DNA of 64,000 nucleotides from Desulfovibrio aminophilus DSM 12254 (lineage in GTDB: Bacteria; Desulfobacterota; Desulfovibrionia; Desulfovibrionales; Desulfovibrionaceae), in assembly GCF_000422565.1 (NCBI RefSeq), contig NZ_AUMA01000007.1:62001-126000 (forward strand). Direction: 5' to 3'. Positions 1-64,000 of this stretch are shown piece after piece (position 1 is the first letter of the stretch; each line of letters opens with the position of its first letter). The position numbers were made by a program, and so were the translations under genes. Below the pieces are notes generated by a model. It made no database searches and had not been told where the DNA came from. It saw only the letters and a program-made list of their open reading frames with translations.

Positions 1-78
1 CACGCTGCGGTGGGCGCAGGCCGAAAGCGCGGTGAGCGCGAGCAGGAGGAGCAACGGGAGGAGTCTGGTCCTGTTCAT
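1..78 (-). CDS. Partial lipoprotein (N-terminal 26 codons only)
   Basis: Reading from 78 towards 1, an ATG is followed by Asn-Arg-Thr-Arg, a long Leu/Ala-rich hydrophobic stretch and the lipobox Leu-Ser-Ala-Cys. This is a textbook type II signal peptide with the lipidated cysteine at residue 21. The rest of the protein lies outside the window, so its function cannot be given. The protein would be exported by Sec and anchored in a membrane by lipid. A weak GGATGG upstream could be the ribosome site. Confidence 0.6.
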   Translation of the reverse strand, partial: MNRTRLLPLLLLLALTALSACAHRSV

Positions 79-213
79 GATCGATGGAACCATCCGTTTC
101 CATTCGATTAGCACAAGATCTCGGTGATGCAAAGCTTCATGAGGGGTCGCGTCCGCAGCCCGCCATTTCGTCCGCCCGCTTCGCTCCGGGGCGCGGCCCG
201 CTTCGAGACCGGG

Positions 214-1197
214 CTATGCCCCGGCCTTCCGGGTCCAGCCCGTTCGGTCGTCCCAGCCCTTGAGGCAGGCCGCGTAGTTGATCTGCCGACAGGCTGGTCC
301 CTCCTCCAGGTATCCCGCACGGCGTTGTTTCAGGCCTCCCAGGAAGCAATGGGTGCGGGACCATATTTCGGTGCAGGGGAGGATGCGGCCCAGGCAGTCC
401 ACCTTGAAGTAGCGTTGTCCCGCCAGACAGGCGGAGGCCTCTTCGCCCCGGTAGTAGTCGTTCGTCTGGATGCGGAAGTTGTTCTCCATTCCGGCGGGGA
501 GCAGGAATGGTCCGGGAACGGCGGCCAGAACGCGGGTGACCTCGGCCCGGACCTGCTCGTCGCGCAACAGGGGGTCGTACTGGTCCAGGACCAGACGGAG
601 CGGTGCGCGCGTGAAGGGGTGGGCGAACTTCTTGTAGAAGAGGAGCATCTCGCTCCAGAGGTCCATTTCGGCAAGGGCGACGATGGCCTTGATGTCGTAC
701 TTCTCAGGCTGGAACCGCTTGGATATCCTGACGATGTTTTCCAGCCAGCGGTCCAGCGTGCCGCGTTTTTTCATCGCCGCGTAATGGTAGGAGATGTCCA
801 GCCTGCCCAGCCGATCCCGTTGCGTCGCGTCCAGGTCCGGCAGTTCGTGGATCAGGACGCCGTTGAAGTCGAGGTACACCTGGACGTCGTGGGACAGGAC
901 GTGCCGCAACAGCTCGTCGGACTTTTTGTAGCCGGCGAAGAAGTCGCCGACCCCGGTGAACACGAAATAAATGTTTTCCCCGTAATACGAAAAAAGGAAG
1001 TCGAAATCCGAGCGGTCCAGGCTGGAACGTTGCTTGGCCTCATTGGTGAAACAGTAGGAGCAGGTCAGGCTGCACACGCCCGTGGTGTTCACATAGAACA
1101 CCTTGGCGGCGTTCCTGAACGGGTAGGCGCCTCCACTGGGCGCCGGAGGACGATGTCCCTGAACACTGTGACGATCCCTGACCGCTGCTTCGCTCAT
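214..1197 (-). CDS. Radical SAM protein with C-terminal cysteine cluster
   Basis: The CX3CX2C radical SAM motif is at residues 42-49 (CSLTCSYC), which binds the [4Fe-4S] cluster that cleaves S-adenosylmethionine. The C-terminal third has further cysteines (ACLAG, VDCLG, LPCTE, PACRQ, AACLKG) that suggest an auxiliary Fe-S cluster of SPASM/twitch type. About 327 aa. I chose the ATG at 1197 over the in-frame ATG at 1203 because AAGGA then lies about 8 nt upstream. It lies just downstream of another radical SAM gene on the same strand (56-62 nt gap) and is probably in one transcript with it. Substrate unknown; peptide or cofactor modification is only a guess. Confidence 0.8.
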   Translation of the reverse strand: MSEAAVRDRHSVQGHRPPAPSGGAYPFRNAAKVFYVNTTGVCSLTCSYCFTNEAKQRSSLDRSDFDFLFSYYGENIYFVFTGVGDFFAGYKKSDELLRHVLSHDVQVYLDFNGVLIHELPDLDATQRDRLGRLDISYHYAAMKKRGTLDRWLENIVRISKRFQPEKYDIKAIVALAEMDLWSEMLLFYKKFAHPFTRAPLRLVLDQYDPLLRDEQVRAEVTRVLAAVPGPFLLPAGMENNFRIQTNDYYRGEEASACLAGQRYFKVDCLGRILPCTEIWSRTHCFLGGLKQRRAGYLEEGPACRQINYAACLKGWDDRTGWTRKAGA

Positions 1198-1259
1198 GTC
1201 CATATCCTTAAGTCATTCGTCCCCGGGGCTCCCCGGGGGACACGTGGTGGTCGTTCCAA

Positions 1260-2417
1260 TCAGGCCGTCAACGCCTGGGATTCCGGTCGAGCCAGCCCCA
1301 ACTCCTCAAGCCGGGCCTGCACCTGTTCTTCGCTCAGGCCGCGCAGGTAGGTCAGGTGGCTGCGCACGTCGAGGGGGTTTTCCCGGCCCCGAGTGCATGT
1401 GCGGCAGGCGGCCGGAGGATTGTCGGAATTCACGCGGCGGCGGAAGGCCTGCATGACCTTGCCGTTCCAGACCTTGTGGAAGCCGTCGGTGAAGAGGTTG
1501 CCGATGCCCGAGGCCCCGCCGCAGCAGACCGTGACCACGCCGTCCTTGGAGACGTTCATGTGCTGCCAGGGGCGGGCGCAGGGCCCGCCGGTCTGGGTCG
1601 GCTTCCAGTCGAAGAAGGTGGGCTGGTGGTTGAGCTGGATGCCCAGCTTGGCGGCCTTGAGTTTGGCGTGCAGCACGAAATGGTCGTAGCGGTCGCGATG
1701 GAAGATCACGGCCTCGTCGTCCAGTTGGTGCGCGGGAGTGGTCACCAGCAGGTAGTTCACCTGAATTTCCTTGGCGTCCACGCGATGGGCCAAGTCCACA
1801 TAGCGCGGCAGCTCCTGGATGGTGCGGCCCATGGCGCAGAAGACCAGGGTGAGCCGGAAGGCCGGATTGATGCGCCGCGCCTGGAGCTTGAGATGCACCA
1901 GGTTGCGGAGCACCCCCTCGTAGTCCGAGCCGCGCATGATGCCCTCGTAGGTCGCGCGTTCGGCTCCGTGGAAGGAGCACCAGACCGAACTCAGGCCGTG
2001 GCTCAGGAGGAATTCGGACATTTCCGGGGTCAGGGCGTTGCCGTTGGTGAAGATCTCGAAGGGGGCGCAATGGGCGCGCATCTTGCGGATGAACTGGTCG
2101 ATCTTCGGATTGAGCAAGGCCTCGTAGGAGGAAAAAATGCCCTTGTTGATGTAGGGCAGCAGTTCGTCGAAGTGGTCCAGCCATTCCGGTTCCCGGAAGG
2201 CGTCGGGATCGGATCGGAGCTTGCGGCCGTTTTCGGCCAGGCAGAAGATGCACTTGATGTTGCAGGCGCCGGAGATGTCCAGACCGAGATTGAGCGGCCG
2301 GGACAGGCAGATCGGCAGATTATTGGCGCACTCGATGGCGTTGACCTGTTGGTTGAGGCTCCGCAGCGTCTGGCTCTTTTCCAGTTCGTTCGACGAATTG
2401 CGCGACTTCTCGGGCAT
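1260..2417 (-). CDS. Radical SAM/SPASM domain protein
   Basis: The radical SAM motif is CNIKCIFC at residues 52-59, preceded by the typical beta-strand LNLGLDIS. The C-terminal SPASM-like region has GPCARPW, VTVCCGG, then GNLFTDGFHKVWNG and a CRTC pair, the usual layout of auxiliary-cluster ligands and the 'G-N-l-...-iWn' signature. About 385 aa. An upstream in-frame ATG (2495) exists, but GGGGGAG sits 5 nt before the ATG at 2417, so that start is preferred. SPASM proteins modify peptides, sugars or cofactors; nothing here identifies the substrate. First gene of a probable two-gene transcript with the next radical SAM gene. Confidence 0.85.
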   Translation of the reverse strand: MPEKSRNSSNELEKSQTLRSLNQQVNAIECANNLPICLSRPLNLGLDISGACNIKCIFCLAENGRKLRSDPDAFREPEWLDHFDELLPYINKGIFSSYEALLNPKIDQFIRKMRAHCAPFEIFTNGNALTPEMSEFLLSHGLSSVWCSFHGAERATYEGIMRGSDYEGVLRNLVHLKLQARRINPAFRLTLVFCAMGRTIQELPRYVDLAHRVDAKEIQVNYLLVTTPAHQLDDEAVIFHRDRYDHFVLHAKLKAAKLGIQLNHQPTFFDWKPTQTGGPCARPWQHMNVSKDGVVTVCCGGASGIGNLFTDGFHKVWNGKVMQAFRRRVNSDNPPAACRTCTRGRENPLDVRSHLTYLRGLSEEQVQARLEELGLARPESQALTA

Positions 2418-2521
2418 GAGGACTCCCCCATTGGTCTCCGCCGCGCGGCTTTGGACGTGGAAAAAACGTCCGGCGACGGAACTGCCCGGACGCAATGCAA
2501 GTGTGGTGCCGGGGGAAGACG

Positions 2522-3103
2522 CTACGTCCCGGACACGATCCGCCGCCCCAGGGCGGCGAGTTCCTTCACGAGGTCCGGCCGTGCCGGGACGTCGCCGGGA
2601 TGGTAGACGCCGCAGGCCCGAACGACGTGGCTTTTGGTGAAGCCGAGCCAGTTGAAGAAGTACTGGTAACGGGGGAAGATGTCCGCGAAGAGGTCTTCCC
2701 TGGGATGCCCCTGGGCGATGAGGAAGATCAGGGTCTTGCCTGGAGCCAGGCGGGAGCGGTGTTCCTTGTCCCGGGCGTACTCCGGGGTGAGGAAGGAGAA
2801 GGTCCGGTCGATGAAGGTCTTGAGTTGGGCCGAAACCTCGCCGAAATAGACCGGCGTGGCCAGGACGAGGACGTCGCAGGCTCGGGCCGATGCCAGCACC
2901 GGGGTCAGCCCGTCCTCCAGCACGCAGACCTCGGACGCGCCCTTGCAGGCGAAGCAGGCTTGGCAGCCCTTGGCCTCCAGGCCGTTGAGATGCACGCTTT
3001 CCACCTCGGCCCCGGCCTCCCGGGCCGCGTCGAGGAAGATCCGGGCCATGTCCGCGCTGTTGCCCTTCTTGCGGGGGCTGCCGAGCAGGCAGAGAATGTT
3101 CAC
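2522..3103 (-). CDS. Flavodoxin-like NAD(P)H-dependent FMN reductase / iron-sulfur flavoprotein family
   Basis: The N-terminus ILCLLGSPRKKGNS is the phosphate-binding loop of the NADPH-dependent FMN reductase/flavodoxin-like fold, and TPVYFGEVSAQLKTFIDR is the second flavin-contact region. A CX2CX2C-type cluster (GCQACFACK, with a later Cys) near residue 48 resembles the iron-sulfur flavoprotein subgroup. 193 aa, a typical length. It starts with GTG, and this codon overlaps the TGA of the upstream gene (GTGA), so translation is probably coupled. Likely cytoplasmic electron transfer or quinone/FMN reduction; the electron partner is not known. Confidence 0.82.
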   Translation of the reverse strand: MNILCLLGSPRKKGNSADMARIFLDAAREAGAEVESVHLNGLEAKGCQACFACKGASEVCVLEDGLTPVLASARACDVLVLATPVYFGEVSAQLKTFIDRTFSFLTPEYARDKEHRSRLAPGKTLIFLIAQGHPREDLFADIFPRYQYFFNWLGFTKSHVVRACGVYHPGDVPARPDLVKELAALGRRIVSGT

Positions 3104-3408
3104 CGTCCGCCTCCGAGTTTTTCCTCCACCGAGGCCACCTTGGACCCCATGCGCGGGGCGTCGCCGCGTTTCCAGTCGGCCTTGAAGGTCAGGTAGACCC
3201 GCTCCGAGTCCTTCTGCAATTCCTTCATGCAGTCCGAGACCACGGCCAGAACCTGGTCCCAGTGGCCTTCGACGCAGGTGCCCATGGGATTGAGCCGGTA
3301 GGGCAGGCCGGAGGCCTCGATGACGGCCAGAACCCTGGCCACGTAGGGCGAAAGGCTTTCGCCTGTCTTGTTCAGGGGGAAGATGGAAAGTTCGACGATG
3401 GCGCTCAT
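3100..3408 (-). CDS. MTH1187-family (DUF77, YkoF-like) thiamine-binding protein
   Basis: Short protein (102 aa). The VELSIFPL start and the NPMGTCVEGHWDQVLAVV segment match the MTH1187/YkoF-like family, small ferredoxin-fold proteins that in some members bind thiamine or hydroxymethylpyrimidine compounds. The ATG at 3408 is preferred over an upstream ATG because GAGG lies about 7 nt before it and the family N-terminus begins here. Its stop overlaps the GTG of the flavoprotein gene, so the two are co-translated. Family match strong; ligand inferred only from the family. Confidence 0.8.
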   Translation of the reverse strand: MSAIVELSIFPLNKTGESLSPYVARVLAVIEASGLPYRLNPMGTCVEGHWDQVLAVVSDCMKELQKDSERVYLTFKADWKRGDAPRMGSKVASVEEKLGGGR

Positions 3409-3504
3409 GTCCGACCTCGCTGGGCGGGATTTCCCGCCGGTTGACACGCCCGGGGGCGGGTTTTACAACGTGCGCGGCCCGTTTCGGCGGGTCGCGGAGG
3501 ATAC

Positions 3505-4428
3505 ATGGAATACTACATGCCCGGCCCCGAGGATACGCTCTGGCGCAAGTTCGTGCGCTGGCGCAAGCACCGGCAACTGCCCCGGCCGCGCTTTCCCCGG
3601 GCCATCCAGATTCAGACCGACAGCCGCTGCAACGCCGATTGCGTGTTTTGCGGCTGGCACCACACCAAGGGCAGCCAGCCCCAGGGCCGCATGGACGACG
3701 CCCTGTTCCGCAAGCTCGTGGACGAGTGCGGGGGCCACTGGATCGGCCGCATCAGCCCGTACCTGATGAACGAGCCGCTGCTGGACTCGAATATGCCCGA
3801 CAAGATCGCCTACATCAACAAGCGCCGGAAGTTCGTCACCAAGACGAAGATCAACAGCAACGGCGCACTCCTCAGCGAGGGCATGAGCGAGGGGCTCATC
3901 GACGCGGGCTTGCGGCATCTCTGGATCAGCGTGCAGGGCTATTCCGAGGAGACCTATCGCCAGAGCATGGGCCTGTCGCTCTCCAAGGTTCTCGGAAACA
4001 TCGACAAGTTCCTGGAGATTCGGGCGCGCAAGAAGAAGGATCTGCCCAAGCTGACCATCACCACGCTCAAGACCACCATCGTGGAGAACGAGCTGGAGTA
4101 CGCCAAGAAATATTGGGCCGATCGGAACGTGCGCTTCAAGATCCATCACGTGGACAACCGCTCGGGCAAGGACATCTCGCATCTCGGCACGGCCGCGCCC
4201 CAACTGCGGCGCAACTGCGACCTGTTCCTTAAACAGGCGTACGTGCTCTACAACGGCGACGTGATCATCTGCTGCCACGACTGGAAGCGCACCGTGGTTC
4301 TCGGCAATGTGGGCGAACAGTCCCTCTACGACATCTGGAACTCGCCGCGCTTCCTGGAGCTCATCCGGCAATACCAGGCCGGGGACTTCCGCAACCTGAA
4401 GCTCTGCGCCTCCTGCACCGTGACCTGA
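3505..4428 (+). CDS. Radical SAM/SPASM domain protein
   Basis: 307 aa. The radical SAM motif CNADCVFC is at residues 42-49, after AIQIQTDSR. NEPLLD and KINSNGALL are the usual barrel motifs. The C-terminus carries a SPASM pattern: RNCDLF, VIICCHDW, LGNVGEQSLYDIW and LCASC. GGAGG precedes the ATG by about 7 nt. It is transcribed divergently from the MTH1187-family gene across 96 bp that must hold both promoters. It differs from the two minus-strand radical SAM proteins nearby, so the locus has three distinct members. Product unknown; the SPASM ending suggests peptide, sugar or cofactor modification. Confidence 0.85.
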   Translation: MEYYMPGPEDTLWRKFVRWRKHRQLPRPRFPRAIQIQTDSRCNADCVFCGWHHTKGSQPQGRMDDALFRKLVDECGGHWIGRISPYLMNEPLLDSNMPDKIAYINKRRKFVTKTKINSNGALLSEGMSEGLIDAGLRHLWISVQGYSEETYRQSMGLSLSKVLGNIDKFLEIRARKKKDLPKLTITTLKTTIVENELEYAKKYWADRNVRFKIHHVDNRSGKDISHLGTAAPQLRRNCDLFLKQAYVLYNGDVIICCHDWKRTVVLGNVGEQSLYDIWNSPRFLELIRQYQAGDFRNLKLCASCTVT

Positions 4429-4429
4429 T

Positions 4430-5212
4430 TCAACGGTCGGAAAAACGCGAGGCCAGCTCCAGGAATCTGGAGAGCATCTCGGGGCCGGGCACCTTTGGAA
4501 GGGGTCCGGCCCCGTTCGTTTTTTCCAGGAGCAGGCAGAGGGCCAGGGGCAGGGCGCGGGTGGCTCGGGCGCGGGCCCCGTCGAAGGCGGCCAGGGCCCC
4601 GGCCATGTCCATGGGCTGGCGCACCTCGCCCAGGCGCACCCCGGGCTCGAAGGGCCGGGCGCAGAGCGCCGGGTCCGAGGTCACGGAATACTGGCGGCAG
4701 ATCACCGGCCGCGCCGGATGCACCGAGCAGGAGCCATGCTCCAGGAACGGGCAGGGCAGGCCCAGGGCCCAGTAGTCTCGTTGCAGGCGCGGCAGGACGC
4801 CCTGCTCGTGGATGTGCCCGGAAAAGTCACGGACGAGATGTTCGAGGAGCCCGGCGTCCTCCAGGGCGCCGACCGTATGCCGGAAGCGGTTCGTGACCTC
4901 GCGGCGGCGGGGCTCGGGCAGGGTATGCACCAGCCGGGCCAGGGCCAATCCCTCCTCGCGGCTCACCGGCACGAGCTGGTTGCAGCAGATTCCGCAGCCT
5001 GGACCGCAGGAAATGGTCCGCCCTTCCCGGGTCGCGGCTTCGGCTCCCCGGGCGAAGACCATGTCCGCCGCCAGCCGGATGGTCGGGAGCATCTCCAGCA
5101 GGTCCGCCAGGCCCTCGGGCACGGGCAGATCCAGGCGCAGGGGGCCGCCGTCGGCGAAGTCGAGCACGTATGTCTGCCGCTTCCCGACGGAGGCGGTTCT
5201 TCCGTCACCCAT
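4430..5212 (-). CDS. YkgJ-family cysteine-cluster protein
   Basis: 260 aa. The middle contains CGPGCGICCNQLVPVS, the conserved N-terminal cysteine cluster of the YkgJ (putative zinc- or iron-chelating) family. It is followed by CPFLEHGSCSVHPARPVICRQYSV, the second family motif. ATG at 5212 is supported by GGAGGG 8 nt upstream. It converges on the radical SAM gene with one base between the stops. YkgJ proteins are thought to bind a metal or Fe-S cluster; no reaction is established. The 5' side faces the hydrogenase operon across a 375-bp divergent regulatory region. Confidence 0.85.
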   Translation of the reverse strand: MGDGRTASVGKRQTYVLDFADGGPLRLDLPVPEGLADLLEMLPTIRLAADMVFARGAEAATREGRTISCGPGCGICCNQLVPVSREEGLALARLVHTLPEPRRREVTNRFRHTVGALEDAGLLEHLVRDFSGHIHEQGVLPRLQRDYWALGLPCPFLEHGSCSVHPARPVICRQYSVTSDPALCARPFEPGVRLGEVRQPMDMAGALAAFDGARARATRALPLALCLLLEKTNGAGPLPKVPGPEMLSRFLELASRFSDR

Positions 5213-5587
5213 GCAAAACCCTCCAGCCCCTTTCTATAAGATAATCAACCGGTGGGGAAGACAAGGCACGGGCGCGGGGACGGTTGGATGGCGACCCGCC
5301 GGGGCTCCGTCCCGTGTCGGAGGTGAATCACCCTCATCTTGGCTTTTTTTTATTTTCCCCGGTTGATTTTACGATAAATGTCAGGTATGTTCACGATGCT
5401 TTTTGCATCCATCTGTTCTCTTTCATAAGTATCTGAAAATATGACAGAAATAACACGAAATGCAAATTCGTGTTACGCTGCCTGCAAGGGGGCGCGCGCG
5501 GCGCTCTCGCACCCTGGTGCGCCCCTTGAGGAGTATCGACGTTTTCAGCGTCTTCAATCTTCTTTCATTCTTTTACGGAGGTGTTCT
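5213..5587. promoter_or_regulatory. Divergent regulatory region in front of the hydrogenase operon, with inverted repeats
   Basis: No gene is seen in these 375 bp. An AT-rich stretch (about 5335-5450) is followed by a perfect inverted repeat, TAACACGAA / TTCGTGTTA, at 5451-5459 and 5467-5475 (7-nt spacer). A GC-rich foldable segment follows at 5486-5527 (AAGGGGGCGC ... GCGCCCCTT, with the inner palindrome CGCACC-CT-GGTGCG at 5508-5521). A small repeat GACG ... CGTC is at 5538-5552. The ribosome site ACGGAGG precedes hynB. The first repeat looks like an operator and the second like a leader hairpin. No clear sigma-54 (GG-N10-GC) element was found. Confidence 0.5.
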
Positions 5588-6541
5588 ATGAAATTTTACG
5601 TAGGTCATGGCAGGGACGGGGCCGAGGAACGGCTGCAGAATCGCGGCGTCTCGCGCCGTGAATTCATGAAATTCTGTGGCACCGTGGCCGCTGTCATGGG
5701 CATGGGCCCGGCTTTCGCTCCGAAGGTCGCCGAGGCCCTGACGGCCAAACGCCGTCCGTCCGTGGTCTGGCTGCACAACGCCGAGTGCACGGGCTGCTCC
5801 GAGTCCATCCTGCGCACCGTTCAGCCGTACATCGACGAACTGATCCTGGACGTGATCTCCCTGGACTACCAGGAGACCATCATGGCCGCCGCCGGTGAAA
5901 AGGCCGAAGAGGCTCTGCATCAGGCCATTTCCGCCCCCGAGGGCTTCGTCTGCGTGATCGAGGGCGCGCTGCCCACGAAGAACGGCGGCGAGGCCGGCAA
6001 GGTCGCGGGCCGCACCATGCTGGAGATCAACCGCGAAGTGGCCGCCAAGGCCAAGGCCGTCATCGCCTACGGCACCTGCGCCACCTTCGGCGGCGTGCAG
6101 GCCGCGGCTCCAAACCCGACCGACGCCAAGGGCGTGAACGACGCGCTCAAGGCCCAGGGCGTGAACGCCATCAACATCGCCGGCTGCCCGCCGAACCCCT
6201 ACAACCTGGTCGGCACCATCGTGGCATACCTCCAGGGCAAGAAGATCGAAATGGACGACTACAACCGTCCGCTCATGTTCTTCGGCGACTCCATCCACGA
6301 CAAGTGCCCCCGCCTCAAGTACTTCGAGAACGACCAGTTCGCGAAGTCCTTCGGCGACGAAGGCGCCAAGAAGGGATACTGCCTGTACAAGGTCGGCTGC
6401 AAGGGCCCCTACACCTACAACAACTGCCCCACGGTGAAGTTCAACCAGACCAACTGGCCCGTGGAAGCCGGCCACCCCTGCATCGGCTGCTCCGAGCCGA
6501 ACTTCTGGGACGAGATGAGCCCCTTCTACGTCGAGAAGTAA
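5588..6541 (+). CDS. hynB: Periplasmic [NiFe] hydrogenase small subunit (Tat-exported)
   Basis: 317 aa. The twin-arginine signal SRREFMKFC (residues 22-30) sends the folded heterodimer to the periplasm. The proximal [4Fe-4S] ligands start at ECTGCSES (C67, C70), continued by GTCAT and AGCPPNP. The distal cluster uses the His-Cys pattern of [13 protein letters not shown] and [10 protein letters not shown], and the medial [3Fe-4S] region is [14 protein letters not shown]. The ATG at 5588 with ACGGAGG 7 nt upstream is preferred over an upstream ATG at 5441 that would put about 49 non-family residues before the signal. First gene of hynBA; in sulfate reducers the enzyme oxidises H2 and passes electrons to periplasmic cytochrome c3. 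Confidence 0.97.
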
Positions 6542-6603
6542 GCGGGCATTTGCCAACGGGTTTCAACAGAGCAGACGCACAGACTCTTTAAGGAGGAGAC
6601 AAT

Positions 6604-8307
6604 ATGTCCGGTTGCAAAGCCAAAGCCGCCCCGGTCATGGCGACGCCCAAGAGCAATTACACTGGGCCGGTCGTGGTCGACCCGGTAACTCGTATTGAAG
6701 GCCACCTGCGCATCGAGGTCCAGGTGGAGAACGGAGTGGTCAAGGACGTGCGCAGCAGCTCGCAGCTGTTCCGCGGTCTGGAGATCATCCTCAAGGGCCG
6801 CGACCCCCGCGACGCCCAGCACTTCACCCAGCGTTCCTGCGGCGTGTGCACCTACGTCCACGCCCTGGCCTCCACCCGCTGCGTGGACAACGCCGTGAAG
6901 GTGAAGATCCCGGACAACGCCCGGCTCATGCGCAACCTGGTGCTGGCCGCCCAGTTCATGCACGACCACATCGTGCACTTCTACCACCTGCACGCCCTGG
7001 ACTGGGTCAACGTGGCCAACGCCCTGAAGGCCGATCCGGTCAAGGCCGCCAAGATCGCCAACAGCATCTCCCCCCGTCCGACCACGGCCGAGGGCTTGAA
7101 GGCGGTCCAGGACAAGGTCGGCGCCCTGGTGAAGAGCGGCCAGCTCGGCATCTTCACCAACGCCTACTTCCTGGGCGGACATGAAGCCTATTACCTGCCC
7201 GCCGAGGTCGATCTCATCGCCACGGCCCACTACCTCGAGGCCCTGCACCTCCAGGTCAAGGCCGCCCGCGCCATGGCCATCTACGGCGCCAAGAACCCCC
7301 ACACCCAGTTCACCGTGGTGGGCGGCGTCACGAACTACGAGGGCCTCAAGCCCGAGCGGTTCGCCGAATTCGCGGCCCTGTACAAGGAAGTGAAGGCCTT
7401 CATCGAGCAGGTCTACATCCCCGACCTGATCGCCGTGGCCGGCTACTACAAGGACTGGGCAGGCATCGGCGCCGGTTGCAAGAACTACCTGTCCTGCGGC
7501 GACTTCCCGGACGTCGAGGGCAACCTGGACAGCAACTGGATGGCCCCCGGCGTGCTCTACGGCGCCGACCTGACCAAGATCGACAAGATGGACGGCACCA
7601 AGATCACCGAGGCCATCAAGCACAGCTGGTACAAGGGCAATCAGGCCCCCCTGCATCCTTACAAGGGCGTCACCGATCCGCAGTACACCAGCCTGAACGA
7701 CAAGGAGCGCTACTCCTGGATGAAGGCGCCCCGCTACGACGGCAAGCCCATGGAAGTGGGCCCGCTGGCTCAGGTTCTGGTGGCCTACGCCAAGGGTGTG
7801 CCCGAGTACAAGGCCGGCGTCGACCTGGTGCTCTCCAAGCTCGGCGTGCCCGCCTCGGCGCTCTTCTCGACCCTGGGCCGCACCGCCGCCCGCGGCGTTG
7901 AGACCTTGGCCATCGCCCAGAAGACCCAGAGCATCTTGGACCAGCTCATGGCCAACGCGAAGAAGGGCGACACCAAGCTCTACACCGACTGGAAGATGCC
8001 CAAGGAGGCCGAAGGTGTCGGCTTCGTCGCCGCCCCCCGCGGTCACCTGTCCCACTGGATCAAGATCAAGAAGGGCAAGATCGAGAACTTCCAGCTCGTC
8101 GTGCCCTCCACCTGGAACTTCGGTCCCCGCGACGACAAGGACGTCTTCGGCCCGGTCGAGCAGGCCCTCATGGGCACGCCCATCGCCGATCCCAAGCGCC
8201 CGGTGGAAATCCTCCGCACGGTCCACTCCTTCGACCCCTGCATCGCCTGCGGTGTGCACGTGATCGACGCCAAGACCGGCGAAGTGAGCAAGTTCCGCGT
8301 CCTGTAA
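6604..8307 (+). CDS. hynA: Periplasmic [NiFe] hydrogenase large subunit
   Basis: 567 aa. The N-terminal nickel ligands are RSCGVCTYVH (C79, C82) and the C-terminal pair is DPCIACGVH (C546, C549). There is no in-frame TGA, so this is a [NiFe], not [NiFeSe], enzyme. Processing is expected after His552, removing a 15-residue peptide beginning Val-Ile-Asp. The active-site cluster sits between these four cysteines. There is no signal peptide: the subunit is exported with HynB. AAGGAGG precedes the ATG by about 7 nt. It follows hynB by 62 nt and is followed by a strong hairpin before the maturation genes. Confidence 0.97.
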   Translation: MSGCKAKAAPVMATPKSNYTGPVVVDPVTRIEGHLRIEVQVENGVVKDVRSSSQLFRGLEIILKGRDPRDAQHFTQRSCGVCTYVHALASTRCVDNAVKVKIPDNARLMRNLVLAAQFMHDHIVHFYHLHALDWVNVANALKADPVKAAKIANSISPRPTTAEGLKAVQDKVGALVKSGQLGIFTNAYFLGGHEAYYLPAEVDLIATAHYLEALHLQVKAARAMAIYGAKNPHTQFTVVGGVTNYEGLKPERFAEFAALYKEVKAFIEQVYIPDLIAVAGYYKDWAGIGAGCKNYLSCGDFPDVEGNLDSNWMAPGVLYGADLTKIDKMDGTKITEAIKHSWYKGNQAPLHPYKGVTDPQYTSLNDKERYSWMKAPRYDGKPMEVGPLAQVLVAYAKGVPEYKAGVDLVLSKLGVPASALFSTLGRTAARGVETLAIAQKTQSILDQLMANAKKGDTKLYTDWKMPKEAEGVGFVAAPRGHLSHWIKIKKGKIENFQLVVPSTWNFGPRDDKDVFGPVEQALMGTPIADPKRPVEILRTVHSFDPCIACGVHVIDAKTGEVSKFRVL

Positions 8308-8330
8308 TCAGGGCGAGTCGACGCAACAAC

Positions 8331-8367
8331 GGCGGGAACCCGGATTCTCCGGGTTCCCGCCCTTTTT
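8331..8367 (+). terminator. Intrinsic terminator between hynA and hynD
   Basis: A 14-bp perfect stem (GGCGGGAACCCGGA / TCCGGGTTCCCGCC) with a 3-nt loop is followed by CTTTTT. It should end most transcripts after the structural genes and leave less message for the maturation genes downstream. Confidence 0.85.
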
Positions 8368-8379
8368 CAGAAGGTCGTG

Positions 8380-8877
8380 ATGTCCGATTCCCCCAAACGC
8401 ATCCTCGTGCTCGGAGTGGGCAACATCCTCTACACCGACGAAGGCGTCGGCGTACGTGTGGTCGAACACCTCCAGGCAGGCTATTCCTTCTCCGAAAACG
8501 TCACCCTCATGGACGGAGGCACCTTGGGCACCCGGCTCATGGGCCCCATCCTGGAGGCCGACTTCCTCATCGTCGTGGACGCGGTGCTCGGCGGCGATCC
8601 CCCGGGCGCGATCTACCGTCTCACTGGCGAGGATCTGCGCAAGTCGCTGGCCTTCAAGGATTCCATGCACCAGACCGACCTGGTGGACACGCTCATCTAC
8701 TGCGGACTGGTGGGCAACCGCCCGGACGCCGTTGTCGTGGGCATCGAACCCGAGGACTACCAGTCCATGGCCGTGGAGCTGTCGCCCACCCTTGCCAAGC
8801 GCGTCCCGGACATGGCACAGGTGGTGCTTCGGGAGATCGAACAGGCCGGGGGAGCCTACACCCCGTCGGCCGCTTAG
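8380..8877 (+). CDS. hynD: Hydrogenase maturation endopeptidase (HyaD/HynD family)
   Basis: 165 aa. It begins ILVLGVGNILYTDEGVGVRVVEHL, the family signature with the conserved Asp/Glu that binds nickel. MDGGT and the MHQTD segment provide the other metal-site residues. It is expected to cut the C-terminal extension of HynA once the Ni-Fe centre is loaded. GTG at 8377 and ATG at 8380 are adjacent; ATG is chosen because AGAAGG then lies 5 nt upstream. The position directly after hynBA and before hypC fits a dedicated protease for this enzyme. Confidence 0.92.
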   Translation: MSDSPKRILVLGVGNILYTDEGVGVRVVEHLQAGYSFSENVTLMDGGTLGTRLMGPILEADFLIVVDAVLGGDPPGAIYRLTGEDLRKSLAFKDSMHQTDLVDTLIYCGLVGNRPDAVVVGIEPEDYQSMAVELSPTLAKRVPDMAQVVLREIEQAGGAYTPSAA

Positions 8878-8885
8878 GAGGGCCC

Positions 8886-9143
8886 ATGTGTTTGGCTGTT
8901 CCCGCTGAGATCGTGGAGATCAACGACGGCGTCGCCACCTGCCGCGTGGGCGAAGGGCAAACCACCGTGCAGGCCTCGCTCATGCTCCTGGAGTCCGAGC
9001 CCAAGCTCGGCGAGTTCCTCATCATCCACGCCGGATTCGCCCTGCGCGTCTTGGACCGCCAGGAGGCCCTGGAAAACCTCAAGCTTCTGCGCGACGTGAT
9101 CCAGGCCGCCAAGGAAGCCGGAGTCGAGCAGGACATGCTCTAG
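8886..9143 (+). CDS. hypC: HypC/HupF-type hydrogenase assembly chaperone
   Basis: 85 aa, starting MCLAVPAEIVEI. Cys2 is the essential ligand that carries the Fe(CN)2CO unit from HypD to the large subunit. Length and the acidic C-terminus fit the family. GGAGGG lies just before the ATG, and the gap to hynD is 8 nt, so the two are co-transcribed. The other hyp genes (A, B, D, E, F) are not in the window, so general assembly must be encoded elsewhere. Confidence 0.92.
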   Translation: MCLAVPAEIVEINDGVATCRVGEGQTTVQASLMLLESEPKLGEFLIIHAGFALRVLDRQEALENLKLLRDVIQAAKEAGVEQDML

Positions 9144-9253
9144 CCGGTACCCTCTCGGCTCCTCCCGTTTTCCGCCCTGCGCGCGGCCTCCGGGCCTTGT
9201 GCCTCATCGTCGGCTGGGATAGGATTCCGCCCACGAGAGAGGAGGTTTTTTTC

Positions 9254-9553
9254 ATGACCGACGACACGACCTGCGGGTGCGGCGAGTCCTACATGGACGG
9301 CATGCCGCTGCCGGACATCACGTTCTCCACTTTTGTGCTTTCCCTGAGTTCCCAGGCCCTCATGCACCTGGGCGAGGAGCCCGACCCCGATACGGGCGAG
9401 ACCCAATTCCGGCCGCATCTGGCCAAGCAGACCATCGACATCCTGGCCATGCTCCAGGCCAAGACCGAAAAGGGCCTGGACCCGGATGAGAAGAAGCTCC
9501 TCTGCGGGCTGCTTTACAACCTGCGCATGCAGTACGTGAACAAGGTGAAATAG
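9254..9553 (+). CDS. DUF1844 family protein
   Basis: 99 aa. The pattern PLPDITFSTFVLSLSSQALMHLGE...LAKQTIDILAMLQAKTEKGLDPDEKKLLCGLLYNLRMQYV matches DUF1844, short helical proteins common in Deltaproteobacteria. No function is established. The ATG at 9254 has GAGGAGG upstream; the longer reading frame from 9197 lacks such a site. It ends 1 nt before argC, so the two genes form one transcript. Confidence 0.8.
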   Translation: MTDDTTCGCGESYMDGMPLPDITFSTFVLSLSSQALMHLGEEPDPDTGETQFRPHLAKQTIDILAMLQAKTEKGLDPDEKKLLCGLLYNLRMQYVNKVK

Positions 9554-9554
9554 C

Positions 9555-10610
9555 ATGGCCGAGAAGATCCGCGTGGGCCTGGTGGGCGTCACCGGCTACA
9601 CGGGCATGGAACTGGCGCGCATCCTGGCCTCTCATCCTTCCATGGAACTGGTTCGAGCCACCTCGCGCTCCGAGGCCGGGCAGGCCTTGGAGTCCCTGTA
9701 TCCCTTTCTGCGCGGCACGGACCTGGGCGACCTGATCGTCACCGAGCCGGACCCGGCGGATCTGGCCGGGGCCTGCGAACTCTGCTTTCTGGCCGTGCCG
9801 CACAAGGCGGCCATGGAGACGGCCGACGCCCTGATCCGCGCCGGTCTCAAGGTGGTGGATCTCTCGGCCGATTTCCGGCTGCGGGACAAGGCCGTGTACG
9901 AGGCCTGGTACAAGACCGGACATACCCGCGCGGCGCTTTTGGACGAGGCCGTCTACGGGCTGGTGGAACTCTATGCCGAGGAGGTGCGCCGCGCCCGCCT
10001 GGTGGCCAACCCGGGCTGCTACCCCACGGCCTCCATCCTGGGCTTGGCCCCGGCCCTGTCCGCCGGGCTGGTGGAGACGGGCGACATCGTCATCGACGCC
10101 AAGTCCGGAGCCTCGGGCGCGGGCCGCAAGGCCGCGGTCGCCACGCTTTTCTGCGAGACCCACGACAGCTTCCGGGCCTACAGCCTGCCCACGCATCGGC
10201 ACACCCCGGAGATCGAACAAGAAGTTTCGCGGCTGGCCGGTTCGGACATCACCGTGTCCTTCAACACGCACATCCTGCCCATCGACCGGGGCATCCTGGC
10301 CACCATCTACACCAAGCTCAAGCCCGGCGCGGACGCGGAGCGGGTGCGCGCGGCCTACGAGGACTTCTGCCGCGACAAGCCCTGGGTGAGGCTCTTCCCG
10401 GCGGGCACGCTGCCGGAAACGCGCTGGGTGCGCGGCACCATGTACTGCGATCTGGGGCTGGTGGTGGATCCACGCACCGGGCGGCTCATCATCCTCTCGG
10501 CCATCGACAACCTCTGCCGGGGAGCCTCGGGACAAGCCGTGGCCAACGCCAACCTCATGCTCGGCCTGCCCGTGAACGCGGGTCTGGATATGGCCCCAAT
10601 GATGCCGTGA
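9555..10610 (+). CDS. argC: N-acetyl-gamma-glutamyl-phosphate reductase
   Basis: 351 aa, the usual length. The N-terminal Rossmann motif is GVTGYTGMEL. The catalytic Cys155 lies in ANPGCYPT, and later motifs are DAKSGASGAGR, LPTHRHTPEIEQ and SAIDNLCRGASGQAVQN-like (here GQAVAN). It reduces N-acetylglutamyl phosphate to the semialdehyde with NADPH in arginine synthesis. It is the last gene before a strong bidirectional terminator. The one-base gap to the DUF1844 gene suggests translational coupling. Confidence 0.96.
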   Translation: MAEKIRVGLVGVTGYTGMELARILASHPSMELVRATSRSEAGQALESLYPFLRGTDLGDLIVTEPDPADLAGACELCFLAVPHKAAMETADALIRAGLKVVDLSADFRLRDKAVYEAWYKTGHTRAALLDEAVYGLVELYAEEVRRARLVANPGCYPTASILGLAPALSAGLVETGDIVIDAKSGASGAGRKAAVATLFCETHDSFRAYSLPTHRHTPEIEQEVSRLAGSDITVSFNTHILPIDRGILATIYTKLKPGADAERVRAAYEDFCRDKPWVRLFPAGTLPETRWVRGTMYCDLGLVVDPRTGRLIILSAIDNLCRGASGQAVANANLMLGLPVNAGLDMAPMMP

Positions 10611-10627
10611 GGCGCTGGCCACACCGC

Positions 10628-10670
10628 ATCCAAAAAGAAAGGCTCCCGGAGGAGCCTTTCTTTTTGGATT
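10628..10670. terminator. Bidirectional intrinsic terminator between argC and the HesB-like genes
   Basis: A palindrome of about 19 bp per arm (ATCCAAAAAGAAAGGCTCC, loop CGGA, then its complement) gives A-tracts and T-tracts on both sides. It serves argC on the plus strand and the GRE/HesB operon on the minus strand. Confidence 0.9.
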
Positions 10671-10681
10671 TCGTCCCAACC

Positions 10682-10981
10682 TCACGCGGGTGGCTGCAGC
10701 GCGGTCAGAACAGTCTGCTTGTTCTCATCAAGGGTCAGCATGTAGGACTTGCCGTGCTTCAGCAGGAAGTCCTTTTCCGCGATGAACGGGACGCCGTCGA
10801 CGTCGATCCGTTCATCCTCGCCCTCCACGGCTTCCTCAAGACCCAGACCAAGCATGATCTTGCTGTGGCAGCCGCAGCCGGCCTTGTACTCACGCAGGCG
10901 CACGCAGGCGTCTTCTTCCTCGTCACTCAGCATGTTCCTGAGTTTCTTGAGAATTTCTTCAGTCGTTTCGACCGAGAACAT
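10682..10981 (-). CDS. HesB/IscA-like iron-sulfur protein, cysteine form
   Basis: 99 aa. The motif EYKAGCGCHSKIMLGLGLEE (Cys36 and Cys38, with Cys26 upstream) is a HesB/IscA-like core of the ErpA/IscA type involved in Fe-S cluster carriage. ATG at 10981 has GGAGGAACG-type spacing; a longer frame to 11107 has no support. It is the last gene of the GRE operon, 149 nt after its selenocysteine paralog. The two are about three quarters identical in protein and nearly identical over long DNA stretches, so it is a tandem duplicate. Around codon 38 it keeps the GGTCT loop sequence of the paralog's SECIS but not a full stem. Probably cytoplasmic; its partner may be the nearby activase. Confidence 0.8.
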   Translation of the reverse strand: MFSVETTEEILKKLRNMLSDEEEDACVRLREYKAGCGCHSKIMLGLGLEEAVEGEDERIDVDGVPFIAEKDFLLKHGKSYMLTLDENKQTVLTALQPPA

Positions 10982-11130
10982 CGTTCCTCCTTTTTGGGTG
11001 TCGCATGGTGACGGGCACATGCCCGTTTTCCGAGACGTTCCAGGGCAATTGCTTTTCGAACGTACCGTGCGCGCGGGAGGGCCGATTCGGCGCGAAGCGC
11101 CTGTCATTCTCGAGGAAACGGCGCGGCCCG

Positions 11131-11427
11131 CTATGGCGCGGCGGTAGCGTTCAAAACGGTCTGCTTGTTCTCATCAAAGGTCAGCGTGTAGGACTTGCCG
11201 TACTTCAGCAGAAAGTCCTTTTCCGCGATGAACGGGACGCCGTCGACGTCGATCCGTTCATCCTCGTCCTCATCGGCTTCTTCCATGCCCAGACCGAGCA
11301 CGATCTTGCTGTGTCACCCACCGCCTACCTTGTACTCGCGAAGGCGCACACAGGTGCCTTCGTCCTCGTCCGCCAGCATCTCGCGGAGCTTTTCGAGGAT
11401 TTCATCCGTTGTTTCCAGTGTGAACAT
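11131..11427 (-). CDS. HesB/IscA-like selenoprotein (in-frame TGA at codon 38)
   Basis: 98 codons plus stop, if TGA at 11314-11316 is read as selenocysteine. Upstream of TGA the product is a HesB-like N-terminus ending EYKVGGG; downstream the frame continues HSKIVLGLGMEE to a TAG at 11131-11133 with no other break. The tandem paralog has Cys at exactly this residue, and its other motif cysteine (Cys36) is Gly here. A SECIS-like hairpin follows the TGA. The ATG at 11427 has GGAGG 4 nt upstream and lies 20 nt after the activase gene. HesB-like selenoproteins are a known class in selenium-using anaerobes. A standard gene caller would give a 37-codon fragment. Confidence 0.8.
11283..11316 (-). 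promoter_or_regulatory. Candidate bacterial SECIS element directing Sec insertion
   Basis: On the mRNA, UGA is followed by 18 nt, then the loop GGUCU, flanked by UCGUGCUC and GGGCAUGG, which pair over 8 bp (with G-U pairs). A U stands at position 14 after the UGA. From memory, the E. coli fdhF SECIS has the same 18-nt spacing, the same GGUCU loop and the same U, the bulged base read by SelB. The match is hard to explain by chance. Confidence 0.75.
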
Positions 11428-11447
11428 TGTTCCTCCGTTTTCCGTCG

Positions 11448-12344
11448 TTAAACGATGACGGGCTTGAGCCCATATCTTCCAAAGCGCTCCTCGACCGCCC
11501 TGAGCTCCTCGGGGGTATACTGGCGCAGAGGCGGCATGGACAGGTTGAGCGCGAGGTATTTGTTTCTTCCGAAGAAATGGCACGGCATGATCTCGATCTC
11601 GTGACGGTGGAATTCGCCAAAGAAGTCGGCCATCGCCGCGAGATTTTCCTCCGTGTCGTTCAATCCCGGCATGAGGGGCATGCGGATGCGCACCTTGGTG
11701 TCGGAGCTCAAGGCGTTCCGCATGTTCTTCAATATGAGCGCGTTGCCCTGTCCGGTCAGGGCCTTGTGACGTTCGGGGTCCATGTGCTTGCAGTCGAAGA
11801 GCAGCAGATCGGCCAGCCTGATCGTTTCGCTGAAGCGGTCTTCCGGGCAGCAGCCGCAGGTGTCCACAGTGCAGTGGTAGGCCTCGTCATGCGCCTGTTG
11901 CAGCAGGGCGAGGAAAAAATCCCCGCCGGCCGTCGGTTCTCCGCCTCCGAACGTCACGCCCCCGTCGGAATTGAGGTAGAAGAGTTCATCCTTGCGGACG
12001 ACCTCCATGACTTCCTCCACGGTCATGATCTTGCCGGACATGACCCGGGCCTGGCGGGGGCAGACTTCCGTACAGACGCCGCAGTCGGTACATTTTTCCG
12101 GATCGCGCCCGAACTTGCCGTTTTCAAGAAGCACGACCGCGCCGTTGGGACAGGCATTGGCGCACGCGCCGCAGCCCGTGCAGAGATTCTCGAAGTACAT
12201 CATCTGCGGCGCGAACTTCTGCGACTCGGGATTGCTGCACCAGATGCAGTGCAGGGGGCAACCCTTGAGAAAGACAGTCGTCCGCAGGCCGGGGCCGTCC
12301 TGCACCGACATCCGTTGAATATTGTATACCATTCCCTCTTGCAT
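11448..12344 (-). CDS. Glycyl radical enzyme activating protein (radical SAM)
   Basis: 298 aa. The radical SAM motif is CPLHCIWC (C29, C33, C36), as in GRE activases. Two ferredoxin-type clusters follow: C55, C58, C61, C65 and C85, C88, C91, C95. This two-cluster insert is typical of activases for non-pyruvate-formate-lyase GREs. GGGEP and later barrel motifs are present. It abstracts hydrogen from the glycine of the partner GRE. The ATG at 12344 (GGAG about 9 nt upstream) fits the family start; the ORF itself extends to 12431. It lies 91 nt after the GRE gene, with a strong hairpin between, and 20 nt before the selenoprotein gene. Confidence 0.93.
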   Translation of the reverse strand: MQEGMVYNIQRMSVQDGPGLRTTVFLKGCPLHCIWCSNPESQKFAPQMMYFENLCTGCGACANACPNGAVVLLENGKFGRDPEKCTDCGVCTEVCPRQARVMSGKIMTVEEVMEVVRKDELFYLNSDGGVTFGGGEPTAGGDFFLALLQQAHDEAYHCTVDTCGCCPEDRFSETIRLADLLLFDCKHMDPERHKALTGQGNALILKNMRNALSSDTKVRIRMPLMPGLNDTEENLAAMADFFGEFHRHEIEIMPCHFFGRNKYLALNLSMPPLRQYTPEELRAVEERFGRYGLKPVIV

Positions 12345-12386
12345 GGTCAGGAACTCCGAGTCGATTTGATGAGGCGGGAACCAAAG

Positions 12387-12424
12387 AAGGGGGACGCCGC
12401 GGCAGCGGCAACGGCGTCCCCCTT
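12387..12424 (-). other. Hairpin between the GRE and activase genes
   Basis: Thirteen-base perfect arms AAGGGGGACGCCG / CGGCGTCCCCCTT enclose a 12-nt loop just after the GRE stop codon. On the minus strand it is followed by CTTTGG, a poor U-tract. It may be a leaky terminator or an RNA-stability hairpin that keeps GRE message more abundant than activase message. Confidence 0.65.
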
Positions 12425-12435
12425 GGGGCATAGGG

Positions 12436-14937
12436 TCAGTTGGCCTGCGCGTATTCCGTGCGCTTCACGATTTCGTCCTGTACGCCCTTGTCGAGGCGGG
12501 TGAAGTAGGCGCTGAAGCCCGCCACGCGGACCACGAGATTCTTGTAGTCCTGCGGGACTTCCTGGGCCTTCTTCAGGGTGGCGGAGGTCACGACGTTGAA
12601 CTGGATGTGCGATCCGCCGAAGTCGCAGTAGGTCTTGATGAGCGAAGTCAGCAGGCGCGTTCCGGCGGGGCCCTCGAGAGCCGCGGGCACCAGCTTCACG
12701 TTGAAGTGGTTCGCGCCGTAACGAACCGTGTCGATGGCCTGGGCGCCGGACTTGATGAGGGCGGTGATGCCCTCATGGTCGGTGCCGGGCATGGCGGAGA
12801 CGGAACCGTCGGTGAGCGCGACGCCCGCCTTGCGTCCGGTCGGCAGGGCGCCCATGAGCGCGCCGAAGTAGTTGTGGTACGAGAGGGAGTAGGCGTCCAG
12901 CGGCGTGCGGTAGCCGAAGCAGTCCGGACCGATGGAGTTGTGGATCTCGTCCACGTCGCGGTAGTACTGCTGAACGAAGGCTTCGGTTTCGGGGTAGTCG
13001 TTGCCGTGTTTGGGCGCCTCGTAACACATCCTGCGGATGTCCTCGAAACCTTCGAAGTTGGCCTTGATGGCCTCCATGAGCTGGGCCATCGTGATCTTCT
13101 TGGTGTCGAACACGAGGTGCTTGATGGCCAGCAGGGAGTTGGCCGCGTCGACGCCGGCGGTCATGATCGGGTTGACCTGCGGGTAGCGGGTGCCGCCCGC
13201 CTCTTCGCACTTCCCCTTGTCGATGCAGCCGTCGTACATGACCGAGCGGAGCACGCTGGGCACCACCTGCAGGCGCGCCATCTGGGACAGGTCGGAGTGC
13301 TTGCGGGAGATGCCGAAGAGGTGCTTCAGCTGCTTCTTGTAGGCCTCGTAGACCTCATCGAAGCTCTTGAACTCGGTGAATTCGCCGGTTTCGATTCCGA
13401 GCTGCTTCTTGGTGGTCGGATCCGTGCCGTTGTACATCACCATTTCGATGATCTTCGCGAGGCACGGCTGGTCTTCCTGGGTGATGAAGCTGCCCTTGCC
13501 GCAGATGCCCGTGGACACGCAGCCGTAGTTGCCGCAGTTGCGGGCGTCTTCCAGGGTGATGCCGCCTTCATACTGGGCGAAGCGGGCGAGGGTGCGCTGG
13601 ATCACGACGTTGTTGTTGAGGATCTGGGGCTGTCCCGAACCGCCGCGGATGCATTGCACGACCTTGCTCATGTAAGCATCCGACATCTTGGGATGATAGA
13701 GCAGCGTCAGCGTGGGCTGGATGCCGCGCACCTGGATCTGTGTTTCGAGCAGGAGTTCCTCCAGCTCGGTGCTGGCGTCGTTGCCGTCCTTGTCCACGCC
13801 GCCGATCGTGATGGTCTGGCCGGTGTGGCCGGAGAGGGTCTTGGCGTAGGAGCCGCCCTGATACTCACCCAGCTCCATGTGCTTGATCCACTGCATCTTG
13901 AGGAGGGCGACAACCTGTTCGCGGCTGAGCTTTCCTTCGTCGAGGTCCTTCTTGTAGAAGGGATACATATACTGGCCGTAGCGGCCCGGGGAGGTGGCGC
14001 AGGCCATTTGTTCGGTCTCGATGCACAGATGCATGAACCAGAAGGACTGGACGGCCTCACGGAAGTTGCGCGCCGGGAACTCGGGAACGCGGCGGCAGAT
14101 TTCCGCGATTTCGAGCAGCTCGGCCTTGGTCTTCGGGTCGGTTTCCGTCTCGGCGGTCTTTTCCACCAGTTCGGCGTAGCGGTGGGAATGGGCGACCACG
14201 GCCTCGCAGACCACGATCATGGCGCGGTAAAGATCGAAGCGCTCCTTGTCGTCGAGGGTGGTGGGGCAGTTGCGCAGACGATCCTTCAGGTCGTCGATGA
14301 TTGCGCGCATTCCCTCATTCAGCGCCCTGGGGTAGTCGGCGATGCCGGAGCCGCTCGCGACGCTGACGTTCTCGTAGTACATGCCCCCCTTGTGGTAGGC
14401 GGAGGGGTTGAAGCCGAACATGTCCTTGAACATCTTGTTGTTCAAGTCGATGCAGGTGCGGCCCTTCCATTCCTTGTAAGTCTGCTGGAGAAGCTCCTCG
14501 GTTTCCTGCGGGATCTTCATTTCGCCGAGAGAGGCCATCTTGGCCATCTGCATCTCGTCCTTGATCCACTGCACGTTCCACTCGGGATACGGGAGCACGC
14601 CGCAGCGGGCGCTGGTGAGGGTGCCGACGATGGGGTTGCCGTCGAGAAAGATCTTCTTCTTGAGGAGCACGCGCTCAAGCAGCTTGGCGCGAATGTAGAC
14701 GACCGGCTCCCCCGCGAATTCCTTGTATACGTCGTGCAGGTGCTGAAGGCGCTCGGCGTCCATGACCTGAGGCGCGTTCATCAGGAACTCCATCTGTTCC
14801 TTGAAGCGCGAATTCATGGTCTCCCAGTTGAGCTTGTATTCCTTTGGTCCCGTCGCCACCTTGTTCATGTCGAACGTCATGTTCGCCACTTCTTCGATGG
14901 CTTGCTTCTTGGAGCTGGAGAAAGGAAGCGTCGTCAT
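12436..14937 (-). CDS. Glycyl radical enzyme, substrate unassigned (4-hydroxyphenylacetate decarboxylase-like clade)
   Basis: 833 aa. The radical glycine is in VVRVAGFSAYF, and the thiyl cysteine is in GNYGCVSTG (Gly809 and Cys475, counted from the ATG at 14943). The C-terminal block NVVTSATLKKAQ...RVAGFSAYFTRL...QDEIVKRTEY resembles HPAD-type enzymes. HPAD, CutC and glycerol dehydratase have Glu two residues after the Cys, but here it is Ser, so those reactions are not supported. No HPAD small subunit is adjacent. ATG at 14937 is chosen because GGAGG lies 7 nt upstream; ATG 14943 is almost on top of it. Driven by a sigma-54 promoter and co-transcribed with the activase and two HesB-like genes. 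An APC permease nearby suggests an amino-acid-like or small organic acid substrate. Confidence 0.9.
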   Translation of the reverse strand: MTTLPFSSSKKQAIEEVANMTFDMNKVATGPKEYKLNWETMNSRFKEQMEFLMNAPQVMDAERLQHLHDVYKEFAGEPVVYIRAKLLERVLLKKKIFLDGNPIVGTLTSARCGVLPYPEWNVQWIKDEMQMAKMASLGEMKIPQETEELLQQTYKEWKGRTCIDLNNKMFKDMFGFNPSAYHKGGMYYENVSVASGSGIADYPRALNEGMRAIIDDLKDRLRNCPTTLDDKERFDLYRAMIVVCEAVVAHSHRYAELVEKTAETETDPKTKAELLEIAEICRRVPEFPARNFREAVQSFWFMHLCIETEQMACATSPGRYGQYMYPFYKKDLDEGKLSREQVVALLKMQWIKHMELGEYQGGSYAKTLSGHTGQTITIGGVDKDGNDASTELEELLLETQIQVRGIQPTLTLLYHPKMSDAYMSKVVQCIRGGSGQPQILNNNVVIQRTLARFAQYEGGITLEDARNCGNYGCVSTGICGKGSFITQEDQPCLAKIIEMVMYNGTDPTTKKQLGIETGEFTEFKSFDEVYEAYKKQLKHLFGISRKHSDLSQMARLQVVPSVLRSVMYDGCIDKGKCEEAGGTRYPQVNPIMTAGVDAANSLLAIKHLVFDTKKITMAQLMEAIKANFEGFEDIRRMCYEAPKHGNDYPETEAFVQQYYRDVDEIHNSIGPDCFGYRTPLDAYSLSYHNYFGALMGALPTGRKAGVALTDGSVSAMPGTDHEGITALIKSGAQAIDTVRYGANHFNVKLVPAALEGPAGTRLLTSLIKTYCDFGGSHIQFNVVTSATLKKAQEVPQDYKNLVVRVAGFSAYFTRLDKGVQDEIVKRTEYAQAN

Positions 14938-14992
14938 GGTCATTCCTCCCGATTGGCAAGTGGTGCGATTATGTCCGCCAGCTCGTGGCGCT

Positions 14993-15008
14993 CTCCGCCA
15001 TTGCGGAG
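14993..15008 (-). other. Small inverted repeat in the GRE 5' leader
   Basis: CTCCGC and GCGGAG arms around CATT lie between the predicted transcription start and the GRE start codon. It could form a short leader hairpin; no function can be assigned. Confidence 0.4.
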
Positions 15009-15025
15009 TTTGTGATATTTTGCAT

Positions 15026-15044
15026 TAGCAGGAGGTATGCCAGC
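15026..15044 (-). promoter_or_regulatory. Sigma-54 promoter of the GRE operon
   Basis: Read on the minus strand, TGGCATACCTCCTGCT has GG and GC separated by exactly 10 nt, matching the -24/-12 consensus TGGCAC-N5-TTGCW. It lies about 85-100 nt before the GRE start. The neighbouring gene is a sigma-54 activator. Upstream DNA to 15200 is very AT-rich, with TTTTTTCGAA at 15143-15152 as a possible activator site. Confidence 0.75.
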
Positions 15045-15202
15045 ACTATTTTTGTTTGTATTAATTTGATATAATTGATTTTTTTATCAAAAACCCGGAA
15101 CGGTGGGCGCAACAAATTTTTAGATTGAGAAAGTTTTTTTTCTTTTTTCGAAGATTTTTTCCGCAGTCGAGGCGCTGCGAAGGGAGCGATGGGGGACGGG
15201 GA

Positions 15203-16702
15203 TCAATACACGTCGTCTATTTCCAGCGTCTTGATCCTGTAGCGCAGGCCGGCCGCCGTCATTTCGAGGATGCGGGCCGCCTTGGCCACGTTGCCGCCGG
15301 TCACGCGCAGAACGTTCGTGATGCAGCGGCGTTCATATGCGTTCAAGCAGTTCTTGAGCGCGATGACCTCGGTGCGTTTTACGTCGCTGTAATCGTAATA
15401 CTCGTTCGCGGGCGCTTCCGGGAGAGCTTGGGCCGTCACGGACCCCTTGGCCGCAAGGCCGAGATTGCGCCCATATTCACGTTTCGCCTCAAGGAAATGC
15501 TGCGGTAGGCAGGCTTGTTCGATAATGCCCGATGGCCCCACCATGATCATTGAGCACTCGACCACGTGCGCGAGTTCACGAATGTTGCCCGGCCAGTCGT
15601 ATTCCTTGAAAAGCTGAAGCACTTCCGGAGAGAATTCCACCTGTTCGTACTTGGAGCGCAGATCCGAGGCCTCCACGAAGGAGCGGACCAGCATCGGAAT
15701 GTCGTCCTTGCGTTCGCGCAGGGGCAGGATCTCCAGGCCGACAACGGCCAGTCGATAATAAAGATCCCGGCGCAGGATGCCGCGTTCCACGGCCTGCAGC
15801 GGCGGCTCGTTGAGGATGCTGATGATCCGCACATCCACCGGAATTTCCGTGAAGGAGCCGAGACGTCGCACACGTTTTTCCTGCAACACCCGCAAGAGCT
15901 TGGCCTGCAATGCCAACGGCATGGAGTTCAGCTCGTCGAGCAGGATGGTGCCGCCGTCGGCCTTTTCGAAAAGGCCGGGCTTGTCGTTTGCGTCGGTGTA
16001 GGATCCCTTGACCGTTCCGAACAGGATGCACTCCAGCAGATTTTCCGGAATCGCCGCGCAGTTCACCGGGATGAACGGTCTGTCGCGCCGGTCGCTTTCC
16101 GTATGGATGGCCTGGGCGAAAACCTCCTTGCCGACGCCCGATTCGCCCCAGATCATCACCGAGGAAGCGGTTCCCGCGGCGACCCTGGAGGCGTCGACGA
16201 CCGCGCGCAGTTTTTCATCGCGGCCCACGATGCTGTCGAAGGTGTAAAGGCTCGGGGCGCTGACGCTGGAGAGCGGGGATTTCGCCTTCTTCCCGGAGTC
16301 GCCGAACATGGCCGGCCCGAGCCAGATGATGAAGGCGATGCATCCGTCCTTCTTGCCCCGATCGAAAAGAGGAAAGAAATCCGTGACCGTGCTGGCCAGA
16401 TAGTTTTTGGTGGTTTTGTACCAGTAGGCCCGCTTCAGGAGGGGTTCGCCCTTCTGCAGGCACTCCATGGTGGGGATCAGGTCGCGCTCGTGAGGAAGAT
16501 AGAGGCTGGTGATGTGCCGACCGATCACATTGATTTCTGTGAACCCGTCGGTGCGGCGCTGGATGGGATTCATGTATTCGCAGATGCCCTTGGCGTTCAC
16601 GACGGCGACACCGACGGCCATGGAGTCCCACAGGGCCTGCATTTCCTGGGTCAGGACGCTTGCGCGGCTGACATTGTGGAATTTGCGGATGTCGAAATCC
16701 AT
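15203..16702 (-). CDS. Sigma-54-dependent transcriptional activator (PAS - AAA+ - Fis HTH)
   Basis: 499 aa. Residues about 20-125 form a PAS-like sensor. The AAA+ domain has Walker A GESGVGKE (186-193), Walker B GGTILLDE (250-257) and RRDLYYRL, and a Fis-type HTH (GGNVAKAARILEMTAAGLRYRI) ends the protein. No receiver domain, so it is probably triggered by a ligand or partner binding the PAS region. The sigma-54 contact loop, normally GAFTGA, reads GSYTDA here (233-238), an unusual Gly-to-Asp change. It precedes the GRE operon on the same strand and most likely controls the sigma-54 promoter at 15026-15044. GAGGGGG precedes the ATG. Confidence 0.92.
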   Translation of the reverse strand: MDFDIRKFHNVSRASVLTQEMQALWDSMAVGVAVVNAKGICEYMNPIQRRTDGFTEINVIGRHITSLYLPHERDLIPTMECLQKGEPLLKRAYWYKTTKNYLASTVTDFFPLFDRGKKDGCIAFIIWLGPAMFGDSGKKAKSPLSSVSAPSLYTFDSIVGRDEKLRAVVDASRVAAGTASSVMIWGESGVGKEVFAQAIHTESDRRDRPFIPVNCAAIPENLLECILFGTVKGSYTDANDKPGLFEKADGGTILLDELNSMPLALQAKLLRVLQEKRVRRLGSFTEIPVDVRIISILNEPPLQAVERGILRRDLYYRLAVVGLEILPLRERKDDIPMLVRSFVEASDLRSKYEQVEFSPEVLQLFKEYDWPGNIRELAHVVECSMIMVGPSGIIEQACLPQHFLEAKREYGRNLGLAAKGSVTAQALPEAPANEYYDYSDVKRTEVIALKNCLNAYERRCITNVLRVTGGNVAKAARILEMTAAGLRYRIKTLEIDDVY

Positions 16703-16730
16703 AGTCCCCCTCTCTCAGGGCTGTTGTTCT

Positions 16731-17645
16731 TCAGGCCCGCCTTTCAGATATTGGCGAACTCCGGCCGGAACCGCAAGGCGGCGTCGGCCAGAAAATCAAA
16801 ACCAGCGCGGAGCAGAGAATGCAGGCGATGCCCGTGACGGCTTGGGCCGTCACGGGTTCGTGCAGGCACGCAAAGCCGAGCAGCGCGGCGCAGAGCGGTT
16901 CAGCCAGGCCCAAGGTGGCGGCGGTGGGCGCGGGTGTTTTCATCAACCCCGCGAGCATGAGCGAAAAAGCAAGCGCCGCGGTGACGACGCCGAGGTTCAA
17001 CGCGACCAGGACGCCTTTGACCGACAGCAGCCAGTGCAACGGAGAAATGAAGAGAAAGGGTCCGAGGAGGAGGCCGCAAAGCAGGCAGGCCATCATCATG
17101 ATGGCTTCAGGCGCGTACATCCGGAGAGGCTTGCTGCAGACTACATAGACCGCGTAGGACAGTCCGGCGGCCAGCGAAGGCAGCAGGCTGCACAGGCGGT
17201 CCAGCGCCCCATCGGTCCAGTTCAGCAGCACCAATCCGAGCACGGCCGCCGCAGTGGCCGGATACCAGGCGCGCACAGGTTTTTCTCTGTATATCAGCCA
17301 ATTCAATGCCGCCACGCCGAGCGGCGATACCCCGATGCTCGCCACCGTGCCCACGGCCACGCCGACCGAGGCGGTGCCTGTGAAAAACAGCACCTGGTAT
17401 CCCGCCAGCCCCAAGGCGGGCAGGAGCACCCCTTTTAGCGGCCAACGGCCTTTATTCGGCAGAATTCCCCTCCAAACGCACCATGCCGCCAGCGCTGCAC
17501 CGCCGATGAGCATCCGCAGGGCCCCTATGACGAGGGGGGTGGCCCCGTCTCCGACCACCAGGGCCTGGGCGAATCCCGTGGTGCTGAAGCATAGGGCCCC
17601 GGCGAGAACGAGGAGCGGGCCGTTCAGAGTCGGTTGAATCAACAT
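16731..17645 (-). CDS. DMT-superfamily (EamA) transporter
   Basis: 304 aa with ten hydrophobic segments in two EamA repeats: N-terminal LLVLAGALCFSTTGFAQAL and C-terminal TAATLGLAEPLCAALLGF. EamA proteins usually export amino acids or metabolites across the inner membrane. AGGTGA lies about 7 nt before the ATG. It sits between the APC permease and the sigma-54 activator, with only 28 nt to the activator, so the two may share a transcript. In this context it could export a product of the GRE pathway, but this is inference from position only. Confidence 0.85.
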   Translation of the reverse strand: MLIQPTLNGPLLVLAGALCFSTTGFAQALVVGDGATPLVIGALRMLIGGAALAAWCVWRGILPNKGRWPLKGVLLPALGLAGYQVLFFTGTASVGVAVGTVASIGVSPLGVAALNWLIYREKPVRAWYPATAAAVLGLVLLNWTDGALDRLCSLLPSLAAGLSYAVYVVCSKPLRMYAPEAIMMMACLLCGLLLGPFLFISPLHWLLSVKGVLVALNLGVVTAALAFSLMLAGLMKTPAPTAATLGLAEPLCAALLGFACLHEPVTAQAVTGIACILCSALVLIFWPTPPCGSGRSSPISERRA

Positions 17646-17679
17646 GTCGGCGTCACCTGGGACAGAACGTTTATCGGCG

Positions 17680-17724
17680 AAAATCCCCCCGTCGCGGACA
17701 GGACCGTGACGGGGGGATTGTTTA
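17680..17724 (-). terminator. Terminator after the APC permease gene
   Basis: Arms AATCCCCCCGTC (17682-17693) and GACGGGGGGATT (17708-17719) pair perfectly. On the minus strand the hairpin is followed by TTTTCGCC, a short U-tract. Confidence 0.7.
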
Positions 17725-17742
17725 TTGCGCGGAACCTTTGTT

Positions 17743-19239
17743 TTAGTTCGTGGACTTGGCCTCGGCGCCTCTCTTGCCGGGGTTGAAGAACACCTGGATG
17801 TCCTCCGAGCCGGGCATGTGCCGACGGACTTCCCGTTCAGGCATGTCCATCCAGGTCTTGCGGCTGGAGTAGTAGAAGAACACGCCCATGACGACCCACA
17901 CGGTCAGGCACCATGCCGGCGCGGCGCCGATGGCCGCCGGCGAACCGGGGATGCACAGAAGCAGCAGGCAGAGCACGGAGGTCAGCGCGCCGACGACGCA
18001 GTAGAAGGACTTCAGATTCTTGCCTTCGGCGTTGGTCGTCAGCAACATGCGGCGGGCGGCCAGGCAGGTGTACAGGTAGCCGATGGCCGTGCCCACGGCG
18101 CTCATGTCCACCGTCCAGCCCACTGCGGAGCGTCCGGCGTAGGGGGTCAGCAGCACGAGAATGATCGTGAAGACGACGGCCTTGTAGGGGCTGCGGTACT
18201 TCGGATGGATGTCGCCGAACCAGGTGGGCAGGATCCGGCCGCGGGCCATGGCCAGCATGAGACGGGTGGAGGCGACGTAGAAACCGTTGATGCCGGTGCA
18301 TACGGCTCCCAGCACGGCGCAGGCGAGGATGACGGCGCCGAACTTGCCGAAGGCCAGCGTGGCCGCTTCGGCCGTGGCCCAGGCGACGCCGCCGGCGGCG
18401 CGTTGCTGGGCCATCTTCTGGAGCATCTCGGGATACGGGATCGCGAGGCCGGCGGCGAGCGTCACCAGGCTGTAGAGCGCCATACCGACGATGATGGCGA
18501 TGAGCATGATGTTGCGGGAGCGGGCCGGGTCGAAGGCGAACTCCTCGGCGGCCTGGGGCACCGTGTCGAAGCCCACGTAGAGGAAGGGCGAGATGGCGAA
18601 GATGATCAGGACGCAGGAGAAGGCGGACTTGCCCTCGGCGAAGACCGGAGTCAGGTTCGAGAGGTGCGCGGTATCCAGCGAGGAGACGCCGAAGATCAGG
18701 GCCAGGATGCCGAAGGTGAGCATGAAGGCCAGCACCACCTGGATCTTGCCCGCGACGCTGACGCCGCGATAATTCATGATGCCGAAGGCGAGCACCGCGA
18801 TGCTCATCAGGATGACCTCGCCGGCGTAAACCTTCCAGCCGGCGATCGTGTAGAGTTCCCCGAAGTTCAGGAAGCCCGGCAACAGGAAGCGGCAGATCAG
18901 GGCGAGCGCGGAAATGTTGATGGCGATGATCGCGATGTAGCCGATGATGAGCGCCCATCCGCAGATGAACGCGGCGACCGGGCCGAACCCGATGTAGGCC
19001 CAGGCGAATTCGCCGCCGGCCACCGGGGCGTACTTGATCATGTAGCTGTATGCCATGGCCACGAAGCTGATCAGAAACGCGCCGATGGCGAAGCCGAGCA
19101 GCGTACCGAGCGGACCGGCCTGGGGCAGGAACATGTCGCCGGGCAGCACGAAGCAGCCCCACCCTACGATGGAGCCCAGCGCGAGTGCGCAGACCTGTAA
19201 GGGAGACAGCGTCCTTTCCAACTTTACTTGTTCAGACAT
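17743..19239 (-). CDS. APC-family amino acid/polyamine-type permease
   Basis: 498 aa with about 12 hydrophobic segments. The first helix has GSIVGWGCFVLPG, the unwound Gly-rich substrate motif of the amino acid-polyamine-organocation superfamily. GGEFAWAYIGFGP and PQAAEEFAFDPARSRN are further family signatures. ATG at 19239 is chosen (GAGGAA upstream, family N-terminus) over an in-frame ATG at 19281. An inner-membrane importer; because it lies beside the GRE operon, it may import that enzyme's substrate. Its product is probably ended by the terminator at 17680-17724, so it is a separate unit. Confidence 0.9.
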   Translation of the reverse strand: MSEQVKLERTLSPLQVCALALGSIVGWGCFVLPGDMFLPQAGPLGTLLGFAIGAFLISFVAMAYSYMIKYAPVAGGEFAWAYIGFGPVAAFICGWALIIGYIAIIAINISALALICRFLLPGFLNFGELYTIAGWKVYAGEVILMSIAVLAFGIMNYRGVSVAGKIQVVLAFMLTFGILALIFGVSSLDTAHLSNLTPVFAEGKSAFSCVLIIFAISPFLYVGFDTVPQAAEEFAFDPARSRNIMLIAIIVGMALYSLVTLAAGLAIPYPEMLQKMAQQRAAGGVAWATAEAATLAFGKFGAVILACAVLGAVCTGINGFYVASTRLMLAMARGRILPTWFGDIHPKYRSPYKAVVFTIILVLLTPYAGRSAVGWTVDMSAVGTAIGYLYTCLAARRMLLTTNAEGKNLKSFYCVVGALTSVLCLLLLCIPGSPAAIGAAPAWCLTVWVVMGVFFYYSSRKTWMDMPEREVRRHMPGSEDIQVFFNPGKRGAEAKSTN

Positions 19240-19776
19240 AGGCTTCCTCAACCTCCTCAGAATACACGATGCATCCGCCACAAGTCCATACCTGACTTTT
19301 GCGTCTGAGGTTTATCGCCGTCAGTCCGCTTTGAGAGAAGTATGGAGACAACACACTAAATGCAAATAAACCGATAAAGAGAGCATTTCTTGATCAGTTG
19401 CATGGAGCGCTGTGGTCGTTTCATGCGTAATGCATATTCATGTGCAGATATTCACAAATGCCGTGTAAACGCGTACAGAATAGCAACTCGTATGCCATGG
19501 GCCCCGTGGAGACGCCTGCCGAGCCTACTTGCCCGAAAGGAAAAGATATTTCTGTTCTAGGAATGTTTCTTAAAAAGAAGATTTCTTTCTTTTTCGAAAA
19601 AATTTTAGTGAGAACGAAGTTTTTTCTTCTGCAAAAGTCCCTGGAGCATCTCCCACCCCCAAAGTCGACTTTTCGGAACCGGCAGAAAAATAAAATGTTT
19701 CTCCAAGCGTCAGTGTGGAGCGGCCTTTTCCTTGCATATCCCGGCCGATTTCTCTGAACCCGGAGGGAACTGAGCC
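19240..19776. other. Divergent intergenic region between the APC permease and DUF4125 genes
   Basis: No gene is seen in these 537 bp. The region is AT-rich compared with its surroundings. It holds a 12-bp palindrome TTTTTCGAAAAA at 19590-19601 and runs of A/T around 19570-19640. No convincing promoter was found for the permease. A sigma-54-like element for the DUF4125 gene lies at its right end. Lower GC than the flanks fits regulatory or recently acquired DNA. Confidence 0.5.
19720..19737 (+). promoter_or_regulatory. Candidate sigma-54 promoter of the DUF4125-TauE-DUF4037 operon
   Basis: CGGCCTTTTCCTTGCA has GG and GC 10 nt apart and a perfect TTGCA -12 box; the -24 box is CGGC rather than TGGC. 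It lies 40-57 nt before the DUF4125 ATG. The palindrome TTTTTCGAAAAA about 130 bp upstream is at a plausible activator-site distance. Confidence 0.55.
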
Positions 19777-20328
19777 ATGATCACGCGAAAAGATCTGTTG
19801 TCGGAGATCATCGAACGCGAACTCGCCATGTTCCAGAGCGTGAATAATCGCGGGGGGCGGGCGGACTGCCAGGACATGCCCGAGAGTTTTCGCCTGATGC
19901 GCGAAATCACCCATGCCGTCCTGTCCGTCGCCTTTTTGGAGAGTTATGGGCAGGATCTGCGTCGCGCTGAACGAGATGGGCGCAATTTCATGACCGAAAA
20001 ATACGCGATCATGGAAGGGCAGATCGCGCCCATCAATCCCGACCCGCGCATCCCCGAGATCGCGGACCAGGAGACTGACTGGCGCGAAGCCGTGGCCGCG
20101 GAATTCCCCCATGCCGTCGAACCGGGTGGGAGTGAGGCCTTCCGCCGCTATCTCCGCGCGGAGCTGCAAACCTATTCGCCGGGCACCATCGGGGCCTATG
20201 CGGAATGCGTGGACGCCGCCCGGCGCGAAGGGCGGAATCTGGCCCGCGAACGCTACGATCTTCTCATGAGCAAACTGGGTTTCGGCTCTCTCGCGGAGCG
20301 CGAGGCATCCGTGGAGAGGGGCGGCTGA
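19777..20328 (+). CDS. DUF4125 family protein
   Basis: 183 aa, soluble, mostly helical. The DCQDMPESFRLMREITHAVLSVAF and MTEKYAIMEGQI...ARERYDLLMSKLGF segments match DUF4125, a family of unknown function. From memory, DUF4125 is often encoded next to, or fused to, DUF4037, and a DUF4037 gene lies two genes downstream here. GAGGGAACTGAGCC precedes the ATG. First gene of a three-gene plus-strand operon whose promoter looks sigma-54 dependent. Confidence 0.75.
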   Translation: MITRKDLLSEIIERELAMFQSVNNRGGRADCQDMPESFRLMREITHAVLSVAFLESYGQDLRRAERDGRNFMTEKYAIMEGQIAPINPDPRIPEIADQETDWREAVAAEFPHAVEPGGSEAFRRYLRAELQTYSPGTIGAYAECVDAARREGRNLARERYDLLMSKLGFGSLAEREASVERGG

Positions 20329-20357
20329 GCCGCCCATGAAAAGGATACGGACGGACC

Positions 20358-21092
20358 ATGTTCGACCTGGAGCACATCATCGTCTTCTCCGCCTGGCTTT
20401 GCGGCGGCTTCATCTCCGGCGTGAGCGGCATCGGCGGGGCCATGTTCGCCGTGCCGATCGCCGCGGCGTTCATCCCGATGCACGAGGTCATCGTCCTGAG
20501 TTGCATCCTGAACTTGGCCATGGATGCGGGCATCTGCGTCATGCAGTACCGCTTCTGCCGCGTCACGGCGGTGCTGCCGATGCTGGCCGGGGCCATCCCC
20601 GGCTCCTTCGCGGGGCTGTACATCCTGAAATTCGTCTCCGGCGACGTGCTGCAGGGCGGTGTGGGCCTGCTGTTGCTTTTTTATGTCTGGTGGCAGTATG
20701 CCTCCCGCAAGACCAAGCCCCGGGGGGAATCCTGGCCCGTCGGCGCCTCGGCCGGTCTGGCCGCGGGGCTTCTGGGCACCGCCATCTCTTTCGACGGACC
20801 GCCGGTCGGCGCGTATGGGCTCTACGCCGGATGGCAACCCCGGGTGTTTCTGGGAACGATGAGCGTGTTCTTCGTCCTGCGCAGCACATTGACCTGCACC
20901 CTGCAGGGGATGGCCGGGCTTTATACGCCGTCCGTGCTCAGCTACGCGATGGTCGGCGTACCGGCGACGTTTCTCGGGGCCTTGCTGGCCTATCCCCTCA
21001 CCAAGCGGATTCCACAGCTCGTCTTCCGCCGTGTGCTCATGGTGATCATCGCGGTGGCCGGGGCGTCCTGCCTCCTCCGTTCGTTGCTATGA
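20358..21092 (+). CDS. TauE/SafE-family membrane transporter
   Basis: 244 aa with about eight hydrophobic segments. Starts LCGGFISGVSGIGGAMFAVPIA, the TSUP/TauE-SafE signature, which is repeated in GASAGLAAGLLGTAISFDGPPV. The family moves small anions, such as sulfite, sulfoacetate or other sulfur or carboxylate compounds, across the inner membrane. It lies 29 nt after the DUF4125 gene and 70 nt before the DUF4037 gene, so it is in the same operon. Near the GRE genes it could export an inorganic or organic anion, but the substrate is not shown. Confidence 0.85.
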   Translation: MFDLEHIIVFSAWLCGGFISGVSGIGGAMFAVPIAAAFIPMHEVIVLSCILNLAMDAGICVMQYRFCRVTAVLPMLAGAIPGSFAGLYILKFVSGDVLQGGVGLLLLFYVWWQYASRKTKPRGESWPVGASAGLAAGLLGTAISFDGPPVGAYGLYAGWQPRVFLGTMSVFFVLRSTLTCTLQGMAGLYTPSVLSYAMVGVPATFLGALLAYPLTKRIPQLVFRRVLMVIIAVAGASCLLRSLL

Positions 21093-21162
21093 CCGGTCGG
21101 GATGATCCGCACGTTTTTCCCCGAACTGCGCCGGATCACCCGACCCCCCGGGAGGTGCGCGG

Positions 21163-22119
21163 ATGAGTGGGGAAAACGGTGGTGGTCTCGCCCTGAGTCG
21201 TTTTTTTTATGCCGAATATGGGCGGGACATTCTGCGCTGGCTGCTTCCGGATGTTTTCCCCCACATGGCGGTCGGGCTGGTGGGGGAAGGCTCGGAATGC
21301 TTCGGCTTCGACGACGTCCTTTCCCGTGACCATGACTGGGGACCGGCTTTTTGCGTCTGGCTTCCGGCGAATGAGCTGGAAGCGTCGCGCGAGTCGATTC
21401 TCACGGCGTTGGCTGAGCTGCCCGATGAGTTTCGAGATCATGCGACGCGGCTGAACCCGCCGCGTCCGGCGGATCGCGTGGGCCCCTTGTCCGTGGAGGA
21501 TTTCTACGAACGCTTCACCGGACTTCGCCGCCCGCCCGAGAGCTGGCGGGAATGGCGGCTCATTCCCGAACCGAACCTGGCCGTCTGCACCAACGGCGAG
21601 GTCTTCGAGGACAACCTCGGCCTGTTCTCCGCATGGCGGGAGACCCTGCTGACCTCCTTCCCCAAGGATCTCCGGCTGAAAAGGCTCGCGGTCCGCTGTT
21701 TCGACATGGCGCAGGCCGGGCAGTACAACCTGCTCCGCATGGGCTCGCGGGAGGACGCGGCGGCCGTCCTGTTCTGCGCGGCGCGTTTCGCTGAACAGGC
21801 GGTGTCCTGCGTCTTTCTGCTCAACAGGCGTCATGCGCCGTTCTACAAATGGGCCGCCCGGGGCGTCCGCGCCCTGCCCCGGCTTGGAATGGAGGCCGGA
21901 GAGGTGTTGGACGTCCTGTCCGGCGTCCGCTGGAGCGATGCGGGCGAACGCGGGCGGGCGCAGGACGCCGTGGAAGCCTTTTGCGCACAGGTGGCCACCG
22001 AGCTTCGCCGCCAGGAGGTGAGCGGCGCGGCGGGCGACTGGCTCCTTGATCACGCCGAGTCCGTGCGGGCGCGGATCACGATCCCGGCGCTGAGGGAGAT
22101 GCCGTTGTCGCTGGAGTGA
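21163..22119 (+). CDS. DUF4037 (nucleotidyltransferase-like) protein
   Basis: 318 aa. GLVGEGSECFGFDDVLSRDHDWGPAFCVWLP resembles the GS...DxD motif of the polymerase-beta nucleotidyltransferase fold, followed by a helical C-terminal part; this fits DUF4037. The likely chemistry would be transfer of a nucleotide to a small molecule or protein, but no substrate is known for the family. GGGAGGTG sits 6 nt before the ATG. It ends the DUF4125-TauE operon and is followed by a strong terminator. Confidence 0.75.
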   Translation: MSGENGGGLALSRFFYAEYGRDILRWLLPDVFPHMAVGLVGEGSECFGFDDVLSRDHDWGPAFCVWLPANELEASRESILTALAELPDEFRDHATRLNPPRPADRVGPLSVEDFYERFTGLRRPPESWREWRLIPEPNLAVCTNGEVFEDNLGLFSAWRETLLTSFPKDLRLKRLAVRCFDMAQAGQYNLLRMGSREDAAAVLFCAARFAEQAVSCVFLLNRRHAPFYKWAARGVRALPRLGMEAGEVLDVLSGVRWSDAGERGRAQDAVEAFCAQVATELRRQEVSGAAGDWLLDHAESVRARITIPALREMPLSLE

Positions 22120-22142
22120 GCGGGCGCACCCGTCGCCGCATG

Positions 22143-22186
22143 ATGACGAAAAAAGGCCCCGATCCCTCGGGGCCTTTTTTCGTCAT
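22143..22186. terminator. Bidirectional intrinsic terminator between the DUF4037 and nrdD genes
   Basis: Twenty-base perfect arms (ATGACGAAAAAAGGCCCCGA and its complement) enclose loop TCCC, with A/T tracts on both sides. It serves the converging DUF4037 and nrdD transcripts. Confidence 0.92.
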
Positions 22187-22212
22187 CGGGAAGTCGCGGA
22201 AGCGGTGCGGGC

Positions 22213-24261
22213 TCAGCAGACCCCGTGGAAGGTCACCCGGTCGTGGTACTCGGCCTGCTTGCCCTTGTTCCAGCGGGACACGGGGCGGTAATAGCCCACG
22301 ATGCGGGTGTATATTTCGGTTTCCGCGCCGCATTCCGGGCAGGCGTCCTGCTCGCCGCGCAGGTAGCCGTGCTCCTTGCAGATGGAAAAGGTCGGCGTGA
22401 TGGACAGGTAGGGGATTTTGGTCATGCTGAAGGCCTTGATGATGAATTGCTTGAGGGCCCCCATGTCCGCCGCCGACTCGCCCAGGAAGGTGTGGAAAAC
22501 CGTGCCGCCGGTGTACAGCGGCTGGAGCTGGTTCTGGTGTTCCAGGGCCATGATCACATCGTCGCAGAGATGCACGGGCAGGGCCGTGGAGTTCGTGTAG
22601 TAGGGCGTGCCGTTGCCCTGGGCCTGGATCTCGGAATAGAGGCTTTTGTCGATCTTGGCCAGGCGGTAGCTCGTGCCTTCGGCGGGCGTGGCCTCCAGGT
22701 TGTAGAGGTTGCCGGTCTCCTCCTGGAAGCGCGAGGTGAGGTCGCGCAGATGGTTCAGGGTCCGGCGCATGAGCCGGATGCCCGCCTCGGTTTCGATGCC
22801 CTTGCCCAGGAGGTTCAGGCAGGCCTCGTGACCGCCCAGGATGCCGATGGTCGAGAAGTGCCCCTTGTATCCGTTGCGCAGGTACCTCCGGGACCAGGGG
22901 AACATGCCGTTCTCCAGGTTGTTGGTGATGAGCTTGCGCTTGTACTCCAGGGAATTCTTGGCCAGTTCGGAGTACTCCGTGACCAGCTCCAGGAAGTCTT
23001 CCTCGCTCTGGGCCAGGTAGGCCAGCTTGGGCAGGTTCAGGGTCACCACGCCGATGGAGCCGGTGAGGTCGCCCGCGCCGAACAGACCGCCGGTCTTCTT
23101 GCGCAGTTCGCGAAGGTCCATCTGGAGGCGGCAACACATGGAGCGCACGTCCTCGGGCGAGAGGTCGGAGTTGATGAAGTTCTGGAAGTAGGGGACGCCG
23201 TATTTGGCCGTGAGCTTGAGCAGCAGTTCGCCGATTTCCGAATCCCAGGGGAAGTCCTTGGTCACGTTGTAGGTCGGGATGGGGAAGGAGAAGATGCGGC
23301 TGTTGTAGTCGCCCTCGAACATGACCTCCAGGAAGGCGCGGTTGATCATCTCCATTTCCTCGACATACTCGCCGTAGGTGGAGTCCTGGAGCTTGCCGCC
23401 GATGATCACCGCCTCGTCGGCGATGTGCCTGGGCGGCACGAGGTCGAAGGAAAGGTTGGTGAACGGGCTTTGGCCGCCCCAGCGCGAGGTCGTGTTCAGG
23501 TTGAAGACGAACTTCTGCATGGCCTGGCGCACTTCGTCGTAGGAGAGCTGGTCGTGGCGCACGAAGGGGGCCAGGTAGGTGTCCACGTTGTTGAAGGCCT
23601 GGGCTCCGGCCCACTCGTTCTGGAGCGTGCCCAGGAAGTTGACCATCTGGCCCAGGACCGAGTCGAAATGGCGCGCGGGACCGGCCGAGGAGCGGCCCTC
23701 CAGGTTGAAACCTTCCAGGAGCAGGTCGCGCAGACTCCAGCCCGCGCAGTAGCCGGCCAGGCCGAAGGAAAGATCGTGGATGTGGAAGTAGCCGTGCTCG
23801 TGGGCCAGGCGCACTTCCTCGGGATATTTCTCCAGGGCGTAGCGGGCCTGCACCGTGCCCGAGAGGTGGAGCATGAGGCCCTGAAAGGAGTGGGTCATGT
23901 TGGCGTTCTCGGACACGCGCCAGTCGGCCTTGCCGAGGTAGTCGTCGATGATCTCCTTGATGTCCAGGTAGGCCTCGCGCTGGTTGCGCAGTTGGCGGCG
24001 TTTCTCACGGTAGAGCACGTAGCGGCGGGCCACGGTGTAGAGCCTCGATTCCATGAGCACTTGTTCGACCATGTCCTGGACGAATTCCTGCTCGGGAATC
24101 TCGATGCCTTCGAGCTTGGCCTCGACCTTCTTGCCCAGTCGCTTGGAGAGGATGGGATCCTTGATCCCGCTGGCCTGCAGGGCCTTGAAGATGGCTTGGG
24201 CGATCCTATCCGTTGACCACGTTTCCAACCGGCCGTCGCGCTTCATGATCTGCGTGGGCAT
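22213..24261 (-). CDS. nrdD: Anaerobic ribonucleoside-triphosphate reductase
   Basis: 682 aa. An N-terminal ATP-cone (residues 1 to about 90) is followed by the class III catalytic barrel. The C-terminus has the zinc site (ACPECGAE and terminal HGVC cysteines) and the radical glycine in RIVGYYRPVSRW (about Gly656). It makes deoxyribonucleotides without oxygen, using a glycyl radical generated by NrdG. GGAG precedes the ATG. Its first 56 bases overlap the end of nrdG, so the two are co-transcribed. Oxygen-sensitive; fits an anaerobe. Confidence 0.96.
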   Translation of the reverse strand: MPTQIMKRDGRLETWSTDRIAQAIFKALQASGIKDPILSKRLGKKVEAKLEGIEIPEQEFVQDMVEQVLMESRLYTVARRYVLYREKRRQLRNQREAYLDIKEIIDDYLGKADWRVSENANMTHSFQGLMLHLSGTVQARYALEKYPEEVRLAHEHGYFHIHDLSFGLAGYCAGWSLRDLLLEGFNLEGRSSAGPARHFDSVLGQMVNFLGTLQNEWAGAQAFNNVDTYLAPFVRHDQLSYDEVRQAMQKFVFNLNTTSRWGGQSPFTNLSFDLVPPRHIADEAVIIGGKLQDSTYGEYVEEMEMINRAFLEVMFEGDYNSRIFSFPIPTYNVTKDFPWDSEIGELLLKLTAKYGVPYFQNFINSDLSPEDVRSMCCRLQMDLRELRKKTGGLFGAGDLTGSIGVVTLNLPKLAYLAQSEEDFLELVTEYSELAKNSLEYKRKLITNNLENGMFPWSRRYLRNGYKGHFSTIGILGGHEACLNLLGKGIETEAGIRLMRRTLNHLRDLTSRFQEETGNLYNLEATPAEGTSYRLAKIDKSLYSEIQAQGNGTPYYTNSTALPVHLCDDVIMALEHQNQLQPLYTGGTVFHTFLGESAADMGALKQFIIKAFSMTKIPYLSITPTFSICKEHGYLRGEQDACPECGAETEIYTRIVGYYRPVSRWNKGKQAEYHDRVTFHGVC

Positions 24262-24886
24262 TTGCTCTCCTCGGGGCTCTGTACGTTTGCAGCGTGAGTG
24301 TATGTCCAGCGGGGAGGTAACCCCTTGCGGTCTCGATGTCGTCGCCGGTCAGCCCGGGAACGCGCGTCAGGCGGAAGGAAAACGCACCGGGACGGCGCTC
24401 GGCCTGGGCGAAGACGGACTCCAGGTTGCGCCTCGCCTCGGCGGCGGTGACGCGGTCCCCGCTCAGGGCGGGATACAGGGCGTAGGGGCCCTTGACGTCC
24501 ACGGCGCAGTGTTCGGCCAGCCCGGAATCCAGGGCCTCGGCCAGGATTTCAGGGCGCATGCCGTTGCTGTCCAGCTTCACGGGCAGGCCGATCTTGCGGA
24601 TTTCGTAAAGCAGTTCGCCCAGTCCCGGGGCGCAGGTGGCCTCGCCGCCGGTGACCGTGACCCCGTTCAGCCAGCGTTTGCGCTCGGCCAGGAAGAGCAG
24701 GAGCTTGGAGCGGGCGAACAGGGGCTGGCTCTCCATGTTCCAGGCCAGCTCGAAATTGTGGCAGGTGGGGCAGCGGAGGTTGCAGCCTCCGAGGAAGATC
24801 ACGCAACAGGAGCGGCCGGGCCAGTCACAGAGGGACAGACGCTGCAGACCGCGCACATGAGTCCATATGGAGGCGTGTTCTTCCAT
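24206..24886 (-). CDS. nrdG: Anaerobic ribonucleotide reductase activating protein
   Basis: 226 aa. Radical SAM motif CNLRCPTC, with FLGGCNLRCPTCHN and VTVTGGEAT. It installs the glycyl radical on NrdD by SAM cleavage. The gene lies upstream of nrdD and its reading frame continues 56 nt past the nrdD start, giving a tail (Arg/His-rich) that is probably not conserved. The start at 24886 has only a weak ribosome site. Confidence 0.92.
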   Translation of the reverse strand: MEEHASIWTHVRGLQRLSLCDWPGRSCCVIFLGGCNLRCPTCHNFELAWNMESQPLFARSKLLLFLAERKRWLNGVTVTGGEATCAPGLGELLYEIRKIGLPVKLDSNGMRPEILAEALDSGLAEHCAVDVKGPYALYPALSGDRVTAAEARRNLESVFAQAERRPGAFSFRLTRVPGLTGDDIETARGYLPAGHTLTLQTYRAPRRANAHADHEARRPVGNVVNG

Positions 24887-25533
24887 GTCCAGCCGGGGCG
24901 CGAGACGCGCCGGTTGAGGGGGCCGGTACGGAGAAGACGGACATCGCGGGGGAACTCCGCGGGCATCCCCGTCCCGCTCCGGCGGAGAATTCGGCTTGCG
25001 CCGACACAGTGAAACAGCACAGCGAACGTGGGGTCAGGTATACGCCCGCGGGCATTTTTTGTACAGGGGGAGGGCGGAAAAAAATGAAAGCTTTGGCTGA
25101 ATTGGGATGATAAAGGCGGTTATCGGAGATTATTTGGAAACCGTGAAAGTTTTCAACAGTACTGATCAAAGATACTCGTCGGAAATACAGGGAGTTTTCT
25201 AGACATAGTTTAGAAAAAAAAACACGCCTTCCCGCAAGAAGGATTTTTCGACAAGGAGCTGAGAAGGGAGTGAAAGGGCAGGTGGTTACGTTGTCGTGTA
25301 AAGAAAGCGTAACACAAACCCGTACGCACTGTAAATCTGGAAACGGGAAAGGATTTCTCTGTCATTCCCAAAGCCCCGGCGTACGCCCCTTCGCGCCCGC
25401 CGGGCCGGCGCCGGAACGCGCATGGGCGCTTTATACTTGGCAAAGGCGCTGCAATCATTGTATGGATTCGTGAAACGGATGGGGAAATCGGTGCGCCGGG
25501 CCCCCGGGTTTTCGATGAGGTAGGTTGCCGCAC
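24887..25533. other. Divergent intergenic region between the nrdG and CheX-like genes
   Basis: No credible gene is seen in these 647 bp; small frames such as 25270-25473 have no ribosome site or family match. AT-rich from about 25070 to 25320. An inverted repeat TTTTCTA / TAGAAAA (25195-25201, 25211-25217; 9-nt spacer) could be an operator or terminator. A sigma-54 promoter lies at 25437-25453. No clear NrdR boxes were recognised. Confidence 0.5.
25437..25453 (+). promoter_or_regulatory. Sigma-54 promoter of the CheX-like gene
   Basis: TTGGCAAAGGCGCTGCA has GG and GC exactly 10 nt apart and near-consensus -24 and -12 boxes. The expected start is about 25465, about 70 nt before the gene. Sigma-54 control is common for flagellar and chemotaxis genes. 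Confidence 0.7.
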
Positions 25534-25998
25534 GTGGATACCGTCAATATCGCCAAGCCTTTCGTCAGCGCCACAGTGGGCGTGCTCTCGATGATGGCCA
25601 TGATTTCGCCCAAGGCGGGAAAGCCCTACGTCAAGCGGGACAGCCTGGCCAAGGGCGACGTCTCCGCCGTGGTGGGCATCACCGGGGCCAAGAACGGAAC
25701 CATCTCCCTGTCCTTCGAGAAGGCCTGCGCCGTGGCCATCGTCAAGAACATGCTCGGCGACGAGATCACGGACATCCTCACCGATGTGCGTGACGCGGTG
25801 GGCGAGATCACCAACATGGTTTCCGGGCAGGCCCGCAGCGGCCTGGCCGAGATGGGCATGGTCTTCCAGGCCGGAACCCCCACCGTGATCATGGGAGACA
25901 ACCACGTGATCTCCCACATCTCTTCCGGGCCGATCATGGCCATTCCCTTCGAAACCGAGCACGGCGGTTTCATCCTGGAGTTCAGCTTCGAGGGCTGA
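25534..25998 (+). CDS. CheX-like chemotaxis phosphatase family protein
   Basis: 154 aa from the GTG at 25534 (TAGG about 9 nt upstream; the TTG at 25525 is too close to it). DTVNIAKPFVSATVGVLSMMA starts the family, and DVRDAVGEITNMVSGQARSGLAEMG contains the Glu-x-x-Asn motif (E-I-T-N) used by CheC/CheX/FliY to dephosphorylate CheY. Cytoplasmic, expected to lower CheY-P in signal transduction. Whether it acts on the flagellar CheY or on another response regulator cannot be seen here. The next gene starts 12 nt on. Confidence 0.82.
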   Translation: MDTVNIAKPFVSATVGVLSMMAMISPKAGKPYVKRDSLAKGDVSAVVGITGAKNGTISLSFEKACAVAIVKNMLGDEITDILTDVRDAVGEITNMVSGQARSGLAEMGMVFQAGTPTVIMGDNHVISHISSGPIMAIPFETEHGGFILEFSFEG

Positions 25999-26009
25999 GG
26001 CGGGGCGCC

Positions 26010-26216
26010 ATGCGTTTTGTGGAGTATATCCGGGACCAGGGCTACCGCCGCTTCCGCGGCAACGTGGACCAATCGGTGTACCTGGGCTTTCACTGCCCCG
26101 ATCCGGCCAGGGCGGTCTGGTACTACAAGGAAGGCAGTTACCAGTGCACCGGCTGCCGGGAGCAGTGCGAGACCGACAGTCCCGAGGGGTTTCAGACCTT
26201 TCTGCTCCGGGAGTGA
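26010..26216 (+). CDS. Small cysteine-containing hypothetical protein
   Basis: 68 aa. Contains Cys at FHCPDP, then CTGC and EQC near the C-terminus, which could bind zinc or an Fe-S cluster, though the spacing does not fit a family I know. Basic N-terminal half with several Arg. The ATG is 12 nt after the CheX-like stop, so it is probably co-transcribed. Function unknown. Confidence 0.55.
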   Translation: MRFVEYIRDQGYRRFRGNVDQSVYLGFHCPDPARAVWYYKEGSYQCTGCREQCETDSPEGFQTFLLRE

Positions 26217-26224
26217 CCACGACC

Positions 26225-26761
26225 ATGCGCGTCATCCTCGCCCTTCTCCTCGCGTTCGCCCTGGCGGCTCCGGCGTCGGCCCAGCAGGCCGGTCCCGACG
26301 ACATGAACCTCTGCCTCTGCTCCTCGGCCCTCTCGCGGCTCTTGTGCAAGAAGAAGAACGAATTGGCCTTCGTGGCCAAGATCGACGCCGGTGTCTATCT
26401 CTACACCGTGCATTACGGCGCCAAGGACACCCGCTTCACCTGCAGCGTGACCGGCGAGGCCATCCTCGTGCGCGGGGAGACCGTGCCGGTGCTCCTGCGG
26501 ACCATCCCTTACACGTATGATCCGGCCAAGATGAGTGGGGTCTTCAGTCTGACCGAGCCCGATTGTCCCATCGGCGGCCAGGCCCGGTGCGTGGGCAAGA
26601 AGACGGCCAAGCAGCTCACCGTGGAGAAGGAAAACGCCTTCTGGAACCGGCCGATTCCGACCATCCTTCAGGATGAACTGCGCGCGGGCACCTTCGGCAA
26701 CGCCACCGGGGCGGAGCCCGCTCCGGCTACACCTTCCGGGTCCACGCCACCAGCCCAATGA
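26225..26761 (+). CDS. Exported cysteine-rich hypothetical protein
   Basis: 178 aa. MRVILALLLAFALAAPASA is a clear Sec signal peptide, cleaved after ASA. The mature part has eight or so Cys (LCLCSS, LLCKKK, FTCSV, PDCPIG, RCVGKK), which suggests disulfides or a bound metal in the periplasm, and a Pro/Thr-rich tail. No family was recognised. The start at 26225 is chosen because it begins the signal peptide. Its last 35 nt overlap a convergent gene. Confidence 0.6.
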   Translation: MRVILALLLAFALAAPASAQQAGPDDMNLCLCSSALSRLLCKKKNELAFVAKIDAGVYLYTVHYGAKDTRFTCSVTGEAILVRGETVPVLLRTIPYTYDPAKMSGVFSLTEPDCPIGGQARCVGKKTAKQLTVEKENAFWNRPIPTILQDELRAGTFGNATGAEPAPATPSGSTPPAQ

Positions 26762-27047
26762 AGGCCACGGCCGGAGCCAGGGCCTGCCATTTCCCGGTGA
26801 TCACGGCGAAGACGCCCGCCGCGCCCAGGATCAAAGCGTAGACCCAAGCCTCCAGGCCTTTGAGCAGCAGTCTCCTCAGCATGGCGGAGGAGGGCTGGAC
26901 GCGCATGGGACTCAACGGTCCGCGAGTTTCGGCGTTCTTCTGTTCGACGCCCGCGCCGTGGATGCCGGATTGGAGTTTGCGGCCGCATTCCATGCAGACG
27001 AGTTCCTCGTCAAGGTTGGCCGCGCCGCAACGGTTGCAGATGATCAT
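26727..27047 (-). CDS. Zinc-ribbon membrane protein
   Basis: 106 aa. N-terminal zinc ribbon CNRCGAANLDEELVCMECG (CX2C...CX2C), then a flexible segment and two hydrophobic helices at the C-terminus (AWVYALILGAAGVFAVI and LAPAVAFIGLVAW). A small inner-membrane protein with a metal-binding head. Function unknown. The C-terminal 35 nt overlap the convergent exported-protein gene. Confidence 0.6.
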   Translation of the reverse strand: MIICNRCGAANLDEELVCMECGRKLQSGIHGAGVEQKNAETRGPLSPMRVQPSSAMLRRLLLKGLEAWVYALILGAAGVFAVITGKWQALAPAVAFIGLVAWTRKV

Positions 27048-27164
27048 CGCCCCTTCTGACCCAGGGGAGCAGACGCGTCAAGGCGTCTTGAGCGTCACCG
27101 CCCTTGACTTTCTTCTCGTTTTCCTGACACTGAGTACTCTTTTCTTCGTCCCTGGAGCGGAGTC

Positions 27165-28775
27165 ATGCCGGAATCGACCACATCACCCGAGAATCAAACC
27201 GCCGCCTCCCAAGTCTCCGACGACACCCAGGCGCCGGAGCGCGGTCAACGGCTTTCGGCCTACCTGGACAAGCTCGCCCAGCTCAAGGAACGCAGCGCCC
27301 TGCGAGAGGTCATGGAGCGGGAACTCCTTCTGGAGTTCATCCGGGCCAACCGGGCCAACATCAACGAATATCCCTTGCTGGAGACGCAGCAAAACAGCGT
27401 CATCAACCTCATCTGCCAGCGCGGCGGTGAGCATCCAGCCTACGAATACGTCCGCAAGCTCACCGGCGCCTTCATCGTCCTGCTCACGCACTACGGCAAG
27501 AGCAAGGACGGTCCGGATCGGGACCGGGCCGAGCAGTTGCGCGTCCAGTTGGAGAACACCGAGACTCTGCTCATCAAGTGCGTCCAGGGAGTGGTCTACG
27601 CCCTGGGCCTGATCACGGACAATTTCGAGGAGATCGTGCTGCGGCATTTCGGGGCCGGCGGACTGGACAAGTACAACGCCCTGATCCAGCAGATGGAGCT
27701 GGACCAGAATTTCTGGCGGGCCTTCATCGAGCGTTTCGTGGCCCAGCAGGTCAAGGACGCCTTCGAGGACATCCGTTCCGGCGACCGTTACGCCCTGACG
27801 CGCGAGGGACAGCAGCTCTGCATCCGCTACGCCTTCGACGACGTGCTGGCCCGGCTGAACCCGTTGGCTCAGAACGTGGAGAAGACCCGCATCCAGAGCG
27901 CCATCGAGCGCCTGGGCACGGACTCAGAGGAGCAGAAGACCTTCAAGGTGGTCCTCTCCTGCCTGAACAAGGGCCTGGCGTTCATCCCGGAGAGTGTGCT
28001 CACGCGCGCCGATGTGGATTTCGTGGCCCGCATCGTCTGCATCGACGAGGCCATGCGTGAGCTGCGGGATCGGTACCTGGAGCATCTCTGGGCTTCCCGC
28101 GAGGGAGGACGGGCGACGGACGACGTGGCACGGCCCGATCCCAGGGTCTTGCAGTTCCTGGTGGAGCAGGCCGTGGCCTCGGGCGTGGGCGCGGTCATCG
28201 CCGTGGGCGTGACCCGGGACAGCTTCGCCCAGGCCCTGAACGCCTTTTTCCCGGCCGCCCCGGAGAGCGTCAGAGCCCTGGTCGGCACCTTCGACTTCGG
28301 CTCCTTGGAACGAGTGCTCTTCCATCTGCTGGAGAATCAATTCCTGCATCTGCTGCGGGAGTTGGCCGCGCCCGAGGGAGGCAAGCTCGTGGTCCGTTCC
28401 CTGCGCCTGCGCCGGGCGCCCCTGGCCGAGGTGGATGCTTTGTTCGCCTCGGGTCTGACCAAGATCCGCAAGACCAAAATATGGGCCGCGGACCGCGGGC
28501 GGCCGGACATGCTGCTCTTCCGTCAGCGTACGGGCCGTGAACTGGCGGCCGCCATGGGGCTGCTTCAGATGGAAGAGCCGCTCAAGCTGGCCGTGCTTTC
28601 CCTCTGGGAGGGGGCCTCGGTGAAGATAGAGGCCGTGGTGCTGGTGGATCTGGAACTGGTCGCGCGCACGACCACGAACATGAAGGCCAAGCTGGCCGAG
28701 ATTCTCGGCCGCTTCGGCATCCGGCCCGGCCGCAAGGAGGAGGGGGAGTCCTCAGGCGAGGGACAGGGGGCCTAG
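27165..28775 (+). CDS. Large hypothetical soluble protein
   Basis: 536 aa, no signal peptide and no membrane segment. Mostly helical, rich in Arg, Leu and Glu, with an acidic N-terminus and a Gly/Glu tail. A hydrophobic stretch VASGVGAVIAVGVTRDSF occurs near residue 350. I do not recognise any domain or catalytic motif. GGAG-like sequence precedes the ATG, and a good terminator follows, so it is a monocistronic gene. Confidence 0.7.
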   Translation: MPESTTSPENQTAASQVSDDTQAPERGQRLSAYLDKLAQLKERSALREVMERELLLEFIRANRANINEYPLLETQQNSVINLICQRGGEHPAYEYVRKLTGAFIVLLTHYGKSKDGPDRDRAEQLRVQLENTETLLIKCVQGVVYALGLITDNFEEIVLRHFGAGGLDKYNALIQQMELDQNFWRAFIERFVAQQVKDAFEDIRSGDRYALTREGQQLCIRYAFDDVLARLNPLAQNVEKTRIQSAIERLGTDSEEQKTFKVVLSCLNKGLAFIPESVLTRADVDFVARIVCIDEAMRELRDRYLEHLWASREGGRATDDVARPDPRVLQFLVEQAVASGVGAVIAVGVTRDSFAQALNAFFPAAPESVRALVGTFDFGSLERVLFHLLENQFLHLLRELAAPEGGKLVVRSLRLRRAPLAEVDALFASGLTKIRKTKIWAADRGRPDMLLFRQRTGRELAAAMGLLQMEEPLKLAVLSLWEGASVKIEAVVLVDLELVARTTTNMKAKLAEILGRFGIRPGRKEEGESSGEGQGA

Positions 28776-28837
28776 CGCGGCGTCACGAATCATGTATCGG
28801 CTGCCTGCGAAACGCGCGGGCGGAGGGCGAAAAAGAT

Positions 28838-28882
28838 ACGGCCGGGGCGTCCCTTCAAGACGCACCGGCCGTGGTTTTTTTT
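28838..28882 (+). terminator. Terminator after the 536-aa hypothetical gene
   Basis: Arms ACGGCCGGGGCGTC and GACGCACCGGCCGT (one mismatch) enclose CCTTCA, and T8 follows. Serves the plus-strand gene. Confidence 0.8.
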
Positions 28883-28921
28883 CAGCACCGCTGTTGGGGT
28901 GGTTCCTCCGTGAACCGGCTC

Positions 28922-29656
28922 TCAGCCGCCGAGGTAGGCCTTCTTCACCTCGGGATCATCCATGAGCGTGTCGCACGGTCCCTGGGCCACGATCTCGCCG
29001 GTGTCGATGACGTAGCCCCGGTGGGCGAACTTGAGCGCCAGCTTGGCGTTCTGCTCCACGAGCAGGATGGTCAGGCCCTGGCTGTTCAGCTCCTTGAGGG
29101 TGCGGAACATGTCGTACATGAGCAGCGGGGCCAGGCCCATGCTCGGCTCGTCGAGCATGATGAAGGTGCAGCGGGACATGAGCGCCCGGCCCACGGCCAG
29201 CATCTGCTGCTCGCCGCCGGAGAGGGACTCGCTGCGCTGCTTGCGGCGCTCGGCCAGGCGCGGGAAGAGTCCGTAGACCCGTTCGTAGTCGTGCTGGATG
29301 TCCGCGTCGGAATCCTTGCGGGCGTAGGTGGCCAGCTTGAGGTTCTCCTCCACGGTGAGGTTGCCGAAGATGCGCCGCCCCTCGGGCACGAGCACGGCGT
29401 GCAGCTCCGAGACGACCTTGTCCGGCGCCACGCCCAGGATGCTCTGGCCCTTGTAGCGGATGTCGCCCGAAACCACCTTGGGCCCCTCGGGGGGGTAGAC
29501 CCGGCTGATGGAGAGCAGCGTGGTGGTCTTGCCCGCGCCGTTGGCCCCGATGAGGGTCACGATCTCCCCTTCGTCCACGTGGAAGGTCAGTCCGTGCAGG
29601 GCCTCGATGTTGCCGTAGCGGACCTTGAGGTCCGTCACTTCCAAGAGCGTGCTCAA
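28922..29656 (-). CDS. livF: Branched-chain amino acid ABC transporter ATP-binding protein LivF
   Basis: 244 aa. Walker A GANGAGKT, signature LSGGEQQML, Walker B FIMLDEPSMGL and the switch His of LLVEQN-type (LLVEQNAKLA). The start is a TTG overlapping the livG stop (ATTTGA), with GGGAG about 10 nt upstream; no ATG is available in frame. One of the two ATPases driving high-affinity uptake of leucine, isoleucine, valine or similar amides. Last gene of the liv operon. Confidence 0.94.
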   Translation of the reverse strand: MSTLLEVTDLKVRYGNIEALHGLTFHVDEGEIVTLIGANGAGKTTTLLSISRVYPPEGPKVVSGDIRYKGQSILGVAPDKVVSELHAVLVPEGRRIFGNLTVEENLKLATYARKDSDADIQHDYERVYGLFPRLAERRKQRSESLSGGEQQMLAVGRALMSRCTFIMLDEPSMGLAPLLMYDMFRTLKELNSQGLTILLVEQNAKLALKFAHRGYVIDTGEIVAQGPCDTLMDDPEVKKAYLGG

Positions 29657-30420
29657 ATCGTGTCGTCTCCCAGGTAGGCTTTGATCACGGTGGGGTTGCT
29701 CTGGATCTGCTCGGGCGTGCCCTCGGCGATGGTCGAGCCGAAGTCGATGACCTTGATCCAGGAGCACAGGCTCATGACCACCTTCATCTGGTGCTCGATC
29801 ATCCAGATGGTGATCCCGAACTCCTTGTGAATCCAACGCACCAGCTTGATGAGCCCGTCCACGTCGGCGGAGTTCAGGCCCGCCGCGGGCTCGTCCAAAA
29901 GCAGCAGCTTGGGCTTCACCGACATGGCCCGGGCGATCTCCACCCGGCGCTGCAGGCCGTAGGGCAGGTTCTTGGGGTACTCGTCCGCGTACTGACGCAG
30001 GTCCATGGCCTCCAGCAGATCCAGGGCGATGGAGTCGATGCGCTTTTCGTTCTCCCGGTACCGCTTGGAGCGCCGGAAGGCGTCCAGCAGGCTGTAGCCC
30101 ATGCGGTAGTGTTGGGAGACGCGGATGTTGTCCAGCACGGTCATGTCGTGCCAGAGGCGGATGTTCTGGAAGGTGCGGGCCACGCCCAGGGCCGTGACCT
30201 GATGGGGCCGCAGCCCCTTGGTCTTGGACCCGTTGAGGATGATCTCGCCGTCCGTGGGCTGGTAGAATCCCGAGACCAGGTTGAAGACCGTGGTCTTGCC
30301 CGCGCCGTTGGGGCCGATGAGGCCGACGAGTTCGCCGCCCTCGAGGGTGATGTTGAAGTCGGAGACGGCCAGGAGGCCGCCGAACTTCTGGGTCAGTCCG
30401 TTGATGGAAAGAAGCGTCAT
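29653..30420 (-). CDS. livG: Branched-chain amino acid ABC transporter ATP-binding protein LivG
   Basis: 255 aa. Walker A GPNGAGKT, Q-loop TFQNIRLW, Walker B LLLLDEPAAGLN; the signature LPYGLQRRVEIARAM is a variant of LSGGQ, as usual in LivG. Partners LivF. ATG at 30420 has GGAGACGAG upstream. A long overlapping frame (29653-32343) covers this gene but is a shadow beyond the livG start. Stop overlaps the TTG of livF. Confidence 0.94.
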   Translation of the reverse strand: MTLLSINGLTQKFGGLLAVSDFNITLEGGELVGLIGPNGAGKTTVFNLVSGFYQPTDGEIILNGSKTKGLRPHQVTALGVARTFQNIRLWHDMTVLDNIRVSQHYRMGYSLLDAFRRSKRYRENEKRIDSIALDLLEAMDLRQYADEYPKNLPYGLQRRVEIARAMSVKPKLLLLDEPAAGLNSADVDGLIKLVRWIHKEFGITIWMIEHQMKVVMSLCSWIKVIDFGSTIAEGTPEQIQSNPTVIKAYLGDDTI

Positions 30421-30440
30421 CTCGTCTCCGTCTCCGACCG

Positions 30441-31454
30441 CTACTTGAACGTGAAGTACTTGCGCATCCTGGGGAACAGGTCGGACAGCTCCTTGTTGCC
30501 CATGATGCCCTCGGGCCGGAACTGCATGAGCAGGATGAGGATCAGGGGCACGATGACCCACTTGTAGATCTGCAGGGGGCGCAGGGCCTCCAGCAGAATG
30601 GTGAAGACCACCGCCGAGATCACCGAGCCCGACAGGGAGCCCATGCCGCCCAGGTAGACCATGACCATGGCCTCGGTGGACTTGAGGATGTCGAAGGAGC
30701 CCGGGTTCAGGTAGCCGACCACATGGGCGTAGAGCGCTCCGGCCACGCCGGCCAGCCCGGAGGAGATCATGAAGGTCACCAGCTTGATGCGGTTGGTGTC
30801 CACGCTCATGATCTCGGCCGCGATCTCGTCCTGGCACACGGCGTTGACGCCCTTGCCGTAGGTCGAGGAGATGTAGCGGCGGATAAGGAAGACCGAGCCG
30901 AAGCAGCCGATGAGAACCCAGATCATCATCCAGGGCAGGTTCACCACATCGCCCATGGCCGCGATGGTCGGGCGCATGCCGGTGAGCCCCCTGGGGCCGC
31001 CGATGACGTCCAGATTCTGGATGGCCGAGATGACGATGTAGTTCACCGCCAGGGTGATGATGGCCAGGTAGTCGCCACGGGTCTTGAACGAGGGCACGGC
31101 CACGATGATCCCCGCCAGGGCCGCGACCACGCCCGCGCCCAGCAGCACGATGGGGAAGAGGAAGACCGCCGTGGCCGGGGGCAGGAGCGCGGCCCCGAAG
31201 AGTTTGCTGTTGGTGAAGAGGAGCATGGAGAGCAGTGAGCCCACGTAGGCGCCGACGCACATGAAGCCGCCGTGGCCGCAGGAGAACTCGCCCATGTTGC
31301 CGTTCACGAGGTTCAGGCTGGAGGACATGATCACGTTGATGGCCATGAACATGATCACGGACTGCACGTAGAGGTCGATGGCCCCGGCCTGGGAGAGGCC
31401 GATGATCACCAGGGCCAGGACGAGGAGCAAGGCGTTCAGGGCGTATCGTTGCAT
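30441..31454 (-). CDS. livM: Branched-chain amino acid ABC transporter permease LivM
   Basis: 337 aa, about ten membrane segments. Motifs are GEFSCGHGGFMCVGAYVG (with its Gly-rich pore), TRGDYLAIITLAV and LAGVAGALYAHVVGYLNP. Forms the inner-membrane channel with LivH. It lies 19 nt after livH and 20 nt before livG. Confidence 0.93.
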   Translation of the reverse strand: MQRYALNALLLVLALVIIGLSQAGAIDLYVQSVIMFMAINVIMSSSLNLVNGNMGEFSCGHGGFMCVGAYVGSLLSMLLFTNSKLFGAALLPPATAVFLFPIVLLGAGVVAALAGIIVAVPSFKTRGDYLAIITLAVNYIVISAIQNLDVIGGPRGLTGMRPTIAAMGDVVNLPWMMIWVLIGCFGSVFLIRRYISSTYGKGVNAVCQDEIAAEIMSVDTNRIKLVTFMISSGLAGVAGALYAHVVGYLNPGSFDILKSTEAMVMVYLGGMGSLSGSVISAVVFTILLEALRPLQIYKWVIVPLILILLMQFRPEGIMGNKELSDLFPRMRKYFTFK

Positions 31455-31472
31455 CGTCGGTTATCCGCTTGC

Positions 31473-32381
31473 CTAGATTTTCTGGTGTTTGGCCACGCCG
31501 AAGATGCCCGTGGGTTTGCGCCACATGATGAGCAGGAGCACGGTGAAGGCGATCAGGTCGCGCAAAGTCGAGGGGAACACGGCGGCCACGCCGATCTCCA
31601 GGAAGGCCAGGAGGAAGCCGCCGAGGAAGGCCCCGCGGATGTCGCCGATGCCGCCGACCACCGCCGCGATGAAGGCTTTCCAGCCGATGAGCGCTCCCAT
31701 GTAAGGCTCCAGGACGGGATAGGCCATGGCGAAGAGCAGGCCCGCCAGCCCGGCCATGCCCGAGCCCAGGACGAAGGTGAAGACGATGATGCTGTCCACC
31801 GGGATGCCCATGAGCGGGATGGCGAACTTGTCCCAGGAGATGCCGCGCATGGCCATGCCGATCTTGGTCCTGGTGACGATGAACTGGAGCACGGCGAAGG
31901 CGATGAAGGCGGTGATGATGACCACCACCTTGAGGTTGGTCACCGAGAGCCCCGCGAAGGAGTAGACCGTCTTCTCCATCAGCTCGGGGAAGTACTTGCG
32001 GCTGGCGCCCAGCAGAGCCAGGTTGCCGTTCTCCAGCATCAGGCCGCACATCAGGGCGGTGATGACCACGTAGAGCCGGTGCGCGCCCTTGCGCCGCAGG
32101 GGGCGGTAGGCCACGCGCTCCAGGGTCACGCCCACGCAGGAGGTGAGGATCATCGTCAGGGGCACGGCCAGCACGAGAGTGGCCGTGGGGCCGAGGCCCA
32201 TGGTCCCCAGGAACAGGGTGGCCACGAAATAGGCGATGTAGGCGCCGACCATGAAGATGTCGCCGTGGGCGAAGTTGATCAGCAGGAGCACCCCGTAGAC
32301 CAGGGTGTAGCCCAGGGCGATGAGGGCGTAGAAACTGCCCCATTGCAGCGCGTTCAGGATGTTCTGGAAAACGAATTCCAC
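31473..32381 (-). CDS. livH: Branched-chain amino acid ABC transporter permease LivH
   Basis: 302 aa, eight or so membrane segments. Typical start FQNILNALQWGSFYALIALGYTLVYGVLLLINFAHGDIFMVGAYIAYF, then GRAVGGMGDIRGAFLG-type loop (AVVGGIGDIRGAFLG). Channel partner of LivM. Separated from livK by about 150 nt and a terminator hairpin that should reduce permease transcription. Confidence 0.93.
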   Translation of the reverse strand: MEFVFQNILNALQWGSFYALIALGYTLVYGVLLLINFAHGDIFMVGAYIAYFVATLFLGTMGLGPTATLVLAVPLTMILTSCVGVTLERVAYRPLRRKGAHRLYVVITALMCGLMLENGNLALLGASRKYFPELMEKTVYSFAGLSVTNLKVVVIITAFIAFAVLQFIVTRTKIGMAMRGISWDKFAIPLMGIPVDSIIVFTFVLGSGMAGLAGLLFAMAYPVLEPYMGALIGWKAFIAAVVGGIGDIRGAFLGGFLLAFLEIGVAAVFPSTLRDLIAFTVLLLIMWRKPTGIFGVAKHQKI

Positions 32382-32480
32382 GTCGGGTCCTCTTTCGGGT
32401 GTCCGGGCTGTGCAGGCTGCGGGGGCGAGAATCCTTTGCGCGCCTTCATGCCCTTTTTACTCGGAAAAAGCAAAGCCCTT

Positions 32481-32512
32481 GAAAAACGGCGGGGACCTCA
32501 AGGTCCCCGCCG
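32481..32512 (-). terminator. Intrinsic terminator between livK and livH
   Basis: Arms CGGCGGGGACCT and AGGTCCCCGCCG with a 2-nt loop, followed on the minus strand by TTTTTC. It should let livK be made in excess of the membrane genes. Confidence 0.82.
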
Positions 32513-32529
32513 CGATCAAAGGCCGTCCC

Positions 32530-33711
32530 TTACGGGCAGACGGACTCGGCGAAGGTGAACTGGCCGTCCTCGCTGATGCGCACGACCACGGCGCACTTGA
32601 TCGGGTCGCCCTCGGCGTCGAACTTCATGGAGCCGGTGATGCCCTTGAACTCCTTGATGTTCGCGATGGCGTCGCGGATGGCCTTGCGCTCGGCCTTGAC
32701 GTCGGCGTTGAACTTGCCGGCGTCCTGGATGCCCTGGAGCACGATGCGGGTGGCGTCCCAGGTCAGGGCGGCCACGTCGTCCGGCACGTAGCCGTACTTC
32801 TGGTTGTAGCGGTCGATGAAGACCTTGGTCTCGCCCTGCGCGCCGGCGGCGGCGTAGTGGGTGGAGAAGAACTGGCCCACGCAGTCCTTGCCGCACAGGG
32901 TCATGAGTTCGGCGGAACCCCAGGCGTCGGCGCCCATGAAGGGATTCTTGAAGCCCAGGTCATGCGCCTGCTTCACGATCAGGGCCACCTGGTTGTAGTT
33001 GTCGGGCACGAAGATGAAGTCGGGCTTGGCGTCGATGATCTTGGTCAGCTGGGCCGAGAAGTCCTGGTCCTTGGTGCCGTGGGACTCGAAGGCCACCAGG
33101 GATCCGGCGCCCATCTTCTGCTCCCAGACCTGCTTGAAGATGTCGGCCAGGCCCTTGGAGTAGTCGTTGGCGATGTCGAAGATCACGGCCGCGGTCTTGG
33201 CGCCGAACTGCTTGGCCGCGAAGTTGGCGGCCACGGGGCCCTGGAAGGGATCCAGGAAGGCGGCGCGGAAGACCCACGGACGGCCCTTGGTGGTGTCGGG
33301 GTTGGTGGACCAGGGCGAGATCATGGGCGTCTCACGCTCGTTGCAGATGCCGCCGGCGGGCACGGCCTGCTTGGAGGAGTTGGGGCCGACGATGGCCACG
33401 ACGCCGTCCTGCTCGATGAGCTTGAGGGCCGAGTTCACGGCCGAGTCGGCCTTGGATTCGTTGTCCTGGTAGATGAACTCAAGCTTGTATTTCTTGCCCC
33501 CCACTTCCAGGCCGCCCTTGGAGTTGATGTCCTCCTTGAGCATTTCGGCGGCGTACTTGGACGCCTCGCCGACCTTCGGGATGTCGCCGGTGAGCGGAAT
33601 GTTGAAGCCGATCTTGATCGTTTCCGGTTCCTTGCTGCAGCCGGTGACCAGAAGCAGAGCGCCGAGAACGAGAGCCAGCGCCAGCAGAGACAGTCTGCCG
33701 AACTTCTTCAT
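32530..33711 (-). CDS. livK: Branched-chain amino acid ABC transporter substrate-binding lipoprotein
   Basis: 393 aa. Lipoprotein signal ending LVTGC (Cys at about residue 25), then the type I periplasmic binding fold: IKIGFNIPLTGDIPKVGEASKYAAEML, VAIVGPNSSKQAVPAGGICNE and IFDIANDYSKGLADIF. It captures the amino acid and delivers it to LivHM. ATG at 33711 has AGGAGG about 7 nt upstream; the ORF to 33816 has no better start. First gene of the operon. Confidence 0.93.
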   Translation of the reverse strand: MKKFGRLSLLALALVLGALLLVTGCSKEPETIKIGFNIPLTGDIPKVGEASKYAAEMLKEDINSKGGLEVGGKKYKLEFIYQDNESKADSAVNSALKLIEQDGVVAIVGPNSSKQAVPAGGICNERETPMISPWSTNPDTTKGRPWVFRAAFLDPFQGPVAANFAAKQFGAKTAAVIFDIANDYSKGLADIFKQVWEQKMGAGSLVAFESHGTKDQDFSAQLTKIIDAKPDFIFVPDNYNQVALIVKQAHDLGFKNPFMGADAWGSAELMTLCGKDCVGQFFSTHYAAAGAQGETKVFIDRYNQKYGYVPDDVAALTWDATRIVLQGIQDAGKFNADVKAERKAIRDAIANIKEFKGITGSMKFDAEGDPIKCAVVVRISEDGQFTFAESVCP

Positions 33712-33958
33712 CGTCAACCTCCTCTCAGTGGGGAAAGATGTTGGGTATCGGGTCCTATGGAAATGCAGGAATGTTCCATAGCCCAATTCCCGCCGGAAAA
33801 AAAGAAATTTCTGCATTAGTCGCGCGCATCTGCATTTTTGTCATGCCGTTCCGCGCCGAGGCTTTCAGGTGGCCGATTTCAGGCCGTTTTCATCGATTGC
33901 ACGAAATGGTGAAGTACAGTACACGGGGGCCGTGCGACGGCACCGAGGGGGATTGCGC
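33712..33958. other. Divergent intergenic region between livK and gmhA
   Basis: 247 bp with no gene. The promoters of livK (minus) and gmhA (plus) must lie here. I see no operator or riboswitch structure that I would defend. Confidence 0.4.
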
Positions 33959-34579
33959 ATGTCCGAGAAAGCATTGGCCAAGATCCGCGAACATGCCCGC
34001 AAAGGGCTTGAAATACGTGAGAAATTTTTCGAGGAACGCTCCGGGCAACTGGTGGAGATCGCCCGCGCCATGGCCGTGTGCCTGGCGCGCGGGGGAAAGA
34101 TCCTTTTCTGCGGCAACGGCGGCAGCGCCGCCGACAGCCAGCACCTGGCCGCCGAATTCGTGAACCGCTTCGTGCTCGAGCGGCCGCCGCTGCCCGCGCT
34201 GGCCCTGACCACGGACACCTCGATTCTGACCGCCATCGGCAATGACTACGGCTTCGACCGCGTCTTTGAGAAACAGGTCCAGGCCCTGGGCAACCGGGGA
34301 GACGTGCTGGTGGGCATCAGCACCTCGGGCGCCAGCCCCAACGTCCTGACCGCCCTGCGCGAGGCCCGCCGACGCGAATTGGTCACCGTGGGAATGACCG
34401 GCCAGCAGGGGGGCGAGATGCAGCCCCTGTGCGACCACCTCATCCAGGTTCCCGGCCGCGAGACCGCGCTGGTCCAGGAAATCCACATCGCGGCGGGGCA
34501 CATGCTCTGCCACATCGTGGATCACTTCCTGTTCGAATCGGTGCTTGAGCTGGACCCCTATCTTTCGGGCGGCGCGTAG
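33959..34579 (+). CDS. gmhA: Sedoheptulose-7-phosphate isomerase (SIS domain)
   Basis: 206 aa. SIS fold with FCGNGGSAADSQHLAAEFVNRF, ALTTDTSILTAIGNDYGFD and VGISTSGASPNV, the usual GmhA motifs; the C-terminal QEIHIAAGHMLCHIVDHFLF supplies the active-site His and Glu. It makes glycero-manno-heptose-7-phosphate for lipopolysaccharide inner core. ATG at 33959 (GAGGGG upstream) fits the family start. The response regulator gene begins 8 nt after its stop. Confidence 0.88.
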   Translation: MSEKALAKIREHARKGLEIREKFFEERSGQLVEIARAMAVCLARGGKILFCGNGGSAADSQHLAAEFVNRFVLERPPLPALALTTDTSILTAIGNDYGFDRVFEKQVQALGNRGDVLVGISTSGASPNVLTALREARRRELVTVGMTGQQGGEMQPLCDHLIQVPGRETALVQEIHIAAGHMLCHIVDHFLFESVLELDPYLSGGA

Positions 34580-34586
34580 GGCCTTC

Positions 34587-34994
34587 ATGTCTCGCCCGCG
34601 CGTGCTCATCGTGGAGGACAACGCGGTGAACCGCGAATTCCTGCTGGCGGTGCTCAGCCGCCACGGCGAGTGCGCGACCGCCCCCTCCGGCGAGGACGCC
34701 CTGGAGCTGTTTCAAAGGACGCTGCTGGAGGGGACGCCCTTCGACCTCGTTTTCATGGACGTGCTGTTGCCGGGCATGGACGGTCTGCAGGCCCTGGAGC
34801 GCATCCGTGACCTGGAGCGGAGTGCTGGACGCGTCGAGGGAAACGGGGCCAAGGTCGTCGTGGCCACGGCCCTGGATGACGACCAGTATGCGGCCCGGGC
34901 CTTTTCCCAGGACCAGGCCGTGTCCTTCATCGCCAAGCCGCTGTCGGTGGACAGGATTCTGAGCGGGTTGAGAAGATTCGGCTTTCTCGACTGA
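34587..34994 (+). CDS. Single-domain response regulator
   Basis: 135 aa receiver domain only. VLIVEDNAVNRE has the acidic pair, Asp58 in DLVFMDVLLPGMDG is the phospho-acceptor, and FIAKPLSVDRI has the conserved Lys. No output domain, so it works as a phospho-carrier or CheY-like switch. Possibly co-transcribed with gmhA, but no kinase is adjacent. Confidence 0.85.
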   Translation: MSRPRVLIVEDNAVNREFLLAVLSRHGECATAPSGEDALELFQRTLLEGTPFDLVFMDVLLPGMDGLQALERIRDLERSAGRVEGNGAKVVVATALDDDQYAARAFSQDQAVSFIAKPLSVDRILSGLRRFGFLD

Positions 34995-34997
34995 GGC

Positions 34998-35348
34998 TCA
35001 GGGCTCCGCGCGTTTGATGCGCACCGACAGGCCCTTGTTCCCAATCCTCTCGGCCAGCCGCGCGGCCATTTCCCTGCTGCGCATGTTGGCCAGCACCAGC
35101 TGCGCCCGGTTGGTCTCGTCCCAGACCCAGACAAGCTCCGGCAGCATGATGCCGTGCCCGGCCACTGCCTCGCGCAGGCGGCCGCGGGCCTCGTCGCGTT
35201 CCTCGAGTGAGAGTCCCTCGAAAGAATCCCCATAGGCCAAGACCCACCAGCCCTCGGGCTGGGGCGGGACGGTTTCGCGCTTCCAGGCGCGCACCCGCTC
35301 CAACAGTATCGCCAGGGTCTGTTCCAGGTCGCCCAGTCGCGTGGTCAT
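34998..35348 (-). CDS. Hypothetical protein downstream of the ABC permease gene
   Basis: 116 aa. Begins MTTRLGDLEQTLAILLERVRAWKRE, likely coiled coil, then a mixed region with no motif I recognise. It starts 10 nt after the ABC permease stop on the same strand, so it is co-transcribed. The start is chosen at 35348, because longer frames lie within the permease gene. Function unknown. Confidence 0.6.
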   Translation of the reverse strand: MTTRLGDLEQTLAILLERVRAWKRETVPPQPEGWWVLAYGDSFEGLSLEERDEARGRLREAVAGHGIMLPELVWVWDETNRAQLVLANMRSREMAARLAERIGNKGLSVRIKRAEP

Positions 35349-35358
35349 GGAGACGACC

Positions 35359-36174
35359 TCATGCGCGGCCGCCGGATCTGGCCGACGGCAGCAGGGTGGA
35401 GAGGAAGAAGGCCAGGGCCGCCACGGCGATGATGGCCGCGCCGGAGGTGATGTCCAGGGAATAGGCCAGGGCCAGCCCCGCAACGCAGAACGCGGCGCTC
35501 AAGACCCCGGACAGGACCATCATGGCGCCCAGGGAGCGGGCCCGGCGCTCGGCGATGAACGGCGGGATCGTCAGCAGGGCGATGACCAGGATGAGACCCA
35601 CCACCCGGATGATCATGACCACGCAAAGCGCGGTGAGAGCCAGCAGAAGCACGTGCAGGGCGGCCACGGGTAGGCCACGGGCCCGGGCGAACTCCTCGTC
35701 GAAGGACAGGGCCAGGAAGCCCCGGTAGCAGAAAAGCACCGTGGTCATGACCACGGCGGCCAGGGCGGCCATGATCCAGATATCCTCGCGGGGCACGGCC
35801 AGGATGCTGCCGAAAAGGTAGCTCATGAGGTCGGCCTTGTAGCCCGGGGTCAGGTCCACCAGGATGATGCCCAGCGCCATGCCCGAGGCCCAGAGCACGC
35901 CGATGACCGTGTCCGCCCGCTCCCTGGCCTTGAGCGTCACGGCGGCCATGATCAGGGCGCAGAGCAGGGCGAAGGCCGCGGTCAGGGGCAGCACGGGCAG
36001 CCCCAGGAACAGGGCCAGGCCCACGCCGCCGTATGCCGCGTGGGCGATGCCCCCGGAGAGGAAGACGATGCGGTTGACCACCACCAGGGTGCCGATGACG
36101 CCGCAGATGCAGCTGGCCAGCAGTCCGGCCAGCAGGGCGTTGCGCATGAACTCGAATTGCAGGGCCTCGACCAT
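35359..36174 (-). CDS. Metal-type ABC transporter permease (ZnuB-like)
   Basis: 271 aa with about eight hydrophobic segments. The family core is seen as GLLASCICGVIGTLVVVNRIVFLSGGIAHAAYGGVGLALFLG and VRVVGLILVIALLTIPPFIAERRARSLG. Inner-membrane channel of the ABC-3 family for zinc, manganese or iron. It is separated from the ATPase gene by a VOC gene and has its own upstream palindrome, so it may be transcribed independently of the first half of the system. Confidence 0.85.
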   Translation of the reverse strand: MVEALQFEFMRNALLAGLLASCICGVIGTLVVVNRIVFLSGGIAHAAYGGVGLALFLGLPVLPLTAAFALLCALIMAAVTLKARERADTVIGVLWASGMALGIILVDLTPGYKADLMSYLFGSILAVPREDIWIMAALAAVVMTTVLFCYRGFLALSFDEEFARARGLPVAALHVLLLALTALCVVMIIRVVGLILVIALLTIPPFIAERRARSLGAMMVLSGVLSAAFCVAGLALAYSLDITSGAAIIAVAALAFFLSTLLPSARSGGRA

Positions 36175-36243
36175 CCGTCTCTCCGCGTCCCAGTGATGGT
36201 GATCAGCAATAAAAGTTTAAAAAATCAATTGAATATAAAGCAA

Positions 36244-36259
36244 TGATCAATATTGATCA
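36244..36259. promoter_or_regulatory. Palindromic operator candidate upstream of the ABC permease gene
   Basis: TGATCAATATTGATCA is a perfect 16-bp palindrome, followed by ACAACGATCAAC, a third GATCAA copy. The segment 36195-36275 is very AT-rich for this genome. It lies 70-85 bp before the permease start on the minus strand. It resembles a binding site for a dimeric metal regulator, but which one is not evident. Confidence 0.55.
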
Positions 36260-36273
36260 ACAACGATCAACTG

Positions 36274-36759
36274 TCAATCGGCGATCTCGCCACGAGCTAC
36301 CGCCTGGACGTATTCCAGAGGCATCATGGTCTTCTTGGCCGCTTCTTCCGCGCTGCCCTCGGTCAGGGCCCGGCGCACCACCACGGACATGGGTTCGGCC
36401 ACCTCCACGAGGTGCCCGCAGGGATCCAGGACGCGGAAGCAGCGCTGGCCCCAGGGTTGCTCCACCATCTCGTGGACCAGGGGCGCGGAGGCGGCGCGCA
36501 CACGCTCCAGGGCTTCCGCCGGGTCCGGGCACTCGAAGTACAGTTCCAGTCCTCCTGGTCCGAAGGAGAACGACGTCGTGGTCTTGCCGAAGATCATCTC
36601 CCGGGCCGCGTCTTTCTGCCAGAGGCTGAACTCGCCGGTGAAGACCACGTAGACGCCGAGGTCCATGACCACGGCCTGTCCGAGTACGCCCTCATAGAAC
36701 GCGCGGGCGGCGGCCATGTCGGAGACGAAGACGGCGGGGGCCTTGTAGCGGACGCTCAC
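36274..36759 (-). CDS. VOC (glyoxalase/dioxygenase-like) family protein
   Basis: 161 aa. Two betaalphabetabetabeta halves: PAVFVSDMAAARAFYEGVLGQAV and GQRCFRVLDPCGHLVEVAEPM, the usual vicinal oxygen chelate pattern with His and Glu in the second half. GTG start at 36759 overlaps the ATPase stop (GTGA) with AAGGAGG upstream, so it is co-translated with that gene. Its C-terminal tail after VEVAEPM is longer than usual. Substrate unknown; its place between two parts of a transport system is odd. Confidence 0.8.
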   Translation of the reverse strand: MSVRYKAPAVFVSDMAAARAFYEGVLGQAVVMDLGVYVVFTGEFSLWQKDAAREMIFGKTTTSFSFGPGGLELYFECPDPAEALERVRAASAPLVHEMVEQPWGQRCFRVLDPCGHLVEVAEPMSVVVRRALTEGSAEEAAKKTMMPLEYVQAVARGEIAD

Positions 36760-37550
36760 GAGTCCTCCTTGATGGGGATTCCGCCCAGCGTGCAGCGCGC
36801 CCCCCGGCCGTGGGTCACCAGGTCCACGGGGCAGCCCGCCGCCTCGTCGCCGCCGTAAGTCATGCGGAGCATCTCCGGGGTCAGGGCCGGAGCGGCGTGC
36901 GAGTGCAGGGCGCGGTTCACGCAGGCCACGGACTTGACGCCGCGCGTGAGCACGGAGACGTCGTGGCTGACCATGACGATGGTCATGTCCCGGTTCAGTT
37001 GGAGCAGCAGGCGGAAAAGGTCGTCGCGGGCGCGCGGGTCCACGCTGGCCGTGGGTTCGTCCAGGAGGAGAAGGCTGGGCTGGTCCACCAGGGCCCGGGC
37101 GATGAGGGCCCGTTGCTTCTGGCCGCCGGAGAGCGCGGAGATCTGTCGACCGGCCTGATCCGTGAGGCCCACCCGCTCCAGGGCCAGCAGGGCCTTTCGC
37201 CGGTCCTCGCGGCGCGGCAGCAGACCACGCACGCCGTTCAGGCCCGGCCGCACGAGCCCCAGGGTCACGGCGTCCAGCACCGTGATGGGGAAGGCGCGGG
37301 AAATCTGGGTGTACTGGGGCAGGTAGCCGATGCGCGCGCCGGCCTGTCCCGGAGGCAGGCCCAGGACGCTGATCGAACCGGAGGCGGGAGCGAGCAGGCC
37401 GAGCACGAGCTTGAGCAGGGTGGACTTGCCCCCGCCGTTGGGCCCGAGGAGCACGAGGAAATCGCCCTCGGGCACGCTCAGGTCGACGTTCTCCAGCACC
37501 GGGGAACCGTCGTAGGAAAATGAGATGCCGCGCAGTTCGATGGCGGTCAC
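36756..37550 (-). CDS. Metal-type ABC transporter ATP-binding protein (ZnuC-like)
   Basis: 264 aa. Walker A GPNGGGKST, signature LSGGQKQRALIARAL, Walker B SLLLLDEPTASVD and MVSHDVSVL. It begins TAIELRGISFSYDG. GTG at 37550 is chosen because GAGG is 5 nt upstream and it leaves no overlap with the binding-protein gene; the ATG at 37616 would give a 22-residue tail of non-family sequence. ATPase of an ABC-3 metal-type importer. A C-terminal Cys/His-rich end (AGCPVDLVTHGRGARC) could sense metal. Confidence 0.85.
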   Translation of the reverse strand: MTAIELRGISFSYDGSPVLENVDLSVPEGDFLVLLGPNGGGKSTLLKLVLGLLAPASGSISVLGLPPGQAGARIGYLPQYTQISRAFPITVLDAVTLGLVRPGLNGVRGLLPRREDRRKALLALERVGLTDQAGRQISALSGGQKQRALIARALVDQPSLLLLDEPTASVDPRARDDLFRLLLQLNRDMTIVMVSHDVSVLTRGVKSVACVNRALHSHAAPALTPEMLRMTYGGDEAAGCPVDLVTHGRGARCTLGGIPIKEDS

Positions 37551-37563
37551 GTCCACCTCGCCC

Positions 37564-38412
37564 TCAGCGCAGGGCCGCTCGGATGCGGCGGGCCACGCGC
37601 AGAAGATTGTTTTCATAGTCCCCGTCCAGGGGATCGGCCGGAAAGACCTGGGCCTTGAGGGTCAGGGCCAGGGCCCGGGCCGCCTTCGATCCGCAACGGG
37701 GGCGGTCGAGCACCTGCGCCACCCCGCGTTGTCTGGCCGTGAGCCAGACCTTCCGCTGCCAGGCGGCGTTCGGTTCTTCTCCGAAACCGGCCACGGCCAG
37801 TTCTTCCAACCCATAGGCCGCCGCCAGCCAGGCCCAGTCCGGCCGCCCGCTGACGAAGAGCCTCCGCGTCCCGGCCGAGGCGAACAGCTCCGCAAGCCTG
37901 GCGTCCAGGCCGTCCAACCGTTCTTCCAGAGCCGCCAGGTTGCGGTCGTAGGTTCCGGCTCCGGCCGGGTCCGCCGCGCGCAGGGCCTTGGCCGCGTTGC
38001 GCGCCAGTTCCCTGGCCCGGGCCGGAGCCAGCCAGACCCCGAACAGGCCCCGGGCGCGGATGTCCGTCCCGTCCGGGCCGCCGAGTTCGGCCACGCCCTC
38101 GGCCAGATCCACCAGCCGCAGATCCGGCTTCGCGCGAAGGAGCGCCTCGCGCCAGGGGCGTTCGTACTCCGCGCCGAGGAGAAAGACCAGTTCCGAATCG
38201 ACGGCCCGCCGGATGTCCTCGGCTCCTGGACTCCACGTTTCGCAAGCGCGATCCGGGAGCAGGGTCCGCACCTCGGCCCGTTCCCCGGCCACGGCCCTGA
38301 CCAGCCAGGACAGCGGGGCGACCCCGGCCGTGAGGCGCAGAGGCGCGGCCCCCGCCACGGCGGGCAGCAGGACGAGCAGGAGGGCGAGGACCGTCGGGAA
38401 CCGGCGTTGCAA
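37564..38412 (-). CDS. ZnuA-like periplasmic binding protein lacking metal-ligand histidines
   Basis: 282 aa from a TTG at 38412, preceded by GGAGGT 6 nt upstream and giving a perfect signal peptide (MQRRFPTVLALLLVLLPAVAGA). Longer starts at 38445-38448 have no ribosome site. The fold follows cluster A-I binding proteins: LLPDRACETWSPGAEDIRRA, GLFGVWLAPARAREL, SGRPDWAWLAAAYGLEE. The family's histidines at these three sites are Glu or Thr, Phe-Gly and Ser-Gly, and the mature chain has no histidine at all. Two Cys remain (RACET, PRCGSK). It sits upstream of the ATPase gene, so its ligand may not be zinc. Confidence 0.78.
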   Translation of the reverse strand: MQRRFPTVLALLLVLLPAVAGAAPLRLTAGVAPLSWLVRAVAGERAEVRTLLPDRACETWSPGAEDIRRAVDSELVFLLGAEYERPWREALLRAKPDLRLVDLAEGVAELGGPDGTDIRARGLFGVWLAPARARELARNAAKALRAADPAGAGTYDRNLAALEERLDGLDARLAELFASAGTRRLFVSGRPDWAWLAAAYGLEELAVAGFGEEPNAAWQRKVWLTARQRGVAQVLDRPRCGSKAARALALTLKAQVFPADPLDGDYENNLLRVARRIRAALR

Positions 38413-38517
38413 GCGGACCTCCGGGGTTCGGGAATGGTACAACATCACGGTTGCCTGTCAATGGCCGTTGGGGTAGATCGGGCGCACGACGCCTTGAATC
38501 CGGGGCGCGGAGGGAAC

Positions 38518-38781
38518 ATGGCCGAGGCGTGGGTGGAGGCTGTCGGGTTGACCGCCGGGGTGCTGACTACCCTGGCCTTTCTGCCCCAGGTGCTCAAGAC
38601 TTGGCGGACCCGGGCCGTGCGCGACCTGTCCCTGCCCATGTACCTGTCCCTGACCGTGGGGGTCTTCCTCTGGCTGGTCTACGGGCTGCTCCAGGATTCG
38701 CCGTCGATCATCCTGGCCAACGGCGTGACCTTCATCCTGGCCCTGTCCATCCTGATCATGAAAATCCGTTATCACCGCTAG
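38518..38781 (+). CDS. SemiSWEET / PQ-loop family transporter
   Basis: 87 aa with three hydrophobic helices. VGLTAGVLTTLAFLPQVLKTWRTR contains the PQ motif, and LTVGVFLWLVYGLLQDSPSIILANGVTFIL completes the triple-helix bundle typical of bacterial SemiSWEETs. These work as dimers and move sugars or similar small molecules. GGAGGGAAC precedes the ATG at 38518, so the longer frame from 37525 is a shadow. Stand-alone gene. Confidence 0.85.
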   Translation: MAEAWVEAVGLTAGVLTTLAFLPQVLKTWRTRAVRDLSLPMYLSLTVGVFLWLVYGLLQDSPSIILANGVTFILALSILIMKIRYHR

Positions 38782-38786
38782 GCGTT

Positions 38787-39746
38787 TCAGCCGCCCAGCC
38801 AAGCCCAGGCCCAGGCCGCCGGAAGCAGGGCCAGAGCCGCCACGCCCATCATCCATTGAAGCCGGACGGACGGTTCCGTGGCGTGTTTCAGCGTTCCTGC
38901 CGCCAACCCGAGAACCAGACCCGCGGCGAAGCCCGTGAGGTGCGCGCCCAGGTCCGTGTTTTCCCCGGTCGAACCGAGCATGGCCAGGATGCCGAGTCCC
39001 GCGGCCACGGGCACGACGAAGGAGCGGAAGTCCAGGGCGCCGTCCGCGGCGCGCAGGCCGGAGAGGATCGCGGCGGCCGCGAACACGGCCGTTGAAAAGC
39101 CGATGGAGGAGTGTTCCGGGTTCTGGACCAGGGCGTTGCAGACGGAGCCCAGCACGCCCCCGGCCAGGATGAGCAGCCAGCCGAGCCCGTTGCCCAGCTC
39201 CCGGCAGACGAGCCCGGCGAAGATGCCGCCGATGACCGCGTTGGAGAGCACGTGGGCCGCGTCGCCGTGCAGGGTCAGGGCCGTGGCCGCGCGCCACCAT
39301 TGGCCGCCGAGCAGCAGCTCCGCGCGGGCCTGGCCCAGTTCGAGCCATTGCTGGGGATAGAGTCCGAGGCTCGGCAGGGGACGGCTGACCAGGGCGTGAA
39401 AGGAGAGCAGGGCCAGCATGGCCAGCCAGGTGGGCAGATCGTTCGCGCGCGGCCTTGGCGGCGGAGGCGGGCTTTCCTGCGGGCGAGGGTTCTCGGCCAG
39501 ATAGCGGCGGATTTCCCGCTCGGCGCGCTCGGCGTACCAGACTGGAACCTCCAGCCTCCAGCCCCGGCCCAGGTTGCGCACCCGGTGCGGCACCCGCCGG
39601 GACTCCAGGGCCAGGGACCAGGCCCTGGCCTCGGCCCGCGATAAATCTTGGCGGTCCTCTCCGCGCACCAGAGCGGCCAGGTTTTCCCAGGAGGGCCGGA
39701 AGACCCGGCGCAGGAGGTTGGGCGGTCGGCGCGGCGGCAGGGGCAT
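38787..39746 (-). CDS. Rhomboid family intramembrane serine protease
   Basis: 319 aa. A soluble N-terminal part (about 105 residues, ending in a Pro-rich linker) precedes six or seven hydrophobic segments. HVLSNAV (HxxxN), GFSTAVF with catalytic Ser218 and LGAHLTGF with His269 form the rhomboid dyad and oxyanion groups. It cleaves single-pass membrane proteins within the inner membrane; substrate unknown. The family usually has GxSG, whereas here it is GFST. Confidence 0.85.
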   Translation of the reverse strand: MPLPPRRPPNLLRRVFRPSWENLAALVRGEDRQDLSRAEARAWSLALESRRVPHRVRNLGRGWRLEVPVWYAERAEREIRRYLAENPRPQESPPPPPRPRANDLPTWLAMLALLSFHALVSRPLPSLGLYPQQWLELGQARAELLLGGQWWRAATALTLHGDAAHVLSNAVIGGIFAGLVCRELGNGLGWLLILAGGVLGSVCNALVQNPEHSSIGFSTAVFAAAAILSGLRAADGALDFRSFVVPVAAGLGILAMLGSTGENTDLGAHLTGFAAGLVLGLAAGTLKHATEPSVRLQWMMGVAALALLPAAWAWAWLGG

Positions 39747-39786
39747 GGGGGCAGTGTAAGGGAAAAGCCCCCGGCCTGGAAAGGCG

Positions 39787-40035
39787 TTATTCCTTCTCGC
39801 GCCTGATGACCCAGGCGCGCCAGGGGTTGAGCGGGGCGCAGCAGCCCCGGCCCTGGCGCAGTTCGGTCAGGTCCACTCCGGGATGGGAAGAATACAGCAG
39901 GAGGCAGAAATAGCGGCCCTCGGCCTCGTCCCAGAAGAGTTCCGGGCAGCGCGGCAGATAGCCGTGCAGGCTGTGGGATACGCCGCACTGGGCGTCCAGG
40001 CAGCACCAGCCGCAGCCCACGCAGAGCAGGCTCAT
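39787..40035 (-). CDS. Small cysteine-rich protein, YkgJ-like N-terminus
   Basis: 82 aa. Starts [17 protein letters not shown], seven-residue-spaced Cys pairs that recall the YkgJ cluster, then [19 protein letters not shown] and [11 protein letters not shown]. Probably binds a metal or Fe-S cluster. It lies 40 nt upstream of the rhomboid gene on the same strand and may share its transcript. Function unknown. Confidence 0.65.
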
Positions 40036-40230
40036 GGGAAGGGGAGCGCGGACGACATTCGGGGCACGCCGGATCCTCGCGGCTGGACGTTGCCCCGGAA
40101 CGGATGAAGCGGGGCGGAAAGCGGCCCGAGCATACGCCCGGGGGACGGGAAGGCAAGCGGAATCGGCCCTCGCCGGGCTTGGCAGCCTTGGCGGCCTCTG
40201 CTAGCGTGCGGAAAAGACAGGGGGAATCCC

Positions 40231-40455
40231 ATGCAGCAGGCCTGGATCGCGAGCGCCTTGGAGTGGGCGGGCTTTTTCGGTATCACCCTGGGCGTCATCC
40301 TGGTGATCAAACATTTCACCCTGGACACCCGCCTGGGCGACATGGCCCGGCATGCCACCATCCGCTGGGTGCGGCTGGGGGCCTATGTCCTTCTTCTCGT
40401 GCTTGGGCTCGTGGCCCAGCACCTGGCCCGGGTGCTGACCGGAGGCCCGTCGTGA
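40231..40455 (+). CDS. Small two-helix membrane protein
   Basis: 74 aa with two hydrophobic helices ([15 protein letters not shown] and [20 protein letters not shown]). The ribosome site AGGGGG lies before the ATG. Its TGA overlaps the GTG of the next gene (GTGA), so they are translationally coupled. Function unknown. Confidence 0.65.
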
Positions 40456-40868
40456 AGTCCCATCGCCAGGAGCTCTGGTTCAATGTTCCGTCCCGGCGCG
40501 GCTTCCTGAACATCACGCCCGAGGTGGAGGCGAGCCTGGCCGAGAGCGGCATCCGCGAGGGCATCTGCCTGGTGAACGCCATGCACATCACGGCCAGCGT
40601 GTTCATCAACGACGACGAGTCCGGCCTGCACCACGACTACGAGGTCTGGCTGGAGAAGCTCGCCCCGCACGAGCCCGTGGGCGGCTATCGCCACAACGTG
40701 GGCGAGGACAACGCCGACGCGCACATGAAGCGCCAGATCATGGGCCGCGAGGTGGTGGTGGCGGTCACGGACGGCCGCCTGGACCTGGGCCCCTGGGAGC
40801 AGATATTCTACGGCGAGTTCGACGGCCGCCGGAGAAAGCGGGTGCTGGTGAAGATCATTGGGGAGTAG
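40452..40868 (+). CDS. YjbQ (UPF0047) family protein
   Basis: 138 aa. [10 protein letters not shown]-like [25 protein letters not shown] and [47 protein letters not shown] are the YjbQ signature, with conserved His and Asp. YjbQ proteins have secondary thiamine-phosphate synthase activity in vitro; their main role is unsettled. GTG start with GGAGG 8 nt upstream, coupled to the small membrane protein. The last 14 bases overlap the convergent YibE/F gene. Confidence 0.85.
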
Positions 40869-42000
40869 CGACCCGCTTCCGGCGCGTGAACACCGCCGCG
40901 CCGATGAGGGCCGTGAAGGGCGCGGTGGCCACCAGCCCGAACGATCCAACCAGGGTGTTGAAGACCTCGGCCGCCACGTAGTTCAGGTTGAACAGGTTGG
41001 CCATGGGCACGCCCTGGGCCATGAAGACCATGAGCAGGGTCATGTAGCCCCCGGAATAGGCCAGCAGGAGCGTGGTGGTCATGGTCCCGGTCACGGCCCG
41101 GCCCACGGCGAAGCCCGAGCGCAGCGCCTCCCCGAATTTCAAATCCGGTTTCTTTTGCAGCACTTCGTTTTGCGAGGCGGCCACGTCCATGGCCAGGTCC
41201 ATGACCGCGCCCGTGGCGGCCAGGCAGATGCCGGCCAGGAAGATGCGGGTCAGGTCCAGGTGGCCGAAGCCGGTGTAGAGCAGGGTCTCGGAGAAGGGCT
41301 TCACCGCGCCGTTGAGATGGAAGGACGGGGCCAGGAGCAGGGCTGTGGCCCCGGTGGTCAGAAAGCCCGTGAGCGCCCCCAGGAAGGCCGCCAGACTCTT
41401 GCGCGAGAGCCCGCCCACCAGGAAGATCACCGCCGCCGTGATGGCCGTGGTCAGGGCCAGCCCGATCCAGACCGGGTCCAGGCCGCGCAGCATGGCCGGG
41501 ATGAACAGTTTCCAGATGGCCAAGGCCGTGAACAGGAACGAGAGCAGGGCCCGGGCTCCGGTGAACCCGGCGAAGAGCACGAGGAGCCCGGCGAAGAGCG
41601 CGAACAGGAGCGCCTCCACGCCCAGACGATAGTGGTCCTGGGGGTTGACCCGGGAGATTCCGCCCTCCGGCGTGGTGGTGATCACGGCCAGGGCCGTGTC
41701 CCCGGGCTGGAAATACTTGTCCATCTCCAGTTTGCCCAGGAGCTGGTTGTCGCCCTCCACCACCTGGCCTTGGAACGGCCCTTCCAGCAGGCGCATGGTC
41801 AGGGTCTGCCAGCCGGTCTTGAGCACGCCGAAGCGCAGCACGCGGGAGTCGTCCACGGTCAGGATTTCGGCCTTGGCGCGCACGGCTGTGGGATCGCCGC
41901 GGTCCTCGAAGCCCGTGGGCAGGAACCAGAGGATGGCGGTCAGCACGAGAAACACGAGCGAGAGCCAGATGTCGCGGCGCAGGCGGGAACGGTCGGGCAT
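40855..42000 (-). CDS. YibE/F family membrane protein
   Basis: 381 aa. One N-terminal hydrophobic helix, a periplasmic domain of about 100 residues, then seven membrane segments. [30 protein letters not shown]-type sequence ([33 protein letters not shown]) and [19 protein letters not shown] match YibE/F. No activity is known for the family. The gene sits alone between the YjbQ and phosphatase genes. Confidence 0.82.
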
Positions 42001-42057
42001 GGGGATTCCGTGGAGAAGGCCGGGGCGGCATTTCCGCCGCCCCGGGTTCGCGGTGGG

Positions 42058-43563
42058 CTAGTTTCCGGCCAGAGGCGTGGGTGTGGCGTCGAAACCCATG
42101 GCCGCGGCCAGTTTCTTGAAGATGTCGGTGTTGTCGTAATACCCGGCGAAGAGCCTGCCGCCGGGGCCCTGAGCCGCCGTGGCCACGGGCACGCCGGTGT
42201 GCGAGTAAGTGGTCCAGCCCAGGCCCGCCTTCTGGTTCAGGAGGTGGGTCACGGTCACGGTGAGCGGGTCGTAGCCGCCGTAGAGCAGGTAGCCCTGCTC
42301 GTCCTTGGAGGCCTCCTTCTCGCCGACCAGGCTGCGCTGGAAGGCCTCGCGGAGCTGGGCCGCCTCGTAGTCCTTGAGCACGAGGCGGTCGGCCTTGGGA
42401 TCGCCCGCGAACTTGAGCCCGAAGTGTCGGGTGATGAGCGGCTGCACGTCCTCGAAGCGGGCGGCGGCCCCGTGGGAGGCGAGGAACGGGGCGAGCACCT
42501 CGTCCCTGAAGGCCTGGAAGGAAGTCTGCTGGCCGTCGAGCACGGTGAAGAAGTTTTCGTACTTGGTGCCCGCGAAGCCCACGGTCAGGCCGCCGGTCTC
42601 ATGGTCGCCGGTGACCACGATGAGCGTGTCCTTGGGGTGGGTCTCGGCGAATGTCCGGGCCTCGGCGACGGCCGCGTCGAGGGCCATGAGGTCGGCCAGG
42701 GTGGTGGCGGCGTCGTTGGCGTGGCAGGACCAGTCGATCTTGCCTCCCTCGACCATCATGAAGAACCCCTTGGGGTTGTCCAGGAGCCGGATGCCCTTGG
42801 CCGTGAACTCGGCCAGGGCGACGTCCGGGGCCTTCGCGTCGATGGCGTAGGGCATGGCCTCCTCATCGGGCAGGCGTTTGTTCATGGCCAGGACTTTGCC
42901 GGACTTGGGCCCGAGAGCCTCGAAGCCCGCGCGGTCAGCTACCACGGTGTAGCCCGCCTTCTTCACGGCCTCGACGACGTTGCCCTGGGGAGCCTTGGAC
43001 TTCTTGCCGTCGGGGTCCAGGAAGCCGCCGCCCGCGAAGTAGTCGAAGCCGCTCTTGGCCAACTCGTGACCTATTTCATGGTAGGAGCGGCGTGATTCCT
43101 GGTGGGCGTAGAAAGCTCCCGGGGTCGCGTGGTCCAGTGACACGCTGGTGACGATACCGACCTTCATGCCCTTGGCCTTGGCCAGCGAGGCGATGCTCCG
43201 GTAAGGTTTCTTCCGGTCGTCCACACCCAGGCCCGCGTTGTAGGTCTTGACGCCGCAGGCCATGGCCGTGGCAGCGGCCGCCGAATCGGTGATGGGGGAT
43301 TCGGCGGAATAGGTCGTGGTGATGCCCTGGTAGGGCATGGAGGTCATGACCAGATTGTTTCCGCCCACCGTGCCCTCCTTGGCGGCGAGGTAGTACTGGG
43401 CCGCGCTGATCTGCGGCAGGCCCATGCCGTCGCCGATGAAGAGGAAGACATACTTGGGCTTGCGCTCGGGAGCGTCGGCGGCCGGAGCGGGTCCGGCCAG
43501 GAAGGAGCACAGGACCAGGACGGCCAGCAGGGCGACCGTCGGGCCCGACAGGGGGGATTTCAT
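42058..43563 (-). CDS. Alkaline phosphatase (periplasmic)
   Basis: 501 aa. Sec signal peptide, cleaved near AGPAPAA. FIGDGMGLPQ (Asp45) binds metal, ESPITDSAAAATAMACGVKTYN has the nucleophile Ser94, and EGGKIDWSCHAND and VTGDHETGGLTVG give zinc and magnesium ligands. Hydrolyses phosphomonoesters outside the inner membrane. ATG with GGAGGT upstream. Whether it responds to phosphate limitation cannot be told; no PHO box was identified. Confidence 0.92.
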   Translation of the reverse strand: MKSPLSGPTVALLAVLVLCSFLAGPAPAADAPERKPKYVFLFIGDGMGLPQISAAQYYLAAKEGTVGGNNLVMTSMPYQGITTTYSAESPITDSAAAATAMACGVKTYNAGLGVDDRKKPYRSIASLAKAKGMKVGIVTSVSLDHATPGAFYAHQESRRSYHEIGHELAKSGFDYFAGGGFLDPDGKKSKAPQGNVVEAVKKAGYTVVADRAGFEALGPKSGKVLAMNKRLPDEEAMPYAIDAKAPDVALAEFTAKGIRLLDNPKGFFMMVEGGKIDWSCHANDAATTLADLMALDAAVAEARTFAETHPKDTLIVVTGDHETGGLTVGFAGTKYENFFTVLDGQQTSFQAFRDEVLAPFLASHGAAARFEDVQPLITRHFGLKFAGDPKADRLVLKDYEAAQLREAFQRSLVGEKEASKDEQGYLLYGGYDPLTVTVTHLLNQKAGLGWTTYSHTGVPVATAAQGPGGRLFAGYYDNTDIFKKLAAAMGFDATPTPLAGN

Positions 43564-43695
43564 TGCCGTTGACCTCCAGAAAAGTGTTGAAGTTCTGGAA
43601 AACCCCGCAGAGTATTATGGAAGTCGGTGACGGTCGTTTGCCGGTCCCGTGACGGTTTCGCGCCGACCCGATGTCTCAAGGAATGGAGGCGGTTC

Positions 43696-44826
43696 ATGCG
43701 GTTTTCTTCTTCGGCGAGAGCGGCGGTCCTGTCCGTCATGTCGCTCTGCCTGTGGTTGTCGTTCCTGGCCGTTCCCGCGCTGGCCGGTCCCCCGGCCGAC
43801 CTGGAGCACATGGCCGGACAGATGCTCCTGGTGGGCTTTCGGGGACTGGAAATTTCCGGCGACGACCCCATCGCCCGCGACGTGGCCCTTGGCCGCGTGG
43901 GTGGGGTGGTGCTTTTCGACTTCGATGTACTGCTCAAGCAACCGGGGCGCAACATCAAGAATCCCGAGCAGGTGCGGCGGCTCACGGCCGCACTCAAGAC
44001 CCTGGCCCCGCTGCCGTTGATCGTGGCAGTGGACCAGGAGGGCGGCCGGGTGCAGCGCTTCAAGGCCCGCGACGGCTTCGCGGACACGCCCTCGGCCGCC
44101 GAGATGGGATCCTGGAACGATCCGGGCCGGGTGCGGGGCGCGGCCGAGGCTCTCGGGGACATGCTCCGGGGACTGGGGGTGAACATGGACTTCGCCCCCT
44201 GCGTGGACGTGAACGTCAATCCCAAGAGCCCGGCCATCGGCGCGCTGGGCCGAAGCTTTTCCTCCGACCCGGAGCGGGTGGCGCTCAACGCCGAGGCCTT
44301 TCTCCGGGGTCTGGCCGACGCCGGGGTGCTCTCCTGTCTGAAGCATTTTCCGGGGCACGGCAGCGCGACCTCGGACAGCCACCTGGGCTTCACCGACGTG
44401 AGCGTCACCTGGCGCGAGGCGGAACTGACGCCCTACCGCCTCCTGCTGGCCCGCGACCGGGTGGACATGGTCATGACCGCGCACGTCTTCAATTCCAACC
44501 TGGACCCGGATTACCCGGCCAGCCTCTCGCGCCGGATCACGACCGACCTTCTGCGCGGGGAACTGGGCTTCACCGGAGTGATCGTCACCGACGATCTCCA
44601 GATGCGCGCCGTGACCGGGAAATACGACCTGGAGACCACGGTGCGGCTGGCCCTGGACGCCGGGGCCGATATCCTGCTCTTCGGCAACAACCTGGCCTAC
44701 GACCCGGATCTCCCGACCAAGGCCCAGGCGGTCATCGTGAAACTGGTCCGCGACGGCGTGATCCCCGAGAGCCGGGTGCGGGAGTCCTACGAGCGGATCA
44801 TGGTCTTGAAAAATAAGTTGCAATAG
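43696..44826 (+). CDS. Exported NagZ-like beta-N-acetylhexosaminidase (GH3)
   Basis: 376 aa. Signal peptide residues 1-30 (ends VPALAG). GH3 catalytic motif KHFPGHGSATSDSHLG (216-230) carries the His/Asp pair, and GVIVTDDLQMRAV holds the nucleophile Asp. It removes N-acetylglucosamine from peptidoglycan fragments. The presence of a signal peptide contrasts with cytoplasmic E. coli NagZ, so this one works in the periplasm. ATG at 43696 has GGAGG 6 nt upstream. Confidence 0.9.
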   Translation: MRFSSSARAAVLSVMSLCLWLSFLAVPALAGPPADLEHMAGQMLLVGFRGLEISGDDPIARDVALGRVGGVVLFDFDVLLKQPGRNIKNPEQVRRLTAALKTLAPLPLIVAVDQEGGRVQRFKARDGFADTPSAAEMGSWNDPGRVRGAAEALGDMLRGLGVNMDFAPCVDVNVNPKSPAIGALGRSFSSDPERVALNAEAFLRGLADAGVLSCLKHFPGHGSATSDSHLGFTDVSVTWREAELTPYRLLLARDRVDMVMTAHVFNSNLDPDYPASLSRRITTDLLRGELGFTGVIVTDDLQMRAVTGKYDLETTVRLALDAGADILLFGNNLAYDPDLPTKAQAVIVKLVRDGVIPESRVRESYERIMVLKNKLQ

Positions 44827-44844
44827 CAACCATAAGCGAAGCGA

Positions 44845-44873
44845 AAAGGCCGGACGGGATTCCGCCCGGCCTT
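44845..44873. terminator. Bidirectional terminator between the NagZ-like and trpB2 genes
   Basis: AAAGGCCGG-A-CGG / CCG-C-CCGGCCTTT hairpin with one mismatch and a 4-nt loop, A/T tracts on both sides. Serves both converging genes. Confidence 0.75.
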
Positions 44874-44879
44874 TCCATT

Positions 44880-46223
44880 TCAGACTGTCGGGCAGTCCTT
44901 GAGCGCGCTGTCGATGTCCTCCTGGGGCAGCTCGAAATTGGTCAGCTCGCCCTTGAGGAAGGCGTCGTAGGAGGCCAGGTCGAGCAGGCCGTGGCCGGAG
45001 TAGAGGAAGGCGATGACCGAGCCGGGCTTGGCCGTCTTGGCCAGGTCGATGGCCGCCTTGATGGCGTGTGAGGTTTCCGGCGCGGGCAGGTAGCCCTCCG
45101 TGGAGAGGAAGAGCTTGGCCGCCTCGAAACACTCGTTCTGGTAGTAGGCCCGGGCGTCCACCAGGCCTTCGGCGTGCAGGTTGCAGACGATGGGCGCGTC
45201 GCCGTGGTAGCGCAGGCCGCCCGCGTGGATCGGCGCGGGCATGAAGGCGTGGCCCAGGGTGTGCATCTTCATCAGGGGAGTGAGCCGGGCCACGTCGCCG
45301 TAGTCGTAGCGGTAGGCGCCGCGCGTGAGCGAGGGGCAGGCCTTGGGCTCGGCGGCCACGAAGGTGATGTCCTCGCCCTGGAGCTTCTGCGGCAGGAAGG
45401 GCAGGACGAAGCCGCCGAAGTTGCTGCCTCCGCCCACGCAGCCCACCAGATAGTCCGGCTTCTCCCCTGCCATGGCCAACTGCTTCCGCGTCTCCAGGCC
45501 GACCACGGACTGGTGCAGGAGCACGTGGTTCAGCACGCTGCCCAGGGTGTACTTGGTGTCCTCGTGGGTGGCCGCGTCCTCCACGGCCTCGGAGATGGCC
45601 AGGCCGAGGCTGCCTTTGCAGCCCGGATCCCTGGCCAGCATGGCCCGGCCCGAGTTGGTGCGGTCCGAGGGCGAGGGGAAGACCTCGCCGCCGTACATGC
45701 GCATGAGGATCTGCCTGTAGGGCTTCATCTCGTAGCTGACCTTGACCATGTACACGGTGCAGGTCATGCCGAGCATGTTGCAGGCGAAGGACAGGGCCGT
45801 GCCCCACTGGCCCGCGCCGGTTTCGGTGGACAGGCGCTTCACGCCCTCGATCTTGTTGAAGTAGACCTGGGGCACGGAGGTGTTCGTCTTGTGCGAACCG
45901 GCCGGGGAGACCGACTCGTCCTTGTAGTAGATGCGGCACTTGGTGCCGATGGCCTGCTCCAGCCGCCGGGCGCGTTTGAGCGGCGTGGGGCGGAAGAGAC
46001 GATAGATGTCCAACACCGGCTCGGGGATGTCGATGAGCCGCTTGGGACTCATTTCCTGTTCGATGAGCGCGTTGGGGAAGATGACCGAGAGCTGCTCCGG
46101 GGTGATGGGCTGCTTGGTCTGCGGGTCCAGCGGCGGGGCCAGCGGCGTGGGCAGGTCGGGCAGGGCGTTGTACCACTGCCGGGGCATGTCGCTGAGGGGC
46201 AGGATGATGCGGTCGTCAGTCAC
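44880..46223 (-). CDS. trpB2: Tryptophan synthase beta chain, TrpB2-like
   Basis: 447 aa, longer than classical TrpB (about 400). The PLP lysine is Lys112 in [15 protein letters not shown] binds PLP phosphate. N-terminal [24 protein letters not shown] is the TrpB2 signature, and no trpA is adjacent. It should make tryptophan from indole and serine (or phosphoserine in some archaeal relatives). Expression is controlled by the tryptophan attenuator at 46288-46409, confirming a tryptophan role. The gene could rescue indole rather than work within the full pathway. Confidence 0.9.
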
Positions 46224-46287
46224 GGCGGATTCCTCCTCGTGTTTCGCCGCCGCCTCCAGCGCCGCCCTCTCCTCTGTCGAGGATGCG

Positions 46288-46319
46288 AAAGGGCCGCGGA
46301 CTGGAAGCCCGCGGCCCTT
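46288..46319 (-). promoter_or_regulatory. Transcription attenuator of trpB2
   Basis: Terminator arms AAGGGCCGCGG (46289-46299) and CCGCGGCCCTT (46309-46319). An alternative pair blocks it: GAAGCCGC (46341-46348) with GCGGGCTTC (46304-46312). GGCGGC inside the leader (46358-46363) can also pair with GCCGC at 46341-46345. This is the 1:2, 2:3, 3:4 scheme of E. coli trp. Confidence 0.75.
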
Positions 46320-46346
46320 GAATCGTTCAAGTCAGCGCTTGCGGCT

Positions 46347-46409
46347 TCAGTTCCTCTGCCGCCAACGCCACCAATAGCCGTTCGTGTTCATGCTCTGCGC
46401 CTTGTTCAT
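46347..46409 (-). CDS. trpL: Tryptophan leader peptide
   Basis: 20-codon ORF with the run Tyr-Trp-Trp-Arg-Trp near its end, followed by TGA at 46347-46349. Three Trp codons in four positions are highly unlikely by chance and fit ribosome-stalling control. Start ATG at 46409 (GGGGG upstream); an internal ATG at 46391 is a possible alternative (14 codons). The attenuator follows directly, then trpB2. Low tryptophan would stall the ribosome and favour read-through. Confidence 0.75.
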   Translation of the reverse strand: MNKAQSMNTNGYWWRWRQRN

Positions 46410-46526
46410 GGAACCCCCATAGCGCGGGTCGGGGGCTCCGTCAAGATGGTCGCCGCGCTTCAGCCCCTTGCCTTCGGCCCGGCGACCGGCTATCGGTCGG
46501 GAAATTTTCTCCGAGGAGGCATGAGC

Positions 46527-47678
<1,152 letters not shown>

Positions 47679-47702
47679 CGGACATTCTCCGGCGTGGTTT
47701 CT

Positions 47703-47737
47703 GGGGCCGCCGCCTGGACAAGGCGGTGGCCCTTTTC
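47703..47737 (+). terminator. Terminator after icd
   Basis: Arms GGGCCGCCGCC and GGCGGTGGCCC (one G-U) around TGGACAA, followed by TTTT. Overlaps the stop region of the converging response regulator gene. Confidence 0.8.
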
Positions 47738-48413
47738 AGTCCGCGTCCTCGTCCAGCTCGATGAGTCCCAGGCGCGCGGCGTGGCGCACGAAGGCCAGTG
47801 GGCTCTTGATGCCGAGCTTGTTCATGATGGCGTAACGGTGGTTCTCGACGGTCTTGCGGGTGATGAAGAGCTTGGCCGCGATCTCCTGGGGCTCCAGGCC
47901 CTCGGCCAGCAGACGCATGACCTGCTGTTCGCGGAAGGAGAGGCTGCCGTAGGAGGCGTCCACGGTGCGGGCCTTGCGCGTGGAGAGGTCGTTGAGCTTG
48001 CGCACGACCTTGGGCGAGAGGGTGCTGTCCAGGTATTGGCCCCCGGCGGCCACGCCCTCGATGGCCTGGAGGATGCGGTCGGCGCCGGACTCCTTGGCCA
48101 CGTAACCGTCGGCTCCGGCCTGGAAGGCCGCCGCGATGAAGTCGATCTTGGAGTGCATGCTGACGATGACCATGCCGATTTCCGGCAGGAGCCGCCGCAG
48201 TTCCCGGGCCAGCTCGATGCCGCTGCCGTCGGGCAGGGAAATGTCCAACAGGGCCAGGTCCGGCTTGAGCTTCTTGGCCAGGCGCACGCCCTCCTGGAAG
48301 GTTCCGGCTTCGCCGGCGGTTTCGAAGCCCGCGTGGCGTCCCAGGAGGGCCTTCAGGCCGTCGCGGTAGAGCGGGTGGTCGTCAACGATCAGGATTCGTT
48401 TTTTGGCCGCCAC
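47736..48413 (-). CDS. NarL/FixJ-type response regulator
   Basis: 225 aa. Receiver domain: ILIVDDHPLYRDG, Asp57 in LALLDISLPDGSG, conserved Lys after VAKESG. C-terminal LuxR-type HTH: SFREQQVMRLLAEGLEPQEIAAKLFITRKTVENHRYAIMNKLG. GTG start with GAGGAGG upstream. The gene overlaps the kinase gene by 32 nt, so the two form one pair. Target genes unknown. Confidence 0.93.
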   Translation of the reverse strand: MAAKKRILIVDDHPLYRDGLKALLGRHAGFETAGEAGTFQEGVRLAKKLKPDLALLDISLPDGSGIELARELRRLLPEIGMVIVSMHSKIDFIAAAFQAGADGYVAKESGADRILQAIEGVAAGGQYLDSTLSPKVVRKLNDLSTRKARTVDASYGSLSFREQQVMRLLAEGLEPQEIAAKLFITRKTVENHRYAIMNKLGIKSPLAFVRHAARLGLIELDEDAD

Positions 48414-49554
48414 GCGTCCTCCTCAGGCCGGGCACTTCCACCAGGATGCGCATGCCCGCGCCGGGCTTGGTGCGGAAGGTGATCTTCCCCCCCAGCAGCC
48501 GGGCGCGTTCGCGCATGCTCCACAGCCCCATGCGTTTCTCCCGGCCCGCCTTGGCCAGACATTTCTCCAGATCCGCGCCGCGTCCGTCGTCCTCGATGCG
48601 CAGGATGAGGTTCGGATAGGAGGCCAGCAGGCGGATGCGCACCGCGCTGGCTGCGGCGTGCTTGCGGGTGTTGGAGAGGGCCTCCTGGATGAGCCGGTAG
48701 ACGTTGATCTGGGTGTCGAAGTCCATGCCCACGCCTTCCAGACCGTCGGCGAAGACGTCCACGGCGATGCCGTTGCGTTGGGAGAATTCCTCGCAGTGGC
48801 GCAGCACGGTGTCCACCAAACCCAGTTCCGTGAGTCCCGGCGGCAGCAGCCCGTAAGCCAGGTCGCGGATGGCGGCGATGGCCGCTCCCAGGCGTTCAGT
48901 CACCTCGGCGGCCTGGGGCGCGTTGTTTTCCGCCGGGGGTTGGGCGGTCCAGATGCGTTCCAAGCCGGTCTTCACCAGCGAAAGATCCTGGGCCAGGTGG
49001 TCGTGCAGCTCGCGGGCGATGCGCTGGCGTTCGTTCTCCTGGGCCTTGATCAGCTCGCGTGAGAGGGCGCGCATCTGCTCCTCCACGCGGCGGCGTTCGA
49101 TGATCCGGCCGATCAGGTCGGCCACGGCGTCGATGAGGCGGCGTTCCTCCTGGAGGAACGGGCCCTCGCCGCAGTCCGGGCGCGGCTCCAGATAGCGGAC
49201 TTCGACCTCTCCGGCCGTTTCGCCTTGAATCTGAATGGGGCTGGCCTGTCGTGCCCCGGATTGGCGATAGCCGGTGGTGGCGTATCGTTGCCCGTCGATG
49301 GTCACGGCCGCGCAGGCGATCTCCGGATACTGCCAGGAGACGCGCACCAGCTCGGCGGTTTCGCGCAGCAGGGCGTCCTGGGGCAGGCCGTTCTGCTGCG
49401 CCAGCCGGGTGATGCCGTAGAGGCAGTCCAGTTCCTTGACCCGCTCGAGCAGGGCCCATTCGATGCGCTGTCTGTCGGCGGACGGCGCGGGGTCCGGGCG
49501 GAGTTCGTCGGGATCGCGCGGCAGGTCTTCGCGGCTATCGGGCATGTTGCTCAT
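48382..49554 (-). CDS. Sensor histidine kinase (NarX/DegS-like, HisKA_3)
   Basis: 390 aa. No membrane segment, so it is cytoplasmic. GAF-like region about residues 30-155 (LERVKELDCLYGITRLAQQNG onward), then the dimerisation/phospho-acceptor helix ERQRIARELHDHLAQ with His184 and an ATPase domain (NVYRLIQEALSNTRKHA, IEDDGRGAD, GLWSMRERARLLGG). Ligand unknown; the GAF region suggests small-molecule sensing. ATG has GAGGAAC upstream. Pairs with the NarL-type regulator downstream. Confidence 0.92.
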   Translation of the reverse strand: MSNMPDSREDLPRDPDELRPDPAPSADRQRIEWALLERVKELDCLYGITRLAQQNGLPQDALLRETAELVRVSWQYPEIACAAVTIDGQRYATTGYRQSGARQASPIQIQGETAGEVEVRYLEPRPDCGEGPFLQEERRLIDAVADLIGRIIERRRVEEQMRALSRELIKAQENERQRIARELHDHLAQDLSLVKTGLERIWTAQPPAENNAPQAAEVTERLGAAIAAIRDLAYGLLPPGLTELGLVDTVLRHCEEFSQRNGIAVDVFADGLEGVGMDFDTQINVYRLIQEALSNTRKHAAASAVRIRLLASYPNLILRIEDDGRGADLEKCLAKAGREKRMGLWSMRERARLLGGKITFRTKPGAGMRILVEVPGLRRTRGGQKTNPDR

Positions 49555-49642
49555 GGACAGGTTCCTCGGCGGGGTTCCGGGCGAAATCTCATTTCGTCTA
49601 GCACAGCTCGGCCCGACCCGCCAGGGCCGCCCCGGGCATGAA

Positions 49643-49674
49643 AAAAGGCCCCGCCTTGCGGGGCGGGGCCTTTT
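49643..49674 (-). terminator. Intrinsic terminator of the glutamate-synthase-like gene
   Basis: AAAAGGCCCCGCC / GGCGGGGCCTTTT hairpin; on the minus strand it is followed by T6. Also able to stop plus-strand read-through. Confidence 0.88.
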
Positions 49675-49687
49675 CGTTGCGCTTCGA

Positions 49688-51325
49688 TCAGCAGGAGAGG
49701 ATCTTGCGGGCCGTCTCGTCCTGCACTTCGGTGATGAAGGGCACGCCCGTCTCCCGCGCGGTCTCGCGGTTGGCCGAGGCGATGTCCTCGCGGCGGATGT
49801 CGGAGACGGAGAACTTCCGCACTCCGGCCAGGAGCTGCTGGAGTCCGGCGCCGAGTTTGTCGGCCAGGGTCCAGGCGGCGATGGCGCCGTAGGGCACCTT
49901 TTTGATCTCCTTGGCGCCGATCTTTTTCTTCAGGCTGGAGTAGCCGGCGAAGATCTGCTCGGGGCTCTCGCCCAGATCCTTGATGTGCTTGGGCAGGGTT
50001 TCCCAGTTGCCATGCACCTTCTCTCTGCGCTCGGGATGCAGCGCACCCTCGATGTTCGAGCCCAGGAAGCCGGGGATCATCAGCGCCCGGCCCATGCACA
50101 CGAACTTGACGAAGGGCGCGCCCAGGGCCAGGGCCTTGAAGATGTGGTCCTCGCGGGCCAGGCTTCCGGCGAAGGAGAGATCCACGACCTTCTTGCCGCG
50201 GGAGGCCAGGAGAGACGCGTATTCGTAGGCCTTGGAGTGGAGCAGGATGGACGGCACGCCCCAGGTCTCCATCATGTTCCAGGGGCTCATGCCGGTGCCG
50301 CCGCCGGAACCGTCGATGGTCAGCAGGTCGAGCCCGGCGTCGGAGGCGTAGCGGATGGCCATGGCCAGGGCCTCCATGCCGTAGGAGCCGGTCTTGAGGG
50401 AGATGCGTCCGAAGCCGAGCTTGCGCAGGTAGTCCACCGTGGACATGAAGTTTTCGCGCACGGCTTCGGCCGAGTCGAGGTCGGTGTAGCCCAGGCGGCT
50501 GTGGCGGGCGAATCCCTTGATGCCTCCGGCGGCGAAGGCGTCGCGCACCTCGGGCCGTTCGGGGTCGGGGTCCACGAGATAGCCGCGCTTCTTGAGGAAC
50601 AGGGCGTAGTCCAGGTTGTTCACCTCGATCTCGCCGCCGATGTTCTTGGCTCCCTGGCCCCACTTCAGCTCGATGATCACCTTGTCGCCGAATTTGTCCA
50701 CCACGTATTCGGCCACACCGTTGCGGGCGTCCTCCACGTTGAGCTGGACGATGATCGCGCCGTAGCCGTCATGGTAGCGCATGTAGGTCTCGATGCGGCG
50801 ATCCAGTTCAGGGGACTGCTTGATCTTGCCCTTGGTCATCTTGGAGTCGCGGTCGATACCGGCAACGTTCTCGCCGACCACGATGGGAATGCCCACCAGG
50901 GCGCAGCCCACGGCGAAGGAATCCCAATACTTTGCGGCCACGAAGGTGGAGCCGAGAGCCCCGGTCATGAGCGGCAGGCGGGCCTTGGTCTTGATCTCGT
51001 TGCCGAAGGAGCTCTCCAGGTCCACGTTGGTGAACAGGCAATGGTCCGGATTGTTGGTGTGACCGTTGGTCAGGCCGCGTGCGCCGTAGTTGTAGCCCTG
51101 GATGCGCAGGGCGTTGTAGTTCACGCCCAGGTGGGTGGTGTTGGCGCTGCCGGCCGTGACCAAGCCGAAGTCGCGGGGGTAGAGCATCTGGCGGCCCCGC
51201 AGGCAGGAAGCCCAGGTCTCGCATCGGCCCGCGCAGTCGGCGCGGCAGAGGGTGCACAGCCCGGATTCAGCGGCGTTGCCGCGGTTCGTGGTGCCCAGAA
51301 CGTCGTTGCTTTTGGTCCATTGCAT
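49688..51325 (-). CDS. Glutamate synthase-related FMN-binding protein
   Basis: 545 aa. It matches the FMN/Fe-S domain of the glutamate synthase large subunit: AIIVQLNVEDARNG, VIIELKWGQGAKNIGGEI, DLLTIDGSGGGTGMSPWNMMETWG and VDLSFAGSLAREDH. The glutaminase and C-terminal domains are absent. An N-terminal CTLCRADCAGRCETWASC cluster suggests an Fe-S centre. Such stand-alone proteins are common in anaerobes and archaea; whether it makes glutamate alone is uncertain. ATG at 51325 chosen because the upstream extension has no family similarity. Confidence 0.85.
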   Translation of the reverse strand: MQWTKSNDVLGTTNRGNAAESGLCTLCRADCAGRCETWASCLRGRQMLYPRDFGLVTAGSANTTHLGVNYNALRIQGYNYGARGLTNGHTNNPDHCLFTNVDLESSFGNEIKTKARLPLMTGALGSTFVAAKYWDSFAVGCALVGIPIVVGENVAGIDRDSKMTKGKIKQSPELDRRIETYMRYHDGYGAIIVQLNVEDARNGVAEYVVDKFGDKVIIELKWGQGAKNIGGEIEVNNLDYALFLKKRGYLVDPDPERPEVRDAFAAGGIKGFARHSRLGYTDLDSAEAVRENFMSTVDYLRKLGFGRISLKTGSYGMEALAMAIRYASDAGLDLLTIDGSGGGTGMSPWNMMETWGVPSILLHSKAYEYASLLASRGKKVVDLSFAGSLAREDHIFKALALGAPFVKFVCMGRALMIPGFLGSNIEGALHPERREKVHGNWETLPKHIKDLGESPEQIFAGYSSLKKKIGAKEIKKVPYGAIAAWTLADKLGAGLQQLLAGVRKFSVSDIRREDIASANRETARETGVPFITEVQDETARKILSC

Positions 51326-51397
51326 GTGTTTCCCACTCCCTCGGTGGCTGAAAATGTCCCGTGATCGGGAAAAACCATCCAAAAAAAGGCCGCGAAC

Positions 51398-51583
51398 TCA
51401 AGCGTCCGCGGCCATCATGTCCTTGATCGTCTTCAAGTCTTGGCGCAGGGCGCGCACCATGGCCTCCAGGGATCGCACCGACTCGCGGAGCTGGCGCAGT
51501 TCCGTATGCACGGACTCGTCGCGCCACCTGGCCTTCTTTTCCTCCAGAAACGTCCGTTGCGCGTATTCGGCGTCGGCAGGCAT
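51398..51583 (-). CDS. Small coiled-coil protein
   Basis: 61 aa. The run LEEKKARWRDESVHTELRQLRESVRSLEAMVRALRQDLKTIKDMM is a strong heptad-like helix. GAGGGGGAG is 5-9 nt before the ATG. It lies 73 nt upstream of the glutamate-synthase-like gene on the same strand and may share its promoter. Longer frames in the area lack ribosome sites. Function unknown. Confidence 0.6.
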   Translation of the reverse strand: MPADAEYAQRTFLEEKKARWRDESVHTELRQLRESVRSLEAMVRALRQDLKTIKDMMAADA

Positions 51584-51801
51584 GCACTCCCCCTCGTGTT
51601 GGCGCGAACTCTCCCGCCCAGGCCCATCGGGCAGCCCGGCCGGACGGTTTCGTGTTCGTCGCGGATGGTGTCGGGTGATGCGCGCGTCCCGGCCGGGCTC
51701 CCGACCGGCGGAGGGACGGCAACGACATTGGCCTATTCCGGGAGTCGGCTCCTGTCGATAGGTGCCTTGCCTGTTTTTCTGGGGGAATAATGGGACATTT
51801 T

Positions 51802-51838
51802 TGGGTGGATTCCCCAAAAAATGGGTGGATCACCCATA
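51802..51838. repeat. Direct and inverted repeat, operator-like
   Basis: TGGGTGGAT occurs at 51802-51810 and again at 51822-51830, 20 bp apart (two helical turns). The second copy is part of the inverted repeat ATGGGTG-GAT-CACCCAT (51821-51837). It is in the non-coding space upstream of the minus-strand coiled-coil and glutamate-synthase-like genes and just after the polA end. A regulator binding site is plausible. Confidence 0.4.
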
Positions 51839-51869
51839 CTGGTGGAGAGAAGCCGGGGAAGGCCTGGAA

Positions 51870-54500
51870 TCAATGGGCTTCGGCCCAGGTGCGCCCCGTT
51901 CCCAGGTCGACCTTGAGCGGCGCGTCCAACCTGGCCACGTTCTGCATGATCCGGCGCAAGCGCGTTCCGGCGGCCTCGATGTTCACGGCTGGAGCCTCCA
52001 GGACCAGTTCGTCGTGGATCTGGAGGATGAGGCGGGCGTTCAGGGCGCGCAGTTCCTGATCGGCGGCCACGGCCAGCATGGCCATCTTGATGATGTCCGC
52101 AGCGCTGCCCTGGATCACGGTGTTGATGGCTTGGCGGCGGGCCTGAGAGGCCAGTTGCTGGTTGCGCGAGCCCAGCTCGGGCAGCAGCCTGCGGCGGCCC
52201 GCCAGGGTGGTCACGAAGCCGTTGCGTCCGGCCTCCTCCACCAGATTCTCGTAGAAGTCGCGCAGGGTGGTCAGGCGGGCGAAGTAGCGCTCGATGAATT
52301 CCTTGGCCTGGTTCATGGAGATGGACAGTTCGCGGGCCAGCTTCTGGGGGCCCATGCCGTAGATCAGGCCGAAGTTGATGGTCTTGGCGTTGCGGCGCTC
52401 GTCCGGGGTCACCTGGGCGGGCTCCTTGTCGAAGAGGATGGCCGCCGTGCGGGCGTGGATGTCCTCGTCGCGGGCGAAGGCCTCGATCAGGTTGCGGTCC
52501 TTGGAGAAGTGCGCCAGCACGCGCAGCTCCACCTGGGAGTAGTCGGCCGAGGCCAGGAGGTTGCCCGTCCCGGCGGTGAAGCAGGCGCGCATGCGCTGGC
52601 CCTGGGGGCCGCGCACGGGGATGTTCTGGAGGTTCGGCCCGGAGCTGGAGAGCCGCCCGGTGGCCGTGGCCAGCTGGTTGAAATGGGTGTGGATGCGCCC
52701 GTCCTCCCCGGCCAGCCTGGGCAGGGGTTCCAGGTAGGTGGAGCGCAGCTTCTCCAGCATGCGGAACTCCAGGATGGCGTCCACGATGGGATGCTGCCCG
52801 GCGAGGCGCTCCAGCACGTCGTTGGAGGTGGACAGGGCCCCGCCCGGGGTCTTGCCCGCGGGCTTGAGCCCGAGTTTCTGGAAGAGCACCACCGCCGTCT
52901 GCGGCGAGGACCGCACGTTGAAGGATTCCCCGGCCAGCTCCAGGATGCGGGCGGTGAGCGCCTCGATCTGACCGCCCACCTCGTCCAGAAAGCCGGAGAA
53001 GGCCTTGCGGTCGATGGCGATGCCCGCGCGCTCCATGTCCACCAGCACGGGCACCAGGGGCAGCTCCAGGGTCCGCATGAGCCGGTCCAGCCCGGCCGCC
53101 TCCAGGCGTGGTGCCGTGTTGCGTCGGAAGGCCAGGGCCGCCAGCCCCTGGGACTCGGGGTGGATTTCCTCGGCCTGGACGTCCTGGTTCAGGGATTGGC
53201 GCAGGCGTTCCCAGGAATAGTTGCGGTCCTCGGGATTGAGCAGATAGGCCGCCAGGGAGCAGTCGAACCAAGCGGCCAGGGGAACGGCGCGCCAGGCGTC
53301 GTCGGCACGCAGCAGATCCTGGAGTCCGGGAACGGCCAGACTCCTGGCCCGGGACAGGATCGGGGCCAGCTCGGCGGCCGGGCCGGGGCAGAAGTATTCG
53401 TGACCGTCCAGCCCCAGGCGGAAGCCGCCTTCCACGGGCACGAGGCCCAGGTGTTTGCCGGTGCAGGAAGGCAGGGCCTTGGGCGCGCGCTCGGGCACGT
53501 CCAGGGGCGGCCCGGCGGGCTTGGGCGCGGGGGCGTCGAAGAGGGAAAACTGCTGCTGCCTCGGCTTTCCGGGCTTGGCCTGCTCCTCCGGCAAGGGTAC
53601 CGCCGCCGGAGGGATGCCGTCGGTCCGGGGCAGGTCGCGGAGCATGCTGCGGAATTCGTATTCCCGCAGGAAGTCGGCGAAGGCGCCCAGGTCGGCCGGT
53701 TTCGGGGCCAGATCCTCCAGGCGCGTCCCGGGCAGGACGTCGGTCTTCATGCGGGTCAGTTCGCGGTAGAGGAAGAGGTCGTCCAGGCGCCCGTCGACCT
53801 TGGCGCGCAGCTTTTCCGGCAGCTCCGCCAGGTGGGCGCGCAGGGCTTCCAGGCTGGGAAAGTCGGCCAGGAGCTTGAGGGCCGTCTTGGGGCCCACGCC
53901 CGGCAGCCCGGGGATGTTGTCCGTGCTGTCGCCGGTGAGGGCCTGGAAGTCGGCCCATTGGCCCGGAGTCAGTCCGGTTTCGGCCAGCAGGTCGGCCCGG
54001 GTGGTGACCTTGTCCTGCTTGGACGCCGGATCCCAGAGAACCACGTTCTCGTCCAGGCACTGCTTGAGATCCTTGTCCGAGGCCACGATGACCACCGGCC
54101 GCCGGTCCTTGAAGGCGGCGGCCAAGCTGGCGATGCAGTCGTCGGCCTCCACGCCGTCGGACACGGCCGGGGTCAGCCCCATGAGCTCCACGGCCCGCAG
54201 CAGGGGCGCGATCTGTTTCGCCAGGGGCTCCGGCATCTTGGGCCGGTTGGCCTTGTAGGCCGGGAACAGCTCGTGGCGGAAGGTGGGTTTGGGACCGTCC
54301 AGGAAAAAACCGACATATTTCGGCTTCTCCTCGCGCAGCAGACGCAGGAGCACGCGCAGCACGCCGTAGAGGGCGTTGGTGGGGAAGCCGTCGGAACGCT
54401 TGAGGTCCGGGTTGGCGTGGTAGCTGCGGTGCAGGAAGGACGAGCCGTCGATGAGAAAGACGGGGTCCGTGTCCAGGCGCAGGCGTTCCTTGATCGACAT
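51870..54500 (-). CDS. polA: DNA polymerase I
   Basis: 876 aa. The 5'-3' exonuclease domain occupies about residues 1-300 (FLIDGSSFLHRSYHA, GVEADDCIASLA, GLPGVGPKTALKLL). Residues about 310-490 have the proofreading fold without its acidic ligands, so the 3'-5' exonuclease is probably inactive. The polymerase domain ends with RRNAKTINFGLIYGMG (O-helix) and QIHDELVLE. Needed for gap repair and Okazaki fragment maturation. It is 3 nt after the DHH gene and probably in one operon with it, cobU and cbiR. Confidence 0.95.
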   Translation of the reverse strand: MSIKERLRLDTDPVFLIDGSSFLHRSYHANPDLKRSDGFPTNALYGVLRVLLRLLREEKPKYVGFFLDGPKPTFRHELFPAYKANRPKMPEPLAKQIAPLLRAVELMGLTPAVSDGVEADDCIASLAAAFKDRRPVVIVASDKDLKQCLDENVVLWDPASKQDKVTTRADLLAETGLTPGQWADFQALTGDSTDNIPGLPGVGPKTALKLLADFPSLEALRAHLAELPEKLRAKVDGRLDDLFLYRELTRMKTDVLPGTRLEDLAPKPADLGAFADFLREYEFRSMLRDLPRTDGIPPAAVPLPEEQAKPGKPRQQQFSLFDAPAPKPAGPPLDVPERAPKALPSCTGKHLGLVPVEGGFRLGLDGHEYFCPGPAAELAPILSRARSLAVPGLQDLLRADDAWRAVPLAAWFDCSLAAYLLNPEDRNYSWERLRQSLNQDVQAEEIHPESQGLAALAFRRNTAPRLEAAGLDRLMRTLELPLVPVLVDMERAGIAIDRKAFSGFLDEVGGQIEALTARILELAGESFNVRSSPQTAVVLFQKLGLKPAGKTPGGALSTSNDVLERLAGQHPIVDAILEFRMLEKLRSTYLEPLPRLAGEDGRIHTHFNQLATATGRLSSSGPNLQNIPVRGPQGQRMRACFTAGTGNLLASADYSQVELRVLAHFSKDRNLIEAFARDEDIHARTAAILFDKEPAQVTPDERRNAKTINFGLIYGMGPQKLARELSISMNQAKEFIERYFARLTTLRDFYENLVEEAGRNGFVTTLAGRRRLLPELGSRNQQLASQARRQAINTVIQGSAADIIKMAMLAVAADQELRALNARLILQIHDELVLEAPAVNIEAAGTRLRRIMQNVARLDAPLKVDLGTGRTWAEAH

Positions 54501-54503
54501 GGG

Positions 54504-55499
54504 CTAGATGCGCTGCACGTTCTGGGTTTTGCCGCGGCTGAGCTTCTTGACGATGAAGCTCTCGGGATCCTTGCCGTCCAGGGCCGCCTGGTCGAATTCG
54601 GCCCGGGCCGCGCCCTTGTGGCCTCCGGCCGAGCCGATTTCGCCGAAGAGGGAGGCCGCCATCTTGCCCATGTCGCGGCGTACGCCGTCGCCCCGGAAGA
54701 TGGCCACGATCTTGTCGTTGTACTCGCCGGAAACCGCGTTCCAGGACACGCCGTAGACCCGGGTGAAGAAGTCGGCCACGATGACCAGGATGTCCGGGTT
54801 CTCCACCTTGCCCATGTGGGCGTAGAGGCCTTGGCCGATGCGTCGGAGGTTGTAGAAGGCCCGGGAGAAGTAGCGCATCCAGTCCAGCAGGAAGTCGCTG
54901 CGGGCGATGCGGTTCAGGATGGCCGGGTCGGCGTGCTTGGTCAGGTATTTGAAGGCCGTGACGTCGGCGTCGATGAACGAGCGCTCGAACCCCGCTGAGT
55001 CGGCCTTGATGGCATAGAGCAGCGCCGTGGCCAGGAGCTTGGGCGGCCGGATGTGCAGGTTGTAGAGGTATTCCGTGAGCATGGTGGCCGTGGCCCCGTA
55101 TTTCGGGCGGATGTCCACGAAGGGGGCGTTCACGGGCTTGTCTGGGAGAATGGGGTGGTGGTCGATGACGATGGAGAATTGGAACTGGTCGAAGGCCGGA
55201 TTGTGGTGGGGCTGGGAGTCCACCATGGCGAACTTGTCGTACTGCGCCGCTAGGTTGGGAATGATCTTGCGCGTGGGGATGCGCAGGAAGCGGATCATGG
55301 AGAGGTTGTCCGGCCGCTTGATCTCGTTGATGTGGCCGATGCCCACGTCCAGGACACGCCGCTTGAAGATGTGCCGCAAGGCCAGCGCCGCACCCAGGGC
55401 GTCCGGGTCGGCGTTGATGACGATGAGCCAGCGCTGATCCTTGTTGAGCAGGGCCAGCATTTGGCTGATCTGTTCATCGAGCTGTCGGAAGAGGGCCAT
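54504..55499 (-). CDS. DHH/DHHA1 phosphoesterase (NrnA-like)
   Basis: 331 aa. NADPDALGAA and IVIDHHPI are the DHH catalytic motifs (Mn-binding Asp/His), and GGHKGAARAEF is the DHHA1 motif. The family degrades oligoribonucleotides or cyclic dinucleotide products. It overlaps cobU by 26 nt and sits between cobU and polA. Confidence 0.88.
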   Translation of the reverse strand: MALFRQLDEQISQMLALLNKDQRWLIVINADPDALGAALALRHIFKRRVLDVGIGHINEIKRPDNLSMIRFLRIPTRKIIPNLAAQYDKFAMVDSQPHHNPAFDQFQFSIVIDHHPILPDKPVNAPFVDIRPKYGATATMLTEYLYNLHIRPPKLLATALLYAIKADSAGFERSFIDADVTAFKYLTKHADPAILNRIARSDFLLDWMRYFSRAFYNLRRIGQGLYAHMGKVENPDILVIVADFFTRVYGVSWNAVSGEYNDKIVAIFRGDGVRRDMGKMAASLFGEIGSAGGHKGAARAEFDQAALDGKDPESFIVKKLSRGKTQNVQRI

Positions 55500-56004
55500 T
55501 TTCCGCCTTTTTCAGAGTCAGGGGCAGCCCGGCCACGGTGATGTGGACCGTGTCGGCCAGCGCCGCCACCTTCTGGTTCAGGCCGCCCAGCTCGCGCACG
55601 AAGGCTCTCGCCTCCGGGCTGGCGGGCAAGGGGCCGAGACCGATCTCGCAGGAGACCAGGATGAGATTCCCCCCGTGCCATCCGTCCAGGGCTTCGAGAA
55701 AGGCCGGAACCCGATCCAGGCCCTCCTCGCGGCAGGCGAACAGCCAGAAATCCAGGCTGTCCACCAGAACGGACGGATGTTCGCTTCTAGCCCGGATCAT
55801 GCGCTCAGGCAAGTCCGTTCCGACCTCGATGACCGGGATCTCCGGGTCGCGGGACTCCCGGTGGGCCAGGATCTGCCGCCGGAAACCCAGGTCGCGGGCC
55901 CGTCCCGTGGCCAGCAGCAGGCCGGAACCGTTGATGTTCTTCATCAAGTCCAGGGCAAAGGCGGACTTGCCCGATTTGTTGCCGCCGAGAATCAGGGTGA
56001 TCAT
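55474..56004 (-). CDS. cobU: Bifunctional adenosylcobinamide kinase / adenosylcobinamide-phosphate guanylyltransferase
   Basis: 176 aa, slightly shorter than usual. The P-loop is GGNKSGKS (residues 7-14), and AHRESRDPEIPVIEVG contains the guanylylated His. It phosphorylates adenosylcobinamide and adds GMP in the lower-ligand assembly of vitamin B12. Its start overlaps the cbiR stop (ATGA), so the two are coupled. Confidence 0.9.
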   Translation of the reverse strand: MITLILGGNKSGKSAFALDLMKNINGSGLLLATGRARDLGFRRQILAHRESRDPEIPVIEVGTDLPERMIRARSEHPSVLVDSLDFWLFACREEGLDRVPAFLEALDGWHGGNLILVSCEIGLGPLPASPEARAFVRELGGLNQKVAALADTVHITVAGLPLTLKKAENGPLPTAR

Positions 56005-56855
56005 TCCGTGCGCGACCAGAGCCCGACGCAGCGCGCCAGGAAATCCAGCGAATTCTGGAGTTTGGGTGCATCAAACAGCTCCAGGAGCAGGGTGCCTCCC
56101 GGAGCGAAACGGGCCAGCAGCCGCTGGAGCGTCTCCCGCCCAGCAGCGTCCAGGCGGGCCAGACTTTCGTGGCGGCCGCCCGGGCCGGGCGCGCAGAGAT
56201 GCAGGAGTCGCGCCCGGGTCCAGAATCCCGGCAGATCCGGGATGGAGGCCTGACCATACGCCAGGAGGTGCCCGAGGTCCAGGCAGGCCGAGAAACCGGC
56301 CCCGGCAGCCTCTTCCCATACCTCGGAGAGGCAGCGCTCACGGGTGTTCTCCAGGAGCACGTCCCCGGGCGGAACCCCGGCGTCCGCGAAGGCCCGGGCC
56401 AGCCGCTCCAGAGAGACGCCCGGCGGGGGCGGATGCAGGACGTAGGCCCAGGGGGACAGCTCGGCGACCTTGTCCAGCAGCCCGGCGAGATCGGCCCAGA
56501 CGGGCTCGAAGCCGCGCTCCCAGGCCAGGTCCAGGGGGAGGTGCACGTGGTAGGAGAGCTCCGGGAACTCTCCGGGCCGGGGCAGGTCGTCGGGGCCGTA
56601 CTCCAGGCAGGCCCGGGTCTCGAAGAGGAGTAGGGCCACCTCGGGGAAAAACTTGCGCAGCCATGCGCAATTCTCGCGCGCCGTGCCCGGAATGACGAAG
56701 GAGGGCGCGGCCACGGTCCAGGGCGGGGAGGACAGGCCGCGGCGGGCGAAGGCCTCGGCCGTCGAACAAGCGACACCAAGGGCGGCAGGGTTTTCCGGGT
56801 CGCCCGGCGGGCTCCCGGAACGGCTGGAGCCGGTTCCTGTTTTCAGTTCAGGCAT
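56001..56855 (-). CDS. cbiR: CbiR-like cobamide remodelling phosphodiesterase
   Basis: 284 aa. A TIM-barrel of the AP-endonuclease-2 superfamily: LSYHVHLPLDL, YVLHPPP, LLENTRERC, CLDLGHLLAYG and LLLELFDA supply the metal-ligand His, Glu and Asp. CbiR cleaves the nucleotide loop of cobamides so that a new lower ligand can be fitted. The overlap with cobU supports this role over DNA repair. The N-terminus (about residues 1-25) may be over-long because no good ribosome site precedes the ATG. Confidence 0.78.
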   Translation of the reverse strand: MPELKTGTGSSRSGSPPGDPENPAALGVACSTAEAFARRGLSSPPWTVAAPSFVIPGTARENCAWLRKFFPEVALLLFETRACLEYGPDDLPRPGEFPELSYHVHLPLDLAWERGFEPVWADLAGLLDKVAELSPWAYVLHPPPPGVSLERLARAFADAGVPPGDVLLENTRERCLSEVWEEAAGAGFSACLDLGHLLAYGQASIPDLPGFWTRARLLHLCAPGPGGRHESLARLDAAGRETLQRLLARFAPGGTLLLELFDAPKLQNSLDFLARCVGLWSRTE

Positions 56856-56905
56856 GACGGTTGCATTGTTCCGGGCGCCGGGGACATTCCGGCAAGGAGC
56901 GCGTC

Positions 56906-57052
56906 ATGGACGCCATCAAAAGACATCTGCAACACCTGCTCAACCCCCTGCATCTCTTCTGCCGCCTGCGCCAGGCCGGGGTTTCCGGAGCCCTGGCCCT
57001 GCGTCTCTGCCGGGTCTACGAGATCGGCCTGTACAAGGTCTTTTTGGGCTAG
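56906..57052 (+). CDS. Small basic helical protein
   Basis: 48 aa. AAGGAGC precedes the ATG by 6 nt. Two short helices: [37 protein letters not shown]. Rich in Leu and Arg, two Cys. It is divergent from cbiR and its last 4 nt overlap the convergent helicase gene. No family recognised. Confidence 0.5.
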   Translation: MDAIKRHLQHLLNPLHLFCRLRQAGVSGALALRLCRVYEIGLYKVFLG

Positions 57053-60000
57053 TCGAACAGGGTCATCTGTTTTTCCTTCTTCACGGTGTGGGCCGCCATC
57101 TGGGAGCGGGTCATGCCCTCGGCGGGCAGCTCCCGCAGGAAGCGCGAGGGCGGCAGCCGCAAGGTCCGGCCGTAGAGTGTGCGCTGCGCCGCGTGGCTTA
57201 GATAGAGGCCGCGGCGGGCGCGGGTCAGGCCCACGTAGAGCAGGCGGCGCTCCTCGGCCGCGTCCGGCAGGTTCTCGGGCGCGGTGATCTTGCCGGTGAG
57301 CATGTCCGTTCCGGCGAAGGGCAGGATGCCGTCCTCCAGGGCGGGCAGGAACACGGCCTCGAATTCCAGCCCCTTGGCCGCGTGGATGCTCATGATCTGG
57401 ACCTTCTCCGCCGAGCGCCGGACGTTCTCCAGTTCGCTCTGGAGGTGCACCCAGTTGATGAGCCCGCCCCAGCCGCCGCGCAGGGAGAACTCCTTGCGCA
57501 GTTCGCGGAAGGCTCGTGACTGCCAGAAGAACTGGTCGAAGGGCGGCGTCTCCTGGAGGAAGGTGGCCAGCCCGTCCGGGCCCAGGGTCAGGATGCGTTC
57601 CGGCAGATCCGGGCATTCGCCCTCGAAACCGCAGGCCATGCCCAGAGCCCGGCCCACGGAGCCGAGGATGGCGGCCACGCGCGGCTCGTTCCAGAAGGCC
57701 TCGGCCTCGGGCGCGGCGCAGGGCACGCCGAAGCGGTTCAGGGTGTTCTCCAAGGCCGGGATGAGCCCCCGGAAGCGCACCAGCACGGCGATGTCCCCCG
57801 GAGCCAGGCCGCCTTCGCCGCCGTCGGCCAGGCTGTGGCTGGTGGGCCCGAGCAGCCCCTTGATGCGTTCGGCCAGCCAAGCCGCCTCCCTTGGGGCGTC
57901 CGGGGCCTGGAAAAGATGGATGCGGCAAGGGGCGTCGCGTCGGGCCAGCAGTCGGGGCGTGTCCGGGAACAGGGGCCGGGCGCAGTCCAGCACGGCCTGG
58001 CCCGAGCGGTAGTTTTCGGTGAGCGTGATCTCCGTGATCCCGGGCCAGAGCGCCGCCAGTTCGGCCCGCACGTCGCCCACCGCGCCCCGGAAGCCGTAAA
58101 TCGACTGGTTGGGATCGCCGATGGCGAAGAAGCCCTTGCCCTCGGCCCCGGCCAGAGCCGTGACCACGGCCAGTTGCAGGGGCGTGAGATCCTGGATCTC
58201 GTCCACCAGCACGTGGGAATATGGCGAGACGAAGCTCGCGGACTGGAACTGCTGGAGCTGGAATTCCAGGAGATCACCGTAGTCGGCCTGGTTCCAGGAA
58301 TCCTTGCGCCGGGCGTAGCGGGCCCCGGCCTCGGCCAGGTCGGCGGGCAAGGGCTTGAGGCTTTCGCGGGCCAGACAGTAGCGGTCGAAGGCTTGCCCCC
58401 CCCGGCCCTCGGCCAGTTCCGGGTTGACCTCCAGGAAGATGCGCCGGGCCGTGGCGTCGTCCAGGACCACCGGGGCCTCGCCGTGGACGTGCTTCCAGTA
58501 TTCGTAGCCGTGGGCGTGCAGGGTTCCGGCCTGGGGCAGGGGCGCGCCCTCCTCGCTCTCCAGGCCCAGGAGCCGGAGCAGGCGTTCCTTGAGTTCGCGG
58601 GCCGCCCGGCGGGTGAAGGTCAGGGCCAGGATGCGCCGGGGGTTCTCGCCCTCGTCCAGGAGCCGTTCCACGCGGCCCATGAGGGTCTGGGTCTTGCCCG
58701 TGCCGGGGCCGGCCAACACGAGCACCGGCCCGGGACCGGCGGCGATGGCCTGCTTCTGGGCATCGTTGAAGGACGCCTCCAGGGACGGCTCCGTGACCAC
58801 GGGCGCGGGCGCGGGCTCGGGCAGGTCGCGGGCCTTGGCCTTGCGCGGCACGGTCTTCACCAGGCGGCCGCCGTGGCGGAACTCCCGGCGCTCGACATCG
58901 GTGAAGACGCGGATGACCCCATACTCGCCGTCATATCCCGGCGTGCGCAGAACCTTGCCCTCGCGCATGCGGGCCACGCCCTCGGCCAGGGTCGGGGAGT
59001 GGGTCTTGATATCCTCCACGTCGGCCTTGACGAGCACGTTCAGCTCCGAGCCGAAGTCGCGGATGAGCTTGAGGTAGAATTCGTTGACCTTCTTGGTGGC
59101 CGGCCCGGCGTCCAGGATTTCGCCGACGAGTTCCTTGAGCGGGATGAGCGAGGTGAAGCCCGGGGCGTTTTGGGGCTGCCGCGGGGCCTCGCGGTCGGCC
59201 AGTTCGCGCACCCGCGAGAGCACGCCGAGGGTCACGGGTTTGCCGCAGACCGGGCAGACGCCATGGCGTGAGCGGGTTTCCTCGGGCTCCATGACGACCT
59301 TGCAGTTGCGGTGGCCGTCCAGGTGGTACTTGCCCTCCTCGGGGAAGAACTCCACCGTGCCCAGGAATTTCTGGCCCAGGCCCTCGCCGCGCAGGGCCCG
59401 GTAGATGCCTTCGTAGGATATTTCTCCCCGGAAGATGTTGCACTCCCGGCCGAGCTTCTCGCCCGAGTGGGCGTCGGAGTTGGAGATGAGCCGGATGCGA
59501 TCCAGGGCGCTCCACTGCCAGTTCATCTCCGGGTCCGAGGACAGGCCCGTCTCCATGGCGAAGATTTCGCCCGAGAGATCCTCGAAGCAGGCCTCGATGG
59601 AGTTGAAGCCGGACTTGGAGCCGAAGAGCGAGAACCAGGGCGTCCAGATGTGCGCGGGGACCACGAAGCCCAGGGGGTGGGTGGCGAGGACCATTTCCAG
59701 GAGGTTGCGGCTGTCCAGCCCCAGGATGGGGCGGCCGTCGCTCTTCAGGTTGCCCACCTGGCCGAGCTTCTCGTTGAAGGCCCGCACCGCGTCGAGGGAG
59801 GGCAGGAAGACCAGGTTGTGGACTTTGCGGACCTTTCCGGCCTTTTTGTAGATGGAGCTGATCTCGGCCTGGAACATGAAGCGGGTCTGCCCAGGCGGCA
59901 GGGCGTCCAGGCCCGGAACCAGGGCGTCCAGCCCAGCCGGATCCTTGAGGACCAGGAGGCCGCTGCCGTCCTCCTTGAGCGTCTCCTCGATCTCGGCCAG

Positions 60001-60147
60001 CCAGCCGGGGTGGGTGAAGTCCCCGGTGCCGAGCACGGTGAGCCCCTTGACCCGGCCCCAGGCGGCCAGGGAGCGGATGGACAACTCCTTGCTGGTGGCC
60101 CGCGAGAAGCGGGAGTGGATGTGGAGGTCGGCGGCGAATCGTTCCAT
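57049..60147 (-). CDS. Endonuclease Q-like PHP domain fused to UvrD/Rep helicase
   Basis: 1032 aa. Residues 1 to about 435 are an EndoQ-like PHP metallo-domain: [17 protein letters not shown] (His9, His11), ISNSDAHSG and a zinc knuckle around Cys282, Cys298 and Cys301. A Pro/Ala linker (about 440-458) leads to a superfamily 1 helicase: Walker A AGPGTGKT (about 479-486), DExx box [29 protein letters not shown] and [15 protein letters not shown]. EndoQ cuts DNA at deaminated bases in archaea and some bacteria. Together this suggests a damage-recognition nuclease with built-in unwinding. ATG at 60147 begins the PHP fold. Confidence 0.9.
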
Positions 60148-60296
60148 GAGGGCCTCCCCGGGGCGGCTCGCGTCTTTGGGATGTGGCTTAGGTTCTAGAC
60201 GCTCGAAGCCGTGTTGGCAAGGAGTGGGGAACCCGCGCCCGGCGGCCCCTCGACGATCTTCATGCGGATGGTCGCTATCGCTTGACCGGTTTTGTG

Positions 60297-60310
60297 GTTG
60301 CATATACAAC
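60297..60310. promoter_or_regulatory. MarR-type operator candidate
   Basis: GTTGCATATACAAC is an inverted repeat with 12 of 14 positions symmetric, the size of a MarR site. It lies 7 nt before the marR ATG and could autoregulate it; the helicase promoter is on the other side. Confidence 0.5.
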
Positions 60311-60316
60311 TGCACC

Positions 60317-60781
60317 ATGAACGCGAAAACATTCCGACTGGACGAGTCCCTGGGCTACCTGACCCACCGCGCGGCGAGGGCCCTGGCCAATGACCTGGGG
60401 CGGCGCTTCGCGGTGGCGGGCCTGGATCTGACTGCGGAACAGTGGCGGGTGATGACCCTGCTTTGGGACCGGGACGGTCGGACCCAGCAGGAGATTTCCG
60501 GCGGACTGTTGCAGGAGAAGACCGGGATCAGCCGTCTGGTGGACGGCCTGGAGGCCCGCAGTCTGGCGGTCCGCGCCCGCGACGAACGCGACAGCCGCAA
60601 ACGCAGGGTCTACCTGACCATCGAGGGGAAGAAGCTCAGGCGCGGGTGCATCGCGGCCGCATCGGCGACCCTGGAGCAGGCCGTCGCGGGTGTGCCGGAA
60701 GAAAAGCTGGAGGCCTGCCTGGAGGTGCTGCGCCGCGTGGCCCGCAACCTGACCCCGGCCGAAGGCACACCGAAGGACTAG
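60317..60781 (+). CDS. MarR-family transcriptional regulator
   Basis: 154 aa. Winged helix of MarR type: LTAEQWRVMTLLWDRDGRTQQEISGGLLQEKTGISRLVDGLEARSLAVRARDERDSRKRRVYLTIEGKKL, with the DxRxxR wing (DERDSRKRRVYL). A dimeric repressor of efflux or stress genes in other bacteria; targets here unknown, self-regulation likely. The 169 bp upstream separate it from the divergent EndoQ-UvrD gene, which could also be its target. Confidence 0.9.
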   Translation: MNAKTFRLDESLGYLTHRAARALANDLGRRFAVAGLDLTAEQWRVMTLLWDRDGRTQQEISGGLLQEKTGISRLVDGLEARSLAVRARDERDSRKRRVYLTIEGKKLRRGCIAAASATLEQAVAGVPEEKLEACLEVLRRVARNLTPAEGTPKD

Positions 60782-61155
60782 AACTCCAGCACGTTGACGT
60801 CCATGCGGACCTTGCCGCCGAGGGCGTCCAGGGGGTTGTCGCCGGTCTTTTCCGGCGGCACCCGCTCACCCGTGATGGGATTGGTCCGTTCCTCCGTGCC
60901 GAAGGAAAAATGGATCGGGGAGTCCTTTTCGTCCTTCTTTTTCGTGTCTTTCTTTTCGCGCAGGAACGGGTCGCTGGAATAGTGGAACTCGCTCAGGGGG
61001 TCCAGGCGGTATTCCTGTCTCTTGGGCACGTAGTCCGGTCCGAGGGTGCCGTTGCTGGTCAGTTCGCGCACGATCTCGTTCCCGGCCGCGATGTCCGTCG
61101 CAGTCCAGGCGAAGATGAGGGCTAGCCCCAGGAAAAGCGCTATCGTTCGTTTCAT
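60778..61155 (-). CDS. Exported hypothetical protein
   Basis: 125 aa. Sec signal peptide (MKRTIALFLGLALIFAWTATDIAAG). Mature part is charged and low in structure-forming residues, with a Lys/Asp-rich segment REKKDTKKKDEKDSP. No known domain. It converges on marR with a 4-nt overlap. Confidence 0.6.
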   Translation of the reverse strand: MKRTIALFLGLALIFAWTATDIAAGNEIVRELTSNGTLGPDYVPKRQEYRLDPLSEFHYSSDPFLREKKDTKKKDEKDSPIHFSFGTEERTNPITGERVPPEKTGDNPLDALGGKVRMDVNVLEF

Positions 61156-61258
61156 GATTCCGTCCCGGTCAACGCGGTCGTTTCCGAAGCGTCACGCCCG
61201 TGAAACAATCATTTAAATCGGAAATCCGCGCCTGGCAAGATTTCTTCTTGGTAACGAA

Positions 61259-62422
61259 CTAGAATCGCTCTAGATATTTTTCGATCCGGGACATGCCTTC
61301 CTCGATGTTTTCCAACGAGTTGGCATAGGAGAAGCGCAGATAGCCCTCGGCCCCCTGGCCGAAATCGATGCCCGGGGCCACGCCCACGTGGGCCTTCTCC
61401 AGGATGTCGAAGGCCAGCTTGAGCGAGCTGCCGCCGAACCTGGCCGCCAGATGTCCGGCGTTGGCCAGGACGTAGAACGCTCCGGTGGGCTCGCTGCCGA
61501 GGCCGAAGCCCAGCCCCCGCAGCCGCCGCACGATGTGGCGGCGGCGCTCGTCGTAGATGCGTCTCATGCGCGCGACGTCCGGCCAGGCCTCGCGCAGCGC
61601 GGCCACGCCCGCCCATTGGGAGACCGAGGAGGCCGAGATGAAGAAGTTCTGGCAGAGCCGCTGGATGGGCCGCACGAAACGCTCCGGCGCTATGAGGTAG
61701 CCCAGCCGCCAGCCGGTCATGGCGAAGAGTTTGGAAAAGCCGTTGAGCACCACGGCCTCGTCCGTGAATTCCAGGATGCTCTGCTCCCGGCCTTCGTAGA
61801 CCAGCCCGTGGTATATCTCATCCGAAACCACCACGGCCCCGGCGTCCCGGGCCATGTCCGCCACAGCCCGCATGCGTTCGCCGGAGAGCAGGGTGCCCGT
61901 GGGGTTGGCCGGGGAGTTGATGAGGATGGCTCGGGTCCGGTCGGTGAGCGCCTCGCGGACCTTTTCCGGCCGGTACTGGAAGGCGTCGTCCTCGAAGACC
62001 GGCACGCGCACGGTCTCGGCCTCCACGAAGCGGATGAAGTTCGGGTAGCAGGCGTAGCAGGGGTCCGAGACGACCACCTCGTCGCCGTGCTCCAGGAGCG
62101 CGGCGAAAGCCAGCAGCATGGCCGGAGAAGTGCCCTGGGTCACGATCACCCGATCCGGGTGGACCTCCGCGCCGTAGCGCTCGGCGTAGTGGGCGCAGAC
62201 CGCCTCGCGCAGTTCCAGGAGCCCCAGGCTGTGGGTGTAGTGGGTCCGGCCGTCGCGGATGGCCTTGCAGGCCGCCTCCTTGACGCATTCCGGGGTGTCG
62301 AAGTCGGGTTCGCCGATCTCCAGGTGGATGACCGGGTGACCGCAACGTTCCAGACGCTGCGCGGCCTCCAGGATGTCCATGACCAGGAAGGGGGCGATGC
62401 AGTCGGTGCGTTGGGGTATCAT
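61259..62422 (-). CDS. Class I/II pyridoxal-phosphate aminotransferase
   Basis: 387 aa. PLP lysine Lys231 in NGFSKLFAMTGWRLGY; INSPANPTG and DEIYHGL complete the fold-type I site; the C-terminal Arg is in EGYLRFSYANS. It resembles aspartate/aromatic aminotransferases of the AspC-like subgroup found in archaea and anaerobes. The amino donor cannot be deduced from sequence. It stands alone between the exported protein gene and slyD. Confidence 0.88.
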   Translation of the reverse strand: MIPQRTDCIAPFLVMDILEAAQRLERCGHPVIHLEIGEPDFDTPECVKEAACKAIRDGRTHYTHSLGLLELREAVCAHYAERYGAEVHPDRVIVTQGTSPAMLLAFAALLEHGDEVVVSDPCYACYPNFIRFVEAETVRVPVFEDDAFQYRPEKVREALTDRTRAILINSPANPTGTLLSGERMRAVADMARDAGAVVVSDEIYHGLVYEGREQSILEFTDEAVVLNGFSKLFAMTGWRLGYLIAPERFVRPIQRLCQNFFISASSVSQWAGVAALREAWPDVARMRRIYDERRRHIVRRLRGLGFGLGSEPTGAFYVLANAGHLAARFGGSSLKLAFDILEKAHVGVAPGIDFGQGAEGYLRFSYANSLENIEEGMSRIEKYLERF

Positions 62423-62473
62423 TGCGCGCGTTGGTCCGGCCCGGGAGGGGGCGCCTCCCGGGCCGTGATGATG

Positions 62474-62902
62474 CTAGGCGATCTTCACCAGGGCCAGCTC
62501 GAAGGTCAGCTCCTTGCCGGCCAGGGGGTGGTTGCCGTCGAGGGTGACGGTCTTCTCGTCCAGCGCGGAGATGTGCACGTGGGGCGTGCTGCCGTCCTCC
62601 AGGCGGATGGAGAGCATCATGCCGATCTCCGGGGTGATGTTCGGCGGAATCTGCTCCCGGCCGACCTCGATGGTCAGTTCCTTGCGGTAGTCGCCGTAGG
62701 CCTGTTCCGGCGGGATGACCACGGTCTTCGTCTCGCCCACGGCCATGCCCGCGACGGCCGTGTCGAAGCCCTCGATGACCATGCCCGCGCCGACTTGGAA
62801 TTCCAGGGGTTCGCGTTCGAGGGAGGAGTCGAACACCGAGCCGTCGGACAGCCGCCCGGTGTAGTGGACCTGAACGGTGTCGCCTTTTTTCGCCTGGGTC
62901 AT
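62474..62902 (-). CDS. slyD: FKBP-type peptidyl-prolyl isomerase (SlyD-like)
   Basis: 142 aa. YTGRLSDGSVFDSS and EFQVGAGMVIEGFDTAVAGMAVGETKTVVIPPEQAYGDY form the FKBP domain; HISALDEKTVTLDGNHPLAGKELTFEL is the inserted IF chaperone flap. SlyD isomerises prolyl bonds; E. coli SlyD also binds nickel through a His/Cys tail and aids hydrogenase assembly. The tail is lacking here, so a nickel role is not shown. It lies 23 nt after trpS and is probably co-transcribed with it. Confidence 0.92.
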   Translation of the reverse strand: MTQAKKGDTVQVHYTGRLSDGSVFDSSLEREPLEFQVGAGMVIEGFDTAVAGMAVGETKTVVIPPEQAYGDYRKELTIEVGREQIPPNITPEIGMMLSIRLEDGSTPHVHISALDEKTVTLDGNHPLAGKELTFELALVKIA

Positions 62903-62925
62903 GTGTCGCTCCTTGCCTATGGGTG

Positions 62926-63927
62926 TCAGTCGAACTGGAAGTTGAGCAGATTGCGTATCTCGCGCATGGACGCGGCGGCCTTTTCGCGGGCTCGGGCGTT
63001 GCCGTCCTCGAGCAGGGCGCGCAGGCGCTCGGGATCCTTCTCCAGGGCCGCGCGGCGCTCGTGGATCGGGGCCAGGAAGCGCTCCATGGATTCGAGCAGG
63101 ACCTTCTTGCAGTCCACGCAGCCGAAGGCGGCCTTCACGCAGCCCTCGCGGATCTCGGCGCACTTCTCCGCCCCGGTCATGAGCTTGTGGTAGGGGAAGA
63201 GGTTGCAGACCTCGGGGTCGCCGGGGTCGCTTTTGCGCAGCCGGTTCTTGTCGGTGAACATGGTCTTCACCTTGGGGATGATCTCGCTCATGGGTTCGCC
63301 CAGCGAGATGCCGTTCCCGTAGCTCTTGCTCATCTTGCGACCGTCCAGGCCGGGGAGCTTGGCGTCCGGGGTGAGCAAGGCCTCGGGCTCGGGGAAGAAG
63401 TCGCCGTTGAGGTGGTTGAAGCGACGGGCGATCTCCCGGGTCAGCTCCATGTGCGGCAGCTGGTCCTGGCCGACCGGCACGGCGAATGGCCGGTACATGA
63501 GGATGTCCGAGGCCATGAGCACGGGATAGCCGAGGAAGCCGTAGGTGGCCAGATCCTTCTGGCCGGACAGTTCCTGGGACATCTCCTTGAAGGTCGGGTT
63601 GCGCTCCAGCCAGGACAGCGGGGTGAGCATGGAGAGGATGAGGTGCAGCTCGGCGTGCTCCTTGATCTGCGACTGCTGGAAGATGACGCACTTCTCCGGG
63701 TCCAGCCCGGCGGCGACCCAGTCCAGCACGAGGCCGGGCACGAAGCCCTTGATGCGCCGGGGATCGGCGTACTCGCTGGTCATGGCGTGCCAGTCGGCGA
63801 CGAAGAAATAGCACTCGTACTGTTCCTGGAGCTTGATCCAGTTCACGAGCACGCCGAAGTAGTGGCCGAGATGGAGCGGTCCGGTGGGCCGCATGCCCGA
63901 GACGATGCGTTTGTTGGGTGTGGTCAT
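62926..63927 (-). CDS. trpS: Tryptophan-tRNA ligase
   Basis: 333 aa. Class I synthetase: HLGH (His19-His22, the HIGH motif) in GMRPTGPLHLGHYFG, and RKMSKSYGN as KMSKS. It charges tRNA-Trp with tryptophan. TATA-like or attenuation structure was not seen upstream, in contrast to trpB2. It begins 13 nt after a truncated gene on the same strand and precedes slyD. Confidence 0.96.
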   Translation of the reverse strand: MTTPNKRIVSGMRPTGPLHLGHYFGVLVNWIKLQEQYECYFFVADWHAMTSEYADPRRIKGFVPGLVLDWVAAGLDPEKCVIFQQSQIKEHAELHLILSMLTPLSWLERNPTFKEMSQELSGQKDLATYGFLGYPVLMASDILMYRPFAVPVGQDQLPHMELTREIARRFNHLNGDFFPEPEALLTPDAKLPGLDGRKMSKSYGNGISLGEPMSEIIPKVKTMFTDKNRLRKSDPGDPEVCNLFPYHKLMTGAEKCAEIREGCVKAAFGCVDCKKVLLESMERFLAPIHERRAALEKDPERLRALLEDGNARAREKAAASMREIRNLLNFQFD

Positions 63928-63939
63928 GGCGATGTGGGG

Positions 63940-64000
63940 TTAGAAGGTCAGGGGCACCCGCAGGAGACGGGAGCCGGTCTCCACCACGGGCAGGAGAATC
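63940..64000 (-). CDS. Partial gene, C-terminal 19 codons
   Basis: Reading from the window end towards 63940, the frame ends ...SRLLRVPLTF and TAA. Length too short to identify; the place before trpS suggests an operon partner. Membrane-protease-like tail is possible (a site-2 protease sits here in some relatives, from memory) but not supported. Confidence 0.35.
   Translation of the reverse strand, partial: ILLPVVETGSRLLRVPLTF

Follow-up and report, generated by a model that had tools for sequence, protein, structure and literature searches.

Selenoproteins of the HesB/IscA-like kind have been listed since the mid-2000s. Their function has been described as unclear (PMC11097638; PMC13188914), and the motif published for the HesB-like selenoprotein is UxGP (PMC13188914). 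From D. vulgaris, a HesB-family gene that contains a TGA has been reported as DVU_1382 (PMC1914089; see also Zhang 2006, PMC1794560). The locus considered here lies in a stretch of 64,000 nucleotides from Desulfovibrio aminophilus DSM 12254 (the window), where a gene on the minus strand at 11131..11427 encodes an ErpA-related protein of 98 aa, belonging to NCBIfam NF033940, with a predicted selenocysteine (Sec) at residue 38 (U38). Its association with a glycyl radical enzyme (GRE), a radical enzyme sensitive to oxygen, suggests a possible job for a group of selenium proteins about which little is understood.

The reading frame extends from an ATG at 11427 to a TAG at 11133-11131, a total of 98 codons, and contains a single internal stop, the TGA at 11316-11314 (11314..11316, minus strand). 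A tandem paralog of 99 aa, also a member of NF033940, is encoded on the same strand at 10682..10981 and has Cys at position 38, where the codon is TGC. The two proteins share 78% identity over 98 aa, and it extends to either side of the TGA. The preliminary description had reported a frame that meets one TGA at the place of the paralog's Cys38 and then stays open, flanked by identity on either side, and re-reading of the DNA gave identical coordinates. The in-frame UGA aligns with the conserved Cys of homologs, which is one of the features by which selenoproteins are recognised. On the 3' side of the Cys paralog, between it and the convergent argC, there is a near-perfect inverted repeat (10628..10669, no strand assigned) that is a probable bidirectional terminator; Rfam matches named as miRNAs at these positions were rejected in favour of a terminator-like hairpin. 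A sigma-70 promoter scan returned one site, against 1.2 expected, and a search for the -24/-12 pattern of sigma-54 promoters gave matches at chance level only, and no promoter is claimed from either.

The host genome (3.42 Mb, 99.98% complete) encodes the machinery for Sec insertion. A selA gene was found at 603 bits, with selB (652 residues, 365.9 bits) close to it, and selD was found at 317 bits in a Sec-type form with one in-frame TGA of its own, within the motif G-U-A-A-K. The tRNA-Sec (selC) scored 79.5 bits, and ARAGORN concurs with an anticodon of UCA. These are the four genes that the preliminary description had proposed to look for in the complete genome, and their presence means that refutation of the Sec reading through absent machinery fails.

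Conservation of the TGA was examined with the NF033940 profile across 199 genomes of the host family, at the curated cut-off of 65 bits; this genome-wide search was far more productive than a contig scan with the lone protein as query, which found only three relatives. The profile detected 49 genes in 32 of the 199 genomes, and a copy with exactly one TGA was present in 26 of these 32. The TGA is confined to one alignment column, shared by at least 23 distinct homologs, in the context G-G-G-U, or rarely G-S-G-U or G-C-A-U, and the remaining copies have TGC or TGT at this column. That the TGA recurs at a single column across many genomes excludes a sequencing error. Moreover, the frame downstream of the TGA has a median dN/dS of about 0.18 (less saturated pairs only), which indicates purifying selection on the sequence beyond it. 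Among the TGA-bearing genomes, selA was detected in 24 of 26; the two in which it was not found, a point against the Sec reading, are fragmented assemblies that are 84% (G091) and 96% (G173) complete. No selA match was obtained, either, in three genomes of a single genus that carry Cys copies only (G056, G106 and G130).

A bacterial selenocysteine insertion sequence (SECIS) hairpin can be read on the minus strand at 11283..11303, beginning 11 nt after the UGA. The order on the 3' side of the UGA is CACAGCAAGA UCGUGCUC GGUCU GGGCAUGG, in which UCGUGCUC and GGGCAUGG can form a stem of eight pairs, three of them G-U, around the loop GGUCU; the loop stands 18 nt from the UGA and there is a U at +14. 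The spacing, loop, stem length and U at 14 that had been proposed from the letters were thus all recovered in the DNA. In the folding of single sequences, the minimum for positions +1 to +42 after the UGA includes exactly this hairpin (-9.9 kcal/mol), whereas the minimum of a 51-nt segment with the UGA included lacks it and does not improve on shuffled sequences (z -0.19), and for this reason comparative evidence was relied on. Neither at its gathering thresholds nor with permissive E-values did Rfam recognise a SECIS or any other RNA family at the site.

The comparative evidence shows that the hairpin is conserved far beyond chance. RNAalifold, when given 22 distinct gap-free Sec homologs and no structure, found the same helix de novo, and 96.6% of the cells of the eight-pair helix over the homolog alignment hold standard pairs. 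Two pairs are changed on both sides, with eight compensatory cells, and the covariation score of 0.191, compared with 0.103 in shuffles, was reached in none of 500 shuffles. Shuffling ignores relatedness, so that slid registers of the helix and the Cys copies are better controls. The slid registers were only 26-51% paired. All 20 main-clade Sec copies have CTC GGT CTG as codons 6-8 counted from the Sec codon, whereas in eight Cys copies the modal codon accounts for 50, 50 and 38% of sequences; these nucleotides are thus held beyond the need of the protein only where Sec is encoded. A hairpin shortly downstream of the UGA, with a G in its apical loop and conserved by covariation, is a further feature by which selenoproteins are recognised.

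The TGA could instead be an ordinary stop, leaving a pseudogene or a truncated product of 37 residues, and the adjoining intact Cys paralog, together with a local fold that is no better than shuffles when the UGA is included, would be compatible with this. Nevertheless, such a stop is hard to reconcile with a TGA fixed at one column across many genera, with SECIS nucleotides kept beyond amino-acid need and with purifying selection on the downstream sequence, and in many genomes the TGA copy is the sole NF033940 copy found; we regard an ordinary stop as scarcely credible. The Sec machinery, the column-fixed TGA, the covarying SECIS, the codon constraint and the downstream selection all support the insertion of Sec first suggested in the preliminary description, and UGA 38 of 11131-11427 is, on this genomic evidence, almost certainly read as Sec. 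Ordinary stop-codon calling would truncate or miss such a gene.

The family placement of the protein is distinct from that of the described selenoproteins. On the NF033940 (ErpA_rel) model the Sec and Cys copies score 151.9 and 145.6 bits (cut-off 65), and on NF038090 (IscA_HesB_Se) they score 27.5 and 28.3 bits (cut-off 85). The HesB-like selenoprotein model TIGR01911 gave no match to either copy at E<1, and where that family has UxGP the window Sec protein has UHSK. The designation of the gene as a HesB/IscA-like selenoprotein therefore holds for its IscA/HesB-like fold and does not extend to the published HesB-like family. A canonical HesB-like UAGP selenoprotein is encoded elsewhere in the host genome (L075:495-851; G000:C5 81494-81850) with a Cys tandem paralog beside it, and both have a Gly/Cys-rich tail; this U-A-G-P/C-S-G-P pair scores 113.8 and 107 bits on NF038090. 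The host therefore has two different Sec/Cys tandem pairs of the IscA/HesB superfamily, one in each family. Of the 199 host-family genomes, 180 have a match above the NF038090 cut-off, compared with 32 for NF033940. It could still be argued that the window gene is simply the known Desulfovibrio HesB-like selenoprotein of the DVU_1382 type, since the superfamily, the replaced Cys position and the Sec/Cys tandem arrangement are held in common. This is very improbable given the profile scores, the presence of a separate UxGP protein in the same genome and the finding of a GRE near none of 12 NF038090 loci, the distinction being drawn by HMM models and not against DVU_1382 itself. By sequence, the window gene belongs to a subfamily separate from the published HesB-like selenoproteins, the kind of selenoprotein itself being known.

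The genes preceding the Sec gene on the minus strand encode a GRE of the PFL2/dehydratase superfamily (12436..14943) and a GRE activase (11448..12431; TIGR02494, 348 bits), in the order GRE, activase, Sec gene, with the activase ending 20 nt before the last. This link was not noticed in the preliminary description, of which the Sec reading was retained and the family placement refined to NF033940. The activase has motifs for one radical-SAM cluster and two ferredoxin-type clusters, and it is one of two GRE activases over the cut-off in the host genome. Upstream of the GRE is a sigma-54-type activator (15203..16702, minus strand), homologs of which are found near the GRE in most extended loci.

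The association extends throughout the host family. In each of the 30 NF033940 loci sampled there, the GRE and/or activase was no more than about 1.5 kb away; 12 NF038090 loci, taken as a control, had neither nearby. With the GRE as query, it was detected in 33 of the 199 genomes, namely all 32 with NF033940 and one other (G094); the resulting contrast, 32 of 32 genomes with NF033940 and 1 of 167 without, has a Fisher p of 3e-36 that is inflated by relatedness, and the co-occurrence spans 15 genera. Moreover, 43 of the 49 NF033940 genes lie no more than 3.5 kb from this GRE on the same contig. Five of the other six have no GRE match on their contig, in assemblies that are broken there (G153, G126 and G091), and the sixth, a second Cys copy carried by G036, adjoins another GRE-like gene and is separated from the GRE by 8 kb. 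Outside the host family, a Sec/Cys pair stands beside a GRE in G212, and that GRE is 53% identical to the one in the window. The stronger proposition, an NF033940-type partner for each GRE of the wider clade, was rejected, as the GRE of G094 and the second GRE of G106 are accompanied by an activase with no partner detected; both are distant relatives of the window GRE, and they count against the partnership role. Judged from gene neighbourhoods, NF033940 is a near-exclusive partner of one GRE clade and its activase. No relevant paper emerged from literature searches on NF033940, or on ErpA or A-type carriers in connection with GRE and selenium, and no earlier description of the strict GRE partnership was found in the mostly non-subscription literature covered.

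The window GRE falls below every NCBIfam equivalog cut-off, so that no equivalog could be assigned, and it may represent an uncharacterised GRE type. After its putative active-site Cys comes V-S; the corresponding residues are V-E in trans-4-hydroxyproline and glycerol dehydratases and M-S in benzylsuccinate synthase. The neighbours of GRE homologs (L089:7627-8941, L081:8102-8629 and other extended loci) include an amino-acid permease, a sigma-54 activator, a TauE/SafE-type exporter and DUF4125, and in some extended loci a C_GCAxxG_C_C redox protein; these recurrent neighbours may hint at the GRE substrate. The host also has a second GRE operon (G000:C15; L096:1092-1370), in which a different A-type-like Cys protein, ending CCKK, is encoded between GRE and activase.

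An AlphaFold2 model of the Sec protein (pLDDT 88.5, from an alignment of five sequences) was matched by Foldseek and VIA-align to IscA, SufA and DsrR with Z of about 9-11, which places it in the A-type fold. The top VIA-align match is DsrR of Allochromatium vinosum (2k4z), with Z 11.0 over 92 residues at 21% identity. Residue 38 is in the loop after the second strand and corresponds to the first conserved Cys of IscA-type proteins in an alignment to HI1723. The protein thus has an A-type scaffold, yet it lacks the defining feature of canonical A-type carriers, the set of three conserved Cys that includes a C-terminal CxC: the CxC is absent from all 47 NF033940 members examined (26 Sec and 21 Cys copies). 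Cluster binding by the Sec protein is consequently only putative. Some Sec copies have no Cys at all, so that, together with the missing CxC, a redox pair of Se and S within the molecule is unlikely to be the general mechanism; the only chalcogen residue that every Sec copy shares is Sec38.

These observations can be brought together in a model in which the hairpin shortly downstream of UGA 38 would direct SelB and Sec-tRNA to insert Sec at that codon, in a gene presumed to be cotranscribed with the GRE. The Sec protein and its Cys twin may then deliver, hold, guard or repair the oxygen-sensitive [4Fe-4S] clusters of the activase through Sec38, perhaps acting at a dimer interface as in IscA, and the Cys paralog could be a second copy, partner or backup that works independently of selenium or is tuned differently. 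As a whole, an A-type-fold selenoprotein serving the Fe-S clusters of the GRE activase, with the Cys twin as second copy, is the explanation that we favour by a small measure; for the exact role of dedicated Fe-S helper to the activase, alongside the Cys paralog, the chances appear evenly balanced. The near-constant presence of an Fe-S-rich activase as neighbour argues for the helper role, and the absence of the C-terminal CxC argues against it. The broader proposal, that a GRE system possesses its own selenium-dependent maturation or repair factor in the form of a single-Sec A-type-like protein that loads or re-loads activase clusters, together with a Cys twin, is put forward tentatively, at slightly under even chances.

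The chief competing explanation is that the GRE-operon selenoprotein does not carry Fe-S clusters and that Sec38 has another role, whether in redox or protective partnership with the GRE or activase, in sulfur or metal handling, or in a cluster-free protein resembling DsrR. The loss of CxC in every member examined, the top match to DsrR and the recurrence of TauE and DUF4125 genes nearby, with a redox protein in some loci, are all consistent with this, while the fold, the coincidence of Sec with the first conserved Cys of IscA-type proteins and the invariable Fe-S-rich neighbour are less easily accommodated; about one chance in three seems a reasonable estimate for it. The Fe-S helper role, if true, would provide a function for a Sec-containing member of the IscA/HesB superfamily, and no established function for such a member was found. 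In addition, a specific and near-exclusive partner makes it possible to ask by a defined experiment what Sec does in a fold of the Fe-S carrier type.

The relationship between Sec and Cys copies has been changeable, the Sec/Cys state having altered several times within NF033940. Of 13 tandem arrangements of Sec and Cys copies, 12 begin with the Sec copy, and the labels on the gene tree imply about seven changes, a rough figure based on few columns, indicating repeated duplication, replacement or conversion. In the window, a 54-nt stretch downstream of the SECIS (11213..11266, minus strand) is identical to 10767-10820 of the Cys paralog, and the third positions of the two copies are identical at 40 of 46 in codons 51-96, compared with 19 of 37 before the Sec codon. 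From these sequences, a recent gene conversion restricted to the region downstream of the SECIS is probable.

Compared with the known systems, the HesB-like selenoproteins (TIGR01911/NF038090) resemble the window protein in their IscA/HesB superfamily, in Sec at the first conserved Cys and in Sec/Cys tandem pairs, and differ in having UxGP where the window protein has GGGUH, in their HMM family and in the lack of a GRE beside them. The A-type carriers IscA, SufA and ErpA share the fold (Z 9-11) and the position of the first conserved Cys, whereas the window protein is without the C-terminal CxC, has Sec for Cys and has a dedicated genomic partner. DsrR belongs to the dsr sulfur-oxidation operon; it is the closest match in fold (2k4z), but at 21% identity and in an operon other than that of a GRE. 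Both window copies are members of NF033940 ErpA_rel, a family whose name, ErpA-related iron-sulfur cluster insertion protein, and whose description refer to neither selenium nor a GRE, and both of these are shown here for many of its members.
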